Of a DNA stretch of 43,431 nt, positions 1 through 43,431 are shown piece after piece; position 1 is the stretch's first letter; the number at the start of each line of letters is the position of its first letter. A program made the position numbers and the translations under genes. The stretch covers positions 1 through 43,431 of IMG/VR virus record IMGVR_UViG_3300036402_000050; one strand, given 5' to 3'. The notes below the pieces were generated by a model. It was not told the origin of the DNA. It made no database searches and worked only from the letters and a program-made list of their open reading frames with translations. This DNA comes from a virus.

Positions 1-25
1 GCGACTCCCCACGAGGACACCCCGA

Positions 26-331
26 ATGCCTGACATGGAACCCACGGAAAAGCTGAAGGCGATGTTCGAGGCGGTGGCTGACGACTTCCTGAAGTTCGAG
101 CGTATCGAGCAGCCCGCCTCGCCACGCCGCGACCTGTGTGGATTTCTGCTCCTCGCCTCGCTCGTGCCGGGCAGTGAGCCGATGATCTCCGCATCGGCGC
201 ACGACGAGTATTTCCTGAGCATCGACGTGGAGCAGTTGGCGGCAGTCGCCACCGAGGCCGACGTACTGACGCTCACGCGCTGCGGTATCCGCTACGACGC
301 GTCCAACGATTGCCTCGCGGTGTATTCGTGA
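26..331 (+). CDS. Small phage protein, unknown function
   Basis: This 101-residue acidic protein begins at an ATG with a GAGGA ribosome site eight bases upstream (13-17), which decides against the next ATG at 35. It has no signal peptide, membrane segment or metal motif. The N-terminal half looks helical (EKLKAMFEAV), and the centre holds a hydrophobic stretch (DLCGFLLLASLVPG). It overlaps the next gene through GTGA, so the two are probably translationally coupled. By general appearance it belongs to the small conserved proteins found in early or middle phage operons. No function is assigned. Confidence 0.75.
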   Translation: MPDMEPTEKLKAMFEAVADDFLKFERIEQPASPRRDLCGFLLLASLVPGSEPMISASAHDEYFLSIDVEQLAAVATEADVLTLTRCGIRYDASNDCLAVYS

Positions 332-591
332 GCGCGCACCCGATGCAGCCGGTTGAGATGCACGACGGCGTGGCGCGCTTCAAGGCGAACCGCATCGTTG
401 CCCTGTTGCTCGACACCGGCAAGCTGAATCTCAACGATCTGGCGCGAATGGAGTTCTCCGACGAGGACCGGATGCAACTCGCGCAACTGATCGGCTACTC
501 GGTGAGTGGCTACGGCGAGCTGTCGTATGTCAGCGACGCGAGCTACGCCAAGGCGCAGCGACAGGCGCGCAAACTGACGGTGTCCACGTGA
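328..591 (+). CDS. Small phage protein, unknown function
   Basis: This 87-residue protein starts at a GTG overlapping the previous stop (GTGA). An upstream in-frame codon at 310 would force a longer overlap and is less likely. A helical middle region (NRIVALLLDTG, then NLNDLARMEF) is followed by an acidic stretch and a glycine/tyrosine-rich segment (GYSVSGYGELSYVS). The end is basic. No catalytic or metal-binding pattern is seen. Its close coupling to the gene before suggests the two act or are needed together. Function unknown. Confidence 0.72.
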   Translation: MSAHPMQPVEMHDGVARFKANRIVALLLDTGKLNLNDLARMEFSDEDRMQLAQLIGYSVSGYGELSYVSDASYAKAQRQARKLTVST

Positions 592-1007
592 GCGATCCCC
601 TGTCCCGCGCCCCCCTCGGGGCGGACAAACTGGCCCATCTCCGGCAGCTCGCCGAGAACGAGCAGCGAGCACGCCGGGCGGTTGAGGCACATCCGCTCGA
701 TACGAACCTCGTGGCGGCGCATGTGCTCGCGCAGAATCTCCTCGAGGTGGAGTTCGACGACGCTAGCGTGTTGCTCGCCGTGCTCGACGAGGTGGAGGCG
801 CTGCGGGCAGACACTGCTGCACTCCGCGCGAAGGTGCAGGAATGCGAGGCGCGAATCTTCGTGGCTGTTGAGATGCGCGATTCAGAGCGTGCATCGGTTC
901 GAGCCGTCGAGGCGGACGAGTTTGCCGCTGGACACTACGAAGTGTCTCGGCGGTTGCGTGACGCGCTTGCTTCCCGCTCCGCCTCGTCGGGAGAAAGCCA
1001 GCCGTGA
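588..1007 (+). CDS. Coiled-coil phage protein
   Basis: This 139-residue protein has a GTG start inside a GTGA overlap with the preceding gene. It is rich in Ala, Glu, Arg and Leu. Residues about 15-125 are predicted by eye to be helical with heptad-like spacing, for example VLLAVLDEVEALRADTAAL, and a short serine-rich tail follows. It has no enzyme motif. It resembles other coiled-coil proteins later in this operon (3371-3802 and the C-terminal half of 1581-2687). A 37-base gap follows before the next gene, which has its own ribosome site. Function unknown. Confidence 0.7.
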   Translation: MSDPLSRAPLGADKLAHLRQLAENEQRARRAVEAHPLDTNLVAAHVLAQNLLEVEFDDASVLLAVLDEVEALRADTAALRAKVQECEARIFVAVEMRDSERASVRAVEADEFAAGHYEVSRRLRDALASRSASSGESQP

Positions 1008-1044
1008 GCTTATCTAAGAGCACTGACACCATCAGGGGTAGACC

Positions 1045-1584
1045 ATGAACGGTCAACAGCAAGAACCGAAGCCCTCTCCGGATGCATTGGTGTTCGAGAA
1101 CGCACTCTTGCTCGCGGTAGAGGCTCACCTGCGCGCGCGCGACAAGCAGGGATTGCCCGTCATTCTGCATGTGCTCCGCGTCGTCGCGGCGGTGGAGTCA
1201 CTTGCCGCCAAGGCGGTTGCTGCGCTGCACGACGTCGTGGAGGATACGAGCGTCACCATCGGCTTGCTCTGCGGCGCGGGATTCCCGGGTGAGATCATCG
1301 ACGCGGTGGAGGCGATCACGCGACGGAAGGAGGAGTCGTATGCGAACTATATCCTCCGGCTCTCTGCGAACCCGCTCGCGTGTGAAGTGAAGGTCGCTGA
1401 CCTGTGCGACAATCTCGCGCGTGGCGCGGACTTCCCGTCACTCTGCGACCGCTACCGAGCGGCGCTCGCCACGCTTGGCGTCCAGTCGTCGGTGGTCCTT
1501 GCCGTTGATCGTTCTTGGTCCACCCCTGCTGCTGCGCTTACACCGCCAGTGGCGCCCCCTCAGACGCCAGAGCGCCAGCCATGA
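1045..1584 (+). CDS. HD-domain phosphohydrolase, small alarmone hydrolase (MESH1/SpoT-like)
   Basis: This 179-residue protein matches the hydrolase half of RelA/SpoT and the small alarmone hydrolases, which remove the 3' pyrophosphate of (p)ppGpp in a Mn-dependent reaction. Visible motifs in order are AH at residues 27-28, H42 in PVILH, the HD pair H62-D63 followed by E66-D67 in HDVVEDT, a TRRKEESY segment near 92-99, and VKVADLCDN with D119 and N123. These are the expected metal and catalytic positions. A 30-residue Pro/Ala-rich tail is extra. AGGGG precedes the ATG. A phage copy could lower host alarmone levels or block alarmone-dependent defence. That role, and the exact substrate, are inferred. 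Confidence 0.75.
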   Translation: MNGQQQEPKPSPDALVFENALLLAVEAHLRARDKQGLPVILHVLRVVAAVESLAAKAVAALHDVVEDTSVTIGLLCGAGFPGEIIDAVEAITRRKEESYANYILRLSANPLACEVKVADLCDNLARGADFPSLCDRYRAALATLGVQSSVVLAVDRSWSTPAAALTPPVAPPQTPERQP

Positions 1585-2687
1585 GCGACACCCCAACGAC
1601 GCCATCGTGCCCGGACTGTGGAACTACGGCGTGGCGCCCCGACGATACGTCCTCCATCTGGTTCTGCCAGAACGAGGATTGCGAGACATCTACATTCCAG
1701 CCCGTTGCGACGCCTCTCGGAGCGGGAGACGCCCCGGAGCCTGTGACGTCAGACCTCCAGCCAGGACAGTCATTCACGAACGACGACGCTGCGCGCTTTG
1801 CTCGCAAGGTGGCTGCTCTCGGAGCGGGAGACGAAACGACGACCGCCACGCCCCTGACCGCAGCAGCAAAGCTGGCCGAAATCGAAGAGGCGTGCGCGGC
1901 GTACTATGGGACCTCGTACACGGAATACTTCGCTGACATTCGTGCCGAACACGCCGCTGCGCTGTCCGCCTCTCAGTCCGAGCGCGAGCGGCCAGCACCG
2001 ACGACGCCAGTCACGGACGTCGAGCGGCAGCGGGTGCGGCGCGACTACGCGCAAGCCATCAAGAAGGCGAACGCCGCCACGCACTACCCCGTCTATCTCA
2101 CCGAGGAGGACGTGCTGACGTGCCGAGACTGCGGACAGGACGAAGCGAAATTCGGCGACTGGCCATGTCGCAGCCTCATTGCGGAGGCCGAGGGCGGCGC
2201 GTGTCAGCAACGCATCGCACAACTGGAGGCGGACCTGCAGCGCGAGCGTGAGGCGTTGGCGGACATCGCGGAGGACTTCGTGAGCGTGGACCTCGCCCAC
2301 GACGATCCCCTGCGAGCGGTGACCATCATGGGCCAGATGATCCGCGAAGGACGCGATATCGCCGCCGAGCGCGAGCGGGAGAGCGCACGACTGCGAGAGA
2401 ACTGGGAGGTCACTATCACGGAGCTCGCCTCTCTCCGGAATCGGATGGAGAGTCGCGTGCGTGAACTGCTCGACGAGATGCGGGTGGTGCGTGATGACGC
2501 GGCGCGACGTGGCGAGGCGGTCACGCGCACCGAAGTGATTGACTACCGCGCCGACATGCCCACGGCGGGCCGCGCCTTCAGCGCCTACAACGTCACCGTG
2601 GAGCAGTCGTATCAGGACGACGGGCTCACCCTGAAGCTGTTTGTCAATGATCGCGCCGCCCTCTCGTCCACCCAGGAGCGCCAATGA
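1581..2687 (+). CDS. Zinc-ribbon and coiled-coil phage protein
   Basis: This 368-residue protein starts at an ATG overlapping the previous stop. An N-terminal zinc ribbon is clear: CPDCG near residues 10-14, then CQNEDC near 30-35. A low-complexity linker follows, with the motif LGAGD occurring twice. A second cysteine set (CRDCG) lies near the middle. From about residue 215 to 310 the sequence is a long charged coiled coil. The C-terminal part looks globular and beta-rich. The combination suggests a nucleic-acid or protein scaffold rather than an enzyme. It may be a composite of two older genes. Function unknown. Confidence 0.7.
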   Translation: MSDTPTTPSCPDCGTTAWRPDDTSSIWFCQNEDCETSTFQPVATPLGAGDAPEPVTSDLQPGQSFTNDDAARFARKVAALGAGDETTTATPLTAAAKLAEIEEACAAYYGTSYTEYFADIRAEHAAALSASQSERERPAPTTPVTDVERQRVRRDYAQAIKKANAATHYPVYLTEEDVLTCRDCGQDEAKFGDWPCRSLIAEAEGGACQQRIAQLEADLQREREALADIAEDFVSVDLAHDDPLRAVTIMGQMIREGRDIAAERERESARLRENWEVTITELASLRNRMESRVRELLDEMRVVRDDAARRGEAVTRTEVIDYRADMPTAGRAFSAYNVTVEQSYQDDGLTLKLFVNDRAALSSTQERQ

Positions 2688-2887
2688 GTACCAAACCAGT
2701 TCGCCGCGCGGTGCGCCGCATTCGGCAATCACCGATGAACGAGCGCGTGTGGAACGTCGAGATGGAGTGTGGGCACGATCAATACATCACTCGCGCTCGT
2801 CGCCCCACCTGCACCACGCTCGTCTGCAACGACTGTACGTACCCGAGTAACCGGGCGTCCACCGAGGAGCGCGACACCAATGGCTGA
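2684..2887 (+). CDS. Small zinc-ribbon-like protein
   Basis: This 67-residue basic protein starts at an ATG in an ATGA overlap with the preceding gene. The middle reads VEMECGHDQYITR, then about a dozen residues later LVCNDC, giving a C-x-H...C-x2-C arrangement that could hold one zinc ion. The N-terminus is strongly basic (RRAVRRIRQ), compatible with nucleic-acid contact. It overlaps the following gene by eight bases in another frame. Function unknown. Confidence 0.65.
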   Translation: MSTKPVRRAVRRIRQSPMNERVWNVEMECGHDQYITRARRPTCTTLVCNDCTYPSNRASTEERDTNG

Positions 2888-3122
2888 CACGCCCTCGGAG
2901 TTTCGTCGCACGGGATGGATGGTTTGCTCAGAAGCCGGTATCCCAGCCAGCGTCATGTTCACCACGGAAGCGGAAGCGGAGGAACGCCAGCGAGTCTACC
3001 CGCCCTTTGGCTACCACGTCCGGCCCGTCGAGGTCTGCACGCGGGTACTCGGCGCTCCGCCTGAGCCGTGGTGCTTTCGCGCGAGCACGCCGTTCGCCGC
3101 CCCCGCCACCGAGGAGCGCTGA
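2880..3122 (+). CDS. Small phage protein, unknown function
   Basis: This 80-residue protein starts at ATG 2880, eight bases before the end of the preceding gene, in the compact style of this operon; GAGGAG lies shortly upstream. It contains scattered cysteines (MVCSEAG, VCTRV, PWCFR) without a clear paired ribbon. It has a central acidic helix (TTEAEAEERQRVYPPFGYHV) that resembles phage proteins mapping position-dependent indices, but no family is recognised. Only four bases separate it from the next start. Confidence 0.6.
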   Translation: MADTPSEFRRTGWMVCSEAGIPASVMFTTEAEAEERQRVYPPFGYHVRPVEVCTRVLGAPPEPWCFRASTPFAAPATEER

Positions 3123-3126
3123 GCCG

Positions 3127-3378
3127 ATGCCCGACACGAGCAAGACGGGCCGCGCGCCCGACCCACGCACTCCCACGAAGGGGCACGTCTACGCGCATCG
3201 GAACAATCAGGCGATTCGCGTGGTGGTGGTCCAGGTGATCGCCGGGGGGCTGGTTGGCTCCGTCGTCTATCGGCGTGTCGATGGCGGCAGACTCACTCGG
3301 CTCAACGTGTCACGCTTCGACTCTCTCTACGTGCACGAAAGCACCGCCCCATCCCCCGAGGCGCTCCCCCATGGATAA
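3127..3378 (+). CDS. Small phage protein, unknown function
   Basis: This 83-residue basic protein starts at ATG 3127 with GAGGAGCGCTGA just upstream, so the ribosome site overlaps the end of the preceding gene. The centre alternates hydrophobic and polar residues (AIRVVVVQVIAGGLVGSVVYRRV), suggesting a small beta-barrel or sheet. The ends are Pro- and Ser-rich and probably flexible. There are no cysteines. It overlaps the next gene by eight bases. Function unknown. Confidence 0.6.
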   Translation: MPDTSKTGRAPDPRTPTKGHVYAHRNNQAIRVVVVQVIAGGLVGSVVYRRVDGGRLTRLNVSRFDSLYVHESTAPSPEALPHG

Positions 3379-3802
3379 GCCGACACCGCCCAGCGCCATG
3401 CGCAAATTGCTGCTTGTCAACTACGCCGATGCGCGCGATTCCGCCAAGCGCGGTGGCTCCCCCGACGTTGCGGAGTTCGGCGAACGGCTGGACTACTACG
3501 TCGCGTCCACCGTCGCGGCTCTCGCCGACCGTCTCGCCGCCGCTGAGCAGACGGCCCGCTACGAAACCGACGTTGCGCAGCAGGCGCTGGCCACCGTCGC
3601 GGCGCTCACCGAGGAGCGGAACCGGCTTCGAGAGGCCGTCGTCGAGAGCGTCGAGGTGGCGGACGCCGATCGGCGGTGGCTCGCTGGGAGTGGCGACTGC
3701 TCCCGCGCGGCGCGTCAGGCGATTGATGTCCGCCGCCTGTACGCTCTCCGCGGACTTCGCAACGCTCTGCGCCCGGCGGAGGCCCCGACGGATGGCCGCT
3801 GA
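3371..3802 (+). CDS. Coiled-coil phage protein
   Basis: This 143-residue protein starts at ATG 3371, eight bases inside the previous gene. From about residue 40 to 105 it is a long amphipathic helix rich in Ala, Leu and Glu (ASTVAALADRLAAAEQTA, then ALTEERNRLREAVVE), typical of a dimeric coiled coil. The N-terminal segment contains a short helix and the C-terminus is Arg/Ala-rich. No motif for catalysis or metal binding is visible. Its function is unknown; a structural or adaptor role is possible. Confidence 0.65.
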   Translation: MDKPTPPSAMRKLLLVNYADARDSAKRGGSPDVAEFGERLDYYVASTVAALADRLAAAEQTARYETDVAQQALATVAALTEERNRLREAVVESVEVADADRRWLAGSGDCSRAARQAIDVRRLYALRGLRNALRPAEAPTDGR

Positions 3803-3971
3803 CCCGAAGGAGCCGCCGACGAACTGGATGGCGCTGGCACTCGCTGTGTTTCCGAACAGCCGCCCGTTGACTCGTGCGGAGCGAGCCGAGTTCGAGGCGG
3901 TCGTCTACCGCGAGACGACGCCGCTGGAGTTTGTGGACGATGCGCGCCCCCCTGCTCCGAGGGACCCGTGA
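3792..3971 (+). CDS. Very small phage protein
   Basis: This 59-residue ORF runs from ATG 3792, overlapping the previous gene by 11 bases, to a TGA that overlaps the next GTG. It shows a tryptophan/hydrophobic segment (NWMALALAVF) followed by an acidic helix (LTRAERAEFEAVVYRE) and a Pro/Arg tail. It is included because it fills an otherwise empty interval and is linked by overlaps on both sides. No function can be given. Confidence 0.5.
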   Translation: MAADPKEPPTNWMALALAVFPNSRPLTRAERAEFEAVVYRETTPLEFVDDARPPAPRDP

Positions 3972-4144
3972 GCCCTGCGCCGACGTGCGCCCGTCCAGCG
4001 TGCGGGAAGCCAGAGGGCCAGCACGTCCTCGGATACGCGGGCCAACGCTACTGCTACGACACGGCCGCGTACTGGGAGCTGCTCAAGCGTGGCGCCCCCG
4101 TGCGGCACACGGACACGTACCTGCCTCCCACGTGGTGCCCATGA
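3968..4144 (+). CDS. Very small CxxxC protein
   Basis: This 58-residue ORF begins at GTG 3968 in a GTGA overlap and ends in ATGA with the next gene, so it bridges two genes exactly. It reads with TCARPACGK at the N-terminus and a later QRYCYDTAAYWELLK helix, ending in Trp-Cys-Pro. The cysteine spacing resembles a treble-clef or ribbon fragment that could bind zinc. The perfect coupling on both sides supports a real gene. Function unknown. Confidence 0.6.
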   Translation: MSPAPTCARPACGKPEGQHVLGYAGQRYCYDTAAYWELLKRGAPVRHTDTYLPPTWCP

Positions 4145-4458
4145 GCCAGCCTGACCCGCTCTTTCTCGCGCTCGTCAAACGCGCCAAGCTACCCGAGCCT
4201 GTCGCGGAGTACCGCTTCGATCCGACGCGCCGCTGGCGAGCCGACTACGCCTGGCCTGAGCACAAGCTGGCGCTCGAGGTCGAAGGGGGTGTGTGGACCA
4301 ATGGCCGTCATACCAGAGGCGCCGGATTCCTGAACGACATGAGCAAGTACAACCGCCTCGCTTGTCTCGGATGGCGCTTGCTCCGTTGCACCCCGGCTGG
4401 CCTGCACGACTTGTGGACGATCACGCAACTGACCGAAGCGCTCGAACGCGCGGCTTGA
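4141..4458 (+). CDS. PD-(D/E)XK-type endonuclease (VSR/DUF559-like)
   Basis: This 105-residue protein has the hallmarks of a minimal restriction-endonuclease fold. A conserved pattern WRADYAW supplies the first acidic residue, and LALEVEGG follows with the E-x-E/K-type strand near residues 44-51. A later DMSKYNRLACLGWRLLRCT segment matches the N-x-x-x-x-GW-x-x-LR motif of VSR and DUF559 proteins. Phages use such nucleases for recombination or resolution of branched DNA and sometimes to attack host DNA. The ATG overlaps the preceding stop. Cleavage specificity is unknown. I am fairly sure of the fold, less of the role. Confidence 0.68.
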   Translation: MSQPDPLFLALVKRAKLPEPVAEYRFDPTRRWRADYAWPEHKLALEVEGGVWTNGRHTRGAGFLNDMSKYNRLACLGWRLLRCTPAGLHDLWTITQLTEALERAA

Positions 4459-4506
4459 CCTCCCCGCAGTAACCGCCCCGCCCCATCCCTCCAGAGGAAC
4501 ACCCCG

Positions 4507-4524
4507 ATGACCGCACCACGATGA
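4507..4524 (+). other. Five-codon leader ORF coupled to next gene
   Basis: A GAGGAA ribosome site near 4493-4498 is spaced to serve ATG 4507, not the main ATG 4521. This start opens a five-codon reading frame (MTAPR) whose TGA overlaps the ATG of the next gene as ATGA. Ribosomes finishing the leader could restart directly on gene 4521-4745. It could also simply be chance, but the ribosome-site placement favours coupled re-initiation. Confidence 0.4.
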
Positions 4525-4745
4525 GCGACGAACAGCCCACAAAGCCGGACGCGCTGACGATCACTATCACGATCGACAGCGCGTTGCTCGACGGTATCCC
4601 CATGACCGACGCACAGATCGACCGCTTCGTGCGTGAGGAGGCGACCCCGTCCCTCGAGGTGCTGATCGCCCTCTGCCAGCAATACGCGAGCGGTGAGCTG
4701 GTGACGATGCCGGACGGCACCACGATCCAGCGGACCGCGCCATGA
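4521..4745 (+). CDS. Small acidic phage protein
   Basis: This 74-residue acidic protein starts at ATG 4521. An alternating segment (ALTITITIDSALL) predicts a beta strand, followed by two helices (MTDAQIDRFVREE and LEVLIALCQQYASGE). The compact alpha/beta look and strong negative charge recall small phage inhibitors or DNA mimics, but no family is recognised. The 62 bases before it hold only the short leader ORF. The stop overlaps the next ATG. Confidence 0.6.
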   Translation: MSDEQPTKPDALTITITIDSALLDGIPMTDAQIDRFVREEATPSLEVLIALCQQYASGELVTMPDGTTIQRTAP

Positions 4746-4930
4746 TGGACAGCGCGCCCGATCCGCGCGGCGAGTACGTGCCGTGCCCGACATGCGGGAA
4801 AATCTTCAACTTCATGTGCCCTGATGTCTGGCACCTGCCCCCGACCTACCACAACTCCACGACATGTGAGTGTGGTTCATGCCGCATCAAACGCTCGCAG
4901 ATGAGCGCTCCCCTGCGGAGCGGCTCATGA
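4742..4930 (+). CDS. Small zinc-ribbon protein
   Basis: This 62-residue protein starts in an ATGA overlap with the gene before. Two cysteine pairs are visible: CPTCGK near residues 15-20 and CECGSC near 42-47. The spacing of about 25 residues is right for a single zinc ribbon. A basic tail (RIKRSQ) follows. It is probably a small nucleic-acid- or protein-binding adaptor. Several similar ribbons are encoded nearby at 1581, 2684 and 5568. Confidence 0.65.
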   Translation: MMDSAPDPRGEYVPCPTCGKIFNFMCPDVWHLPPTYHNSTTCECGSCRIKRSQMSAPLRSGS

Positions 4931-5001
4931 TCTACACCATCGCCCTCCTCGACGCAGAGACTGGCCGGCTGCTCCACGCCCGTCGCGTTGGGTTACGGTG
5001 A
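4927..5001 (+). CDS. 24-residue micro-ORF
   Basis: ATG 4927 overlaps the previous stop, and its TGA overlaps GTG 4998 of the HTH gene. The predicted peptide is short, with a hydrophobic start (MIYTIALLDAETG) and basic end. The exact coupling on both sides suggests it is translated, either as a functional peptide or as a relay that carries ribosomes to the HTH gene. There is nothing else to support it. Confidence 0.4.
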   Translation: MIYTIALLDAETGRLLHARRVGLR

Positions 5002-5216
5002 CCCCACTCTCTCCCAGAGAGCTCGAGGTCGCCCGGCTCGTCGCTGACGGGTTGGGCGACAAGGAAGTCGCACGTATCCTCCTCATCTCGACGCGCACCG
5101 TGCAGGATTACCTTGATCGGATCAGCCGGAAGATCGGGGCGTGCGATGATCTCCGGCTCAAGCGGCGGAACGTCATTGCACGATGGATCGACACCAACGA
5201 CAGGGAGGTCGCATGA
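4998..5216 (+). CDS. Stand-alone LuxR/GerE-type HTH regulator
   Basis: This 72-residue protein is almost nothing but a GerE-type helix-turn-helix. It starts LSPRELEVARLVADG, followed by the recognition region KEVARILLISTRTVQDYL and the final dimerisation helix. No receiver or sensor domain is present, so it would act constitutively when made, like Bacillus GerE. GerE-type dimers bind palindromic sites and usually activate. It lies about 350 bases upstream of the palindromic late promoter (5511-5577) and is the only regulator-like gene in this operon. Control of the late genes is therefore a reasonable inference, not shown. GTG start in a GTGA overlap. Confidence 0.8.
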   Translation: MTPLSPRELEVARLVADGLGDKEVARILLISTRTVQDYLDRISRKIGACDDLRLKRRNVIARWIDTNDREVA

Positions 5217-5500
5217 CGGAGATCGTGCCGGCGCTGACGCCGGAAGAGTGGACAGAAGCGCGTAAGGTGCTGGAGGGCGGGACGTCCCTTGACGTGACCG
5301 CGTGGTTGTCGTTCGGACCAGACGCAAACCTGACGCGCCGCCAGCAGCATGCCACCGCCTCCCTCTGCCTCTACGGCCAGCCCTATGGCTTCACGCAGGA
5401 GGACGTAGAGTTGGTGCTGTACGGCGATGACGGGCCGGAGGACATGGCCGCGCGTCGCATACTCGCCGCGAAGCTCGCCGCCCTTCTCCCTCCACCGTAA
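5213..5500 (+). CDS. Small phage protein, unknown function
   Basis: This 95-residue acidic protein is the last gene before the late promoter. Its start (ATG 5213) overlaps the HTH gene stop. It begins with ALTPEEWTEARKVLEGG, a pattern often seen in small phage proteins. The middle (TRRQQHATASLCLYGQPYGFTQEDVELV) suggests a helical bundle. No catalytic pattern is visible. It is probably co-expressed with the GerE-type regulator. Function unknown. Confidence 0.65.
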   Translation: MTEIVPALTPEEWTEARKVLEGGTSLDVTAWLSFGPDANLTRRQQHATASLCLYGQPYGFTQEDVELVLYGDDGPEDMAARRILAAKLAALLPPP

Positions 5501-5510
5501 AACAGTCTCT

Positions 5511-5528
5511 GCCCGTACTATTGCGGGC
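5511..5528. promoter_or_regulatory. Inverted repeat GCCCG-N8-CGGGC upstream of late promoter
   Basis: A five-base inverted repeat with an eight-base spacer lies nine bases before the TTGACA box. The arms have the same sequence as those of the second palindrome at 5556-5576 but in the opposite arrangement. It could be a second operator, an activator site or a weak hairpin ending the upstream operon. No T-run follows. Confidence 0.4.
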
Positions 5529-5536
5529 GCGACCTC

Positions 5537-5569
5537 TTGACAAACTGAACGCATATTCGGGCCTATAAT
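5537..5569 (+). promoter_or_regulatory. Probable late promoter (TTGACA, 21-bp spacer, TATAAT)
   Basis: A perfect -35 (5537-5542) and a perfect -10 (5564-5569) are separated by 21 bases, longer than the usual 17. Such a long spacer usually needs an activator or DNA distortion, as in MerR-type promoters. The region is the only clear gap between the small-gene operon and the terminase genes. Transcription would begin near 5576 and read all late genes. Confidence 0.6.
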
Positions 5570-5576
5570 GCCCGAA
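5556..5576. promoter_or_regulatory. Palindrome TTCGGGC-N7-GCCCGAA around the -10 box
   Basis: A perfect seven-base inverted repeat encloses TATAAT exactly. A dimeric regulator bound here would cover the -10 element and the start site, which fits repression or tight regulation of the late operon. The repeat also includes the ATG of the first late ORF. Confidence 0.6.
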
Positions 5577-5834
5577 CTCTCATTGGATGAATGCCCCGAC
5601 TGCTCCGGCAGGTCGGGGCTTTGTCGTTCCTGCCAACGCCGCATCCTCCCGCAGCTCGCCGTCAATCTCGGCTGGCTCCGGCTGATGGGTGAGGCGCTGA
5701 TCGAACAGACGACCCGCCAGAACCGCCGCCTCGACTCGTCCCACCGTGCCGCGCTCGCGAAGGTGGAGCGACGGAAGGCCCGGAAGGCGCGCCGGCTCAA
5801 CACGATCACCTCAGTCGTCCGCGCCGCCGCGTGA
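5568..5834 (+). CDS. Small zinc-knuckle protein, first late gene
   Basis: This 88-residue protein has two cysteine pairs near the N-terminus (CPDCSG and LCRSC) that should bind one zinc ion, then a basic helical tail (KVERRKARKARRL). The ATG at 5568 forms the end of the -10 box, so a transcript from that promoter would start downstream of it. On such a transcript the likely start is TTG 5583, still before the cysteines. On read-through transcripts ATG 5568 could serve. Its position just before terS suggests a DNA-packaging accessory or late regulator. The stop overlaps GTG of terS. Confidence 0.6.
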   Translation: MPELSLDECPDCSGRSGLCRSCQRRILPQLAVNLGWLRLMGEALIEQTTRQNRRLDSSHRAALAKVERRKARKARRLNTITSVVRAAA

Positions 5835-6403
5835 GTCCCGCGAAGCGCTCGACTGTCGCGACAGCGAAGAAGAAAGGTGCCGCGAAACGCGGGAAAACAC
5901 CGGCTGCTCGTGACACGAAGGCGCCAGCGAAGATTGGCCGACCGACCGCGTACCGACCGGAATACGTCGGGCAAGTGACGAAGCTCGCCGCGCTGTGCGT
6001 CAGTGGGATCACCGACGCCGCGCTGGCTGCGTTCTTTGGCGTGACGGAGACGACCGTCAACAACTGGAAGCTCGCGCACCCTGCGTTTCTTGAGTCCCTA
6101 AAAGGGGCGAAGGACGATCTGGACGCCAAGGTGGAGCGCAGCCTGTTTGAGCGGGCCACCGGCTACGAGCACGCCGCGGTGAAGATCCTCACCGTTGCGC
6201 GGGGCGATAACCAGGGCTCAGACGTCGAAGAGGTCGCGTACATCGAGCGGTATCCGCCTGACACCACCGCGGCGATTTTCTGGCTCAAGAACCGCCAGCC
6301 GGACCGGTGGCGCGACAAGAGCGAAGTGGCGCACGGGCTCAGCTCACACCTCGCGCTGATGATGAGCGCCGCCGAGGAGCGACTTGCCCAGCGCGACGCT
6401 TGA
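5831..6403 (+). CDS. terS: Terminase small subunit
   Basis: This 190-residue protein has a very basic N-terminal tail (about 40 residues, Lys/Ala-rich). A helix-turn-helix follows (GITDAALAAFFGVTETTVNNW) near residues 58-78. The centre is helical (FLESLKGAKDDLDAKVERSLFERATGYEH). A region with IFWLKNRQPDRWRDK is a hallmark of phage small terminases that recognise the packaging site. It overlaps the large subunit by 20 bases. It binds phage DNA and hands it to the large subunit ATPase. GTG start in a GTGA overlap. Confidence 0.88.
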   Translation: MSPAKRSTVATAKKKGAAKRGKTPAARDTKAPAKIGRPTAYRPEYVGQVTKLAALCVSGITDAALAAFFGVTETTVNNWKLAHPAFLESLKGAKDDLDAKVERSLFERATGYEHAAVKILTVARGDNQGSDVEEVAYIERYPPDTTAAIFWLKNRQPDRWRDKSEVAHGLSSHLALMMSAAEERLAQRDA

Positions 6404-7874
6404 TCCGGCCGAGGTCGCGCTGATCGACCGCATGGCGTCCTTCCGGCATGACCCGCTCGGGCACGTCCTCTACGTCTACCCATGGGGCGTGAAAGGCACG
6501 GCGCTCGAGCACAAGACCGGGCCGAGGAAGTGGCAGGCGCGAAAGCTCAAACGCATCGGCGAGAAGCTGCGCGCCGGACGGAAGAGCGCCAATCAGGTCA
6601 TCCAAGAAGCGACCGTCTCAGGCCACGGCGTCGGCAAGTCCGCGCTGGTGGCGTTCCTCGTGAAGTGGGGACTGGACACGCTGCTCGATACGAAGTGCGT
6701 CGTCACGGCCAACACTGAGAAGCAGTTGCAGACGAAGACGTGGCCGGAAATCGCCAAGTGGCATTACCTGTCGCTGACGAAGCATTGGTTCACGTTCACT
6801 GCCACCTCGCTCTACTCGGTGGACCCGGAGCATGAGAAGACGTGGCGGGCCGACGCGATCCCGTGGAGCGAGAACAACACGGAAGCGTTCGCTGGCCTCC
6901 ACAACATCGGCCGGCGCATCATCGCGATCTTCGATGAAGCGTCCAAGATCGCGGACAAGGTGTGGGAAGTCACCGAAGGCGCGCTCACTGATCTCAAGAC
7001 CGAGATCATCTGGGCCGTGTTCGGCAACGGCACGCGGGCGACTGGCCGGTTCCGAGAGTGCTACCGGAAGTTCCGCCATCGCTGGGACGGCGAGCATATC
7101 GACTCGCGCGACGTCGAGGACACGAACAAGGAACTACTCGCGCAGTGGGTGGCGGACTACGGGGAAGAGTCTGACTTCGTGAAAGTGCGCGTGCTCGGCC
7201 AGTTCCCGAATGCGTCCATCAAGTCGCTGATCTCCGAGGCGGACGTGGATCCGGCCTATGGACGACACCTCCGCGACGAGCAGTACAACTGGGCGCCGAT
7301 CATCCTCTCGTGTGATCCGGCATGGGAAGGCGACGACATGCTCGTCATCGGACTCCGGCAAGGGCTGATGTTCAAGATCCTCGTCGAGATGCCGAAGAAC
7401 GACAACGACGTGTGGGTCGCGAACAAGCTGGCCCGGCTCGAGGACGAGCACCACGCGGACGCGGTGTTCATTGATGCGGGCTACGGCACCGGCATCAAGA
7501 GCGCGGGTGATGTGATGGGCCGGACGTGGACGCTCGTCTGGTTCGGGGAGAAGGCCGACGATCCCGGCTACGTGAACAAGCGATCTGAGATGTGGGGCGC
7601 GGGCATCAAGCCGTGGCTCAAGGCGGGAGGCGCGATCGAGAAACGGCCGCAACTCCGTGAAGATCTGCTGGGCCCGGAGACCGTCGCGCGTCTGGATGGC
7701 AAGATCCTCCTCGAGTCGAAGGACTCGATGAAGAAGCGCGGCATTCCCTCGCCGAACTATGGGGATGCGCTTGGGCTGACCTTCGCCCATCCCGTCATGA
7801 AGCGTGACAGTCAGCTCGTCGGCGCTGGTGGGCGGGGCATGGTGTCCGATTACGACCACCGGTTGAGCGCGTGA
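6384..7874 (+). CDS. terL: Terminase large subunit
   Basis: This 496-residue protein is the packaging motor. It has Walker A SGHGVGKS at residues 79-86, Walker B IIAIFDEAS with D184/E185, and a coupling motif FGNGTRATGRF near 213-223. The C-terminal RNase H-like nuclease carries metal residues D311 (SCDPAW), D364 (VFIDAG) and D461 (NYGDALGLT). The start is taken as TTG 6384, four bases after GAGGAG; the ATG at 6432 is the alternative. It cuts concatemers and pumps DNA into the prohead through the portal at 8669. All key residues are present. Confidence 0.95.
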   Translation: MPSATLDPAEVALIDRMASFRHDPLGHVLYVYPWGVKGTALEHKTGPRKWQARKLKRIGEKLRAGRKSANQVIQEATVSGHGVGKSALVAFLVKWGLDTLLDTKCVVTANTEKQLQTKTWPEIAKWHYLSLTKHWFTFTATSLYSVDPEHEKTWRADAIPWSENNTEAFAGLHNIGRRIIAIFDEASKIADKVWEVTEGALTDLKTEIIWAVFGNGTRATGRFRECYRKFRHRWDGEHIDSRDVEDTNKELLAQWVADYGEESDFVKVRVLGQFPNASIKSLISEADVDPAYGRHLRDEQYNWAPIILSCDPAWEGDDMLVIGLRQGLMFKILVEMPKNDNDVWVANKLARLEDEHHADAVFIDAGYGTGIKSAGDVMGRTWTLVWFGEKADDPGYVNKRSEMWGAGIKPWLKAGGAIEKRPQLREDLLGPETVARLDGKILLESKDSMKKRGIPSPNYGDALGLTFAHPVMKRDSQLVGAGGRGMVSDYDHRLSA

Positions 7875-7984
7875 GACTCGGCCGCGTGCTCTGCTGGGTG
7901 TTCGGCCACAAGGCCGCCTGGCGCGTTCCCCTCCTCCGCGAGTACGGCGAGTGCTCCCGCTGCCGACAGACGGTGAAGCTGTGA
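7871..7984 (+). CDS. 37-residue zinc-binding-like micro-protein
   Basis: GTG 7871 overlaps the terminase stop, and the TGA overlaps GTG 7981 of the acetyltransferase gene. The peptide has an N-terminal Cys/His segment (LCWVFGHK) and a C-terminal GECSRCRQT pair, which together can hold a zinc ion. Similar short C-x-x-C proteins occur in this position in other phages as far as I recall. Function unknown. Confidence 0.6.
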   Translation: MRLGRVLCWVFGHKAAWRVPLLREYGECSRCRQTVKL

Positions 7985-8427
7985 TCGTCCGCCCCGCCAC
8001 GACCGACGACATCCCGTGGCTGCTCGCCGAACTCGCCGCGTTCGATCGGTTCTTCGGCTCATCCCGTTCGCTCTTCCCGTCGATCGAGTACGCGGAAGGC
8101 GTGCTGACCGGCGTGATGACGGATCATCTCTTCCTCGTGGCCGAGTCGCCGCATGGTCCGGCTGGGTTCATCGCCGGAACGATCACACCGCACGGGCTCA
8201 ACCCCGCCATCGTCGTCCTGGCCGAGTTGTTCTGGTGGGTCGCGCCGGAGCATCGGGGCTCACGGGCAGCGTTGCTCCTCCTCAACGCCTACGTGGCTGC
8301 GGGGAAGGCACGCGCGCACTGGATCACGATGACGATCGAAGCGGAGAGCCCGATCGGTCCGCATATGCTCTATCGCCGCGGGTTCCGGTTCAAAGAAGCG
8401 AGCTACTTGCTCGAGGTCGGCGTCTGA
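7981..8427 (+). CDS. GNAT-family N-acetyltransferase
   Basis: This 148-residue protein shows the GNAT fold order: an N-terminal IVRPATTDDIPWL strand-helix, a central beta strand (AIVVLAELFWWVAPEHRGSRAALLLL) carrying the acetyl-CoA pyrophosphate loop PEHRGSRAA, and a C-terminal GPHMLYRRGFRFKEASYLLEV. It transfers an acyl group from acyl-CoA to an unknown amine. GNAT genes sit between terminase and portal in several podoviruses, so it may act on a virion or host protein during assembly. GTG start in a GTGA overlap; its stop overlaps the next ATG. Confidence 0.82.
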   Translation: MIVRPATTDDIPWLLAELAAFDRFFGSSRSLFPSIEYAEGVLTGVMTDHLFLVAESPHGPAGFIAGTITPHGLNPAIVVLAELFWWVAPEHRGSRAALLLLNAYVAAGKARAHWITMTIEAESPIGPHMLYRRGFRFKEASYLLEVGV

Positions 8428-8672
8428 TGGCCGCGAGTCTCGGCGGCATCCTCGGCATGTTCAACCCGCCTGCACCCGCCGCCGCACCACTGCCCACCGC
8501 CCCGAGCCTCTCCGCCGATGACGCGCAGGCCAACGCCAACGCCCGGATCGCCGCCGACCGCCAGCGGTCCCGCGCCCTCGGCACGACCTCGCGCCGCGAC
8601 ACGCTCTTGACCGGCCCCTCGGGGATCACCACCCCCGCGCCCGTCGTGCGGAAAACCCTGCTCGGCCAATGA
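8427..8672 (+). CDS. Small phage protein upstream of portal
   Basis: This 81-residue protein begins with a hydrophobic glycine-rich stretch (ASLGGILGMF) and a Pro/Ala linker, followed by a helix (ADDAQANANARIAADRQRSRA) and the motif TSRRDTLLTGPSG. This ending is typical of small proteins encoded next to podovirus portal genes. It overlaps both neighbours by four bases or fewer. It is probably a minor virion or assembly protein, inferred from position only. Confidence 0.68.
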   Translation: MAASLGGILGMFNPPAPAAAPLPTAPSLSADDAQANANARIAADRQRSRALGTTSRRDTLLTGPSGITTPAPVVRKTLLGQ

Positions 8673-10441
8673 GTAGCGAGCGCATCCCCGCGCAGCCGGG
8701 CCTCCTGCCGCGCAAAACGCCGCAGACGAAGCGCCAGTTCCTCCAACTCCTCGGCGCGCAGCACAAGAACGCCCGCACCTCGTTCGAGGCGCATTGGCGT
8801 GAGTTGGGCGAGTTCTTCCGCCCCCGCCGGACCCGCTTCACGACCTCTGACCGCAACCGCGGCGACAAGCGCAGTCAGAAGATCATCGACTCGACCGCGG
8901 TATATGCCGCGCGCACGCTCGCATCCGGCATGATGAGCGGCATCACGAGCCCCGCCCGCGCGTGGTTCAAGATGGCCTTGTCGGACACGGCGTTGATGGA
9001 GCTCGACACGGTGAAGCAGTGGGCGGAAGAGGTCCGCGAGAGGATGGCCGCGGTCATGCTCCGCTCGAACTTCTACTCCACGCTCCCGACGTTTTACTCG
9101 GACCTTGGCGTGTTTGGCACGACCTGCCAACTGGTCGAAGAGGACGACGTAGACGTGATCCGCTGCACGCACTTCGCCATTGGCGAATACTGGCTTGGGC
9201 TGAACAGCAAGCAGCAAGTGCGCTCGTTCATGCGCGAGTTCCAGATGAGCACGCGGCAGATCGTCGAGCGGTTCGGGCAGCGCATCGGCGACTCGTACAG
9301 CGTCGAGAACCTCTCGATTGCCGTGCAGAACGCCTGGACGACGGGCGCGCTCGAGACGATGCACGATGTCGCCTTCCACATCTACGAGAACCACGAGCAC
9401 GACCCGTCGAAGCTGCACAGCAAGTACAAGCAATTCGGCGCCTGCTACTACGAGATGGGCGGCGAGAACACCAAGCTGCTCGAAGAGTCCGGGTTCGACG
9501 AGTGCCCCGTCATGGCGATTCGATGGGAAGTGACGACGGGCGACGTGTACGCAACGGACTGCCCCGGCATGACCGCGCTGGCGGACAACAAGGAGCTCCA
9601 GTTCTCGCGGAAGATGGGCGCGCAGGCCATCGAGAAGGCGGTCAAGCCGCCGATGATCGCGCCCGCGACCATGAAGAACGCCGCCCTGACCCAGATCCCG
9701 GGTGGCGTCTCCTATGTCGATGAGACGAGCGACAAGAAGTTCCGCCCGGCCATCGATACGTCCGGCTTCCGGCTCGACTGGCTCGCCGCCTGGATCGCGG
9801 ACCTCAAGCAGTCGATCGACAAGGCGTTCTTCGTCGACATGTTCCTCTTGATCTCGAACATCGAGAAGTCGAACACGACCGCGACCGAGATCCTCGAAAA
9901 GAAGGAAGAGAAGCTCCTGACGCTCGGCCCCGTGCTGACGCAGGTGGATGTCGGCTTCCTCGATCCGTTCTTCGCCCGCCTGTTCGGCATCATGACGCGG
10001 AAAGGCCTGTTGCCCGATCCGCCGCCCGAGCTGCACGGCAAGGTGTTCCACGTCGAGTACGAATCGATCATGGCGCAGGCGCAGCGTGCCCAAGGCCGCT
10101 CCGGCGTCGAAGCGCTGGCCGTGTTCGCGCTCAACCTCGCCAAGATCGATCAGGCGTCGCTCGACAAGATCGACACCGACGAGATGATCGACACCTACTC
10201 CACGATGGCCGGGACACCACCAGCGATCATCCGCTCAGACGAGAAGGTGCAGTCGATGCGGAAGGCGCGCGCCGATGCAGCGCAGCAGCAGCAAGCCGCG
10301 CAGCAGGCCGAGCAGATGGCCGGCGCCGCGCACAAGCTCGCCGGGGCCGACACGGGCGGGAAGAACGCGCTGACCGACCTCCTCTCGAGCGCGCAGGCGG
10401 GCAACGGCCTCGGCGCCGACTCGCCGCAGGGTGGGCTATGA
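8669..10441 (+). CDS. Portal protein (head-to-tail connector)
   Basis: This 590-residue protein resembles podovirus head-tail connectors (T7 gp8-like family). The N-terminal helix carries WRELGEFFRPRR, followed by SQKIIDSTAVYAARTLASGMMSG and TSPARAWFKM, both characteristic of the family. A long helical region (near 400-420) with SNIEKSNTTATEILEK gives the stem, and the C-terminus is Gln/Ala-rich (AAQQQQAAQQAEQMAG). Twelve copies form the ring at the capsid vertex through which DNA passes and to which the gp11-like protein at 16590 binds. Length fits the family. ATGA overlaps on both sides. Confidence 0.9.
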   Translation: MSSERIPAQPGLLPRKTPQTKRQFLQLLGAQHKNARTSFEAHWRELGEFFRPRRTRFTTSDRNRGDKRSQKIIDSTAVYAARTLASGMMSGITSPARAWFKMALSDTALMELDTVKQWAEEVRERMAAVMLRSNFYSTLPTFYSDLGVFGTTCQLVEEDDVDVIRCTHFAIGEYWLGLNSKQQVRSFMREFQMSTRQIVERFGQRIGDSYSVENLSIAVQNAWTTGALETMHDVAFHIYENHEHDPSKLHSKYKQFGACYYEMGGENTKLLEESGFDECPVMAIRWEVTTGDVYATDCPGMTALADNKELQFSRKMGAQAIEKAVKPPMIAPATMKNAALTQIPGGVSYVDETSDKKFRPAIDTSGFRLDWLAAWIADLKQSIDKAFFVDMFLLISNIEKSNTTATEILEKKEEKLLTLGPVLTQVDVGFLDPFFARLFGIMTRKGLLPDPPPELHGKVFHVEYESIMAQAQRAQGRSGVEALAVFALNLAKIDQASLDKIDTDEMIDTYSTMAGTPPAIIRSDEKVQSMRKARADAAQQQQAAQQAEQMAGAAHKLAGADTGGKNALTDLLSSAQAGNGLGADSPQGGL

Positions 10442-10749
10442 GCGACGCGCTGGTCGACAATGCGTCTGATCCCACGCAGGTCAGGAACGCGCGCCAGACG
10501 GAGAAGCTGCGCCAGCGGCAGGCAGCGGCCGACCTCAAATCGTTGGTCGAGAATCCCGCCTTCATGCGCTATGCCGCGCGGTTGCTCGAGTTCACGGGCT
10601 TCATGCGTTCCGAGTACCGGGCCAATCCGAACGAGATGGCCTTTCACGCCGGGCAGCGCAACGTCGGTCTCCGAGTGTTCTCGGAGATCAGCGAAGCGCA
10701 TCCGGCCGCCATCGCTGCCATGATGCAGCCCACGAAGGAGAGGAAGTAG
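10438..10749 (+). CDS. Small conserved head-region protein
   Basis: This 103-residue protein has an N-terminal charged helix (NARQTEKLRQRQAAADLKSL) and a centre with NPAFMRYAARLLEFTGFM, followed by EMAFHAGQRNVGLRVF. These features recur in small proteins placed between portal and scaffold in podoviruses. It starts in an ATGA overlap with the portal gene, and the scaffold gene begins immediately after its stop. Probably structural or assembly-related; function unproven. Confidence 0.7.
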   Translation: MSDALVDNASDPTQVRNARQTEKLRQRQAAADLKSLVENPAFMRYAARLLEFTGFMRSEYRANPNEMAFHAGQRNVGLRVFSEISEAHPAAIAAMMQPTKERK

Positions 10750-11373
10750 ATGCCCGAAGAGATTGGGACACCGCCGCCCGTCGATCCCGTTGTGCCGCCG
10801 GTTGATCCGGCCACTCCGCCCACCGATCCGGTCGTCCCTCCCGTCACACCACCGGAGCCCGCAAAGCCGATCGAGTACGCACTGACGCTCCCCAAGGACT
10901 CCACGCTGGACGCTGCCTTTCTCGAGAGGACCGTCGCCATTGCGCGCGAACGGGGACTCTCACCCGAGCAAGCGCAGGCCACCGTCGACCTTGTCAATCA
11001 GGAAGCCGTGTCGCAACGCGCCGCGCTCCTGACCGCCTACCAGCCGGGTGGCGCTGAGTGGACGAAGCAGGTCGACGCATGGCGGGCCGAAACGCTCGCC
11101 GACGTCACGCTGGGCAAGACGCCGGAGGAACGCACCGCGAGCCTCGCGATGGGCAAGTCGGTGCTGGATCGCTACACCGTCGCGAACCCCGCCGAAGCGG
11201 AAGGCATGAAAGCCTTCCTCGACAACTCAGGGCTCGGCGATCATCCGGCCACGATGCGGTTCTTCAAGTGGCTCGGCGAGGCGGCGGGAGAGAAGCCCGT
11301 CGTCATCGGCGGCGACGGCGGCCCATCACAGGCCGACAAGCTGAAGCAGATGTACCCGAGCATGACCACGTAG
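10750..11373 (+). CDS. Scaffold-like protein
   Basis: This 207-residue acidic protein starts directly after the previous stop. Residues 1-37 are a Pro/Val/Asp repeat (PVDPVVPPVDPATPP and similar) and must be disordered. The rest is helical (LDAAFLERTVAIARERGLS, EQAQATVDLVNQEAV) and ends in a basic short helix (QADKLKQMYP). Acidic flexible proteins of this size just before the major capsid gene are usually scaffolds that shape the prohead and then leave. It is followed by a hairpin and then the capsid gene. Confidence 0.8.
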   Translation: MPEEIGTPPPVDPVVPPVDPATPPTDPVVPPVTPPEPAKPIEYALTLPKDSTLDAAFLERTVAIARERGLSPEQAQATVDLVNQEAVSQRAALLTAYQPGGAEWTKQVDAWRAETLADVTLGKTPEERTASLAMGKSVLDRYTVANPAEAEGMKAFLDNSGLGDHPATMRFFKWLGEAAGEKPVVIGGDGGPSQADKLKQMYPSMTT

Positions 11374-11395
11374 GACCACCAACCTGACCGAAACC

Positions 11396-11421
11396 AAGGG
11401 CGCCTCCATCCGGGGCGCCTT
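11396..11421 (+). terminator. Hairpin between scaffold and capsid genes
   Basis: AAGGGCGCC and GGGGCGCCTT can pair over an eight-base stem with one bulge and a seven-base loop, followed by TTGTCGTTT. The same arms and the TTTGTCGTT tail recur at 26691-26713. It should partly stop or pause transcription before the capsid gene, or stabilise the 3' end of the upstream message. A weak U-rich tail makes full termination uncertain. Confidence 0.55.
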
Positions 11422-11449
11422 TGTCGTTTCCGCCACCTGAGGACGCGCC

Positions 11450-12451
11450 ATGACCACCCTTGCTACCTCGAGCCCCACGCTGCTCGATCTCGCGAAGACG
11501 CTGAACCCCGACGGCACGTCCGCGAATGTCGTCGAGATTCTGACGCAGTACAACGAAGTGCTGGAGGATGCCGTCGCCGTCGAAGCGAACAGCGTCACCG
11601 GCCACCGCACGACCACCCGCACCGGCATTCCCCTGCCGACGTGGACCAAGCTCTATCAGGGTGTGACGCCCACGAAGAGCACGACCGCCCAGGTGACGGA
11701 TTCCTTCGGTACGCTCGCGAACTACTCGCGCGTCGCGAAGGACCTCGTCGACCTTGCGCCCTCCGGCACGGCGTTCCGGCTCTCCGAGGACAAGCCCGTC
11801 CTCGAGGGCATGGCGCAGGAGATGGCGCAGACGCTCTTCTACGGGTCGGAAAAGACCGCGCCGGAAGAGTTCACCGGCCTGTCGCCGCGCTACAACTCGC
11901 TCACGGCCGAGAATGGTGTCGACAACATCATCAACGGCGCCGGATCCGGCTCGGACAACACGTCGATCTGGCTGATCTGCTGGGGTGAGCAGACGATGCA
12001 CACGATTTTCCCGAAGGGATCGAAGGCGGGCATCGTGCAGGAGGATCGCGGCCAGCAGACGATGCAGAACTCCCTCGGCACCACCGATGGCGCGCTGTGG
12101 GAGGCCTACGTCACGCACTATCAGTGGAAGATGGGCTTCTCGCTGCGTGACTGGAGGTACGCGGTCCGCATCGCGAACATCGACGTGTCGGACCTCACCA
12201 CGCTCGCGAACACGAAGCTCCTCGTGCAGTGGATGACGCAGGCGACCGAGCGCATCCCGTCGTTCAACAACGGACGGGCCGCGTTCTACCTGAACCGGAA
12301 CATCCGCGAGAAGCTGCGTCTCGGCATCCTCGAGAAGATCACCACGCAGCTCACTTGGGAGACCGTCTCCGGAAAGCGCGTGATGTCCTTCGACGGCATC
12401 CCGGTCCGCCGCGTCGACCAGCTCGTGAACAACGAAGCCGTCGTTTCGTAA
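11450..12451 (+). CDS. Major capsid protein (BPP-1-like)
   Basis: This 333-residue protein resembles the coat proteins of Bordetella BPP-1-like podoviruses, which have an HK97-type shell fold. Recognisable segments are DLAKTLNPDGTSANVVEILTQ at the N-terminus, VTGHRTTTRTGIPLPTWTKLYQGV near residues 47-70, and YGSEKTAPEEFTGLSPRYNSL around 130. GIPVRRVDQL lies at the C-terminus. Several hundred copies form the shell. GAGGA precedes the ATG by about seven bases. The hairpin upstream and the one at 13213 set the capsid-cement-head cassette apart, which would allow higher expression. Confidence 0.85.
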   Translation: MTTLATSSPTLLDLAKTLNPDGTSANVVEILTQYNEVLEDAVAVEANSVTGHRTTTRTGIPLPTWTKLYQGVTPTKSTTAQVTDSFGTLANYSRVAKDLVDLAPSGTAFRLSEDKPVLEGMAQEMAQTLFYGSEKTAPEEFTGLSPRYNSLTAENGVDNIINGAGSGSDNTSIWLICWGEQTMHTIFPKGSKAGIVQEDRGQQTMQNSLGTTDGALWEAYVTHYQWKMGFSLRDWRYAVRIANIDVSDLTTLANTKLLVQWMTQATERIPSFNNGRAAFYLNRNIREKLRLGILEKITTQLTWETVSGKRVMSFDGIPVRRVDQLVNNEAVVS

Positions 12452-12484
12452 GCGGCGCACTCCATCCACCCAGAGGACACACCC

Positions 12485-12949
12485 ATGCAGATTTCTGCTC
12501 TCGATGAGTTCGCGGATGCGACCGCGCTCTCCACGGCCGCCACGGGCCGCGCGCTCGTCGGCAACGTCATCAACCTCGGCCTCCCGCCGCAGGGCACGGT
12601 CGGCCGGGACATCGGCAACGGCAAGACGGTCTACCTCGTCATCTCCGTCGACACGGCGGTGACGTCGGCCGGCGCGGCCACCGTCTCGTTCGAGCTCTCG
12701 TCGGACGCACAGGCCGCCATCGCCGTCGATGCGTCCGAGACGATCCACATCGCCACCGATGCGATTCCGAAGGCGACACTGGTCGCTGGCTATCAGCGCG
12801 CCTTCGCACTGCCGCCCGAGCTGCCCGCCTATGAGCAGTTCTTGGGCATCGTGCAGAACGTCGGCACGGCGGCGCTCACGGCCGGCAAGATCAACGCCTT
12901 CCTGACGCTCGACCCGGCTATCGCGAAGTCCTACACGGACGGCATCTAA
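12485..12949 (+). CDS. Capsid cement/decoration protein (Bbp16-like)
   Basis: This 154-residue protein follows the capsid gene by 33 bases with its own AGAGGA site. It is beta-rich, with segments such as GKTVYLVISVDTAVTSAGAATVSFELS, and a conserved C-terminal LPAYEQFLGIVQNVGTAALTAGKINAFLTL. This matches the cement proteins of BPP-1-type phages that clamp capsomers after expansion. Order and size also fit. The assignment is by memory of the family and remains to be confirmed by profile search. Confidence 0.7.
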   Translation: MQISALDEFADATALSTAATGRALVGNVINLGLPPQGTVGRDIGNGKTVYLVISVDTAVTSAGAATVSFELSSDAQAAIAVDASETIHIATDAIPKATLVAGYQRAFALPPELPAYEQFLGIVQNVGTAALTAGKINAFLTLDPAIAKSYTDGI

Positions 12950-12952
12950 GCG

Positions 12953-13195
12953 ATGGCCGCCAAGGAGAAGGACGCGTCGCCCGCCGACGCGAAGGCCGAG
13001 ACGCAGCCCATCCCCGTCCGCGCCACGGACGTCGGGTTCTACGGCGGCGGACGAAAGCGCCGCGGTGACCTGTTCACGATCGCCAGCGAGCAGGAGCTGG
13101 GGAAGTGGATGGAGCGCCGCGACACGCCGGAAGCGCAGGCGCTCGACGAGCTCGAGGCAGCCCGCACGAAGGACGCCGCCAAGTTCGCGCGGTAG
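12953..13195 (+). CDS. Small head protein
   Basis: This 80-residue basic protein starts three bases after the cement gene. It carries VRATDVGFYGGGRKRRGDLFTI, a motif of small phage proteins encoded just after capsid genes, then a helix (SEQELGKWMERRDTPEAQALDELEAA). It is probably a head-maturation or head-tail joining accessory. A strong hairpin (13213-13242) follows, closing the capsid cassette. Confidence 0.7.
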   Translation: MAAKEKDASPADAKAETQPIPVRATDVGFYGGGRKRRGDLFTIASEQELGKWMERRDTPEAQALDELEAARTKDAAKFAR

Positions 13196-13212
13196 ACACA
13201 CCACACACCGGG

Positions 13213-13242
13213 AACGCGCGCCGCTTGGACAGGGCGCGCGTT
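13213..13242. terminator. Strong hairpin closing the capsid cassette
   Basis: AACGCGCGCC and GGCGCGCGTT form a perfect ten-base stem with a ten-base loop, in a gap of 65 bases between two genes. After it comes GCCATTTCC, not a proper T-run. In T7 the capsid gene is also followed by a leaky terminator; here this hairpin could raise capsid transcript over downstream tail genes. Confidence 0.6.
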
Positions 13243-13260
13243 GCCATTTCCTAACCGACT

Positions 13261-13716
13261 ATGGCCGATGCCGTCACGACCCGCATTCTCGTCGATACGC
13301 CCACGCAGACGATTGTGCACCTGACCTGTATCTCGGATGGCACCGGAGAGACGGCTGTCATCAAGGCGGACAAATCCACGCTCGTCTTCTGTCCTGGCAT
13401 CATCACCGCAGGGGTGCGTGCGGCGCCGGCTGAAGCGGCCAGTCTCGACGTGGAGGCGGTGCGCTGGAACGTCCAGGGCTTCACCAGCGTGCGGTTTTTG
13501 TGGGACCACACGACGGATGACGTCGCACTCGCGCTCTCGGGCGGTGGGTACGACGACTTCGTTGGCCCGGGCGGCGAGCGCGGGCGGTCGATCATTCCAA
13601 CACTGTCGGACCCACGCTCGGCCGGCGGCGCGGGCGACATCCTGCTGACCAGCGTCGGGGCCGTCTCAGGCGCGACCTACGATCTCACCCTCTGGCTCCG
13701 CAAGAGCGCGGCGTAG
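13261..13716 (+). CDS. Head-completion or minor structural protein
   Basis: This 151-residue beta-rich protein starts at ATG 13261 after the hairpin gap. It contains VDTPTQTIVHLTCISDGTGETAV, a pattern that recurs in phage head-region proteins, and a jelly-roll-like remainder (VRFLWDHTTDDVALALSGGGYDDF). It ends in TYDLTLWLRKSAA. It may be a decoration or stopper protein. No enzymatic motif is visible. Confidence 0.65.
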   Translation: MADAVTTRILVDTPTQTIVHLTCISDGTGETAVIKADKSTLVFCPGIITAGVRAAPAEAASLDVEAVRWNVQGFTSVRFLWDHTTDDVALALSGGGYDDFVGPGGERGRSIIPTLSDPRSAGGAGDILLTSVGAVSGATYDLTLWLRKSAA

Positions 13717-13719
13717 TCG

Positions 13720-16593
13720 ATGACCTGGGCCAAGTACAACCTGTTCACGCAGGACCACACACGTGTGGTCGGCGCGAATCAGACGTCGTTCCCGATGCCG
13801 GTCTGGGGCACGCAAACGACCATGAAGTCCGTCGCCAACGGCGGCGTGATGGTCAACGGCTCGAACGACATTGGCTTCTACTCTGATGCCGGGTTCACCA
13901 CGCTGCTCCCGTTCGAGCGGGTCATCCACGACCTGACGACGGGCACGTACCTGTACATCGTCAACACGCCGCTCTCGTTCACCGCCGATACGCCGCTCTA
14001 CATGCCGCACGGGAGCGCGGCGCAGACGACGGACCTGTCCAACCGAACGGGCACCTACGACGCGAACTACCTCGAAGTCCACAACTGGGGCGACGGAACG
14101 ACCCTCTCGCTCCTCGACTCGACCTCGAACGGCGCGACGATCACGAACCCCGCCGCGGCGGTCGCTGGCGCTGGCTTGGTGGGTGGCGCGGTCGTCCTCA
14201 ACGGCACGACGCAATACCTGACGCGTTCCACCCCGGTCACGGGCCGCCCGTTCACGATCGAGACGCTGTTCAAGCCGGCGGCCCTCGCGGGGGTCATCTC
14301 GGGCATCGGTCAAGCGGCGGCCGCTGGGCAGCTCGAGGGCGAAATGTCGATCTCGGGCACCGCCTTGCGGGCCAACCCGAACACCGGGGCGGCAGCGGCG
14401 GCGAACAGCACGGGGGCGGTGACGAACGCCGCATGGAACCACGGCGTCGTCGTCTTCAACACGAGCACCGACCGCACGGTCTACCTGAACGGCGCGGCGG
14501 GTGTGCAGAGCGTGGTGTCGTCCACGGATGTCGTCGCGGATGAGTTGTCAATTGGCGCGCGGCATACGAATGGCACGACGAACAACTTCTTCTCCGGCTC
14601 CGTCGGCATCTGGCGCTTCTCGAACATCGCGCGCTCGGCGAACTGGAACCGCACGATCTCGAACAGCTTCGGCATCGGCGGCGCGTTCTACACGGACAGC
14701 GGCGCCCTCACGCCAAGCGGTGGGGCCTCCCTCACGACGCAACCCACCACGACCGTCAGTGGTGCCGCCATCAGCCCATCGGTCGTGTGGGATGGCTCGG
14801 CGGTTGACCCGACGTTTGCCGGGGTGGTCACGGCCTCGGTGGCGAGTGGCGCGGGCGTGCTCTCAGGCACGCTGACCGCCGTGGCGGTCAGCGGCGTCGC
14901 GACGTTCCCGAATCTGCGCGTCACGATCGCGACCTCGGATGCGGCGCATACGCTCTCGTTCGCGGCCTCAGGCTTCACGGCGGTCGTCTCGTCCAGCTTC
15001 ACGGTGACAAACCCCGTGCAGGCGCGCTGGCAGGCGTTCGCCACGAACAACGGCGGGTCCGCGCACTGGCTCGGCATCAAGGACTGGCGCGTCAACGCGA
15101 CCGACGACGGCTCTGGCCTCTGCTCGGCGTGGGATGACGTGCGGGGGGCCGGGGCTGGGAAGCTCGCGACCCTCTCACAGGGCACGCAGGCCAATCGGCC
15201 GGCGATCTCCGCTGGGCTCGTGTTCACCGCCGCGAGCTCGACGCACCTCCTGTCCGCGCTGGATACGCTGCTCGGCATGGCGCAGGACGCGGCCCTCTCG
15301 ATCATCGCGATTGCGAAGAGTGGCAACGGCTCGGCCTTCCCCGTCATCATCTCGCAGGACCCGACCGACCAGACCTCACTCCCGTACTTCGGCATAGCGA
15401 CGCAGGGCGCGAATTGGGGGATGCAGGCGAATCCGGGCCCGAGCTCCACGACCAACCAGCTCGTGCTCGACGGCGGCGTCCCGTTCGACAGCACGCTCCG
15501 GGTGGTGCTCGCGACGAAAGATTTTCACTACACGGCCACCCCTGCGTTGAACGGGCCGGGCGACTACGAGTACCGGCTGCAAGTCGGCGGACGGATGGGC
15601 CGGAAGCAGATGTCACTCCCGGTCGCAAATGCCACGGCCAGCGGCATGAAGCTGTGCGTGGGCCGGTTCGGGGCGACGTATGCGAACCTGACGCTCCTCG
15701 CCCTGGCGGTCACCGACCTGACGATCACCGCCTCGGTGAAGGCGGCCGTCGAAGCATTCGCGACGAGTGAGTTCGGCGCGGCAATGGACCGGTCGAAGCT
15801 CGGGACGATCATCTTCGACGACGACTCCAAGAACCGCGGCCATAACAGCTCGCACCCGAAGGGCTTCACGGCGGGCCAGGATGGCTCGACCGCGTGGCCC
15901 TATCTGGTCGCCGCGGCATCGAGTGGCCTGGGGGCGTGGGCCTCGCGTGGGGTCGATACGGACATCTGGGCGATGGACTGCGCGAGCAACGGGCGCACGC
16001 TCACCGATTGCGTCGCCAACGCGCCCCGCATCGACGTGGAGCTCGACGCAGGGCGCACGGGCCGGAACATCCTCGTCACGTCGCCGCTGAACGGCTCCGT
16101 CGTGCTGGAGTCGGCCTACTCGGGTGTCGGGGGGGATGTCGCGCTACAGGCGGCCTTCACGTCCTACATCGCGGCCCGCGTCGCGGCGGGGTGGAAGGTC
16201 ATCGTCTACACCTGCACGGACCTCCTTCAGTTCTACACGCCGAACGGTACCGGCACGCTCAATCAATCGGGCATCAACGCCGTCGCGATGAACGTCTGGC
16301 TCCGGAGCACGGGCCAGTTCCTCCCCGGCGTGCTGGGGTTGATCGACTTCGATACGCTGGGCGGCTCGCCGTTCACGATCAACCGCGCCGTCTCGCACGC
16401 GAATCAGGATCCGACGTACTACATCGTCGCCAACTCGCACCCGACCGATCTGGGGCAGGTCACGTTGGCGGGATTGGCCCGCCCGCTGTTCGATACGAAT
16501 AGCTGGTTGAACGGACTGGCCGGGGGCGGCTCGCTGATGTTCGACACCTCTTACACACAGCGCCAGATGAAACGCCACCGGCGCCACGCATGA
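13720..16593 (+). CDS. Multidomain virion protein with LamG-like and SGNH-hydrolase-like domains
   Basis: This 957-residue protein follows its neighbour by three bases. Residues about 1-110 form an adhesion or attachment part. About 130-320 look like a LamG/concanavalin fold (GGAVVLNGTTQYLTRS, FTIETLFKP, GVVVFNTSTDRTVYLNG). About 330-430 are an Ig-like linker, and a second lectin-like domain follows. The C-terminal third resembles an SGNH/GDSL hydrolase: IIFDDDSKNRG with S703 as candidate nucleophile, then HPTDLG with H907. The usual Asp three residues before this His is absent (A904). Such domains de-acetylate surface polysaccharides. Virion-bound esterase activity on host surface sugar is an inference. 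Confidence 0.75.
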   Translation: MTWAKYNLFTQDHTRVVGANQTSFPMPVWGTQTTMKSVANGGVMVNGSNDIGFYSDAGFTTLLPFERVIHDLTTGTYLYIVNTPLSFTADTPLYMPHGSAAQTTDLSNRTGTYDANYLEVHNWGDGTTLSLLDSTSNGATITNPAAAVAGAGLVGGAVVLNGTTQYLTRSTPVTGRPFTIETLFKPAALAGVISGIGQAAAAGQLEGEMSISGTALRANPNTGAAAAANSTGAVTNAAWNHGVVVFNTSTDRTVYLNGAAGVQSVVSSTDVVADELSIGARHTNGTTNNFFSGSVGIWRFSNIARSANWNRTISNSFGIGGAFYTDSGALTPSGGASLTTQPTTTVSGAAISPSVVWDGSAVDPTFAGVVTASVASGAGVLSGTLTAVAVSGVATFPNLRVTIATSDAAHTLSFAASGFTAVVSSSFTVTNPVQARWQAFATNNGGSAHWLGIKDWRVNATDDGSGLCSAWDDVRGAGAGKLATLSQGTQANRPAISAGLVFTAASSTHLLSALDTLLGMAQDAALSIIAIAKSGNGSAFPVIISQDPTDQTSLPYFGIATQGANWGMQANPGPSSTTNQLVLDGGVPFDSTLRVVLATKDFHYTATPALNGPGDYEYRLQVGGRMGRKQMSLPVANATASGMKLCVGRFGATYANLTLLALAVTDLTITASVKAAVEAFATSEFGAAMDRSKLGTIIFDDDSKNRGHNSSHPKGFTAGQDGSTAWPYLVAAASSGLGAWASRGVDTDIWAMDCASNGRTLTDCVANAPRIDVELDAGRTGRNILVTSPLNGSVVLESAYSGVGGDVALQAAFTSYIAARVAAGWKVIVYTCTDLLQFYTPNGTGTLNQSGINAVAMNVWLRSTGQFLPGVLGLIDFDTLGGSPFTINRAVSHANQDPTYYIVANSHPTDLGQVTLAGLARPLFDTNSWLNGLAGGGSLMFDTSYTQRQMKRHRRHA

Positions 16594-17186
16594 GCCTCGC
16601 TCCGGTCGATCTCTGTAACATGGCGTTGGCCCACCTCGGCGTGTCCACGTCGATTGCCTCGCTTGAGGAGCGGAGCGCGGAGGCGCGGGCCTGCAACCGC
16701 TTCTACCCGCAGATCCGCGACGAAGTGTTGCGCGACTTCGCGTGGCCGTTCGCGGGCGTGATTGCGACGCTGTCGCTCGTCGCCGTCAACCCGACGACGG
16801 AGTGGGGCTACAGCTACGAGGCCCCGGTCGATGTGCTCGCGGTGCGGCGCATCCCGAACGGCGTCTCTCGCGTGGACACAGCGACGACGCGGGTGCGGTT
16901 CCGAATGCTCGGCGCCCTGCTCTACACCGACCAGCCCGACGCCGAGGTCGAGTACACCGCGCAGATCACCGACTCGACGCTGTTCCCGCCCGATTTCTGC
17001 CAAGCCCTGTCGCTCAAGCTGGCGGCGATGATCGCCCCCACGGTGACGAGCGAGAACGCCACCGCGAAGGCCGACAGGATGCTGGCGCTGTATCTCCGGC
17101 AGATGGCGCTCGCGGAGATGAACGCGGCGAACGAGGCTGGCCCCGACGACGCGCCGGAATCCGGGTTCATCCAGGCGCGCGCGTGA
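16590..17186 (+). CDS. Tail tubular protein A-like adaptor (T7 gp11-type)
   Basis: This 198-residue protein has the classic start of the T7 gp11 and P22 gp4-like adaptor family: LAPVDLCNMALAHLGVSTSI, then EARACNRFYPQIRDEVLRDF with AWPFA following. The centre is a beta domain (WGYSYEAPVDVLAVRRI) with a final helix. It forms a ring below the portal and joins the gp12-like nozzle. It overlaps both neighbours (ATGA and GTGA). Confidence 0.87.
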   Translation: MSLAPVDLCNMALAHLGVSTSIASLEERSAEARACNRFYPQIRDEVLRDFAWPFAGVIATLSLVAVNPTTEWGYSYEAPVDVLAVRRIPNGVSRVDTATTRVRFRMLGALLYTDQPDAEVEYTAQITDSTLFPPDFCQALSLKLAAMIAPTVTSENATAKADRMLALYLRQMALAEMNAANEAGPDDAPESGFIQARA

Positions 17187-19495
17187 GCAACGTCCCACAA
17201 CGCAGCTTCACCGGCGGTGAAGTCTCTCCGGTGTCCTACGCCCGCACGGACCTCGCCAAGTACGCGACCAGCGTCCGCACGCTGCGGAATTTCCTCGTCT
17301 CGCCGTTGGGCGGGGCGTCGAACCGCCCCGGCACGGAGCTGGTGGGATTGCCGGGTGGGCGCGCGTGGTTGCTGCCCTTCGTGTTCAACGCAGGGCAAGC
17401 CTACGCGCTCGAGTTCACGGGCCACCGGCTCCGGTTCATTCGGGGTGGCGCTTACGTCGGCGCGCCGTACTCGATCACGACGCCGTATGCGACGGCGGAC
17501 CTCGCCGCGATCCAGTATAGCCAGTCGGCCGACGTCGTCACGCTCGTGCATCCGAGCTACCCGCCGATGGAGCTGAAGCGGTTGGCAGACGCGCAGTGGA
17601 CGCTCACGGTGATCGCCTTCGGGCCGACGATTGCCACGCCGGAGACGTTGACCATCTCGCCCGCATCCGGAACGATCAGCGGAGGCGCGCGCCGCTGGGT
17701 CGTCACCGCGCTTTCCGCCTCTGGTGAGGAGAGCCTGCCAAGCAACGAGGTTGGCATCACGCTCGCTGAGCTTCGGCCCCCAGCCAACACTCTCGGGTGG
17801 AATGCTGTGCCGAAAGCCATCGGCTACAACGTCTACGTCGCTTACGTATCGGGTGGGTTCGGCCTCGTCGGCACGACCGACGTCCCGAGCTTTCAGGATG
17901 CCGGGCTGACGCCAGACTTCTTCAACCAGCCCCCCGTCGCGCGCCCGCTTTTCGTATCGGCGGGCGACTATCCTGCCGCAGTCGGCATGCACCAGCAGCG
18001 CACCGTGTTCGCCGGATCGCGGAACAACCCCGAGCGATTCTGGACCTCGCGCACGGCCGACCTCCACAACTTCAACATCTCGTTCCCGACGCAGGACGAT
18101 GATGCGGTCACGGCGACGCTGGCCTCCTCCACGGTCAATGCGATCCGCCACGTGGTGAGCGGCAAAGGGCTGGCGCTGCTCACCAGTGGCAGCGAGTTCC
18201 TCATCAACGGCGACCAGCAGTCGATCTTGCGGCCCACGGATGTCAATGCCGCGCCGATCTCGGAGCATGGGTCGAGTGCCCTCCGTCCCCTCAAGATCGG
18301 CGGACGCGTGCTCTTCGTGCAGGACGCGCAGTCGCTCGTCCGCGAGCTTGTGGAGGACACCCAAGGTGACGACAGCGGCGATCTCACGCTTTTCGCCGGG
18401 CACCTCTTCCCCGCCACTTCGTCCCTCGTCGCGTGGGCCTACCAGAAGCGGCCCTCCTCGGTCGTCTGGTGCGTGCGGAGTGACGGAACGCTGCTCTCCC
18501 TGACGACGCTCGCGAGCCAGCAGGTGCTCGCCTGGGCGCGGCACGACACGGACGGCCTCGTGGAGAGCGTCTGTGTGATCCCCGAAGGGAACGAGGACCG
18601 GCTGTATCTCGTCGTCAACCGGAACGGCGTGCGGTGCGTCGAGCGGATGGCCTCGCGAGCGTTCGCGGATGTGCAGGACGCAGTGTTCGTCGACTCCGCG
18701 CTGAGCTACGACGGTCGGAACACGAGTGCGGCGACCATGACGCTCTCTGGCGGCACGACGTGGGAGTTCGACGAGCTGCTGACCATCACGGGCAGCGCGG
18801 GGGCATTCACCCCCACCGAGATCGGCAACGAGACCGTCTTCACCGGGGCGCTCGATGGCCTGCCCATTCGGGTCTCGCTGGAGCAGTACGTCAACGCGTC
18901 CACCATGCGCGGCCATGCAGCGCGCCTCGTGCCCGCGGACCTACGGAACGTCGCCACGTCCGCGTGGAGCCGAGCGGTCGATGTGGTGACGGGCCTCCGG
19001 CACCTGGAAGGAAAAGCGCTCGCGGTCACGGCAGACGGCGCCGTGGTGGCGAGCCCGAACAACGCGGCCAATCCGGTGCGGTGCGTCGTCACTGATGGGG
19101 CGATCACCCTCGACCGGCCGTACAGCTACCTCCGCGCCGGACTGCCGTACCTGTGCGATCTGGAGACGCTCGACATCGACACCGCGTCGGGGCCGTCGAT
19201 CAAGGACGGAAAGATCCTCGTGAACGGGCTGACGCTCGTCGTGCATGACAGCATGGGTCCATTCGCCGGGCAGGCGTTCCCCACGGGGGGCGATCCGCTC
19301 GAGGGGATGGACGAAGTGAAGATGCGCGACGAGGCCGACGACTACGGGCCGATTGCGCTCGTCTCCGGCCAGTTCGATATGACGATGGCGGCGCGCTGGA
19401 CGAAGACGGGGCGCGTCGCGATCCGGCATGTCGAGCCCGTGCCCCTCACCATCCTCGCGGTCTTGCCGCGAGGCTCGATCTCCTCCGGGGGCTGA
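17183..19495 (+). CDS. Tail tubular protein B-like nozzle (T7 gp12-type)
   Basis: This 770-residue protein starts at GTG 17183 in a GTGA overlap; the open frame extends further upstream only because of codon bias. The start VSNVPQRSFTGGEVSPVSYA and TLRNFLVSPLGGASNRPGTE is diagnostic of podovirus tail nozzle/stabilisation proteins. Further beta-rich propeller-like segments follow (ADVVTLVHPSYPPMELKRL, HQQRTVFAGSRNNPERFWTS). Six copies form the tail nozzle at the bottom of the gp11 ring. The length is close to gp12 of T7. Confidence 0.88.
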   Translation: MSNVPQRSFTGGEVSPVSYARTDLAKYATSVRTLRNFLVSPLGGASNRPGTELVGLPGGRAWLLPFVFNAGQAYALEFTGHRLRFIRGGAYVGAPYSITTPYATADLAAIQYSQSADVVTLVHPSYPPMELKRLADAQWTLTVIAFGPTIATPETLTISPASGTISGGARRWVVTALSASGEESLPSNEVGITLAELRPPANTLGWNAVPKAIGYNVYVAYVSGGFGLVGTTDVPSFQDAGLTPDFFNQPPVARPLFVSAGDYPAAVGMHQQRTVFAGSRNNPERFWTSRTADLHNFNISFPTQDDDAVTATLASSTVNAIRHVVSGKGLALLTSGSEFLINGDQQSILRPTDVNAAPISEHGSSALRPLKIGGRVLFVQDAQSLVRELVEDTQGDDSGDLTLFAGHLFPATSSLVAWAYQKRPSSVVWCVRSDGTLLSLTTLASQQVLAWARHDTDGLVESVCVIPEGNEDRLYLVVNRNGVRCVERMASRAFADVQDAVFVDSALSYDGRNTSAATMTLSGGTTWEFDELLTITGSAGAFTPTEIGNETVFTGALDGLPIRVSLEQYVNASTMRGHAARLVPADLRNVATSAWSRAVDVVTGLRHLEGKALAVTADGAVVASPNNAANPVRCVVTDGAITLDRPYSYLRAGLPYLCDLETLDIDTASGPSIKDGKILVNGLTLVVHDSMGPFAGQAFPTGGDPLEGMDEVKMRDEADDYGPIALVSGQFDMTMAARWTKTGRVAIRHVEPVPLTILAVLPRGSISSGG

Positions 19496-19498
19496 CCG

Positions 19499-19981
19499 AT
19501 GGCCGCACTCACCGCCGCATTGCTCGGGGCCTCCGCGCTCGCCTCGTATGCGAGCCAGAAGAAGCAGGGCGAAGCGACCGCCTCCGCCCTCGATGTCAAT
19601 GCGAGCCTCGCCGACCAGCAGGCCAACGATGCCATCGCCAGAGGCAAGGACGCCGCCGGCCAGTCGGCGCAGAATACGCGCGGGTTCCTCGGGACGCAGC
19701 GGGCCGCGCTCGGTGCCTCCGGCGTGGAAGTGGACTCGGGCTCCGCGGCGACCCTCCAGAGTGACACCGCGCAGCTCGGGGAGCTCGACCGGATGATGAT
19801 CGAGCACAACGCGGCCCGTGACGCCTACGGCATCCGCACGCAGGCCGCGATCGACCGGAACCAGGGCGATCAGGTCCGCACGGCGAGCCGCAACAACGCG
19901 CGCGGGACGCTCCTGACGGCAGGTGTGCAGCTCGGCGGGATGTACGACGCGAGCCGCCAGCGCGCGAAGATGGTCGCCTAG
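19499..19981 (+). CDS. Internal virion protein (T7 gp14-like)
   Basis: This 160-residue protein starts four bases after the nozzle gene stop. A small hydrophobic N-terminal region (LTAALLGASALASYAS) is followed by long Ala/Gln-rich helices (AGQSAQNTRGFLGTQRAAL, GVEVDSGSAATLQSDTAQLG). These are standard for gp14-type core proteins that are ejected to form an outer-membrane pore. The position between nozzle and larger core proteins agrees. It ends in TAG sharing one base with the next GTG. Confidence 0.78.
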   Translation: MAALTAALLGASALASYASQKKQGEATASALDVNASLADQQANDAIARGKDAAGQSAQNTRGFLGTQRAALGASGVEVDSGSAATLQSDTAQLGELDRMMIEHNAARDAYGIRTQAAIDRNQGDQVRTASRNNARGTLLTAGVQLGGMYDASRQRAKMVA

Positions 19982-21717
19982 TGCCGACGATCCCGACGTA
20001 TACCCGGCAGGTCGGCGAAGCGCCACTGCCGGGCGTTCGCGTGCCGACGAGCGCCCCAGCCGGGACGTTCGACTCCCCGCTCGCGCAGGCGCTTCCGGCC
20101 GCCACGCAGGCGAGTGCGGCGCACGACAAAGCCTCGCTCGACTTCGACGAGATGGCGAGCAACAGCGCGGAACGGAAGCTCCGCGACTCGACGCTCGAGA
20201 GCCTGAACCATCCCGAGACGGGCGCGCTCAATATGCTCGGCGTGAATGCGCTGCACGCGCAGCCGGCGGCCGAGGACGCCTTCACGAAAGCGTCGTCCGA
20301 CATCGAAGGCACGCTGACGAGCGACTACCAGAAGCAACTCTTCGCGGCGAAGAAAGCCGCGATTCACACGCAGATGGTGCAGCAGGTCGTCGCGCACACC
20401 TCGGCACAGCTCAAACATTCGGACATCGAGACGACGAAGAGCTTCCTGCAGGACGGATTGAACTATGTTCACGCCGATCCGGCGAAGGCCGACGCGGCGA
20501 TCGCGGACGCCATGCAACGGATCGTCCCCTTCGCACAGCGGCAGGGTTGGAGCCCCGAGACGCTGAAGGCGAATGTCGGGGCGCATATCTCGGACATCGT
20601 GACCGCCGCCATCGACTCGCTGAGCCACCGAGGCACGCCAGAAGCAGCCGATCAGGCCGCGGCGATACTCGCCGCACACCGAAAGGACTTGGTCGGCGGA
20701 CAGCTCCACGACGCAGAAAAGCAGGTCGATGACGCGCAGTCGGAAGGCGCAGGGCTCCGAGCGGCGGATGCGATTCTCGGGTTGAACCAGACCTCGAGCA
20801 CCCTGCCGAGCGAAGGGCAGCAGGAAGGGACGGTCGGCCCTGGCGGCAAGAAGGCCGCGCCGATCTCGCGCGTCGATGCGCTGGCGAAAGCCGAAGCGAT
20901 CCCCGATCCGAAGCAGCGGAAGGCGGCTACGGAAGCGCTCATGGCGCACTACAACCAAGTCGACCGCCTCCAGCATCTCGACCGGCAGGACGCGATGTCG
21001 CAGGTGGTGCAGCAGATGGAAGCGCAGGGCGGACGACTGAACCGCGCGTCTCCCGCCTATCAGAAGCTCATCGGCCACCCGGAGGAAGAACAGATCCTCC
21101 ACCGGCAGGACCAGATACTCCGCCCGCCGAAGGACCCCGGCGACGCGGACCTGTACCTGTCACACCTGAACCTCGCCCATCTCGCACCCGACGAGTTCGC
21201 GAAGCTCAACTTTTTGAAGAAGGACGGCGAGGGGCTGAACACGAGCCAGAAACGACAGCTCATCAACCTGCAACGCTCGACGGACCGCCACGACGAAGCA
21301 ACGACTCGGCGCGACGCGGCAGCAGCCACGGCGCACGCCGTCCAGTCCGAGCAGTTGCGGTTCCAGCGCGAGAACGCCTTGCTCAAGGCGGCTGATATTC
21401 AAGACAAGGCCGAGCGCGACACCGAAGTCTCGCGGATCAAGCGGCACTTCAACGAATTGCAGGCGGCGCACAGCCTGACGGCGCCTCCTGCCGCGGCGAA
21501 GCCCACCGCACCGGCATCAACAGGAGACATCGACCTCCGCGATCCGACCGCGCCCTCGAACGATGCGCCTCTCCCGACGTTCAGCCTGACGCAGTCGCAG
21601 TTGGAGCGGATCGCGCGCGACCGGGTGCTTGGCAGCACGCGGTACGAGGAATACCTGAAGCACATGGGCGCGACGATCCCGGCCGTACTCCCCTCGCTGG
21701 CGCCGAAAGCCCCGTGA
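19981..21717 (+). CDS. Internal virion/ejection protein (gp15-like position)
   Basis: This 578-residue protein has a GTG start overlapping the gp14-like stop by one base. It is almost all alpha helix with many Ala, Gln, Asp and Lys. Segments like FAAKKAAIHTQMVQQVVAHT and AAIADAMQRIVPFAQRQGW suggest tandem helical repeats of the kind found in ejection proteins. The C-terminal 80 residues are Pro/Ala-rich. It occupies the place of T7 gp15 in the virion core, but sequence alone does not prove homology. It ends overlapping the next GTG. Confidence 0.72.
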   Translation: MPTIPTYTRQVGEAPLPGVRVPTSAPAGTFDSPLAQALPAATQASAAHDKASLDFDEMASNSAERKLRDSTLESLNHPETGALNMLGVNALHAQPAAEDAFTKASSDIEGTLTSDYQKQLFAAKKAAIHTQMVQQVVAHTSAQLKHSDIETTKSFLQDGLNYVHADPAKADAAIADAMQRIVPFAQRQGWSPETLKANVGAHISDIVTAAIDSLSHRGTPEAADQAAAILAAHRKDLVGGQLHDAEKQVDDAQSEGAGLRAADAILGLNQTSSTLPSEGQQEGTVGPGGKKAAPISRVDALAKAEAIPDPKQRKAATEALMAHYNQVDRLQHLDRQDAMSQVVQQMEAQGGRLNRASPAYQKLIGHPEEEQILHRQDQILRPPKDPGDADLYLSHLNLAHLAPDEFAKLNFLKKDGEGLNTSQKRQLINLQRSTDRHDEATTRRDAAAATAHAVQSEQLRFQRENALLKAADIQDKAERDTEVSRIKRHFNELQAAHSLTAPPAAAKPTAPASTGDIDLRDPTAPSNDAPLPTFSLTQSQLERIARDRVLGSTRYEEYLKHMGATIPAVLPSLAPKAP

Positions 21718-23774
21718 CCGGCCCGCGCGTCGATGTACCGCAGGCCCCGCCCCTCTCGCGGGTCCTGTCGCCGGACGAGTTCGACCAGATGCAGTCGTTG
21801 CCTGGCTCCGCGGTGCAGAAGGTCACGGCGGACAAGACGACGACGGGCCTCTCGCGTGTGCTCTCCCCGGAGGAGTTCGATCACGCACAGTCGATGTCTG
21901 GCCCGGCGATCAAGGCGCTCCGCATCCCTGCCCTGCCGCCAATCGTCGCCGCCCCGAAGGACGCCGTCGCGCGCGTGGACCCGACGAAGATCGGCACGAA
22001 GTACAGCGACCAGGTGAAGAGCGTCGTCGCCAATCCGACGCTCCGCCACGCGCTCAACAGCGAAATCATCCCCGGCCTCGGGCCCGTCGCGATGCTCAGC
22101 GCGAGCGCGGACCTGCTCGACCAGTGGGCCACGTCCGCCGAGAAGGCTACGAAGCCAGATACGTGGACCGGCGAAGTCGTGCGGAACGTGGCGTCTCCGA
22201 TGATGCATCATCCGTGGATGACGGCCGGCATGGTCGGCGCGACGATGATCCCGCTCGTTGGCCCGGTCGTCGCGGCGGCGATGGGCGGCGACATGGCCTC
22301 CAACGTGGCGCTCTACGGCTACCAGCGGCATCTCGAGAACACCGCCACCCCCGGAGCTCGCGCGATCATGGAAGCGGACCCGGAGCGCATCTCCGGGAAA
22401 GCGGCCGTCATCCAGGCGGCGATGCTCGCGGTCCTGCCGGCGTTGCATGCTGGGATCAAGGGCGTCAAGGCGCCCGACTTCGGCGCAGGGATGATGGAGG
22501 CCGGCGCGGCGGGGATTCGCGACCTGGGCGCCACGCCAGAAGCCAGCGCACGACTCGCCACCCCGCAAGGTGCGGAAGTATTGGGCTCCGCGGCCAGTAC
22601 GCACGGACTGCCCGAGACGGCGAACCCGTACCCGCCTGAAACGCCGCTCGCGACGGCATGGAAAGAGGGCCACGCGAGCACCACCGAGCCCGCGCAACCA
22701 ACGCCAGCCGAGGGAGCCCATACGCCAACCGGCGAGCCCGCGCCAGCGTCCGACGCGGTCGCAGCCGCCTCGGCACCAGCGCAGGCCGCCCCTACGGAAA
22801 CCCGCACACCTGTCGCAATCGAAGTGTATCGCGGCGCGCCGACTGAACGTGGGCTGGCAGACAATCCGTCGACAGGCGGTGCCACTTTCGCGTCCACCGA
22901 TCCGGCGACGGGTGCCGCCTACGCCAAGGAGGGCAGCGGAGGCGTCCTCCATAAGCTGACGGGAACGTTACAGCATCCATTGATCACAAGCTCGCTCGCA
23001 GAGTACCGCAAAGCGCTCGGCCTGCCCGAAGGATCGACCCAAGAGCAAGGCATCGCAGCGGCCCGCGCGGCTGGCTACGACGGGATCATCCACAACGATG
23101 GACGGCTCGTCGTCATCTTAGACAACAGCCGCGTCACCGCGGAAACAGTCGACCACACCACTGACCATCCATTTGGGCGGATCGAGCCGCAGGCTCCTGT
23201 TGTTGTGCAGCGTCCGCCAGCGCAGGCCGCGCCCCTCTCCCCCGTCGACGGCACCGGACCCGCAGCAACGCGCGGCGTATCTCGCTCCATCGAAGCGCGC
23301 GCCGTCGCCGCGAAGCTGACCGACACACTCGGCGAATTGCCCAAGTACCAGAAGGCCAACTTCGCCGAGCACGCCGACCGCGCGCTGCAATTCCTCGCGG
23401 ACGACCCGGCGCGCGCGCGTGACGTTGCACTCGGCAACGCCCCGGCACCCGAAGGGCTGATCCCCGAAATGGTGTCGATCGCCGTCGAGAATCGCGCCAT
23501 TCACGAGGGCGACGTTGCGACCCTCCGCGATCTGGCGACCAGCAAGCTCGCTGAGGAAGGAACAACGATGGGCCAGCGCATCGCCGCCTACGCCACGCGC
23601 GACCAAGAGTCCCCGGTCGCTGCGATCCAACATGTCGTCGATGTCCGTGCGCGCGCCGTCAAGAACGTGCCCAAGGCGACCGCAGACGTCGTCGCGACGA
23701 TCCGGAAGCAGATCAGCGCCAGCGCGAAGAAGCCGAAGGACTGGAATGCGTTCATCGACTCGCTGAGGTGCTGA
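21714..23774 (+). CDS. Internal virion polyvalent protein with ADP-ribosyltransferase-like domain
   Basis: This 686-residue protein has a GTG start. Residues 14-65 contain a 32-residue-period tandem repeat (LSRVLSPDEFDQMQS and LSRVLSPEEFDHAQS). Residues about 165-270 include hydrophobic helices (MTAGMVGATMIPLVGPVVAAA) fit for membrane insertion on ejection. A Pro/Ala-rich linker leads to an ADP-ribosyltransferase-like module at about 370-476: EVYRGAP, ATFASTDPATGAAYA, AAGYDGIIHND and LVVILDNSRV. The C-terminal domain (AVENRAIHEGDVATLRDLA) matches a helical module of phage polyvalent proteins. Such proteins are injected with DNA and could modify host proteins early; that role is inferred. Confidence 0.75.
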   Translation: MTGPRVDVPQAPPLSRVLSPDEFDQMQSLPGSAVQKVTADKTTTGLSRVLSPEEFDHAQSMSGPAIKALRIPALPPIVAAPKDAVARVDPTKIGTKYSDQVKSVVANPTLRHALNSEIIPGLGPVAMLSASADLLDQWATSAEKATKPDTWTGEVVRNVASPMMHHPWMTAGMVGATMIPLVGPVVAAAMGGDMASNVALYGYQRHLENTATPGARAIMEADPERISGKAAVIQAAMLAVLPALHAGIKGVKAPDFGAGMMEAGAAGIRDLGATPEASARLATPQGAEVLGSAASTHGLPETANPYPPETPLATAWKEGHASTTEPAQPTPAEGAHTPTGEPAPASDAVAAASAPAQAAPTETRTPVAIEVYRGAPTERGLADNPSTGGATFASTDPATGAAYAKEGSGGVLHKLTGTLQHPLITSSLAEYRKALGLPEGSTQEQGIAAARAAGYDGIIHNDGRLVVILDNSRVTAETVDHTTDHPFGRIEPQAPVVVQRPPAQAAPLSPVDGTGPAATRGVSRSIEARAVAAKLTDTLGELPKYQKANFAEHADRALQFLADDPARARDVALGNAPAPEGLIPEMVSIAVENRAIHEGDVATLRDLATSKLAEEGTTMGQRIAAYATRDQESPVAAIQHVVDVRARAVKNVPKATADVVATIRKQISASAKKPKDWNAFIDSLRC

Positions 23775-23778
23775 GCTA

Positions 23779-25524
23779 ATGCCCGGATTCTGCCTGTTGC
23801 CGAAGCACGCCGACGCCTTCCGGGCGAAGGTCACGTCCGGAGAGTTGAACCCCGACGACCTGATGGCGATGACGAGCGCGGAGCGACACGCCACGTTCGC
23901 CGAGTTCCTCGGAGAAGCGAACGCGCGGCCGGTCAATGCGCTGTTCGAGTCGAAGCTTCTGCTCAAGCACCAGCAGGAGGGGATCATCACGTGGGCGCAG
24001 AAGGTCGCCGGGCTCAAGCCGGAGGTACAGCGCGACATCCTCGCCCGCGTACAGCGCATGGACCGCGTGCTCGAGCCGAAGGAGCTAGACGCTTTCCTCT
24101 CCGACTTGGCTCACCAGAAGCTCGGGTTCGGCGTCTCGATGGAAGAAGCCGGGCGCATCTCCGAACTGGCCAAGAACACGGCGGATGCCAAGGCGGCCAT
24201 TGCCGACGGCGGCGATCGATTCGACTACGGGCGCGCGCGCGTTGAGTTCACCAACTACGTCTCCGGGCTCAAGAACGCCGCAGAACCGGGCATCGTTTCG
24301 GGCGCGCGCGAGGTCGTTGACCCCACGCTCTCCGCTGGAGATCGGGCGAGCGCGGCGGGGAAGGTGGCCGGACGACTGGTCAAGGCCGCGCCGGGGTTCG
24401 CCAAGTCGTTCAAGGCCACGCTCGACAACTCGGCGCTCTTTCGGCAGGGATGGAAAACGCTCTTCACGCATCCGTCGACCTGGGGCAAGAACGCAGCGCA
24501 ATCGTTCGTGGACATCACCCACGTGCTCAAGGGGCACGAAGTACTGGACGCGGCCAACGCCGACATTCTCTCGCGCCCGAACGCGATCAACGGCCTGTAT
24601 CAGAAGTCCGGGCTCGCGGTGGGCGTCACGGAAGAAGCCTATCCGAGTGCCTTTCCTGAGCGCATCCCCGGCATTGGCCGACTGTTCAAGGCCAGCGAGC
24701 AGACCTATACGGCCTTCCTCCGTCGGATGCGGGCGGACGTATTCGACTCCTACGTGACGCTCGCGCAGCACTCGGGCGTAGAACTCAGCGACCCGGCGCA
24801 GGCGGAGAGCATCGGGAAGCTCGTGAACAACCTCACGGGGCGCGGACACCTGGGCTCCAAGCTTGAGCCGGCGGCTGGCGTCATCAACGACGTGTTCTTC
24901 TCTGGGCGGAAGCTCAAGAGCGACATTGATTTCCTGACCGCACATGCGCTCCAAGAAGGGGTGACGCCATTCGTGCGGAAACAGGCGGCGTTGAACTTGT
25001 TCAAGGTCGTCGGTGGCACAGCGGGTATCCTGGCGATTGCGGACGCCGTCTCGCCGGGCTCGGTCGACTATGACCCGCGCAGCTCCAACTTCGGGAAGAT
25101 CAAGGTGGGGAACACGCGGTTCGACGTGACGGGCGGCATGGGGTCCCTCGTCACGCTCGCCGCACGGCTCGCGACGCATGCGACCAAGTCGTCGACCTCG
25201 GGCAAGGTCACGCAACTGAATTCGGGCGACTTCGGCAGCAAGACGATGTTCGACGTTGGGGTCGACTTCTTCACGAACAAGCTCTCGCCGACCGCCTCAG
25301 TGGTGAAGGATCTGATGAAGGGGCAGGATTTTAGCGGCAACCCGATCACGGTGCAGAACGAAGCCGTGAACATGTTTGCCCCGCTGCCCTTCACGACCTA
25401 CCAGGAACTCGCCAACGACCCGCACTCAGCCAACATCCTCGCGGCCATGATTGCGGACGGCCTTGGCGTCTCCGTGAACGACTACGGTCCGCCGAAGAAG
25501 CACAAGAAGAAGGGCCACCACTGA
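23779..25524 (+). CDS. Large internal virion protein, C-terminal polyvalent part
   Basis: This 581-residue protein begins four bases after the previous stop. The start GFCLLPKHADAFRAKVTSGE, then NPDDLMAMTSAERHATFAEF, and the segment ALFESKLLLKHQQEGIITWA are typical of long phage injection proteins. The body has helical stretches, including GWKTLFTHPSTWGKNAAQSF and HALQEGVTPFVRKQAALNLF with a hydrophobic segment (VVGGTAGILAIADAV). The tail is Lys/His-rich (PPKKHKKKGHH). In related phages these sequences are often part of one longer polypeptide. Here it is separate from 21714-23774. It is probably the largest piece of the ejected core. Confidence 0.7.
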   Translation: MPGFCLLPKHADAFRAKVTSGELNPDDLMAMTSAERHATFAEFLGEANARPVNALFESKLLLKHQQEGIITWAQKVAGLKPEVQRDILARVQRMDRVLEPKELDAFLSDLAHQKLGFGVSMEEAGRISELAKNTADAKAAIADGGDRFDYGRARVEFTNYVSGLKNAAEPGIVSGAREVVDPTLSAGDRASAAGKVAGRLVKAAPGFAKSFKATLDNSALFRQGWKTLFTHPSTWGKNAAQSFVDITHVLKGHEVLDAANADILSRPNAINGLYQKSGLAVGVTEEAYPSAFPERIPGIGRLFKASEQTYTAFLRRMRADVFDSYVTLAQHSGVELSDPAQAESIGKLVNNLTGRGHLGSKLEPAAGVINDVFFSGRKLKSDIDFLTAHALQEGVTPFVRKQAALNLFKVVGGTAGILAIADAVSPGSVDYDPRSSNFGKIKVGNTRFDVTGGMGSLVTLAARLATHATKSSTSGKVTQLNSGDFGSKTMFDVGVDFFTNKLSPTASVVKDLMKGQDFSGNPITVQNEAVNMFAPLPFTTYQELANDPHSANILAAMIADGLGVSVNDYGPPKKHKKKGHH

Positions 25525-26294
25525 TGCCGCGCGATCCGTGGGGATCCGGCGATGCGTCGCACCGCACCAAGATGGAGCGGGCGGCCACGGAGATCATCCG
25601 GCGCACCAAGCTCGAAGCGAGGAACGATCCGAACTTCGTCCCGCCCCCGGACGCCGTGTCCAACCTGCTCGCCGCCAAGCGCTACATCGTCGCGCCGCCG
25701 CTCACGCCGCCCGGTCCCGACGATGCGAATAGCGTCCTCGCCGTCAAGACCTACGCACGCACGGGCCAGCAGGCGCAGCCCGGCCTCTTGATCGCGCCGC
25801 ACATGATCTCCCCTGTGGTCGATGCGGGGACGCTGACCATGAACGACGCGATCGTGTACGCTGGGTCCGCGACACCGCCGGCCACGACGGTTGCCTACGT
25901 CACGGGCGATAGCGGGGATCTCCTCGCGAACGTGCCAGCCGGGAGCAAGCACTCGTTCACCGTCCACGGCGTCGAGATCGTGCGCGTCGTCGCGGCTGGC
26001 CTCGCGCTCGCCGTGGGGAAGTTGTTCGGCACCGCGGCGAACCTCACCATCAGCAACGCCGCTGGAACACAGGACAACGTCGTGGTCGACGACGCGACCG
26101 GCGACATGACCGTGTTCGGCGCGGTGACGGCTCCGACCTTCATCGGCGACCTCTCCGGCAATGCCGCGACCGCGACGGCCTTCTCCGGCGCCCCGGCCAA
26201 CGTCACCGGCTCCCGCGGCGGCAATGTGGCGCTCGCATCGCTCTTGTCGGCGCTCGCCGGTCAGGGGCTCATCACTGACAGCACGACACCATGA
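25524..26294 (+). CDS. Tail-associated virion protein
   Basis: This 256-residue protein starts in an ATGA overlap. The first 75 residues are basic and Pro-rich (AATEIIRRTKLEARNDPNF). The rest is beta-rich with short repeats such as GSATPPATTVAYVTGD, FTVHGVEIVRVVAAG and GDMTVFGAVTAPTFIGDLSGNAATA, which resembles the shaft of tail fibres. It may be a tail knob or short fibre subunit in front of the tailspike gene. Family not certain. Confidence 0.65.
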   Translation: MPRDPWGSGDASHRTKMERAATEIIRRTKLEARNDPNFVPPPDAVSNLLAAKRYIVAPPLTPPGPDDANSVLAVKTYARTGQQAQPGLLIAPHMISPVVDAGTLTMNDAIVYAGSATPPATTVAYVTGDSGDLLANVPAGSKHSFTVHGVEIVRVVAAGLALAVGKLFGTAANLTISNAAGTQDNVVVDDATGDMTVFGAVTAPTFIGDLSGNAATATAFSGAPANVTGSRGGNVALASLLSALAGQGLITDSTTP

Positions 26295-26305
26295 GGCGTT
26301 CGTAA

Positions 26306-26662
26306 ATGGCGACCTACTCTCCCGCCGATCTCACCGGCTCCCCGTCCGGCCTGCCCATCCCCGTCGCGGCAACGGCCACACCGGGCACGCTCATTCACAC
26401 CGCCGTCGATGGCCTGTCCGCGCGCGACAACCTCTACCTCTGGGCGGCGAACGTCACCAACGCCCCGGCGACGCTCACGGTCGAGTGGGGCAGCGCCGCG
26501 AATCCAGGCGGCCACCTCGTGCATCAATTCTCGTTGCCGGCGAACTGTCCGCCGATTGTCATCGCGAGCGGCCAGCGGGTCAACAACGGGCTCGTGATCG
26601 CTGCCTACTCGAGCGTCGCGAACGCCATCAACATCACAGGGGAAGTCGACCGCATCTCGTAG
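26306..26662 (+). CDS. Small beta-rich structural protein
   Basis: This 118-residue protein carries HTAVDGLSARDNLYLWAANVT and ANPGGHLVHQFSLPANCPP, which read like a compact jelly-roll as in phage fibre- or head-bound small proteins. It sits between the fibre-like gene and the tailspike and is followed by a strong hairpin at 26691-26713. Only 11 bases separate it from the upstream gene. Function unknown. Confidence 0.65.
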   Translation: MATYSPADLTGSPSGLPIPVAATATPGTLIHTAVDGLSARDNLYLWAANVTNAPATLTVEWGSAANPGGHLVHQFSLPANCPPIVIASGQRVNNGLVIAAYSSVANAINITGEVDRIS

Positions 26663-26690
26663 TCGCTGGGCCGTTCCACTGCTCCACCAC

Positions 26691-26713
26691 AAGGCGCCTC
26701 TCCGGGGCGCCTT
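26691..26713 (+). terminator. Hairpin before tailspike gene
   Basis: AAGGCGCC and GGCGCCTT form a perfect eight-base stem with a seven-base loop, followed by TGTCGTTGCT. Arms and tail copy those of the hairpin at 11396-11421. This looks like a leaky terminator or processing site inside the late operon. Confidence 0.6.
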
Positions 26714-26750
26714 TGTCGTTGCTGCCTCTTCCTAGAGACCGAGGAACACC

Positions 26751-29432
26751 ATGACCGTCACCAATCCGCGCAGCCGAAACGACTACGTCGGGTCGGGCAC
26801 CGTGGGGCCGTTTGCGTACACCTTCCGCGTGCGGAATGCGACCGACATCGCGGTCACCACCCGCAACACGACGACGGGCCTGGAGACGACCTACAGCTAT
26901 CCCGGCGACTTCACCGTCTCCGGGGTCGGCAACGGCTCGGGCGGGTCCGTCACCATGACGCAGCTCGTCGCGAGCGGGGATACGCTGACCATCCGCCGGG
27001 CGAAGCCGATCCTGCAACCGACCTCGCTCCGGAACCTCGGCACCTACCACGCCTCGTCGCACGAAGACGCTTTGGACGATGGCGTCATGATCGACCAGCA
27101 GCAGGAAGACACGCTGGGCCGGTCGGTGCGCTTGCCGGTGTCGATCGATCCCGCCGTGTTCGACGCGACCCTCCCAGCCAATCTCGCGCCCGGTGACGCG
27201 CTGGTCGTCAATCAGGCCGGGACCGGGTTCAGCCCGACGACCCTCTCTGCGGCGCAGCTCTCCGTTTGGAGCGCGGCGCACAATTCGGTCCTCGACACGT
27301 TCCTCTCCTCGGCGGGGTTCACGCCGGGCGTCTCGACGCAGCTCAGCTTGAGCGCCGTCCCGGGGAATGCGGCGAACATCGCCATCATCCGCCGCACGAG
27401 CGGGGCGAACGTCGCCTACATGCACGACGAGTTTTCCGTCGTCGGCCAGACCCTCACGTTCACCGCGCCGATCCCGACCGGGACGACGCGCGTTGAGGTG
27501 CGGTACTTCTACACCTATCAGGTCAACACCGTCGATTCCGGCAACGCGACATGGAACGCAACCGGCACGGGGGCGATCTCGCGCAGCGTCCGGGACCGCC
27601 TCCGGGAGTCGATCAGCATTGCCGACTACGGCGCCCGGGCAGACAACGACGACAATACGGCGTTCATCCAGGACACCGCCGATGCGATCGAGGCGGAAGG
27701 CCGGTCGACGATGCTGGTCCCCTCGGGCCGGTTCATCCTCTCGCATCTCGACGTCGGGTTCAGCGGCCTCACGATCCAAGGCCAAGGCCGGAACTCGCAG
27801 TTCAAGCAGTTGATCGGCAGCACGGCCCGGTATCCCGAAGGCGACGCGCTGATCGCCGTCAACCTCGTGGATGCCGATTCAGACGACGATGTCGAGAACA
27901 ACCTGCGCGGCTTCACCATGCAGGACCTGTTGCTCGAGGGGAACTCGGTGGAAACCGGGTTCAACGAAATCTTCGCACTCATCGGGCTCCAGGCCGTCTC
28001 AGAAGTCCTGCTCGAGCGGATGAAGCTGATCGCGCCGCAGGGGGATGGCATCGCCTTCTACTCCGGCGTCCTCGCCGCGGCGGAGAAGCACAACGAGGAC
28101 CTCACGATGCGGAAGCTCCGCATCGATGGGGTGAACTACGAGAACCGGAATGGGATCTCGATCTACGACGCCGACGGGGCGCTGATCGACGACTGTTCCT
28201 TCCGGCGGCTCACGAAGAGCTCGATGCCAGGGGCGATCGATCTGGAGCCGCGACTGGCCGACTACGGCATCCTGCGGAACGTCGCGGTCAAGAAGAGCAA
28301 CTTCAAGGACATCGGCGTCGGCGGCCTGAAGCCTGGCGTCATCATGTACCTCTTCAATACGGCGACCTGTACGACGCCGCGCCAGAACATCAGCGTCGAA
28401 GGATCAGGCTTCATGCGGTGCGGGGGTGGCGTGCGGATGCTCGCGGCCGATGCGCCGGCAGGCACCGGATCGTCGAGCGCCACAACGAGCCCGCACAACG
28501 TCATCATCCGCGGCAACAGCTTCTACGACCGGAAAGATGACATCGTCTTTCAGGGCTTGCGGAAGGTGCTGTTCGAGAAGAACACCGACGAAAATTCCGA
28601 CTTCGGGATCGAGGTCGGCACCGGCTCGAACCGCGTCTACGACTTCACCTCGCGAGACAACACGCTCAAGGAGATCGCGCAGCAGAAGACGGGCGGGTAT
28701 GCATACCTACTGAATCTCGTGGACGGGTTCAAGTCGAAAGACGACACGTTCATCAACATCGGTCGCGCCGATGGGACGGCCGGCGCGTGCATCGGCTTCG
28801 GGGGCGGCGGCTCCCTGGCCGCCCGGAACATCGTGACGGAGGACGACAATGTCGTCTCGTCCAACGCCCGCACGAAGGTGTTCTTCGAGGGGGCGGGCTC
28901 TGGCCCCTCAACGCTCGACATCACGACCGTGCGGCACAAGGGCCGGACGACCATCGACAACAACTCGGGCACTGGGGCAGCAGTGTTCTCCGCGCTCGAG
29001 GCACGCTTCGGACGGACGGATGACGCGGGAGTGCACACGCTGGATTCCTACGCGCTGACGAGCGTGCCGAACGATTTCCCGATCGGCGGTACGTCGTTCT
29101 CGCATTCGACCGGCACCGGCCCCGGCGGCCAGACGCAGGGCGTGATCGAGACGCTCATTTTCCCGCGCCAAACGGGGGTGAGCTTCGCGGGCAGCTATCA
29201 GCGGTATGCCTCGATCGGCTACGCCCCGGACACGTACTACACGCGCCAGAGCTCGGCGGACGGCACGGGCTGGACCTCGTGGACCTTCCACCCCGGCTTT
29301 GCAGCGCCCGCGACGGCGATCACGACCCCGACCGCACCGAGCGGCGGCTACGTGCAAGCGGAAGCGGTCAGTGCGAAGGCGGCGATCGACAATATCCGGC
29401 TCGCGCTGATCGCCGCGAAGATCACCGCATGA
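26751..29432 (+). CDS. Tailspike: T7-tail-fibre N-domain plus beta-helix
   Basis: This 893-residue protein has an N-terminal adaptor of the T7 tail fibre type (VTNPRSRNDYVGSGTVGPFA, TFRVRNATDIAVT, LRNLGTYHASSHEDALD) that docks on the tail. Residues about 280-760 are a right-handed beta-helix: SIADYGARADNDDNTAFIQD, STMLVPSGRFILSHLDVGFS and FTMQDLLLEGNSVE carry the pectate-lyase-like repeats. The C-terminal part ends in WTSWTFHPGF, as in fibre ends. It is expected to bind or cut host surface polysaccharide. Catalytic residues cannot be assigned. GAGGAACACC precedes the ATG; it is the receptor-recognition gene of the phage. Confidence 0.85.
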   Translation: MTVTNPRSRNDYVGSGTVGPFAYTFRVRNATDIAVTTRNTTTGLETTYSYPGDFTVSGVGNGSGGSVTMTQLVASGDTLTIRRAKPILQPTSLRNLGTYHASSHEDALDDGVMIDQQQEDTLGRSVRLPVSIDPAVFDATLPANLAPGDALVVNQAGTGFSPTTLSAAQLSVWSAAHNSVLDTFLSSAGFTPGVSTQLSLSAVPGNAANIAIIRRTSGANVAYMHDEFSVVGQTLTFTAPIPTGTTRVEVRYFYTYQVNTVDSGNATWNATGTGAISRSVRDRLRESISIADYGARADNDDNTAFIQDTADAIEAEGRSTMLVPSGRFILSHLDVGFSGLTIQGQGRNSQFKQLIGSTARYPEGDALIAVNLVDADSDDDVENNLRGFTMQDLLLEGNSVETGFNEIFALIGLQAVSEVLLERMKLIAPQGDGIAFYSGVLAAAEKHNEDLTMRKLRIDGVNYENRNGISIYDADGALIDDCSFRRLTKSSMPGAIDLEPRLADYGILRNVAVKKSNFKDIGVGGLKPGVIMYLFNTATCTTPRQNISVEGSGFMRCGGGVRMLAADAPAGTGSSSATTSPHNVIIRGNSFYDRKDDIVFQGLRKVLFEKNTDENSDFGIEVGTGSNRVYDFTSRDNTLKEIAQQKTGGYAYLLNLVDGFKSKDDTFINIGRADGTAGACIGFGGGGSLAARNIVTEDDNVVSSNARTKVFFEGAGSGPSTLDITTVRHKGRTTIDNNSGTGAAVFSALEARFGRTDDAGVHTLDSYALTSVPNDFPIGGTSFSHSTGTGPGGQTQGVIETLIFPRQTGVSFAGSYQRYASIGYAPDTYYTRQSSADGTGWTSWTFHPGFAAPATAITTPTAPSGGYVQAEAVSAKAAIDNIRLALIAAKITA

Positions 29433-29833
29433 CGCCTCCTGCGCGCGGCCCGCAGCGACGGGAAGACGACTTCGATCGCGACGTGAGCCGGTGGGCAGCC
29501 ATGATGCTCCTCCACCGGGGCAAGATCATGACGGCGCTCTCGGCGCTCGGCCTGGTCATCGGCTGGGTCATCGCGACGGCCGGCTACCGGTACGTCGGCC
29601 CGCCGCACGACATCCAGGAATTGCGCGCCGACATGGCGAAGCGCGACACGGCGTTGACGCTGCGCGCGGTCCGGCTCGAGGAAGCGAAGCAGCAACAACT
29701 CTCGCGCATCGAAGCGTTGGAATCGTCGTCGCATTTCCAAGTCTATCTGAGCTGCGTGCTGTTCCGGCGCATTGATCCGGGCGGCACACCGCTCGAGTGT
29801 GGCCCCATCATCCAAGGCGGACCCAAGCAATGA
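29429..29833 (+). CDS. Small one-TM membrane protein (lysis region)
   Basis: This 134-residue protein starts in an ATGA overlap with the tailspike stop. It has a charged N-terminus (RRE, DDFDRDV), one strong membrane helix (MTALSALGLVIGWVIATAGY, about residues 34-53), and a coiled-coil helix (ELRADMAKRDTALTLRAVRL). It ends with two Cys (LSCVLF and LECGP). It may be a holin- or inner-spanin-type protein. Assignment is by position and topology only. Confidence 0.6.
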   Translation: MTPPARGPQRREDDFDRDVSRWAAMMLLHRGKIMTALSALGLVIGWVIATAGYRYVGPPHDIQELRADMAKRDTALTLRAVRLEEAKQQQLSRIEALESSSHFQVYLSCVLFRRIDPGGTPLECGPIIQGGPKQ

Positions 29834-30129
29834 GATACCTGACGACCTTTCTTCGCGCCGTGCTGGGCCTCGCGCTCATCGCGGCGGCGGGCGACTTCTT
29901 CTATCAGGAGTACCACAACCCCGCGCGCTCCATGATGCTGCTCGCCTTCTTCGGCGCCGCGATGGCGCTCGGGGCGCTGATCGTGCCAGGCTTCGACCAC
30001 GCGATCGAGGACGGCTCGCAGAAGGGATTCAAGCTCTTCTCCCTCGGGCGGCGCGCGTATGACGGCAAGGCGCTCGTGCCCGAGGTGGAGATCCCCGCCC
30101 CGCTCCCGCCGACCGGGCCCGTCGCATGA
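29830..30129 (+). CDS. Small two-TM membrane protein, holin candidate
   Basis: This 99-residue protein has two hydrophobic segments: FLRAVLGLALIAAAGDFFY (residues 6-24) and MMLLAFFGAAMALGALIVPG (35-54). A polar C-terminal tail with Pro residues follows. Size and topology fit a holin that would let the endolysin at 30126 leave the cytoplasm. It overlaps both neighbours by four bases. No family sequence motif is seen, so holin is a positional inference. Confidence 0.6.
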   Translation: MRYLTTFLRAVLGLALIAAAGDFFYQEYHNPARSMMLLAFFGAAMALGALIVPGFDHAIEDGSQKGFKLFSLGRRAYDGKALVPEVEIPAPLPPTGPVA

Positions 30130-30572
30130 GCGCGAGCCTGAGCACGATCGCGCGGCGCTTCTCGTTCGTTCGCGAAGTCGGCGGGGCGAACGTCGGCGCC
30201 TGGGTCACCTTCTTTCAGAGATGGTGCGGCGGCACGCCCGGCGACTCGTGGTGCTGCGACTTCGCCTCGCTCGTCGAGGATGTGGCGTATGAAGGCAAGG
30301 CGCCGACGAAGCGCACCGGCTCGTGTCAGGAGAAGCTGGACGACGCGCGCAAGAAGGGCTATGTCGTGCAGGCCCCCGCGATCGACGATCTCTATTTCTA
30401 CGTGAACGACGCGGGCCATGCCCATCACATCGGGATCGTCTCGAACGTCTCGCCGCTCTCTGGCATTGCTGGGAACACGTCGAGCGACGGGGTAAGCTCA
30501 AACGGGGATGGAGTGTATGAGCACGCGCTGAACGTTTCGGCGCCGCACATCATCTTCGTGCGGCTCCCGTGA
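30126..30572 (+). CDS. Papain-like (CHAP/NlpC-type) endolysin
   Basis: This 148-residue protein has the order of a papain-fold peptidoglycan hydrolase: an N-terminal helix with NVGAWVTFFQRWCGGTPG, the catalytic cysteine in SWCCDFASLV (C43), and the catalytic histidine in GHAHHIGIV (H101). A polar residue in AGNTSSDG completes the site. It would cut peptide stems or amide bonds of the cell wall. No signal peptide is present, so it needs the holin-like protein upstream. The gene is followed by the spanin-like genes. GTG-type overlaps link it to both. Confidence 0.8.
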   Translation: MSASLSTIARRFSFVREVGGANVGAWVTFFQRWCGGTPGDSWCCDFASLVEDVAYEGKAPTKRTGSCQEKLDDARKKGYVVQAPAIDDLYFYVNDAGHAHHIGIVSNVSPLSGIAGNTSSDGVSSNGDGVYEHALNVSAPHIIFVRLP

Positions 30573-31111
30573 GCGCGGCCGCGGTGTGGATCGCCTTCCA
30601 CCTCAAGCGCATCCCGCTATGGGTGTGGCCCGTGGCCCTCGGCGTGGTGGTGCTCCTCGGCGGCCTCGCAATGGCAGAACGGCTCGGCGCCCTTCGCGAG
30701 CGGGCGAAGGTGCTCGACGCCAAGATCGTCCACGACTCCGTGATCGTCGTTCGCCTCGACACGGTCGTGCAGCACGACACGATCCGGCTGCGGGGCGCGC
30801 TCGCTCACTACGACACCGTGCGCGATGCCGTGAACATTCACGACACCGTCGCCGTGGTGCGCTTCATCGAAGCGGCTGACTCCGCAGTGCATTCCTGCCG
30901 AGAGACAGTCGCCGCGTTCACGCTCTCTTGCGCGATGAAGGACACGCTGCTTTCCGACCTTCGCGCGCGCCTCGCGCTGCAAGTCCCGCCCTCCGTGAAG
31001 CCGCGTTCGCTCTCGCTCGGCATCTCGGCGGGCTACGGCGCCACGTTCCACGGCGGCGCGATCGTCACCGGCCCGTCGGTGACGGCGGGCCTCGTCTGGC
31101 ATCCCTTCTAG
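30569..31111 (+). CDS. Spanin-like membrane protein with HDT repeats
   Basis: This 180-residue protein has a GTG start in a GTGA overlap with the endolysin gene. It has a basic N-terminus and one membrane helix (LWVWPVALGVVVLLGGLAMA, residues 17-36). A periplasmic segment with repeats on HDT follows: IVHDSVIVV, VVQHDTIRL, HYDTVRD and NIHDTVAVV. The C-terminal region (LSLGISAGYG, then VTAGLVWHPF) looks like outer-membrane beta strands with terminal Phe. This is what a protein linking inner and outer membranes would need. Spanin function is inferred. Confidence 0.6.
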   Translation: MSAAAVWIAFHLKRIPLWVWPVALGVVVLLGGLAMAERLGALRERAKVLDAKIVHDSVIVVRLDTVVQHDTIRLRGALAHYDTVRDAVNIHDTVAVVRFIEAADSAVHSCRETVAAFTLSCAMKDTLLSDLRARLALQVPPSVKPRSLSLGISAGYGATFHGGAIVTGPSVTAGLVWHPF

Positions 31112-31121
31112 GAGCGTCTGT

Positions 31122-31751
31122 ATGCTGTCCCTCTTGCTCGCCGCAGCGTTCTCCGTCTCGTGCCCGCAGCTTCAATGCAGTTTCGATGCGTCGAGCTCGA
31201 GCGGCGCTGTTTCCTACCGATGGGATTGGGGCAACGGCCGCCCGGCCGAGATCCGCACCGCACCGACGAACAAGAACACCTACGCCACGCAGGGCGTCTA
31301 CAAGGTGACGCTGACGGTCACGGATGCGAGCGGCGCAACCGCCAGCGTGGCGAAGTGGATCGTCGTGCCGAGCCTCACGGATGGCTCCGTGCCCCCGCCG
31401 AGCGTCGGTCGCGTCGATACCATCGTGGTGCAGAGCCCTCCGCTGCCGCCGGTTCACGACACCGTGACGGTGCAGCTCCCTGCCCCGCCCGCGATCCATG
31501 ACACGATCACCGTCCACGACTCGAGCTACACCGGCATCCCACCCGGCGTGACCATCGAGGACCCCCTAGGCGAGATGGGCATCCGGTTCGGCACCGCGTA
31601 CCTGGGGCGGCTGGTCATGCAGCCAGACGGCCAGTGGCAAGCCGTCCGCTACACACAGCAGGTGTCGATGAAGGTCCAGGGCGTCTACGCGAGCCCGGTG
31701 GAGGCCATCGTGGCGCTGCTCAACAAGCCCCATCCCGGCTTCATCCCGTGA
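31122..31751 (+). CDS. Secreted PKD-domain protein with HDT linker
   Basis: This 209-residue protein begins with a hydrophobic segment like a short signal peptide (MLSLLLAAAFSVSC). A PKD-type Ig domain follows at about 15-85 (CSFDASSSSG, YRWDWGNG, YKVTLTVTDASG). The linker carries HDT repeats (PPVHDTVTV, AIHDTITVHDSS) like the gene before. The end is a small globular region (GTAYLGRLVMQPDGQWQAV). It is the last gene of the late operon. It may be the outer partner of the spanin-like protein or a cell-surface binding protein. Confidence 0.6.
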   Translation: MLSLLLAAAFSVSCPQLQCSFDASSSSGAVSYRWDWGNGRPAEIRTAPTNKNTYATQGVYKVTLTVTDASGATASVAKWIVVPSLTDGSVPPPSVGRVDTIVVQSPPLPPVHDTVTVQLPAPPAIHDTITVHDSSYTGIPPGVTIEDPLGEMGIRFGTAYLGRLVMQPDGQWQAVRYTQQVSMKVQGVYASPVEAIVALLNKPHPGFIP

Positions 31752-31836
31752 TCCGCTCGCACTTCGACGACCCGATCTACCTCCACCGCGCAGCCAGGTG
31801 GGCGCTGTGTGTGGGATGGATCCGACTCCACCCCGA

Positions 31837-32028
31837 TCACCGGGAGGGACTCATCCCAGAGACCGCACGGCCAACTGACTGCCAGGAAGGCGAGCCGAAC
31901 GCCCCGATACCCTGCGTGGGGCGTTCGCGCTCGGTCACCTCGGCCTCGATCCGCTCCGCCAGCTCGTCCTGCACGTAGGGCGGGAGTCGGTCTGCGGCGA
32001 GAAACGCCGCGCGTAGCTTCTCCGTCAT
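31837..32028 (-). CDS. Small protein, possibly antitoxin-like; last cargo gene
   Basis: This 63-residue protein uses ATG 32028 with GAGAGG upstream; a longer in-frame start at 32067 lacks a ribosome site. The N-terminal part (MTEKLRAAFLAADRLPPYVQ, then ELAERIEAEVT) recalls helices of short antitoxins that begin with LPxxVQ. No toxin partner sits next to it. A strong hairpin (31896-31927) lies inside its 3' half, which is odd. Treat the function as unknown. Confidence 0.5.
   Translation of the reverse strand: MTEKLRAAFLAADRLPPYVQDELAERIEAEVTERERPTQGIGAFGSPSWQSVGRAVSGMSPSR
31896..31927. terminator. Bidirectional hairpin between converging operons
   Basis: CGAACGCCCC and GGGGCGTTCG form a perfect ten-base stem with a 12-base loop, and outside it a further four pairs with one bulge. 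It lies where the plus-strand late operon meets the minus-strand cargo operon. No T-run is present on either strand. It overlaps the end of the 31837-32028 gene. Confidence 0.55.
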
Positions 32029-32081
32029 GGCTGGCCTCTCGGTCAGGATGACTGGTAATGTATACAATCCGTGGGCCAGCG

Positions 32082-32426
32082 CTACCGTTGGTCCTCGATC
32101 TCGCCACGGAGCGCCGCCGCGTCGGAGTCCGGGAGTCGGCCCCAGAACGGCGCCGTGGGCCAGCCGGTGCCACCCCGATGCGACACCGCGAAGTCTGCGG
32201 CGATATGCTCGGGCGTCGGTTCGCGGCGGTCTGGGTGGATCGGCGTGAAGCGGTGCGGGCCGCCCTTCCGGACGTTGAACAGCCGCGTTGACGCGTTGGG
32301 CTCGGGCGGGTTTGTGCAGTAGAGCGTCCCGCCGCGCGTGGCCGCATCGAGCACGCGGTAGACGGTGCCATCCGGGCCGGTGAAGTAGACCGCTGGCCGG
32401 CGAGAGCGGATGTAGCGGTAGAGCAT
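32082..32426 (-). CDS. Unknown cargo protein
   Basis: This 114-residue basic protein starts at ATG 32426, six bases after the stop of the lipoprotein gene before it, with GAGGGG just upstream. The N-terminal part is beta-rich (AVYFTGPDGTVYRVLDA), followed by TRGGTLYCTN and RKGGPHRFTPIHPD. The C-terminal half has tryptophan/proline-rich turns. It has no signal peptide, so unlike the two genes before it is cytoplasmic. No family is recognised. Confidence 0.6.
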   Translation of the reverse strand: MLYRYIRSRRPAVYFTGPDGTVYRVLDAATRGGTLYCTNPPEPNASTRLFNVRKGGPHRFTPIHPDRREPTPEHIAADFAVSHRGGTGWPTAPFWGRLPDSDAAALRGEIEDQR

Positions 32427-32432
32427 GGCCCC

Positions 32433-32828
32433 TCAGATCGGGCAGTCTACGACGGTGACGGGAATGGCTTCGTAGTCGATGCCGCCGCCCGAATTCTTGA
32501 AGATCGCAAGGTAGAGACTCCCCCGCAGACCTTTGAGCAAGAGCGTCGTCTGGCCCGTCGCTCGCGGGGCTGGGTCCTCGGAGACTAGGCAGACCGCCGG
32601 CCCCGCGGCCCGGCTCCGAAACCGGACAACCATGCGCGTGCCGTCTCCGTCGTACTCATCGAGCGGCTTGATGTTCTCGATCCGCCCGACATCGCTGACC
32701 GTGAGCCCCGCAATGTCGCGCCCGCGCGCATGCGAGACGCTTTGCGCCTGGGCCGTGAGGGGGTCGCACGCGCCCATGAGTGCGACGCCGACCGCGAGCC
32801 CGAGGGCGGAGGCGAGAGAAGGACGCAT
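32433..32828 (-). CDS. Small exported lipoprotein-like protein
   Basis: This 131-residue protein has an N-terminal export signal with a lipobox-like site (VGVALMGAC, cleavage before C21) and a later alternative site (AQAQ). The mature part is beta-rich (RMVVRFRSRAAGPAVCLVSED, then SLYLAIFKNS) and ends in VTVVDCPI, giving two Cys that may form a disulfide. AGGG precedes its ATG, eight bases after the upstream gene stop. It is likely expressed from the prophage during lysogeny, and may alter the host envelope. Confidence 0.7.
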   Translation of the reverse strand: MRPSLASALGLAVGVALMGACDPLTAQAQSVSHARGRDIAGLTVSDVGRIENIKPLDEYDGDGTRMVVRFRSRAAGPAVCLVSEDPAPRATGQTTLLLKGLRGSLYLAIFKNSGGGIDYEAIPVTVVDCPI

Positions 32829-32836
32829 AGCCCTGT

Positions 32837-33277
32837 CTACTGGCGCGTGCGCCCGAGGCGGCCCTGCAAATCACCATACGTGTCCTTGAGGAGCGCACTA
32901 TCGAACCCGTCCCACCACTGGCCGTCGTTGAACCACTGCGCCTCTGACTTCACCTGAAGGACGGACCAGCCTTGGTTGTACTTCGCGACGACGCGACTCC
33001 GGTAGGTTTCTGACCGCGCCCGCCCGTCGATGGAGACGAACTTCCAACTCGTGCGGAGATAGCCGCTTTCCTTGTCGAGCACTTCAAGGTCGTACTTCGT
33101 TGAGAGCGCGTCCACGAGGATAGACCAGGTGCGCGCCTTGTCCTGCTGAAGATCCTTGTCCACGTCGATGGACCGCCACGTTCCGGCCTCGTTGGCGCTC
33201 CGGACGAACTGCGGAGGTGCGCCAGTACGGCACGCGGCGACGGCGAGCAAGAGGACCAATGACAGTCTGTATTTCAT
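32837..33277 (-). CDS. Small lipoprotein, first cargo gene
   Basis: This 146-residue protein starts MKYRLSLVLLLAVAAC, a classical lipoprotein signal with lipobox VAAC (Cys16). The mature domain has a helix (DKARTWSILVDALSTKYDLE), then strands (YLRTSWKFVSIDG, SYRSRVVAKYNQG) as in small BamC/NlpB-like lipoprotein folds. AGGAAGGA lies before the ATG. It is transcribed away from the immunity region, toward the late operon, so it may be expressed in lysogens and change phage adsorption. That is an inference. Confidence 0.75.
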   Translation of the reverse strand: MKYRLSLVLLLAVAACRTGAPPQFVRSANEAGTWRSIDVDKDLQQDKARTWSILVDALSTKYDLEVLDKESGYLRTSWKFVSIDGRARSETYRSRVVAKYNQGWSVLQVKSEAQWFNDGQWWDGFDSALLKDTYGDLQGRLGRTRQ

Positions 33278-33316
33278 CTCGTTCCTTCCTGAATGATTGG
33301 TGGGTCAAACTGTCCA

Positions 33317-33337
33317 CTGGCGGGCGAAACGCCCCAG
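33317..33337. promoter_or_regulatory. Hairpin in leader of cargo operon
   Basis: GGGCG-AAA-CGCCC with partial outer pairing lies 40 bases before the cargo operon start. It may be an operator or part of the 5' leader. No clear -35/-10 pair is seen on the minus strand here; a TATACA-like box occurs just beyond it without a good -35. Confidence 0.3.
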
Positions 33338-33390
33338 TCTGTATACTCGGCGCACCCGAAGAGACGCCGATTCCCTGTTACAACGAGCGT

Positions 33391-33419
33391 TTGCGTACAG
33401 GTGAACCGGGGTGTATGAT
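33391..33419 (+). promoter_or_regulatory. Promoter of small gene 33488
   Basis: TTGCGT (33391-33396) and TATGAT (33414-33419) are spaced by exactly 17 bases, with four and five of six consensus matches. It reads toward the gene at 33488, leaving a leader of about 60 bases. Confidence 0.5.
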
Positions 33420-33487
33420 CTCCGCCCGCCTGAAATCCAAGTGTTTCTTAAGGTTTGCGGTCCAACCTGCCCAGGGAGTACGCGACG

Positions 33488-33721
33488 ATGCTGTCTCCGT
33501 TCGCGCTCGATCAGATAGAACCCACAGGCGATGAACCCCCGTGCGACTGTGTTGTTTCCTATCCGCACAACACTGCCGATACGGTCGTTCTCGTGAGCTA
33601 CGACCGCTGCGGTGATGTCTACGAGGCAGTCCTTACGAAGTATTGGCGAGTGACAAAACGCCTCACGGAATTGATGCTCAGTCGCGCACGAGATGAGCGC
33701 CCTCCACTGAAGCTGATCTAG
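33488..33721 (+). CDS. Small gene convergent with the repressor
   Basis: This 77-residue protein starts at ATG 33488, nine bases after AGGGAG. It has an N-terminal Cys pair (PPCDCVVSY) and an alternating strand (ADTVVLVSYDRCG), then a basic helix (YWRVTKRLTELMLSR). Its TAG overlaps the repressor stop on the other strand (CTAG), so the two genes converge with no gap. With its own promoter it might be expressed in the lysogen or act against the repressor transcript. Function unknown. Confidence 0.55.
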   Translation: MLSPFALDQIEPTGDEPPCDCVVSYPHNTADTVVLVSYDRCGDVYEAVLTKYWRVTKRLTELMLSRARDERPPLKLI

Positions 33722-34119
33722 CTCTCTTTCGCTGCATTCTCTCCCCGCCCAGCGACGACAGTCCCAGGCTTCATCGGCATATAGCGCGGATCAGACGCCT
33801 TTATTGGATTGCCGCGCCGCGCTGCAATCCAATCCCAAAACAGCGTGGGCAGCGGCGCAACGCCCCCCTCCTGGCCCGAGAGCCACTCGAACGATACGCC
33901 CAGCGCCTTCGCCAGCGGCGCGAGTTCCCGATGACCGGGCGGGGTTTCGTCGCTCTCTTTCCATTTCGAAAACCACGACTGCGTGACGCCTGCGCGCTTC
34001 CATAGCGCAGTGTCGGAATCCTCGATGGCCACGTCCGTGAGCTGACGTATCCATCGCGCATACAAAAGCCGCTCCCAGTAGACCGCCGATGGTGCCAATG
34101 GCGGCTTTTTTATGCCCAC
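33718..34119 (-). CDS. XRE-family repressor (CI-like)
   Basis: This 133-residue protein is read leftward from GTG 34119, with AGGA eight bases upstream. It holds an XRE-type helix-turn-helix around residues 35-80: LWKRAGVTQSWFSKWKESDE with the later LAPLAKALGVSFEWLSGQEG. No peptidase S24 domain is present, so release would not use the usual RecA-driven self-cleavage. The divergent Cro-like gene and a palindromic operator lie next to it. The open frame extends upstream through the promoter, but this is not a sensible start. It should maintain lysogeny by blocking the promoter at 34130. Confidence 0.75.
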   Translation of the reverse strand: MGIKKPPLAPSAVYWERLLYARWIRQLTDVAIEDSDTALWKRAGVTQSWFSKWKESDETPPGHRELAPLAKALGVSFEWLSGQEGGVAPLPTLFWDWIAARRGNPIKASDPRYMPMKPGTVVAGRGENAAKES

Positions 34120-34129
34120 AACTCTATCC

Positions 34130-34158
34130 TTGACATATGCCGTCCGTGGTATTTTATT
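34130..34158 (+). promoter_or_regulatory. Early rightward promoter (PR-like)
   Basis: TTGACA at 34130-34135 is perfect. TTTATT at 34153-34158 stands 17 bases on and matches four of six -10 bases. Transcription would start near 34165 and enter the Cro-like gene and the whole early operon up to int. The repressor starts 11 bases to the left on the other strand. Confidence 0.6.
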
Positions 34159-34169
34159 ACGCTCGTAGT

Positions 34170-34195
34170 CGGGAAGTATTAGATAAATCTTCCCG
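34170..34195. promoter_or_regulatory. Palindromic operator between repressor and Cro-like genes
   Basis: CGGGAAG and CTTCCCG are perfect seven-base arms 12 bases apart, with three more inner pairs (TTA/TAA), making a 26-base dyad. It overlaps the start region of the rightward promoter and the likely -35 of the repressor promoter. A dimeric HTH protein bound here could control both directions. Confidence 0.6.
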
Positions 34196-34228
34196 AAACC
34201 TTCTGGCCTTCGACGGGAATCGCGAAAC

Positions 34229-34483
34229 ATGGGACTTTCGACCGCTGAGCGGAAGCACCTGATGCCATACGGGGCGCAGCGCGAGATCGCGCGGGAGAAG
34301 GGCGTCACGGAGGGCTACGTCTCCGAAGCGATGAACGACCTGCTTCGCCCGAAGACTGCGGAAGGAAAGAAGAGGTTGCGGGGAGTGCAGGTCGCGATTG
34401 CCCGGAAGCTGGGAACGACGGTGGATGAGGCGTTCCCGCAGGCGCATCAGGAGGGCTCGCCGTCACTGGCGCGAGCCTCCTGA
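34229..34483 (+). CDS. Cro-like DNA-binding protein
   Basis: This 84-residue protein is the first gene to the right of the operator. It shows a helix-turn-helix signature: YGAQREIAREKGVTEGYVSE (about residues 14-33) followed by a second helix with VQVAIARKLGTTVDEAF. It starts at ATG 34229 without a strong ribosome site. It is probably the lytic-side regulator that lowers repressor synthesis. Confidence 0.65.
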   Translation: MGLSTAERKHLMPYGAQREIAREKGVTEGYVSEAMNDLLRPKTAEGKKRLRGVQVAIARKLGTTVDEAFPQAHQEGSPSLARAS

Positions 34484-34508
34484 GCTGGTCGAGGACCACT
34501 GGCAGGAC

Positions 34509-34553
34509 CTCACGCAGGGGCGTGAGACGCGAGACGGGATAACGCATCTCGCG
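34509..34553 (+). promoter_or_regulatory. Two tandem RNA hairpins in early leader gap
   Basis: In the 155-base gap after the Cro-like gene, CTCACGC-AGGG-GCGTGAG (34509-34526) is followed one base later by CGCGAGA-N12-TCTCGCG (34528-34553). Both stems are seven pairs and perfect. No T-run follows. They may be an attenuator or a put-like antitermination site; otherwise this gap holds nothing else. Confidence 0.45.
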
Positions 34554-34638
34554 GGCAGTGATGAGGAGCAGGACGCATGGCGAAGCCGCTGTGCTAGAGG
34601 AGAACGAACTGATGGGCCCCGGTAGAGGCGGGGGAATA

Positions 34639-34986
34639 ATGGACCAGAGTGATGGAAAGAATCTGGGCAAGCTGTCGATCAGCGATGGCGGTCGCGCGGG
34701 GGAACGTCGCGCCAGTGCCGACGTGCAGATCGAGCGTGCCTTCCGCGAGCTGTTCTTCGCGATGCGCGGCAAGGATGGGAAGTCGATCAACAAGAACTTC
34801 CGCAACGTGGCGCGGGGCGAGACGAAGCTCATTTGCGCGTACAAGCGGCGCATCAAGGAACTGAAAGCAGCACGGAACGACGCGCACAACTATCCGCTGG
34901 CGAAAGCGAGTGTGCGTGAGATCGACATCTGGGTCGACGATCTGTTCGGCCGGCGCACTCCAGGCGCGAACAAACCCGCAGCCTAG
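34639..34986 (+). CDS. Early phage protein, unknown function
   Basis: This 115-residue basic protein starts at ATG 34639, five bases after GGGGGA; this site rules out the earlier in-frame ATGs at 34558 and 34612. It carries two helices (ASADVQIERAFRELFFAMRG, then ARGETKLICAYKRRIKELKA) and a final acidic helix (VREIDIWVDDLFG). The positive charge and helical content suggest DNA association. It has no known family. Confidence 0.6.
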   Translation: MDQSDGKNLGKLSISDGGRAGERRASADVQIERAFRELFFAMRGKDGKSINKNFRNVARGETKLICAYKRRIKELKAARNDAHNYPLAKASVREIDIWVDDLFGRRTPGANKPAA

Positions 34987-35054
34987 TAAGCGAAAAGCGG
35001 CGAGCGCCGGGACGGGCACTCAACCGCTTCTCTGACACCACGAGTTAGAGGCCC

Positions 35055-35273
35055 GTGATGCTGGAGAGAAATGTAACCCCTGCCTCGCACGAGAGCCTAG
35101 ACATCATGTTGCAAGCCTTGTTGTGCTTCATCGGTCTGCATCCGCCCAAGGATGTGCTCGTCGGCGCGCCGTTCACTGACATGTACACGGGCGGCAAGCT
35201 GGTCGATGTGGTGTGCCGCCGTTGCGACCGCGAGTCCACGCAGGAGTACGTCCCGAAGGAGTGGAACGCGTGA
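35055..35273 (+). CDS. Small early phage protein with CxxC
   Basis: This 72-residue protein can start at GTG 35055, ATG 35058 or ATG 35106. It has a hydrophobic helix (DIMLQALLCFIGLHPPKD) and a C-terminal CRRCD pair with basic neighbours, probably metal-bound. It ends in a GTGA overlap. Function unknown. Confidence 0.55.
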   Translation: MMLERNVTPASHESLDIMLQALLCFIGLHPPKDVLVGAPFTDMYTGGKLVDVVCRRCDRESTQEYVPKEWNA

Positions 35274-35638
35274 GCGGCCCCGCGATGGTGCCAGCGCGCG
35301 AGGCGATACTGCGGGCACGCGAAGCGTTCAGGGCTGGCGTGGATGCGCTGCTCTTCGAGGTCGCCATTCCGAGCACGGATGCGATCGACACAGTGGCGAC
35401 GGCCCTGCTCGCGAGCGCGGCGACCCGGTATCCGCTCCCGGTTGTGACCAAGCCGCGCATCGTCACCGACGAGAACGGGCGCCAGTGGCGGTGGACGCCG
35501 GAGCACGGTCTCGTCTTTCGCTCCTCCCCGCAGGGTGAATGGAAGTCGGTACAGACGACCGTCATCGTGGAGGGCGCGCGCAAGGCCGTCGCTGGGCTGC
35601 TCGGCTTCCCGACGGAAGAAGTCGAGGCCGACGCGTGA
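35270..35638 (+). CDS. Early phage protein, unknown function
   Basis: This 122-residue protein starts at a GTG in the GTGA overlap with the gene before. The N-terminal part is a long helix (AREAILRAREAFRAGVDALL), followed by a helical stretch (DAIDTVATALLASAATRY). A beta hairpin (GRQWRWTPEHGLVFRS) and a C-terminal helix (VIVEGARKAVAGLLGF) complete it. It is acidic at the end and has no motif of known enzymes. Confidence 0.55.
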   Translation: MSGPAMVPAREAILRAREAFRAGVDALLFEVAIPSTDAIDTVATALLASAATRYPLPVVTKPRIVTDENGRQWRWTPEHGLVFRSSPQGEWKSVQTTVIVEGARKAVAGLLGFPTEEVEADA

Positions 35639-35835
35639 GCCCCTCCCTGACGCTCGACCGGGAGAGCGGGATGGCCCTGCTGCCCGCGCCGACCGACGAA
35701 CAGAAGATCCAGGCGTTGCAGGATCAGGGCGCGCATCCCGACGACGCGGCGGCCATCGTGGGCGGCTACTACGAATGCGTCTGTAATCGTGAAGCGTATC
35801 GGTGCCCGAGCTGCCGCGCGGCGGTGTCCCAGTGA
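35635..35835 (+). CDS. Small zinc-binding-like early protein
   Basis: This 66-residue protein starts at a GTG in a GTGA overlap. It carries a helix (APTDEQKIQALQDQGAHPDD) and a C-terminal cysteine set CVCNRE, then YRCPSCRAA, able to bind zinc. It overlaps the next gene the same way. Function unknown. Confidence 0.55.
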   Translation: MSPSLTLDRESGMALLPAPTDEQKIQALQDQGAHPDDAAAIVGGYYECVCNREAYRCPSCRAAVSQ

Positions 35836-36467
35836 GCTTCGTCTATACCATCGTGGACCTTCCGCCCGTCTGGCCGGGGAAGCGCACCACACGTCATAAG
35901 ACGGCGCCATTCAAGTCGCAGCACACGCGCACCGTCAAGGCGCTCGAGCGGGAGCTGCGCTATCTCGGTGCGCGCAAGATCGAGATCGCACTGTCGTTGC
36001 GGCGCGGGGCGATGGACCTCCGGCAAGACGGGATGCTCAAGGCGGATGCGCGGCCGGACGCGCCGGTGATCCTGTCCTTTCTGGACAACGAGGGACAGCG
36101 GCACGCCTATCCGTGCGACACGTTCGGCTGGTGGGAGGACAACCTGCACGCGATCGCCGTCGTGCTGGAAGATCTTCGGCGTGCGGAGCGGTACGGCGTG
36201 CAGTCCGCGCTCCTCCGCGCTGGCTTCAAGGCGCTGCCGAGTCAGACCACGGCGACGATCAGCACCTCACAGGCCGCCGCGACCATCGCGGAGTTGAGCG
36301 GGATGGCGGCGGCGTTCATCGAGTCCGACGCCTCGCAGGCGAAAGAGGCGGTGCGGACCGCGCTGCATCGCACGCACCCCGACCGCAACAACGGCGCGCG
36401 CTCGCAGTATGACCGCGTGGATGCCGCTCGAAAGGCGCTGAGCGCACACCATGGGGTGTCCCTGTGA
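35832..36467 (+). CDS. J-domain (DnaJ-like) phage protein
   Basis: This 211-residue protein has an N-terminal phage-specific domain (DLPPVWPGKRTTRHKTAPF, then VKALERELRYLGARKIEIAL) and a centre with DNLHAIAVVLEDLRRAERYG. A short J-domain ends it (AKEAVRTALHRTHPDRNNG, with HPD at 182-184). J-domains stimulate DnaK ATPase. Phage proteins of this type are found in early regions near recombination genes. It could recruit host DnaK to remodel replication complexes; this is inferred. GTG start in a GTGA overlap. Confidence 0.75.
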   Translation: MSFVYTIVDLPPVWPGKRTTRHKTAPFKSQHTRTVKALERELRYLGARKIEIALSLRRGAMDLRQDGMLKADARPDAPVILSFLDNEGQRHAYPCDTFGWWEDNLHAIAVVLEDLRRAERYGVQSALLRAGFKALPSQTTATISTSQAAATIAELSGMAAAFIESDASQAKEAVRTALHRTHPDRNNGARSQYDRVDAARKALSAHHGVSL

Positions 36468-36706
36468 GCGCCGCCGTGGAGCAGACCAGCGCGGACACGT
36501 TCACGGTCTCCATCCCCTGCCCGTTCGGACAGTCGGTGTGCGCGGCAGAGATCGAGGTCGAGTACGGCCCGCACGGCGCGTGGACGCTGAAGGCTACGGA
36601 GTGCCCCGGCTGTCTCCGGAAGTTCGATACGGCGTTCGAGCGCGCGGTAATTCGGGACGCCGCGGAGCAGGTGTTCGACCAGTGGGACGCGCGGAGGGCG
36701 GCATGA
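36464..36706 (+). CDS. Small cysteine-rich early protein
   Basis: This 80-residue acidic protein starts at GTG 36464 in a GTGA overlap. Cysteines lie in SIPCPFGQSVCAAEIE and TECPGCLRKF, so one zinc ribbon with two pairs is likely. A C-terminal acidic helix (ERAVIRDAAEQVFDQW) follows. It ends with an ATGA overlap to the Gp157-like gene. Confidence 0.55.
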   Translation: MSAAVEQTSADTFTVSIPCPFGQSVCAAEIEVEYGPHGAWTLKATECPGCLRKFDTAFERAVIRDAAEQVFDQWDARRAA

Positions 36707-37353
36707 GCGCGCCGCATTCCGTGCGACTGTATGACGAGGCGCTAGTCCCGCCTCTCGCGCTGGCGTCCGACAGCGTGCCCCATGATGGGCCAGCGAGGCA
36801 CACCAGCTCGCATCGGGCGACCCTCTCTACGCAGGACGTGATCGAGGAGCGCCGCGTCGTGGACGAGTTCCTGGCCGAAGCAGAGGGCGAGCTGACGCCG
36901 GAGCTCGACGCGCTGCTCAACGACGCCAACGCGAAGGTCGAGGACAAGATCGAAGCGACCGCCCGGTTCGTGATGAGCGAGCGCGCGCGGGCGAAGGCGA
37001 TGGAGGCGGAGATCGACCGACTCGCCACACGGCGCACGGCGGCACTCGCTCGAGCCGCCTACAACGAGGACGTGCGGATTCGCGCCCTACTCAACGCGCT
37101 CGGGGTGGAGAAGGTGAAGGGCGCGCTCGCCACCGTCCAGATACAGAAGAATCCGCCGTCGCTGATCGTGGATGCGACGCAGTGGGATGAACCGGCCGTG
37201 CGGGGCTTGGCCATGTCGAACCCGGCCTTCGTGTCGCACACACCGGAGACGTATCGCGTGAACAAGACCGCCATCCTGCGCGAGATCAAGCAGGGCGCCC
37301 CCGTCCCCGTTGGGATGACGGTGGTCGTCAACGACTCTGTGAGGACCCGATAG
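36703..37353 (+). CDS. Siphovirus Gp157 family protein
   Basis: This 216-residue protein has the pattern of the Gp157 family: a helix with GELTPELDALLNDANAKVED then KIEATARFVMSERARAKAME, and EIDRLATRRTAALARAAYN. A C-terminal beta part (GALATVQIQKNPPSLIVDAT, YRVNKTAILREIKQG) follows. Family members of lactic-acid-bacteria phages are linked to phage resistance or interact with single-strand annealing proteins. Here it directly precedes the Rad52-family gene with no gap, which fits recombination. ATG start in an overlap. Confidence 0.78.
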   Translation: MSAPHSVRLYDEALVPPLALASDSVPHDGPARHTSSHRATLSTQDVIEERRVVDEFLAEAEGELTPELDALLNDANAKVEDKIEATARFVMSERARAKAMEAEIDRLATRRTAALARAAYNEDVRIRALLNALGVEKVKGALATVQIQKNPPSLIVDATQWDEPAVRGLAMSNPAFVSHTPETYRVNKTAILREIKQGAPVPVGMTVVVNDSVRTR

Positions 37354-38157
37354 ATGCGTAAGACACTCAGTGCCCTCGCTGATCCGTTCGAGCCGCGCGA
37401 TGTGGAGTGGCGCGCGCAGTCGACGGGCAAGAAGGCCGACGGGACGCCGTGGATTCGCGTGCTGGCGTACATCGACAACCGCGCCATCATGGATCGGCTC
37501 GACGACGTGTGCGGGCCCGAGAACTGGCGCAACGAGTACGTGACGGGACCGGGCGGCGGCGTCCTCTGCGGGATTTCCATTCGCACCGAGGGCGGCGACT
37601 GGGTGACGAAGTGGGACGGGGCGGAGAACACCGACATCGAAGGCGTGAAGGGTGGCCTCTCCGGGGCGATGAAGCGGGCCGGCTATCAGTGGGGCATCGG
37701 CCGCTACCTCTACAACCTCGAGGAAGGGTTCGGCATCGTCTCCGCGAACGGGAAGCACTACGTCGCCGCGAAGGCCGACAAGCACGGCGGCGCGTTCAAG
37801 TGGGACGATCCGAAGCTCCCTGTATGGGCGCTCCCCGGTGGCTCGGGCAAGCCCGGCGTCGTCAGTCCCGCGCAGAACACCCGTGGCGAACAGGCGCGCG
37901 CCGTGCTCGCGACCGCGAAAGCATCGGTTGGCGTGAAGGCGGCGGCGGCGAACAACGTGAGTGCGGCCGACGTGAAGCTCCCTGGCACGAAAGCGCACCT
38001 CGACGGCCACGGCGGAAAGCGCGTCGGCGATGTCCCCACCGCTGCGCTGGAGGTCGCGATGCAGTCGCTCAAGACGATGGATCGCCCAGATCGTTACACC
38101 CACGTAGTTGAGGCCATCGGTGAAGTGCTCGCGGATCGCGCCGAGGCGGTCGTATGA
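37354..38157 (+). CDS. Rad52/Rad22-family single-strand annealing protein
   Basis: This 267-residue protein has the Rad52 core pattern: RVLAYIDNRAIMDRLDDVCG, GPENWRNEYVTGPGGG, LCGISIRTEGGDWVTKWDGA, then DIEGVKGGLSGAMKRAGYQW and GIGRYLYNLEEGF. These form the strands and helix that wrap single-stranded DNA. A C-terminal linker and helix are variable. Phage Rad52-like proteins anneal DNA and replace Red beta. It starts directly after the Gp157-like gene and overlaps the next. A matching exonuclease was not identified here. Confidence 0.88.
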   Translation: MRKTLSALADPFEPRDVEWRAQSTGKKADGTPWIRVLAYIDNRAIMDRLDDVCGPENWRNEYVTGPGGGVLCGISIRTEGGDWVTKWDGAENTDIEGVKGGLSGAMKRAGYQWGIGRYLYNLEEGFGIVSANGKHYVAAKADKHGGAFKWDDPKLPVWALPGGSGKPGVVSPAQNTRGEQARAVLATAKASVGVKAAAANNVSAADVKLPGTKAHLDGHGGKRVGDVPTAALEVAMQSLKTMDRPDRYTHVVEAIGEVLADRAEAVV

Positions 38158-38393
38158 CGAAGGGCTACGTCATCCCCGCTCGCTACGGCGGCTTCATGAA
38201 GATGATCCTCGACAAGGCGATGCGGGACATCCAGCAGGACATCTTAGAGCCGGACAGCACCTCGGCGATCCCCTGCTTCGTGCGCGACGAGCGCAAGACG
38301 GGCATCGTCACGCTGACCCTGACGGACAACAAGCACGAGCCGGCGCTGGTCCACGAGCAGATCGTGCTCGAGCCGCTGAAGCAGTCTGCCTGA
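38154..38393 (+). CDS. Small early phage protein, unknown function
   Basis: This 79-residue protein starts at ATG 38154 in an ATGA overlap with the annealing gene. It has a helix (YGGFMKMILDKAMRDIQQD) and strands (PCFVRDERKTGIVTLTLTD). It could be a small partner of the annealing protein, judged only by coupling. A 44-base gap follows. Confidence 0.6.
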   Translation: MTKGYVIPARYGGFMKMILDKAMRDIQQDILEPDSTSAIPCFVRDERKTGIVTLTLTDNKHEPALVHEQIVLEPLKQSA

Positions 38394-38437
38394 CGTCCGC
38401 GCCGTCCACTCCCTGAGCAGAGCCGAGAGACCCGAAC

Positions 38438-39205
38438 ATGACGCAAATAGCAGTGAGAGAGAAGCCGATTCCGTTCAGCGGGCCGATGGTGCGCGCGATT
38501 CTGGACGGCAAGAAGACGCAGACGCGGCGGGTCGTGAAGCCGCAGCCGAGTATCGCGCCCGACCTGCTGCCGACTCGCGCCGAAGACATGCTGCCCGATG
38601 GCAGCTCGAAGAAGTTCTGCTTCACGATCGAGCGCGTGCCGGGCGTGACGCGGTATCTCGGCGGCAACCAATTCGCGCGCGAGTTCTCGCCCTACGGCCA
38701 GCCCGGAGAGCGGCTGTGGGTGCGTGAGACGTGGCAGCTTCTCCACATGTACCGTGATTGGGCGACAGGACAGGTTGACGATTGGACCGCGTGGGAAGGC
38801 AAGGTCCCCAAGGTTCGCCCCCCGGGGTACGTCACGGCCTTTGCCGGCGAACCGGGGTGGGGCTCGGATCGAGAGGAGCGCGGGTTCGGCTGGCGTCCGT
38901 CGATCTTCATGCAGCGGTGGGCCTCGCGCCTCTCGCTGGACATCACCGCCGTCCGGGTGGAGCGCGTGCAGGACATCAGCGAAGCCGATGCAGTGGCGGA
39001 AGGGGTCTATGAGGCATTCGCGGACGAACGCGAGGAAGCCTTCAGCGTTGCCCCTCCGGGCGAGTCCAGTTTCCCGACGGCGCGGCAGTACTACGAGCGC
39101 CTGTGGGACTCGCTCAACGCAAAGCGCGGCCACTCCTGGGACAGCAATCCGTGGGTGTGGGTCATCGAGTTCGCCCGTGTTCCCGAGGCCCCGAGCGCCG
39201 CATGA
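38438..39205 (+). CDS. ASCH/PUA-like phage protein
   Basis: This 255-residue protein has the typical start REKPIPFSGPMVRAILDGKK with TQTRRVVKPQ, then LWVRETWQL, FMQRWASRLSLDITAVRVER and RLWDSLNAKRGHSWDSNPWV ending in WVWVIEFARV. This pattern is very widespread in phages and resembles the ASCH/PUA-like RNA- or nucleotide-binding fold. Its job is not known. It ends overlapping the excisionase-like gene. Confidence 0.7.
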   Translation: MTQIAVREKPIPFSGPMVRAILDGKKTQTRRVVKPQPSIAPDLLPTRAEDMLPDGSSKKFCFTIERVPGVTRYLGGNQFAREFSPYGQPGERLWVRETWQLLHMYRDWATGQVDDWTAWEGKVPKVRPPGYVTAFAGEPGWGSDREERGFGWRPSIFMQRWASRLSLDITAVRVERVQDISEADAVAEGVYEAFADEREEAFSVAPPGESSFPTARQYYERLWDSLNAKRGHSWDSNPWVWVIEFARVPEAPSAA

Positions 39206-39543
39206 GGGAATCCGTCATTGCCGCCATGCGCCAGCTCGCGGAAGGCTGGCAGCAGGAAGCATCTACCCGCCGACGCGTGACGAAGATCGATCCCGCCGCG
39301 GACACGATGGAGCGCGATGCCTCCGAGCTCCTCGCCGAGCTCGCGCGCGTCGAGCACTCCACCCGCTTGCTCACGGTCGACGAGTACGCGAAGGAGTTCC
39401 ACGCCGCGCCGACGTCCGTCCGTCGCTGGTGCCTCCGGGGCGAGCTCGCCGGCGCCGAGAAGAACGATGCTGGCGATTGGGAGATCCCCCGCTCGGCGCG
39501 CCGGCAGGCGCGGGTCGGGCGGCACCTGGACATGACCGGCTGA
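39202..39543 (+). CDS. xis: Excisionase-like HTH protein
   Basis: This 113-residue protein is coupled by ATGA to the gene before and by a one-base TGATG overlap to int. Its second half carries a winged HTH of the excisionase type: LLTVDEYAKEFHAAPTSVRR, then WCLRGELAGAEKNDAGDWEI. The first half is helical (AMRQLAEGWQQEASTRR). Small HTH proteins next to int usually steer the integrase toward excision. It is named xis by position and motif; not proven. Confidence 0.6.
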   Translation: MRESVIAAMRQLAEGWQQEASTRRRVTKIDPAADTMERDASELLAELARVEHSTRLLTVDEYAKEFHAAPTSVRRWCLRGELAGAEKNDAGDWEIPRSARRQARVGRHLDMTG

Positions 39544-40874
39544 TGGCCACGGCCCCCGGTGTCGTGGCGTGGACCCATGTCGAAGGCACCGGCGCGTCGC
39601 GCGTCGTGGTCTACGAGGACATGGCACGCGGCGGCATGCTCACGCTCCGCTGGTGGAATCCCGCGCGCAAGAACTGGCGGCGGAATGCGCTGGGGCGGAC
39701 GCTCGTGCGGGACCGCCGCGGTCGCCTCGAGGAGTCGTCGACCGCATGGGCCATCCAGGAGGCGCGGCGCAAGTCGGTGGCGCTGGGCGATGGGCTCGAC
39801 GAGCCGGCGCCTGGCGTCCCGGTGCGCGCCTTCACGGTCGGCCAGACGGAAGCGGCGATCACGGACGAGGAGACGGGGAAGTATCCGCACCCCTCGCCCA
39901 TGCGGGCCGAGCTCGTGCGCGCCCTCCGCGCCGCTGTGCAGGTCTGGGGAAGCGACACGCCCTGGCACGCGGTCGACGACGGCGCGTGGGTTCGACTGAT
40001 CCGCCGCCGGCTGGACGGCCTGCTCCGCCAGGGCAAGCAGGGCGTGCGGACGACGGAGATCACCGTTGCCCGCATTGCGACGGCGACGCGCTGGCTCCGC
40101 CGCAACAAGAAGATCGCCGCCGACGTCGGCCACGCCCCCGAGGATTGGAAGCAGGAGATCTTGACGTCGTGGCGCGGGCTCACCGGTGCGACGCGCGACC
40201 CGGTGCCCTTCCGCCCCCGGCACACGCTCGAGGAGCTCCGCCAACTGCTCGATAGCTGCTGGTTCGTGGATCCGCGACTCGGGCTGCTCGTGGCGATCGG
40301 TGCCGAGTATCGATTGGGCCAGATCGTCCGCGCGATGCGCTCCGACCTCGACGTCCAGGCGCGCACGTTCGTCGTCCACGGCCAGGGCAAGAAGGGGGGC
40401 GAGACGATCGACCTCACCGACGGCCAGATGCGCGCGGTGTTCACGGCCTTGGGCGGCTACCTCGATGACTGCGAGGACCGCTACCTCGCGGACGGCACGG
40501 ACTACCCGCTCTTTCCCTCTGGACGGCTCGTTCGCCGCGCGCAGTTGCCGGGGCACCGGCAGACGCGCGACACGGAGCGCCTCGGGCGGCGTCGGCGTGG
40601 GCGCGTCCATCTCACGACGACGTGGATCATCAGGAATTTCCATCTCGCCGAAGATGCCGCGGGGATCGACCGCGTCCGCCTCCGAGGCGCCTATGGCCTC
40701 CGCCGGCAGAACGTCGACGCGGCCAACGCGCGCGGGATCAGTCCGCAGGGCTTGCAGGCGACGGGCGGGTGGAGCTCGCCGAAGATTCCGAACGAAGTGT
40801 ATGCCGAACAGACCAACCGCCGGGGACGCGACGAAGCGAAGCGCGTCCGGGCACTCACGCGAGGGGAGTCATGA
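39543..40874 (+). CDS. int: Tyrosine recombinase (integrase)
   Basis: This 443-residue protein starts at ATG 39543, sharing one base with the previous stop; the upstream open frame is a shadow. The N-terminal 100 residues bind arm sites, 120-205 are the core-binding domain (TEITVARIATATRWLRR), and the catalytic domain follows. It has R257 in EYRLGQ, K283/K284 in GQGKKGG, R387 in AYGLRRQN, W410 in TGGWSS and the nucleophile Y420 in NEVYAE. The usual His before the second Arg is Tyr384, and the second His is Arg388. It points to the tRNA-Ser(GGA) gene, the likely attachment site. Confidence 0.87.
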   Translation: MATAPGVVAWTHVEGTGASRVVVYEDMARGGMLTLRWWNPARKNWRRNALGRTLVRDRRGRLEESSTAWAIQEARRKSVALGDGLDEPAPGVPVRAFTVGQTEAAITDEETGKYPHPSPMRAELVRALRAAVQVWGSDTPWHAVDDGAWVRLIRRRLDGLLRQGKQGVRTTEITVARIATATRWLRRNKKIAADVGHAPEDWKQEILTSWRGLTGATRDPVPFRPRHTLEELRQLLDSCWFVDPRLGLLVAIGAEYRLGQIVRAMRSDLDVQARTFVVHGQGKKGGETIDLTDGQMRAVFTALGGYLDDCEDRYLADGTDYPLFPSGRLVRRAQLPGHRQTRDTERLGRRRRGRVHLTTTWIIRNFHLAEDAAGIDRVRLRGAYGLRRQNVDAANARGISPQGLQATGGWSSPKIPNEVYAEQTNRRGRDEAKRVRALTRGES

Positions 40875-40903
40875 CCGAAGCCAGCCCGAAGGCAGCGGCA
40901 AAA

Positions 40904-40921
40904 CGTACACGCCGCGTACAC
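40904..40921. repeat. Direct repeats CGTACAC near the attachment site
   Basis: CGTACAC occurs at 40904-40910 and 40915-40921, eleven bases apart (one helix turn), and again at 41012-41018 inside the tRNA variable arm. They may be integrase arm-binding sites; the copy inside the tRNA could be coincidence. Confidence 0.3.
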
Positions 40922-40930
40922 AGAACGGAG

Positions 40931-40967
40931 AATGCGGGCCCTCGGCGTGTGGCCAAGAACCCGCATT
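40931..40967. terminator. Hairpin between int and tRNA-Ser(GGA)
   Basis: AATGCGGG and CCCGCATT form an eight-base stem enclosing 21 bases, in which GGCC repeats can pair again. It lies between converging genes, int (plus) and the tRNA (minus). It probably ends one or both transcripts. A T-run is lacking. Confidence 0.45.
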
Positions 40968-40975
40968 TCCATAGC

Positions 40976-41061
40976 GGATCGGGTGAGATTCGAACTCACG
41001 GTACGCTTTCACGTACACACACTTTCCAGGCGTGCGCCTTAAACCACTCGGCCACCGATCC
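40976..41061 (-). tRNA. tRNA-Ser (GGA anticodon)
   Basis: Read on the minus strand, this 86-base gene has acceptor arms GGATCGG/CCGATCC, a D arm with TGGCCGAGTGG, an anticodon loop CTGGAAA (GGA) on stem CACGC/GTGTG, a long variable arm typical of Ser tRNA (TACG...CGTA) and T arm GTGAG-TTCGAATC-CTCAC. CCA is not encoded. Its 3' end faces the prophage and is the likely att site. It decodes UCC and UCU. Confidence 0.96.
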
Positions 41062-41103
41062 AGCAATACCACGCGCGCCGCCGTTGTTGCGGCGTCAATA
41101 CCA

Positions 41104-41140
41104 AGCGCGCTGGCGGCGCGAACCGCCGATCCAGCGCGCT
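41104..41140. terminator. Strong hairpin between the two tRNA genes
   Basis: AGCGCGCTGG and CCAGCGCGCT form a perfect ten-base stem; inside, CGGCG/CGCCG adds five pairs with a CGAAC loop. It lies after the 3' end of tRNA-Ser(CGA) on the minus strand. A smaller stem (CGCCGC/GCGGCG at 41076-41094) comes next. It is likely a terminator or processing signal. Confidence 0.5.
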
Positions 41141-41163
41141 GCAGATTGTTCATGAATACCGAC

Positions 41164-41249
41164 GGACAGGGTGAGATTCGAACTCACGATACCCTTGCGG
41201 GTACGCCGGTTTTCGAGACCGGTGCTTTCAACCACTCAGCCACCTGTCC
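41164..41249 (-). tRNA. tRNA-Ser (CGA anticodon)
   Basis: This 86-base minus-strand gene has acceptor arms GGACAGG/CCTGTCC, D-arm TGGCTGAGTGG, anticodon stem CCGGT/ACCGG with loop CTCGAAA (CGA), a long variable arm TACCCGCAAGGGTA and T arm GTGAGTTCGAATCTCAC. It reads UCG. No CCA is encoded. It lies upstream of the GGA isoacceptor in the same direction, after tadA. Confidence 0.96.
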
Positions 41250-41278
41250 AGGTAACGATCATAGGACAGCCGGTGAAT

Positions 41279-41791
41279 TTAGGCCGGTGGCGAGTTGCTG
41301 TCAACGAACGGCCGCCCGCGGCGCGAGGCAAAAAACTCGCGCAGCAAAGCGCCCGCGTCCGCCGCACGGACGCCCGCCAAGACTTCCGGCCGATGGTTGA
41401 GACGCGGGTGGCGCAGCAGGTCTCCCACGGACCCCGCCATCCCCGCCTTGTCGTCCCACGCGCCGAACACGACGCGGTCGATCCGGGAGAGCACGAGCGC
41501 CCCCGCACACATCGCACAGGGCTCCAGCGTGACGTAGAGGGTGCACCCCTCCAGACGCCAGCTCCCCAACGCGGCGCTCGCCTCACGGATCGCGAGGGTC
41601 TCGGCATGCGCCGTGGGATCCTGATCGCGCAGCGTGCGGTTGTGCGCATGCGCGATCAGTTGCCCGTCCCGCACGATCACCGCACCGACCGGCACCTCGC
41701 CCGCCTCCTCCGCGAGCTGCGCCTCGGCAAGGGCCAGACGCATCCACCCCTCGTCGTCGGCTCGGCGCGAGCCGCCCGGAGCGTCCTCCAC
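41279..41791 (-). CDS. tadA: tRNA-specific adenosine deaminase
   Basis: This 170-residue protein converts A34 to inosine in tRNA-Arg(ACG). The zinc site is visible as TAHAETLA (H, catalytic E) and PCAMC (two Cys). EVPVGAVIVRDGQLI and VVFGAWDDKAG are also typical. It is taken to start at GTG 41791, with GGAGG four bases before; the WMRLAL segment must be inside, as in E. coli TadA, so ATG 41743 would cut the fold. The GTG overlaps the clpB stop by one base (TAGTG), so tadA follows clpB in one operon. The longer open frame upstream overlaps clpB and is a shadow. Confidence 0.93.
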   Translation of the reverse strand: MEDAPGGSRRADDEGWMRLALAEAQLAEEAGEVPVGAVIVRDGQLIAHAHNRTLRDQDPTAHAETLAIREASAALGSWRLEGCTLYVTLEPCAMCAGALVLSRIDRVVFGAWDDKAGMAGSVGDLLRHPRLNHRPEVLAGVRAADAGALLREFFASRRGRPFVDSNSPPA

Positions 41792-43431
41792 TACACCTCC
41801 GCCGCGACGGGCGCGTCTACCCGCTCGAAGGCGAGCGACTGCCCGGCGCCGGGCGTCACGATGATCGTGTCGCCTTCCTTGAAATCGCCTTCGAGCAAGC
41901 GCATCGCGAGCGGATTCTGGATCAGCCGCTGAATCGCGCGTTTGAGCGGGCGCGCGCCGAAGGCCGGATCGAACCCCTCCTTCGCCAACAGGCGCTTCGC
42001 CTCGGGGGTGACCTCGAGGGTGAGCTTGCGATCGGCGAGGAGCTTGTCGAACCGCTTGAGCTGCAACTCCACGATGTGCTCGATCTGCTCCATGGCCAGC
42101 GGCCGGAAGACGATGATGTCGTCGACGCGGTTGAGGAACTCGGGCTTGAAGTGGCCCTGCAAGGTCCGAGAGACTTCCTTCTCCACCTCGTCCCAATCGC
42201 CGCCCGCATGCTCGAGGATGTAGTGGCTTCCGATGTTCGACGTCATGATGATGACGGAGTTCCGGAAGTCGACGGTGCGGCCCTGCGAGTCGGTGAGGCG
42301 CCCGTCGTCGAGGATCTGGAGCAGAATGTTGAAGACGTCGGGATGCGCCTTCTCGATCTCGTCGAACAGGATGACGGAATACGGCCGGCGACGCACGGCC
42401 TCCGTGAGCTGCCCGCCCTCCTCGTAGCCGACGTATCCCGGCGGCGCACCGATGAGCCGGGACACGGCGTGCTTCTCCATGTACTCGGACATGTCGATGC
42501 GGACCATCGCGTGCTCGTCGTCGAACAGGTATTCGGCGAGCGCGCGCGCGGTCTCGGTCTTCCCCACGCCGGTGGGCCCGAGAAAGATGAACGAGCCGAT
42601 GGGGCGATTGGGATCCTGGAGGCCGGCGCGCGAGCGGCGCACGGCATTGGCCACGGCTTCCACCGCCTCGTCCTGCCCGACGACGCGGCGCGCCAGCTCC
42701 TTGTCGAGCTTCGTCAACCGCTCACGCTCGCCCTCGAGCATGCGCGTCACGGGGATGCCGGTCCACTTCGCGACGACCTCCGCAATGTCCTCCGCGTCCA
42801 CCTCTTCCTTGAGAAACTGCGGACGTCCGCCGACGCTCGCGAGCTTCGACTCGGCCTCCTTCATCGCGCGCTCGAGCTCCGGGATCCGGCCGTAGCTGAT
42901 CTCCGCGGCCTTCGCGAGGTCGCCGGTGCGGGACGCCTTCTCCGCCTCCACGCGCGCCTGGTCGATCTGCTGCTTGATCTTGCCGACGGCGCCCAGGGTG
43001 TCCTTCTCCTGCTGCCACTGCGCTTTCATGGCCGAGGACTTCTCTTTCAGCTCGGCGAGCTCGCGCTCGATGATGTGGCGGCGCTCGGTGGAGGCCGCGT
43101 CCTTCTCTTTCTGCAGCGCCGTGCGCTCGATCTCGAGCTGCATGATGCGCCGCTCCACCTCGTCGATCTCCTGCGGCATGGAGCCGATCTCGATGCGCAG
43201 GCGCGACGCGGCCTCGTCGAGCAGATCGATGGCCTTGTCGGGGAGGAAGCGGTCGCCGATGTAGCGATGCGACAGCGTGGCGGCGGCGATCACGGCGCCG
43301 TCGGTGATGCGCACGCCGTGATGCGCCTCGTAGCGCTCCTTCAGCCCGCGGAGAATCGCGATGGTGTTCTCGACGCTCGGCTCGCCGACGTAGACCGGCT
43401 GGAAGCGCCGCTCGAGCGCGGCGTCCTTCTC
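41791..43431 (-). CDS. clpB: Chaperone ClpB, 3' part (5' end outside window)
   Basis: The 546 C-terminal residues of the disaggregase ClpB are present. They cover the end of the first AAA+ module ([39 protein letters not shown]), the coiled-coil middle domain (many Glu/Lys/Gln heptads), and the complete second AAA+ module. The latter has Walker [10 protein letters not shown], Walker [17 protein letters not shown], sensor-1 IIMTSNIGS and [10 protein letters not shown] at the end. It works with DnaK to rescue aggregated proteins. This is host DNA with standard codon use. Confidence 0.96.

Follow-up and report, generated by a model that had tools for sequence, protein, structure and literature searches.

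A candidate late promoter with a palindrome around its -10 hexamer and a terminator-like hairpin before terS in a probable epsilon15-like prophage

Introduction

What kind of control acts at the early/late border of a temperate phage when the only perfect -10 hexamer of its DNA is enclosed by a perfect palindrome a short way upstream of terS? The question is raised by an IMG/VR virus record of 43,431 nucleotides from an uncultured phage, which is taken in full and is called the window in this paper. An earlier note on this DNA had proposed a regulated late promoter that depends on an activator and may be a new late-gene switch. In this study, we propose, at slightly less than an even chance, that positions 5537-5628 are a prophage late promoter that a terminator close to it holds off, by analogy with lambda pR'/tR'.

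Results

Genome setting

The genes of 26-31751 point rightward, and the candidate promoter lies at the early/late border, with early and middle genes before it and terS, terL, portal and capsid genes after it (Table 1). Judged by their similarities, TerS, TerL, the head-to-tail connector and the GP7-type capsid protein mark a putative epsilon15-like podovirus, and the CI-like repressor, Gp157 and Erf/Rad52 genes mark the phage as presumably temperate. Two tRNA-Ser genes lie on the minus strand of 40974-43431, together with genes for a tadA-like deaminase and a ClpA-type ATPase. This right end looks like host DNA, so the window probably represents an excerpt of a prophage, and the 3' end of tRNA-Ser(GGA) is the suggested site of integration. 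A long plus-strand ORF (38724-40874) adjoins the presumed attachment site; it had no Pfam match, and its 443-aa part had no PHROG match. No integrase was recognised in the window.

The 72-aa HTH gene, which stands 0.3 kb upstream of the promoter, matches sigma-factor region-4-like models, and the search for homologues of its product returned HTH-level matches only, with no shared terS context among those examined. The protein is a candidate regulator of the promoter. Among the scanned upstream proteins, no member of the Q, AlpA or similar antiterminator families was found, and a diverged Q could escape such a scan because the Q families are mutually unrelated in sequence. The ORF at 3874-4458 was considered as a Q gene and rejected, its relatives being annotated as Vsr/DUF559-type endonucleases. 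For the 95-aa protein encoded ahead of the promoter, the confidence of the predicted structure was too low for use.

Table 1. Coordinates of the features around the candidate late promoter
Feature	Position	Strand	Remarks
LuxR/GerE-type (sigma-4-like) HTH protein, 72 aa	4998-5216	+	GerE, E=1.8e-13; phrog_3282 'sigma factor', 1.3e-9
Inverted repeat GCCCG-TACTATTG-CGGGC (GCCCG-N8-CGGGC)	5511-5528		about -65 to -48 relative to the predicted start
-35-like hexamer TTGACA	5537-5542	+	measured by script
Perfect palindrome TTCGGGC-CTATAAT-GCCCGAA	5556-5576		7-nt arms, 7-nt loop; about -20 to +1
-10-like hexamer TATAAT	5564-5569	+	predicted start near 5576
ORF, 88 aa	5568-5834	+	CxxC-x7-CxxC, then one long helix; stop overlaps terS GTG
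Terminator-like hairpin GCCCCGACTGCTCCGGCAGGTCGGGGC, then TTTGTCGTT	5593-5628 (hairpin 5593-5619)	+	stem about +18 to +44
TerS, first identifiable late gene	5831-6403	+	phrog_309, E=3.6e-49
TerL, epsilon15-like	6384-7874	+	phrog_2, 1.5e-28; 53-56% identity to Uetakevirus-type phages

Core promoter and palindrome

Between the stop codon at 5500 of the 95/105-aa gene and the terS GTG at 5831, the order is repeat, TTGACA, palindrome with TATAAT, and hairpin. The sequence was read again and measured by script, and the letters and coordinates given before for both repeats and both hexamers proved exact to the base. The -35/-10 spacer is 21 nt, which is outside the normal range, and TATAAT occurs once in the 43-kb window, both strands counted. 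The description of this site as the sole strong promoter-like block is right for perfect hexamers, whereas a standard scan with 16-18 nt spacing omits the block.

The window has a G+C content of 66% and contains 54 perfect inverted repeats (arms of at least 7, loops of 3-12), and repeats with arms of at least 5 occur about 0.8 times per 67 nt of its DNA. Because repeats are so frequent in this GC-rich window, each one alone means little. The chance expectation for GCCCG-N8-CGGGC is 0.44 per window, and the upstream repeat could possibly be an activator site or a product of chance. In 200 first-order Markov simulations of the window, TATAAT fell within an arm-7 repeat about 0.01 times per simulated window, and in none of these cases did TTGACA lie 14-22 nt upstream. 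Of all 34-mers in the window, the segment 5537-5570 belongs to the 0.2% with the highest A+T content. Taken together, the hexamers and the palindrome are well above chance, though the combination was picked post hoc. The three repeats of the region fold as three consecutive hairpins, and the structure of 5501-5640 reached a z of -4.4 against shuffles, yet it ranked only 9/310 among GC-adjusted window tiles, so the folding alone does not argue for a functional RNA. The only known RNA families in the window were two tRNAs.

The earlier note took the long spacer to need help from an activator. In a model of this kind, the palindromes would be bound by an activator, for instance the LuxR-type protein encoded upstream, which would offset the 21 bp. 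The 72-aa gene would supply such a protein, the upstream repeat lies at a usual position for activators, and MerR-type proteins activate long-spacer promoters. However, the upstream repeat is at chance level, and the main palindrome, from -20 to +1, overlaps the -10 needed for sigma binding and melting, so the model fits poorly: a protein on the palindrome would compete with both. MerR-type operators, moreover, sit between the hexamers of a 19-20 bp spacer, whereas the palindrome here is centred on the -10, and no MerR protein was seen among the upstream genes scanned. We consider activator dependence quite improbable.

Two models fit the position of the palindrome: it could be a repressor operator, or a site that comes into use once polymerase has escaped the promoter. 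Under the first model, the palindrome would be an operator over the -10 at which a CI/Cro-like phage repressor or a host repressor blocks the late promoter in lysogeny or early infection, and the hairpin would only end the early operon. For a steric block, a perfect palindrome with its centre at the -10 would be ideally placed, a CI-like repressor gene lies at 33718-34308, and the outer half-sites TCGGG...CCCGA recur in the repeat at 34169-34196 of the cI/cro gap, which makes a shared operator possible at the level of sequence. In this gap, the segment 34130-34196 carries TTGACA-17-TTTATT followed by TCGGGAAG-N12-CTTCCCGA. On the other hand, chance alone would give about 2.8 TCGGG...CCCGA pairs per window, the two repeats differ by 9 nt in spacing, and a repressed promoter would make the promoter-proximal terminator superfluous. 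To our knowledge, the late promoter of lambdoid phages is not directly repressed, which also counts against an operator. We regard the repressor as an unlikely explanation.

Downstream hairpin and overlapping ORF

Two features had been overlooked, a terminator-like hairpin and an 88-aa ORF. The hairpin begins 24 nt past the -10 and is stable, and its T-rich tail TTTGTCGTT has an interrupted T-tract. At the sequence level, a putative intrinsic terminator is thus present between the candidate promoter and the first late gene, and we propose that it may be a tR'-like terminator. The search for a -10-like pause element at +1 to +12 gave no strong match; by eye, AACTCT (5575-5580) keeps only A2 and T6.

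The 88-aa ORF has its ATG, at 5568, within TATAATG, and its last 4 nt overlap terS. This arrangement would suit a locus where the late promoter is absent, the hexamers and hairpins are incidental, and the ORF and late genes are read from an upstream promoter. The motif CxxC-x7-CxxC, which has just two instances in the six frames of the window, spans the hairpin in this ORF; the spacer of 21, the abundance of inverted repeats in the window, and the nearest TerS relatives examined (L028, L033, L035), which have no such promoter, favour the same explanation. Against it, codons 1 to about 20, which overlap the promoter and hairpin, score as non-coding, the predicted structure has low confidence over the first 20 residues (residues 20-87 form one helix), and the ATG has no Shine-Dalgarno sequence. 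The chance of TTGACA, TATAAT and the palindrome together is also very low, and the AT-rich stretch counts against this explanation as well. A search for homologues of the ORF found none. We believe that the absence of a late promoter is improbable; with the promoter in use at its predicted start, the ORF would have to begin at TTG 5583 or later.

Layout in related phages

The exact palindrome and the TATAAT-centred 19-mer were found in no other IMG/VR contig, among which was no close relative covering the region. The best TerL identity was 77%, in a contig that begins inside terL, and the others were at most 62%; the TerL relatives at 58-62% identity (L003-L008) have no such palindrome upstream of terL. 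There was no DNA similarity to the region in INPHARED.

In the TerL relatives, 8 intrinsic terminators were counted in the 27.3 kb that lie 0.4-1 kb upstream of terL and 39 in 540 kb elsewhere (2.9 vs 0.72 per 10 kb), with a Poisson p of 0.001, or 0.004 without the window, and 0.14 when only the four independent lineages are counted. In a separate TerS set, the 39.2 kb ahead of terS had 9 terminators and 517 kb elsewhere had 50 (2.3 vs 0.97 per 10 kb, p=0.016).

Similar promoter-terminator-terS layouts are present in other phages whose TerS or TerL is related. TTGACA-17-TATAAA is followed by a terminator 13 nt further in L012, L013 and L022, and in L154 (TerS 52% identity), TTGACA-19-TATAAT lies within CTGCGG-CTATATAATT-CCGCAG (N10), followed by a terminator and terS. 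Five phages (L015, L016, L018, L027 and L104) have TTGACA-N7-GTCATAAATGAATTAATGAC, a leader and a terminator, where GTCATAAATGAATTAATGAC is an exact 20-nt perfect inverted repeat that is invariant while the flanking DNA varies. In the four of them with this TerL, terS comes next after the terminator. In L104, the gene after the terminator looks different and is possibly an HNH protein rather than terS. Contigs with GTCATAAATGAATTAATGAC are also listed as L103, L104, L105, L106 and L027 (e.g. L027:2996-3015). By their letters, the inverted repeat thus encloses the predicted -10 in two lineages, L154 and the GTCATAAATGAATTAATGAC group. A 192-aa protein of unknown function (phrog_15385) is encoded at L018:4425-5003 and is apparently common to L018 and L027; standing upstream of a repeat-bearing late promoter, it is a candidate antiterminator.

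Epsilon15 and its relatives have a phrog_536 regulator gene, the palindrome GTGACATGTCAC, an annotated terminator and terS. Epsilon15 (Uetakevirus) resembles the window in its related TerL and in having GTGACATGTCAC and the terminator between a small regulator gene (gp49) and terS, but its palindrome differs in sequence and in position (near the -35 in our reading), and the upstream gene is another one; no gp49 relative was recognised in the window. In two epsilon15-like phages, LexA-box-like repeats (TACTGTTTAAATATACAGTA at L109:2540-2565, with a near copy at L110:1943-1970) stand ahead of a small gene, which is an insertion separating terS from the regulator gene. These repeats were judged to be a separate SOS insertion, and the small gene is possibly an SOS-controlled cargo gene.

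The association between repeats and terS promoters was counted on promoter-like sites of at least 10/12, with repeat arms of at least 5 enclosing the -10. Such a repeat was present at 7 of 13 sites upstream of terS vs 26 of 198 elsewhere (p=0.001), at 4 of 10 with related phages collapsed (p=0.04), and at 3 of 9 when the window was also left out (p=0.12). The link between -10-enclosing repeats and terS promoters is suggestive, and it is weak in the last of these counts.

The position directly upstream of terS would also suit a DNA-packaging site (cos or pac), and symmetric elements are common in cos sites. The deposited genomes of TerL relatives, however, begin at scattered points and so do not hint at a fixed end here, and a packaging site leaves the perfect -35 and -10 unexplained. 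We consider this explanation very improbable.

Discussion

The claim of a regulated late promoter before terS is supported by its early/late position, the perfect hexamers and the promoter-terminator-terS order in related phages. We infer its activity, start site, terminator strength, antitermination mechanism and regulator identity from sequence. In the mechanism that we propose, RNA polymerase would start near 5576, and as long as no phage regulator is active, the hairpin 5593-5619 would stop it after a transcript of about 45-50 nt. The regulator would use the palindrome that surrounds the -10 as its DNA site for loading onto polymerase just past the promoter, once the -10 DNA is double-stranded again, and the regulator-bound polymerase would continue beyond the hairpin into terS, terL and the genes for head and tail.

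Studies have shown that Q, AlpA and GafZ each bind a site inside the core promoter, from which the protein associates with polymerase and takes it beyond the downstream terminator (PMC6606751, PMC9371919, PMC7969949, PMC11150451). These precedents favour an antitermination-controlled late promoter. The QBE lies between the -35 and -10 with the terminator downstream, and that of phage 21, a direct repeat (TGAGCA), either stays upstream of the -10 or reaches it, extending to -13 (PMC6606751). The locus is like pR'-tR' of lambda and 21 in its early/late boundary, a proposed protein site embedded in the core promoter, a nearby putative intrinsic terminator and late genes beyond. A Q-type element is expected between the -35 and -10; here the palindrome instead encloses and overlaps the -10, the spacer is 21, and the scanned upstream proteins gave no Q family.

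In Pseudomonas aeruginosa, the ABE also lies between the -35 and -10, and the terminators of AlpA targets start at +26 and +54 (PMC7969949, PMC9371919). The window shares a proposed internal promoter site and a putative early intrinsic terminator, its stem starting at about +18, but the ABE (GGGACG-N5-GGTA) is non-palindromic, and an AlpA-like protein was not seen in the window. The GafZ site of the Caulobacter gene transfer agent (ZBE) lies between the -35 and -10; it is GC-rich, forms a near-perfect palindrome and is essential for binding (PMC11150451). It resembles our locus as a GC-rich core-promoter palindrome before a structural gene cluster, with a regulator that has a sigma-like HTH (PMC11150451). 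The differences are that the ZBE lies between the hexamers, its terminator is downstream of the first gene, and GafY and IHF are needed. The 72-aa HTH protein of the window has no domain able to form an exit-channel nozzle, and alone it is too small for an exit-channel ring. Further points against antitermination control are the 21-nt spacer, the interrupted T-tract, the lack of a clear pause element at +1 to +12, the weak association in the last repeat count and the occurrence of the exact palindrome in this record alone.

The novelty claimed for this switch is unproven, since its architecture is like that of the lambda/21 Q, AlpA and GafZ promoters, and on its sequence features the locus most likely represents a variation on pR'/tR', not a switch of a new kind. 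We also speculated on a class of late promoter common to epsilon15-like and TerS-related prophages, in which a repeat encloses the -10, a terminator adjoins it, and an as yet unrecognised family of small antiterminators loads at the re-annealed -10 and not at the spacer; this wider proposal is doubtful at present.

If the antitermination reading is right, the signature of a core-promoter inverted repeat, a near terminator and terS would find late switches in uncultured temperate phages. It would serve where antiterminators are too diverged to be recognised and would indicate where to look for the regulators of these phages. In the L015/L018 group, the invariant 20-nt repeat would make a particularly clean target in the search for an antiterminator of this kind.
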